From NCBI GenBank assembly GCA_016193065.1, contig JACPSX010000146.1:1-7532 (forward strand): 7,532 nucleotides of DNA, in the 5' to 3' direction. Made by a program: the position numbers and the translations under genes. Shown piece by piece: positions 1-7,532 of the stretch. Origin of the DNA: Candidatus Tectimicrobiota bacterium (GTDB lineage: Bacteria > JACPSX01). Within the stretch, counting starts at the first letter, position 1. Each line of letters opens with the position of its first letter. The notes below the pieces were generated by a model. The model was not told the origin of the DNA and did no database searches. It saw only the letters and a list, made by a program, of their open reading frames with translations.

Positions 1-236
1 AACCCTCCCTGCAAATCCTGAATGGCGATGGTCATGCAGACTTGGAGTTGATGTGCGACAAAGGGGTCGCCTATTCCGAGGGGGTCTTCTACCCCTGTCC
101 GGTGCTGGTCAAGGAGCCCAGCGCAAAATTGGGTGATACCCTGGAGGAAGCCTTAAGCCCGCAGTCCCGGCAAAGGGTGGCTCGGCTGCGCGAGGTGCAC
201 TCTGCCTGTCAGGTCTGTTTGAAAGGTTCCACCTGA
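1..236 (+). CDS. Radical SAM/SPASM protein, C-terminal fragment (5' end outside window)
   Basis: An open frame enters from the left edge (codons begin at position 3) and ends at TGA 234-236. What remains looks like the C-terminal auxiliary-cluster (SPASM-like) region of a radical SAM enzyme. A first Cys (54-56) is followed by a short beta-hairpin segment and FYPCP (Cys 96-98), then the typical LGDTLEEAL helix (family form: LGNL.E...), then a C-x2-C pair (207-209 and 216-218) just before the stop. In SPASM proteins these cysteines bind one or two auxiliary 4Fe-4S clusters. The radical SAM core with CX3CX2C would lie upstream, so the reaction cannot be named. A complete gene of the same superfamily follows 66 bp later, so the two may act as a pair. 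Family assignment is fairly firm; function is unknown. Confidence 0.75.
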   Translation, partial: PSLQILNGDGHADLELMCDKGVAYSEGVFYPCPVLVKEPSAKLGDTLEEALSPQSRQRVARLREVHSACQVCLKGST

Positions 237-246
237 GCGTAGAGCC

Positions 247-263
247 GTGCTCCGTGAGAGCAC
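247..263. other. Small intergenic hairpin
   Basis: GTGCTC (247-252) and GAGCAC (258-263) form a perfect 6-bp stem around a 5-nt CGTGA loop in the 66-bp gap between the two radical SAM genes. No T-run follows, so it is not a standard intrinsic terminator. It could be an mRNA stabilising or processing hairpin, or chance. No precursor-peptide ORF is recognisable in this gap. Confidence 0.3.
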
Positions 264-302
264 AACCGGGAGCAAGATCAGCACAAAGAAAAGCCGCGGA
301 AC

Positions 303-1406
303 ATGGATTCACGAACAGATAAGAAGGGCAACACTTTCAGCGGGAGCGCGACGGCGACCATGAACACGGACAGCGCCTATTTTCAGGCCATCGATCCCGA
401 ACGTCGGGAGGCCGTTGCCGCTTACGATCCCACCTGCCTTTACCTGGAGGTGAGCAACGAATGCAACCTCACCTGCAAGACCTGTCCTTTGACGTACGGA
501 AAAGCAGAAGAGCCGGCGGCTCTTGGCTTCGAGCAGGTGCAGCAGATCGTTTCCCAATTCCCCGACGTGAAGCGGGTGACACTGCACGGGGTGGGAGAAC
601 CCCTGCTCAATCGCGATCTCCCGAAGATCATCCGTTGGTTGAAGGAGCAGGGGATACACGTCTTGTTTAATTCAAACGGTACTCTCATGAACCGGCGCTG
701 GCAGGAAGCGCTCATCGCCTCCGGACTGGATGAGATCCGGCTCTCCCTGGATGCGGCCACCCCGGAAACTTTCGCCCGCGTGAGGGGGAAGCCTCTCTTT
801 GAGGTGATCGTGAAGAATATTCGGGGACTGATGGCCCTCAAAATTGAGAGAGGATCGCCCCTCCCTCTCGTCTCCCTCTGGCTCACCGGGCTGCGGGAGA
901 CCATCAAGGAACTCCCCGATTTCATCCGGCTGGCGCACTCCCTGGGCGTTGATCGCGTTCACCTGCAGCGCTTGGTCTATTGGGAGGAGGAGAACCACGG
1001 CCGGCTGGCCACTGCCGGGCAATCCCTGTTCGGCTCGCTGCGGGACGAGGAGGAAGAAATTATCGCCTCGGGGCAGGAACTGGCCCGGGAACTCGGCATC
1101 TCCTTTGAGGCCTCGGGAGCCACAAGTCCTGCGGCGAGCCTTGCCCGCAGGGACCGGGAACAACCCTGGAAGGACTGCATGCGTCCCTGGACCCTCATGT
1201 ACATCAGCGCCCGGGGAAGCTGCTTTCCCTGCTGCATTGCTCCATTCTCCACGAAGGATCTGGGCAGCCTCTCTCTCGGGAATGCGTTTGCAGAGGACTT
1301 GGCGACCATCTGGAATGGGAAACGATATCAAGAATTCCGCCAGCGCCTTCTGAGCCCCGATCCTCCGGAATGCTGCGTGGGGTGCGGAGCCTGTTGGAGC
1401 CTGTAG
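303..1406 (+). CDS. Radical SAM/SPASM domain protein
   Basis: A 367-residue radical SAM enzyme. The cluster-binding CX3CX2C is C54-C58-C61 (CNLTCKTC). It is followed by the GGEP-type motif as GVGEP (96-100), NSNGTLM (123-129) and a beta strand ending in SLDAATPETF (148-157), all typical of the SPASM/PqqE/MoaA-like branch. The C-terminal SPASM region has C292, C307, C310 and C311, then LGNAFAEDLATIWNGKRYQEFR (a conserved family helix), then C357, C358, C361 and C364, enough to hold two auxiliary 4Fe-4S clusters. The protein should be cytoplasmic and use S-adenosylmethionine to start a radical reaction on a substrate, often a peptide or a sugar in this branch; the substrate cannot be told here. 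ATG 303 is used because the frame is open and conserved-looking sequence begins soon after; ATG 361 (M20) is an alternative, and neither has a strong ribosome site. The stop lies 20 bp before the DoxX-like gene, suggesting one transcript. Confidence 0.93.
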   Translation: MDSRTDKKGNTFSGSATATMNTDSAYFQAIDPERREAVAAYDPTCLYLEVSNECNLTCKTCPLTYGKAEEPAALGFEQVQQIVSQFPDVKRVTLHGVGEPLLNRDLPKIIRWLKEQGIHVLFNSNGTLMNRRWQEALIASGLDEIRLSLDAATPETFARVRGKPLFEVIVKNIRGLMALKIERGSPLPLVSLWLTGLRETIKELPDFIRLAHSLGVDRVHLQRLVYWEEENHGRLATAGQSLFGSLRDEEEEIIASGQELARELGISFEASGATSPAASLARRDREQPWKDCMRPWTLMYISARGSCFPCCIAPFSTKDLGSLSLGNAFAEDLATIWNGKRYQEFRQRLLSPDPPECCVGCGACWSL

Positions 1407-1412
1407 GATCAT

Positions 1413-1419
1413 AAGGAGG
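1413..1419 (+). promoter_or_regulatory. Strong ribosome binding site for the DoxX-like gene
   Basis: AAGGAGG at 1413-1419, 7 nt before ATG 1427, close to a perfect anti-16S match. It fixes the start of the DoxX-like gene. Confidence 0.85.
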
Positions 1420-1426
1420 CTATTTT

Positions 1427-1966
1427 ATGAGCGTGAGCATCGGCAGCGGGGGGTTGAGGGACATGGCTCTCTGGGTCGCGTTTTATCGGATCGCCCTGGG
1501 ATTTATGTGGTTTGATCAAGCTTTGCAAAAGGCTCCCTGGGTCATGGGACCCGAGGGCAAGCCCTACGGGTGGCTTTACGGCTATATCTGGAAAGAGATC
1601 AATCATCCAACCTTCGGCATATATGCCGCCTTTCTGAAGAATCTCGTGATCCCGAACTTCGGGTTCTTCGGCTTTACAACCTTTCTCGGCGAACTCGCGA
1701 TTGGTCTCTCACTCGTTGTGGGGATCCTGGTCCCCCTGGTCGGAGGGCTGGGCGGTACGCTCATGCAGCTCAACATTGCGATCGGCAGCTACGGGATTCC
1801 CGGTGAGTGGTTCTGGCTCTGGCCGCTTCTGATCGGCAGCCACCTGATCTTCATGATGGGGCGGGCGGGCCGCCGCCTGGGATGGGACGGCCGTATTGCG
1901 AAATCCCTGGCACGATCTCCGGACTCGGGTGGAATGCTCCGCCGCCTCTTGCCCTATGTCGTATAG
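1427..1966 (+). CDS. DoxX/DoxD-like integral membrane protein
   Basis: A 179-residue membrane protein resembling the DoxX superfamily, and within it the thiosulfate:quinone oxidoreductase small-subunit (DoxD, TQO_small) type. Visible hallmarks are an N-terminal amphipathic/TM helix with YRIALGFMWFDQALQK (20-35), an outside loop with GWLYGYIWKEINHPTF (48-63), a helix with FLGELAIGLSLVVGIL (86-101; the GE pair is common in DoxX), a further helix containing LMQLNIAIG (112-120), PGEW (125-128), and a last TM (about 129-146) ending in GRAGRRLGWD. Four membrane segments and a basic cytoplasmic C-terminus fit the family. Many DoxX-like proteins have no proven activity, and no DoxA partner is present, so thiosulfate oxidation should not be assumed. 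The 30-bp gap to the next gene suggests co-transcription with the glycosyltransferases. Family call firm, function open. Confidence 0.85.
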   Translation: MSVSIGSGGLRDMALWVAFYRIALGFMWFDQALQKAPWVMGPEGKPYGWLYGYIWKEINHPTFGIYAAFLKNLVIPNFGFFGFTTFLGELAIGLSLVVGILVPLVGGLGGTLMQLNIAIGSYGIPGEWFWLWPLLIGSHLIFMMGRAGRRLGWDGRIAKSLARSPDSGGMLRRLLPYVV

Positions 1967-1982
1967 AGCCGGCTTGAGGGAC

Positions 1983-1990
1983 AGAGAGGA
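1983..1990 (+). promoter_or_regulatory. Ribosome binding site supporting a TTG start
   Basis: AGAGAGGA at 1983-1990, 6 nt before TTG 1997. The same frame is closed by the TAG at 1964-1966, and the TTG is followed at once by a KKGLWLLGLL membrane-insertion sequence, so TTG 1997 is the likely start. Confidence 0.65.
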
Positions 1991-1996
1991 TTCTCC

Positions 1997-3373
1997 TTGA
2001 AAAAAGGACTCTGGCTGTTGGGCCTGCTGTCAGCAGTTGTCTACTCGGTCAATTTTCGAGTGGGCGATCTCTTGACTCGCGTTGGAATCCTGAGTGTTCC
2101 CCCGCAGAAAATTATTTCCTATCTGTTCCAGCTCGTCCCCTTGAGCCTGTTTTACGTTTTGTCCCTGCGCCTCGTTCGTCGTGCAGAAGGAGAGAACGGG
2201 AAACACGCAATCCCTGGCATCCTCCTCTTGGCTCTCCTTTTCCGCTTGCCTCTGGCTCTTCAGGCTCCGGACCTCTCCAGTGACCTCTATCGCTATCTTT
2301 GGGACGGGAAGGTACAGGTTTCCGGAGCAGTGAACCCCTACCTGTACCCTCCGGGGGATGAGCGCCTGGCCTTTCTCCGGGATCAAGAAATCTATCCCAA
2401 CGTGAACCGCAAGGAGGCTCCCACCATCTATCCTGCCGGGGCTCAGCTTCTTTTCCGGGGGCTGAACTGGGCCGGTCTTAGCGACCCCGGGAAGTTTAAG
2501 GCCGCAGCCCTTGCCGCTGAGGGCTTCACTCTCTTTCTGTTGCTCCTCATCCTTAAGGAGCTCCGTTTGCCCCAGAGCAGGCTCCTGATCTACGCCTGGA
2601 ACCCCCTGGTCATCTACGAATTATTCCAGAGCGGGCATCTGGAAAGCTTTCTGCTCCCCCCGCTGCTGGGTTTCGTCTATTTCTTTCTCCGGGGTCGCCT
2701 GGTGGGGGCTGGGGCAGCGCTGGGATTGGCAACCTCCATGAAGTTGATCCCGGCCCTGTTCCTGGTGACGATCCCGCCAGGCAAGCGCCTTAAGATTGCG
2801 CTCCCTTTTCTGCTCGTTGTGATGCTCGCTTACCTCCCGTACGCCGGCGCCGGGGAAAAGATCTTCGGGTTTTTGCCCTCCTACTTCTCGGATCCCTCTG
2901 AGATCTTCAATCCAGGTCTGATCCAAACGGGGTTACTCTGGGTCGCCAGCGCCTTCACCCTTTCCTCTCCCTGGATCCGCCCCGTCCTCCTCCTTCTCCT
3001 CCTCGTTTTGTTGCTTCCGATCACTCGCTGCCCCGAAAAGTCGCCCGCGGACGTGGTTCCGAAACTCTACCTCACACTCAGCGCCTACTTCTTCCTGATT
3101 TATCCGGCTCTCCACCCCTGGTATCTTTCCTGGCTCATCCCTTTCCTGTGCCTGATCCCCTCCCGGGCCTGGCTTTACCTCTCTCTGGCACTTCCGCTCT
3201 CATACCTCAAGTATCTTGCGCCTGATGGGACCATGCCGACCTGGGTCACTTGGGTCGAGTTTGCTCCGCTGTACGCGCTGCTGGCTGCGGAGTATGCAAG
3301 AGTGAAACCCGTGAATCAGAGGATATCTCAGTGGTGCTTGGAAACCCGAACACAATCTTCCACTACGTTCTGA
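1997..3373 (+). CDS. GT-C fold polyprenyl-phosphate-dependent mannosyltransferase-like membrane protein (GT87/DUF2029-like)
   Basis: A 458-residue, very hydrophobic protein with roughly ten or more membrane segments. The first large external loop carries the acidic signature SSDLYRYLWDGKVQ (94-107; D96 is the likely catalytic/metal aspartate of GT-C enzymes), then NPY, then EIYPNVNRKEAPTIYP (131-146), a string typical of bacterial GT87/DUF2029 and MptB-like mannosyltransferases. Further family-like strings are YAWNPLVIYELFQSGHLES (199-217), MKLIPALF (248-255) and HPWYLSWLIPF (373-383). Such enzymes take a sugar, often mannose, from a polyprenyl phosphate carrier on the outer side of the membrane. 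The window also encodes a DPM-like synthase (6420) that could supply this donor. The last ~14 residues are polar, atypical, and overlap the start of the next gene. The sugar and acceptor are inferred only at class level. Confidence 0.85.
   Translation: MKKGLWLLGLLSAVVYSVNFRVGDLLTRVGILSVPPQKIISYLFQLVPLSLFYVLSLRLVRRAEGENGKHAIPGILLLALLFRLPLALQAPDLSSDLYRYLWDGKVQVSGAVNPYLYPPGDERLAFLRDQEIYPNVNRKEAPTIYPAGAQLLFRGLNWAGLSDPGKFKAAALAAEGFTLFLLLLILKELRLPQSRLLIYAWNPLVIYELFQSGHLESFLLPPLLGFVYFFLRGRLVGAGAALGLATSMKLIPALFLVTIPPGKRLKIALPFLLVVMLAYLPYAGAGEKIFGFLPSYFSDPSEIFNPGLIQTGLLWVASAFTLSSPWIRPVLLLLLLVLLLPITRCPEKSPADVVPKLYLTLSAYFFLIYPALHPWYLSWLIPFLCLIPSRAWLYLSLALPLSYLKYLAPDGTMPTWVTWVEFAPLYALLAAEYARVKPVNQRISQWCLETRTQSSTTF
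3318..3323 (+). promoter_or_regulatory. Ribosome binding site deciding the GT2 start
   Basis: AGAGGA at 3318-3323 lies 7 nt before GTG 3331 (10 nt before GTG 3334), inside the 3' end of the preceding gene. It favours a GTG start here over ATG 3250, which would add 27 residues without family character and overlap the upstream gene by 124 bp. Confidence 0.55.
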
Positions 3374-4371
3374 TCGGCTTTTACATCGTTTGCCTCAGTG
3401 GCCTTTTTTTGTACGGGACGAACTGTTACCTTCTCCTCCTGCGCTTTCGCAGCCATCGACTCCAGGGCCTGCGGGAGTACCGCCGGGTTCTCAGGGAATT
3501 CGCAGTGTCCCGATGGTACACGGACCCTCCTCGGGTCACCGTCCAACTGCCGGTTTACAATGAGCGCTACGTGATTGGCCGGCTCCTGAAGGCGGTTTGT
3601 GCTCTTGATTACCCTCGAGACCGGCTGGAGATCCAGGTCCTGGATGATTCTACGGACGATACCGTGGAAATTGTCCGCCGACTCGTAAGAGGGTACCAGG
3701 AGGAAGGGCTGTCCATTGCCCACATTCGCCGGGCCGGGCGGCAGGGGTTCAAGGCAGGAGCCCTCAGGAACGGGATGGAGACGGCCCGGGGAGAATTCAT
3801 GGCGATCTTTGACGCTGATTTTGTTCCTCCACCGGACTTCCTGCGCAAGACGATCCCCTATTTTTGTAATCCTCGTGTGGGAATGGTGCAAGTGCGCTGG
3901 GGACACATGAATCCGGACGACTCCCTCCTGACCCGGGCTCAATCCATCGGCATCGACGGCCATTTTTCCATCGAGCAGGGAGCTCGGGCCTGGTCGGGAC
4001 TCTTCCTCAACTTCAACGGTACGGCAGGAATCTGGCGGCGACAGGCGATCCTGGAGGCGGGGGGGTGGCAGGCCGATACCTTGACGGAGGATATGGACTT
4101 GAGTTACCGGGCCCAGCTTGCCGGCTGGCAACTCAAATACATGATGCACGTGAGCTGCCCGGCCGAGCTCCCCAGGCAGGTTTCCGCCTTTAAATCGCAG
4201 CAATTCCGCTGGGACAAGGGTTCCATCCAGCCCGCTCGCAAGCTGATCCCCGCCATTCTCAAGGCGCGTTGCTCCCGGTTTGCCAAATACCAGGCGATCC
4301 TTCACCTGACCCATTATCTGATCCATCCCTTGATGGTCGCAACCGTCTTCCTGTCGTTACCGTTGATGTGA
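3331..4371 (+). CDS. Membrane family-2 glycosyltransferase (cellulose/mannan-synthase-like), catalytic part of a frame-disrupted gene
   Basis: From GTG 3331 this gives 346 residues. An N-terminal TM helix (about 12-37) is followed by a complete processive-type GT2 domain: VQLPVYNERYVI, then VLDDSTDDT (D105/D106), FDADFVPPPDF (the DxD at 161-163 binds the metal and nucleotide sugar), NGTAGIWRR, TLTEDMDLSYRAQLAGW (TED 252-254, the catalytic base region) and SQQFRWDKGS (QxxRW 290-294). It should use a nucleotide sugar in the cytoplasm to extend a glycan. The frame then runs into a TM helix (HPLMVATVFLSLPLM) and stops abruptly at TGA 4369-4371. The remaining C-terminal membrane domain continues in another frame from about 4374, so the gene looks broken. 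An intact family member would be roughly 500 residues or more. All catalytic motifs survive. An alternative annotated start is ATG 3250. Confidence 0.8.
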   Translation: MVLGNPNTIFHYVLIGFYIVCLSGLFLYGTNCYLLLLRFRSHRLQGLREYRRVLREFAVSRWYTDPPRVTVQLPVYNERYVIGRLLKAVCALDYPRDRLEIQVLDDSTDDTVEIVRRLVRGYQEEGLSIAHIRRAGRQGFKAGALRNGMETARGEFMAIFDADFVPPPDFLRKTIPYFCNPRVGMVQVRWGHMNPDDSLLTRAQSIGIDGHFSIEQGARAWSGLFLNFNGTAGIWRRQAILEAGGWQADTLTEDMDLSYRAQLAGWQLKYMMHVSCPAELPRQVSAFKSQQFRWDKGSIQPARKLIPAILKARCSRFAKYQAILHLTHYLIHPLMVATVFLSLPLM

Positions 4372-4380
4372 CCTCCCAGC
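4360..4380 (+). other. Junction of frame disruption and probable small internal deletion in the GT2 gene
   Basis: At this point the reading changes from frame 1 (ending SLPLM-stop) to frame 3 (beginning TSQRVLYPDW). From what I recall of the family, some 30-50 residues, including at least one membrane helix, normally separate these two strings. This implies loss of about 100-150 bp in a length not divisible by three, rather than a one-base slip. Whether it is genuine or an assembly/sequencing error cannot be told from one sequence. Confidence 0.55.
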
Positions 4381-4802
4381 GCGTCCTCTACCCGGACTGG
4401 CGTTCCAGAGTTCGCTGGATCCCTTTGCTTACACTGGTAGGCACCGGCATCGCTCTGAATAATTCTCGGGCGGTATTGGAAGGCGCTTTCTTCGCCGGAG
4501 GGGATTTCATCCGTACCCCCAAGTTCGGAGTTCGCAGCGGGGGGGAGCTGCGCGGCAAACTACGGAGCTATCGATCCAGGTTTCATGTGCTTGCCTTCCT
4601 GGAGTTCGCTCTTGGTTTGTACGCTCTTCACACCTTCAGCATCGCCCTGATCACCGGGAGGTTTTGGATTACTCCCTTTCTATTTATTTATGCCTGCGGT
4701 TTTCTCTACATTTCATTGAAGAGCATGGGAGAGTTTCTGGACTGGTCTTTCTGGAGATGCTCTTGGGTCCGGAAGGGGAAATCCCCCCAGGAAGGAGAAT
4801 AA
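4368..4802 (+). CDS. C-terminal membrane domain of the same split GT2 (frame-shifted 3' part)
   Basis: The frame is open from 4269, but family-like sequence starts only at TSQRVLYPDW (from 4371). From there it has the features of the C-terminal region of the same GT2 family: SQRVLYPDWRSR, a TM with LVGTGIALNNSRAVLEG (23-39 counted from GTG 4368), RTPKFG (49-54), then two TM helices (about 75-95 and 97-117) and a basic tail. There is no catalytic motif. GTG 4368-4370 overlaps the TGA of the catalytic half (4369-4371) in a GTGA arrangement, so a separate 144-residue polypeptide could in principle be made by termination-reinitiation. More simply it is the 3' remnant of one gene with the 5' part at 3331. 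It ends 1 bp before the next start codon. Confidence 0.7.
   Translation: MTSQRVLYPDWRSRVRWIPLLTLVGTGIALNNSRAVLEGAFFAGGDFIRTPKFGVRSGGELRGKLRSYRSRFHVLAFLEFALGLYALHTFSIALITGRFWITPFLFIYACGFLYISLKSMGEFLDWSFWRCSWVRKGKSPQEGE
4792..4798 (+). promoter_or_regulatory. Ribosome binding site of the PQQ-propeller gene
   Basis: AAGGAGA at 4792-4798, 5 nt before ATG 4804, inside the last codons of the GT2 3' part. It indicates tight operon packing. Confidence 0.7.
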
Positions 4803-4803
4803 G

Positions 4804-6411
4804 ATGGGAGTGAAGTTTTCACCGGGCCTGACAATCCTGCTGATTCTGGTCGTGGGACTTCCGCTCCCTTCACCCGAAGGGCAGGTCCTGGCGGAAAGCC
4901 CCTGGCTCACGTATCGCCGCGATCTGAAGCGGACGGGGCGCAGCGACACTACGGGCCCCGCCACGGACCGGGTGCGGTGGATCTTCTCAACAGGCCGCCC
5001 GGACAAGCAAGGGGGGATTGAGACCGATCCGGTGATCGGGCCGGACGGAACGGTCTACATCGGAGCAAACAACGGGATCCTCTACGCTCTGGACCCGGAA
5101 ACGGGGGGCGTGCGCTGGGCATTTCCCACCGGATTCGATACCTACGCAATTTATTCCACCCCCCTCGTGGACCGCAACGGGATTGTTTACTTCGGAGCCA
5201 AGGATGGCAACGTCTATGCGCTCAGGGCTCCGCGCCGGGGGATCATCGGGGAGGTGGTCTGGTCTCTGAACCTCGGGACCACGATTCAGACCTCGCCTGC
5301 CTTCACCCCGGACGGCACCCTCGTCATCGGTGCGGATGACTGGGCCTACTACGGGATCACCCCACCCCGGGGCGGCAAGGGACCGGAAGTGAAATGGCGC
5401 TTCCAGACACAGGGGACTCTGATCAGCTCCCCGGTTGTGGACTCTGACGGGACGGTCTTTGTGGCCTCCATGGACGGGAAAGTCTATGCCCTCGATCCGC
5501 CCAAAGAGGCGGGGCGGCCGGTGAAAATTCGCTGGAGCTTCAGCTCGGGGGAGCGGGACGCCAAAGGGGGATTCGAAAACGCTCCGGCCATCGACGCAGA
5601 GGCAACGCTCTACATCGGCGGAAACGACGGGATTCTCTATGCCCTGGACACCAAGACGGGGAAGGTCAAGTGGACCTTTGACGGGGTCGCCCGATCCGGC
5701 TACCGCACCTATGCAATCTTCTCTTCCGTCGCGATTGGGCCGGACCGCACCATCTACTTCGGGGGCAAGAACGGCATCCTCTACGCGGTCCGCGAGCGCC
5801 GGGGCTTCCTCCGTAGCGGTCCTGAGGTGGTGTGGCGCTACAAGCTGGGTCCCGGCATCCAGTCCTCGCCCCTCCTGGCGGCCGACGGCACCGTTTACCT
5901 GGGCGACGAGCAGGGGAATTTCCACGCGGTTCGGCGGCCGCAGTCCGGCGAGTGGGCCAGCGCTCTGTGGAAGTTTGCAACGAAGGGAACGCTGATCTCT
6001 TCCCCGACTCTTGCCACGGACGGCACCCTGTACGTGGGATCGATGGATGGGAATCTTTACGCCTTCAAGGCTCGCGGCGGCACCCCGGCCTCTCGTCCGA
6101 GGCCGTTCTCGGGGACCTGGTATGGAGCCTACGAAAGCCCCATCGCCGCCGGGAACATTCGGGCGGTTCTTGTGCAAGATGGTTCCCGGGTGTGGTCCAC
6201 CTGGTTCCTGGCGGGAATGGGACGGGGAGAAGTGCAGGGGACCGTCCAGGGGAACCGCCTCGTGGTGTCGGGTCCCATCCATACCGCCCGTTGCCAGGGC
6301 ACCGTCTCGGGCGAGGGTCGGCTGGAAGGGGGCGAGATTCGCGGCGAGGTCCGGGTGGAGCGCTGTGAAGGAGTCGTGGTAACGGGCCGGTTTACCCTTC
6401 GCAATCACTGA
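4804..6411 (+). CDS. Exported PQQ-like (BamB/quinoprotein-type) eight-bladed beta-propeller protein with C-terminal beta domain
   Basis: A 535-residue protein with a Sec signal peptide: K4, hydrophobic core about 8-21, likely cleavage after VLA (28-30). SPWLTYRRDLKRTGRS (32-47) is the usual lead-in of PQQ-like propellers. Eight PQQ-like repeats of the form DGTVYIGxxDGxxYALD...W follow, with blade cores near 81-97, 126-140, 170-185, 215-231, 267-282, 315-329, 361-376 and 407-421. Residues 434-535 form a different, Gly-rich beta domain beginning FSGTWYG (435-441) and holding two cysteines (C497, C521), possibly a disulfide. The family includes BamB-like scaffold proteins and quinoprotein dehydrogenases, but I see no catalytic or PQQ-binding dehydrogenase set, so a scaffold or binding role at the envelope is more likely. 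It is embedded between glycosyltransferases, 1 bp after one and 8 bp before the next, and is probably co-translated with them. Confidence 0.9.
   Translation: MGVKFSPGLTILLILVVGLPLPSPEGQVLAESPWLTYRRDLKRTGRSDTTGPATDRVRWIFSTGRPDKQGGIETDPVIGPDGTVYIGANNGILYALDPETGGVRWAFPTGFDTYAIYSTPLVDRNGIVYFGAKDGNVYALRAPRRGIIGEVVWSLNLGTTIQTSPAFTPDGTLVIGADDWAYYGITPPRGGKGPEVKWRFQTQGTLISSPVVDSDGTVFVASMDGKVYALDPPKEAGRPVKIRWSFSSGERDAKGGFENAPAIDAEATLYIGGNDGILYALDTKTGKVKWTFDGVARSGYRTYAIFSSVAIGPDRTIYFGGKNGILYAVRERRGFLRSGPEVVWRYKLGPGIQSSPLLAADGTVYLGDEQGNFHAVRRPQSGEWASALWKFATKGTLISSPTLATDGTLYVGSMDGNLYAFKARGGTPASRPRPFSGTWYGAYESPIAAGNIRAVLVQDGSRVWSTWFLAGMGRGEVQGTVQGNRLVVSGPIHTARCQGTVSGEGRLEGGEIRGEVRVERCEGVVVTGRFTLRNH
4972..6075 (+). 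repeat. Two tandem four-blade modules in the propeller gene
   Basis: Residues 57-242 align with 243-424 blade by blade, with an offset rising from 185 to 191 residues because of small indels. Matched pairs: KGGIETDP/KGGFENAP; GILYALD in both; TYAIYS/TYAIFS; YFGAKDGNVYAL/YFGGKNGILYAV; VVW in both; GTLISSP in both; SMDGKVYA/SMDGNLYA. The order of the four blade types is kept, so the propeller arose by duplication of a four-blade unit. DNA identity between halves is clearly lower than protein similarity, so the event is not recent. Confidence 0.85.
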
Positions 6412-6419
6412 GAACGATC

Positions 6420-7115
6420 ATGAAGGTTTCTCTCATCATCCCCGCCCTCAACGAGGAAGAGTCCCTGCCGGGAGTCCTGGCTGCTATCCCTCGGAACGGG
6501 GTAGATGATCTCATTGTCGTTGACAACGGGAGCAGCGACAGCACAGCAGCCGTTGCCCGCCGGGCGGGTGCCCAGGTAATTACAGAGACGCGCAAAGGGT
6601 ACGGAGCCGCCTGCCGGGCCGGAGTGCAGGCTGCCGGCGATGCCGATATCCTCGTGTTCATGGATGGAGACGGTAGCTTCTCGCCTGCCGAGATTCCTCA
6701 GCTCACCGCACCCATCACGCATGGAGAGGCGGATCTGGTCCTGGGCACCCGGACTGCAAGGTTCGAGGATACCTGTGCAATTCCTCTGCACGCTCGCCTG
6801 GGGAACCGGTTCATCGCGAGGATCATCGGGTTTGCTTCCTCGATCCGGATCACGGACCTGGGCCCGTTTCGCGCCATTCGTCGCGCCGCCCTGGAGTCCC
6901 TCCGGATGGAGGAGGGCACCTACGGCTGGCCCAGCGAGATGATCATCAAGGCAGCCAAGCTCCAGTACCGGATCAGCGAGGTCCCTGTGAGCTACCGGCC
7001 GCGGACCGGGGGCAAATCCAAGGTGTCGGGGACCATTTCGGGAAGTATCAGGGCTTCTCTTTCCATCCTCAAAGTCACAGCCCGCTGGTCTTTGTGGACC
7101 CCCGACGGCACATGA
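6420..7115 (+). CDS. Family-2 glycosyltransferase, polyprenyl/dolichyl-phosphate sugar synthase-like (DPM1 type)
   Basis: A 231-residue soluble GT2. It shows SLIIPALNEEESLPGVL (4-20), IVVDNGSSDSTAAVARRAG (32-50; D35 region binds the nucleotide), the RKGYGAACRAGVQAA motif (58-72), the DxD metal site in FMDGDGSFSP (80-89; D82 and D84), LVLGTRTARFE (106-116), GNRFIAR, and TDLGPFRAIRR (145-155) with TYGWPSEMIIKAAK (167-180). These are typical of dolichyl-phosphate mannose/glucose synthases. There is no C-terminal TM domain, as in DPM1-type enzymes of this length. It should transfer a sugar from GDP or UDP to a polyprenyl phosphate at the inner face of the membrane, which would feed the GT-C enzyme at 1997. 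ATG 6420 is 8 bp after the previous stop with no strong ribosome site, so translational coupling is likely. The stop overlaps the next ATG (ATGA, 7112-7115). Confidence 0.9.
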   Translation: MKVSLIIPALNEEESLPGVLAAIPRNGVDDLIVVDNGSSDSTAAVARRAGAQVITETRKGYGAACRAGVQAAGDADILVFMDGDGSFSPAEIPQLTAPITHGEADLVLGTRTARFEDTCAIPLHARLGNRFIARIIGFASSIRITDLGPFRAIRRAALESLRMEEGTYGWPSEMIIKAAKLQYRISEVPVSYRPRTGGKSKVSGTISGSIRASLSILKVTARWSLWTPDGT

Positions 7116-7356
7116 GGCTAAGGATCTCTGGCTCCTCCACACTCATACTCTTCGCGCTCCTGATCCTTGCCGCCTGCACCCTGTGACAGCCTACGATCAG
7201 ACTCGAAAAAACTCTGCTTCTCTCTCGCTTCAGGTTCTGGCCAGGGTCTCCGTGGGCAATTACCCGATCGGCATTGCGGTCGATGAGAATAGCAGTAAAT
7301 CCCTAACATGGTTTTCAACGAAATTGACCCCGATCCGAAAAAAAGGTCGGGCCTGA
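7112..7356 (+). pseudogene. Broken lipoprotein gene, probably YVTN/NHL-type beta-propeller (N-terminal remnant)
   Basis: ATG 7112 overlaps the preceding stop (ATGA). It reads a textbook lipoprotein signal: R2, R4, a hydrophobic core, then lipobox LAAC (residues 19-22), and stops two codons later at TGA 7184-7186. Adding one C to the CCC at 7179-7181 restores a frame reading CTPVTAYDQTRKN and then RVSVGNYPIGIAVDENSSK (to about 7299), which matches the way YVTN/NHL propeller repeats begin (VGNYPxGIAVD). Expected strands such as YVTN do not follow. The frame turns into unrelated-looking sequence and ends at TGA 7354-7356. The gene thus has two defects, a one-base frameshift and loss of nearly the whole propeller. 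It was probably the last gene of the cluster. The lipoprotein signal is clear; the propeller identity rests on about 20 residues. Confidence 0.65.
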
Positions 7357-7470
7357 ATGGCAGAAACTGGGATTCCTCGCGGGCATCAGGGAACTTGCTG
7401 GTCGAACCGGAAGGCCCTCTCCATCGCTCTTGAAGCGAGATGGGCCGTAACTGGATTTTCGGATCGGGGT
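7327..7470. repeat. 15-bp perfect inverted repeat enclosing about 114 bp
   Basis: ACCCCGATCCGAAAA (7327-7341) is the exact reverse complement of TTTTCGGATCGGGGT (7456-7470). In RNA the pairing can extend outward by two G-U pairs and three A-U pairs (7322-7326 with 7471-7475). The left arm can also fold locally: CCCGA-CC (7329-7336, one bulged T) pairs with GGTCGGG (7345-7351) around an A-rich loop. Terminal inverted repeats of a MITE-sized element, or a structured RNA, are both possible. Confidence 0.6.
7413..7446. repeat. Imperfect hairpin inside the inverted repeat
   Basis: GGCC with CCAT and CGCT (7413-7428) pairs with AGCG (7434-7437), ATGG and GCC (to 7446) across a small bulge, with a CTTGA loop at 7429-7433. 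It lies between the two 15-bp arms and adds to the fold-back character of the segment. No poly-T follows, so it is not a terminator. Confidence 0.4.
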
Positions 7471-7481
7471 TGATTCAATCA

Positions 7482-7512
7482 CTGCGGGTTTGATTCCCCG
7501 CAGCTTGCTGCG
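7482..7512. repeat. Two mutually exclusive hairpins, REP-like palindrome
   Basis: CTGCGGG (7482-7488) pairs perfectly with CCCGCAG (7497-7503) around an 8-nt loop. Overlapping it, CGCAGC (7499-7504) pairs with GCTGCG (7507-7512) around TT. The two stems share the CGCAG segment, so only one can form at a time. The core CCCCGCAGCTTGCTGCG resembles, from memory, dispersed palindromes of the form CCCCGCAGC-TT-GCTGCGGGG seen in intergenic DNA of several bacteria; here the right side is cut short by TAAAG. Confidence 0.5.
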
Positions 7513-7532
7513 TAAAGAGCTATTCCCAGACT

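Follow-up and report, generated by a model that had tools for sequence, protein, structure and literature searches.

Gene Content of the Contig and the Two Parts of the GT2 Gene

The window analysed here is a whole contig of 7532 bases, and its forward strand carries a membrane GT2 gene in two parts that lie in different reading frames. The 5′ part (3331–4371, + strand), delimited by sequence, family profiles, alignment and anti-Shine–Dalgarno (anti-SD) pairing, starts at a GTG at 3331 with an AGAGG upstream (anti-SD pairing of −5.8 kcal/mol). It encodes TM1, the catalytic domain and the first part of TM2, and it ends at a TGA (4369–4371). The D, D, TED and QxxRW motifs of GT2 enzymes are found within 3331–4368 as LDDSTD, DADF, TEDMD and QQFRW. 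The 3′ part (4372–4802, + strand), supported by sequence, alignment and a structure model, is out of frame and encodes SQRVLYPDW, NNSRAVLEG, a gating-loop-like RTPKFG motif and two TM helices. The original prediction had the catalytic half stopping at this TGA, with a GTG at 4368 overlapping the stop and the C-terminal half resuming in another frame, and this arrangement was confirmed: the C-terminal frame is open from the GTG at 4368–4370 to a TAA at 4800–4802, giving a GTGA overlap at 4368–4371 (+ strand).

In Pfam and NCBIfam, the 5′ part matches GT2 families, with a weak similarity to CelA (124 bits against an NCBIfam cut-off of 699), and the 3′ part has no family match. The post-catalytic TM helices and gating loop of a processive-type GT2 do not form one continuous chain with the catalytic domain here, RTPKFG being present only in the second frame. 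The gene is an ordinary membrane-integrated, processive-type GT2 with the cellulose/hyaluronan-synthase fold. It is present in a single copy, and a search of the same genome for a second or intact GT2 copy found none.

A gene for a multi-pass, glycosyltransferase-like membrane protein (1997–3373, + strand) overlaps the GT2 start and, by neighbour comparison, is conserved in relatives (L003 and several Bacteroidota loci). Downstream, family profiles identify a PQQ/BamB-type beta-propeller protein gene (4804–6411, + strand) and a soluble GT2 similar to AglJ and dolichyl-phosphate hexose transferases (6420–7115, + strand), the latter also being a neighbour conserved in relatives. The contig starts inside a gene whose remainder (1–236, + strand) is, judged by eye, probably the C-terminal end of another SPASM-type radical SAM protein; an intact radical SAM/SPASM gene (303–1406) follows just after it. 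Between this gene and the glycosyltransferase genes lies a membrane protein gene (1427–1966) whose match to DoxD, the large subunit of thiosulfate:quinone oxidoreductase, is weak (E 1.4e-5) and falls well short of the cut-off. Close to the end of the contig, a hairpin-like sequence of 21 bases was considered as a repeat family and rejected, as it occurs only once in the genome.

A Segment Is Missing at the Junction

The full open frames of homologous loci, taken from the genome scan and from sampled genomes, gave 51 intact proteins for alignment with the two window parts. Measuring the gap in this way, as the original prediction had envisaged, showed that 23–32 residues are absent exactly at the junction, and 30 residues in the comparison with 28 of the 51. 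Identity on the left side is high up to HPLMVATVFLSLPLM, and on the right side it returns at SQRVLYPDW. The predicted absence of a linker is thus upheld, and its size, usually 30 residues, falls at the low end of the 30–50 residues that had been proposed. The junction, at which about 30 codons of the homologues are missing, maps to 4354–4372 (+ strand), the exact breakpoints being unreadable from the sequence. Since the reading frame changes at the junction, the length of the loss must be 1 mod 3; it comes to about 70–97 nt, most likely 85, 88 or 91 nt. Relative to the intact homologues, this is a frame-breaking loss of the kind that marks a pseudogene.

The AlphaFold model of L003, the closest intact homologue (pLDDT 88.7), places TM2 at residues 344–367 and TM3 at residues 371–399. 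In this model, the missing stretch corresponds to residues 363–392, that is, the last residues of TM2 and the greater part of TM3. Both the descent of the gene from a single chain and the site of the loss are shown.

In the PDB, the model of the intact homologue is matched best by synthases of the BcsA/hyaluronan synthase type (9b8v and 4p00, TM-score of about 0.6; 7sp8, 0.57), with about 13–19% identity in the structural alignments, and the sequence profiles agree with the likeness to BcsA. In this fold, the gating loop and the final helices help to form the polymer channel.

The Gene Is Unbroken at This Position in Homologues

Intact bacterial membrane GT2 homologues (L003 in G056; L013, L018 and L012; and those of the large-genome phylum of G028) share the catalytic motifs, the C-terminal motifs and the gene neighbours with the window gene, and they are 45–63% identical to it in the catalytic half. 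They differ in being single chains of about 480–610 residues in which the TM2–TM3 segment is present. A family profile search found the gene in 145 of the 195 genomes of the G028 phylum and in all nine of the G052 phylum; as we read the tabulated results, the junction is spanned in one frame by about 141 loci of the former and 8 of the latter, and the remaining ones either break elsewhere or run out at, or close to, the edge of a contig. Together with the 51 aligned proteins, this amounts to about 200 homologous loci (three counted twice), all from other phyla, in which one frame runs through the junction, without a single split at this place.

Two breaks at other positions were considered as evidence of a conserved split and rejected for that reason. 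In L069 (G176:C1:1377600-1379400), from a complete genome, a frameshift interrupts the catalytic domain of a GT2 of the same family, the matched stretches overlapping by 4 bases, and the remaining listed genomes of its genus carry the gene intact. In L024 (about 2180–3777), from an Ardenticatenia draft genome, a frameshift lies shortly after the equivalent of the junction with nothing missing, and is probably a sequencing indel. A literature search on split glycosyltransferase genes in draft genomes found nothing relevant.

The GTGA Overlap Carries Little Weight for a Two-Polypeptide Enzyme

The overlap at 4368–4371 has the form of a coupled gene pair, in which a start codon overlaps the upstream stop (NTGA). 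Translational coupling is common in overlapping start/stop pairs (PMC6728339), and conserved motifs are present in both halves. Hence, the locus could be read as a two-polypeptide enzyme made by termination–reinitiation at GTGA, with a catalytic subunit carrying TM1–TM2 and a 144-residue gating-loop subunit carrying two TM helices. A precedent for a GT2 synthase that can need a small membrane partner is the poly-GlcNAc synthase PgaC/PgaD (IcaA/IcaD), in which, as in the proposed pair, the GT2 synthase is accompanied by a separate small subunit in the membrane (PMC8461298). However, PgaD is reported to be without homology to known folds (PMC8461298); unlike PgaD, the 3′ part of the window gene corresponds by homology to the C-terminus found in a single-chain family, minus one helix.

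To ask how often such an overlap would arise by chance, deletions of 82–94 nt (1 mod 3) were simulated at the equivalent place in the 51 homologous genes. In 38.5% of the 6272 trials, an ATG, GTG or TTG of the C-terminal frame overlapped the newly formed stop. Because it is this frequent by chance, the GTGA overlap carries almost no weight, and together with the lack of SD pairing we judge it to be coincidental. At GTG 4368, there is no SD pairing (+0.7 kcal/mol, compared with a background mean of −3.7), unlike at most genes of the contig: four others pair with the anti-SD at −5.8 to −11.1 kcal/mol, with only weak pairing (−2.7) for the soluble GT2 at 6420. Overlapping downstream genes have an SD in most phyla, and its removal lowered reinitiation in four of five E. 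coli pairs, although an SD is not always essential (PMC6728339). The absence of an SD at GTG 4368 therefore speaks against coupling without excluding it.

Further points argue against two polypeptides. The arrangement is kept in none of the roughly 200 loci of other phyla, most of TM3 has gone and has moved to neither part, and the C-terminal piece modelled alone gives a low-confidence structure (pLDDT 68). A two-polypeptide enzyme is thus very unlikely, and it is highly improbable that a synthase split into catalytic and gating-loop subunits by termination–reinitiation either dispenses with this core helix or has it supplied by another protein.

At the stop, one frame directly adjoins the other, which would also suit a programmed ribosomal frameshift fusing the halves into one chain. 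However, frameshifting could not restore the missing 23–32 residues, and the fused chain would be one transmembrane crossing short, leaving the C-terminal part on the wrong side; we consider this extremely unlikely.

A Probable Recent Deletion or Assembly Error

On both sides of the junction, the sequence still resembles the family. The catalytic half retains 88 of the 89 columns with a conservation of at least 90% among the 51 homologues, and the C-terminal half 18 of the 22 with at least 70%, in line with the original prediction that the catalytic motifs and C-terminal strings are all present. The similarity of the C-terminal part to its nearest homologues is what the catalytic part would predict, with no decay; averaged over all homologues, it is about one standard deviation low. 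The GC content by codon position follows a coding-like pattern in both parts, more weakly in the C-terminal one. The lack of decay and the coding pattern imply that a deletion would be young. As the halves keep the family residues and the genes on either side agree with those of relatives, the break is either recent in one lineage or present only in the assembly.

The first possibility, that an ordinary GT2 gene lost about 85–91 nt in one recent out-of-frame deletion, is somewhat better than an even bet. The second, that the cell's gene is intact and that the draft dropped these 85–91 nt or took up a minority strain variant, is a serious contender at rather less than even chances. The break is seen in one assembled contig, which could itself be an assembly product, and the lack of decay fits an artefact as well as it fits a recent deletion. 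The genome (G000, 2.9 Mb) is a draft of 294 contigs, 86% complete, and the GT2 contig is short; both halves appear to be under full constraint, and the family is otherwise unbroken at the junction. Against an error, most reading frames in the rest of the assembly are sound, with about one broken among some 55 ABC-transporter domains, and there is no sign of a collapsed repeat at the junction, though a repeat may have gone with the segment. A join of unrelated contigs is unlikely because the gene neighbours match on both sides, and a chimera was ruled out since the upstream glycosyltransferase-like gene and the downstream soluble GT2 recur around the homologues. A search for the exact junction 21-mer in viral contigs found no match.

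The conserved neighbours, the single copy and the sound frames elsewhere lean slightly towards a real deletion over an assembly or strain-mixture error, the odds of an artefact being not much lower given the draft state of the genome, and we infer that the organism itself carries the deletion and that it did not arise in the assembly. In summary, a frame-breaking deletion, real or artefactual, very probably accounts for the locus. Of the three readings in the original prediction, a deletion making a pseudogene and an assembly collapse share nearly all of the probability, and the two-polypeptide enzyme is not supported.

Consequences of the Break

If the deletion is in the cell's DNA, it would take away the final stretch of TM2 along with most of TM3 and place a TGA at the junction. 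Translation would then stop at 4371, yielding a GT2 domain with TM1 and an incomplete TM2 that would lack the gating-loop motif and the final C-terminal helices; a separate C-terminal product, if made, would still be without TM3. Such a truncated protein would very probably be inactive, and a loss of the synthase activity is to be expected.

As it stands, the case matters little: the gene is widespread, and this is a single broken copy from the draft genome of an otherwise unsampled phylum. It does carry a caution: more than a third of frame-breaking deletions like this one produce an NTGA overlap, which is therefore weak evidence of coupling. Were the two-chain reading true, it would mean that a gating loop can act in trans in a GT2 synthase.
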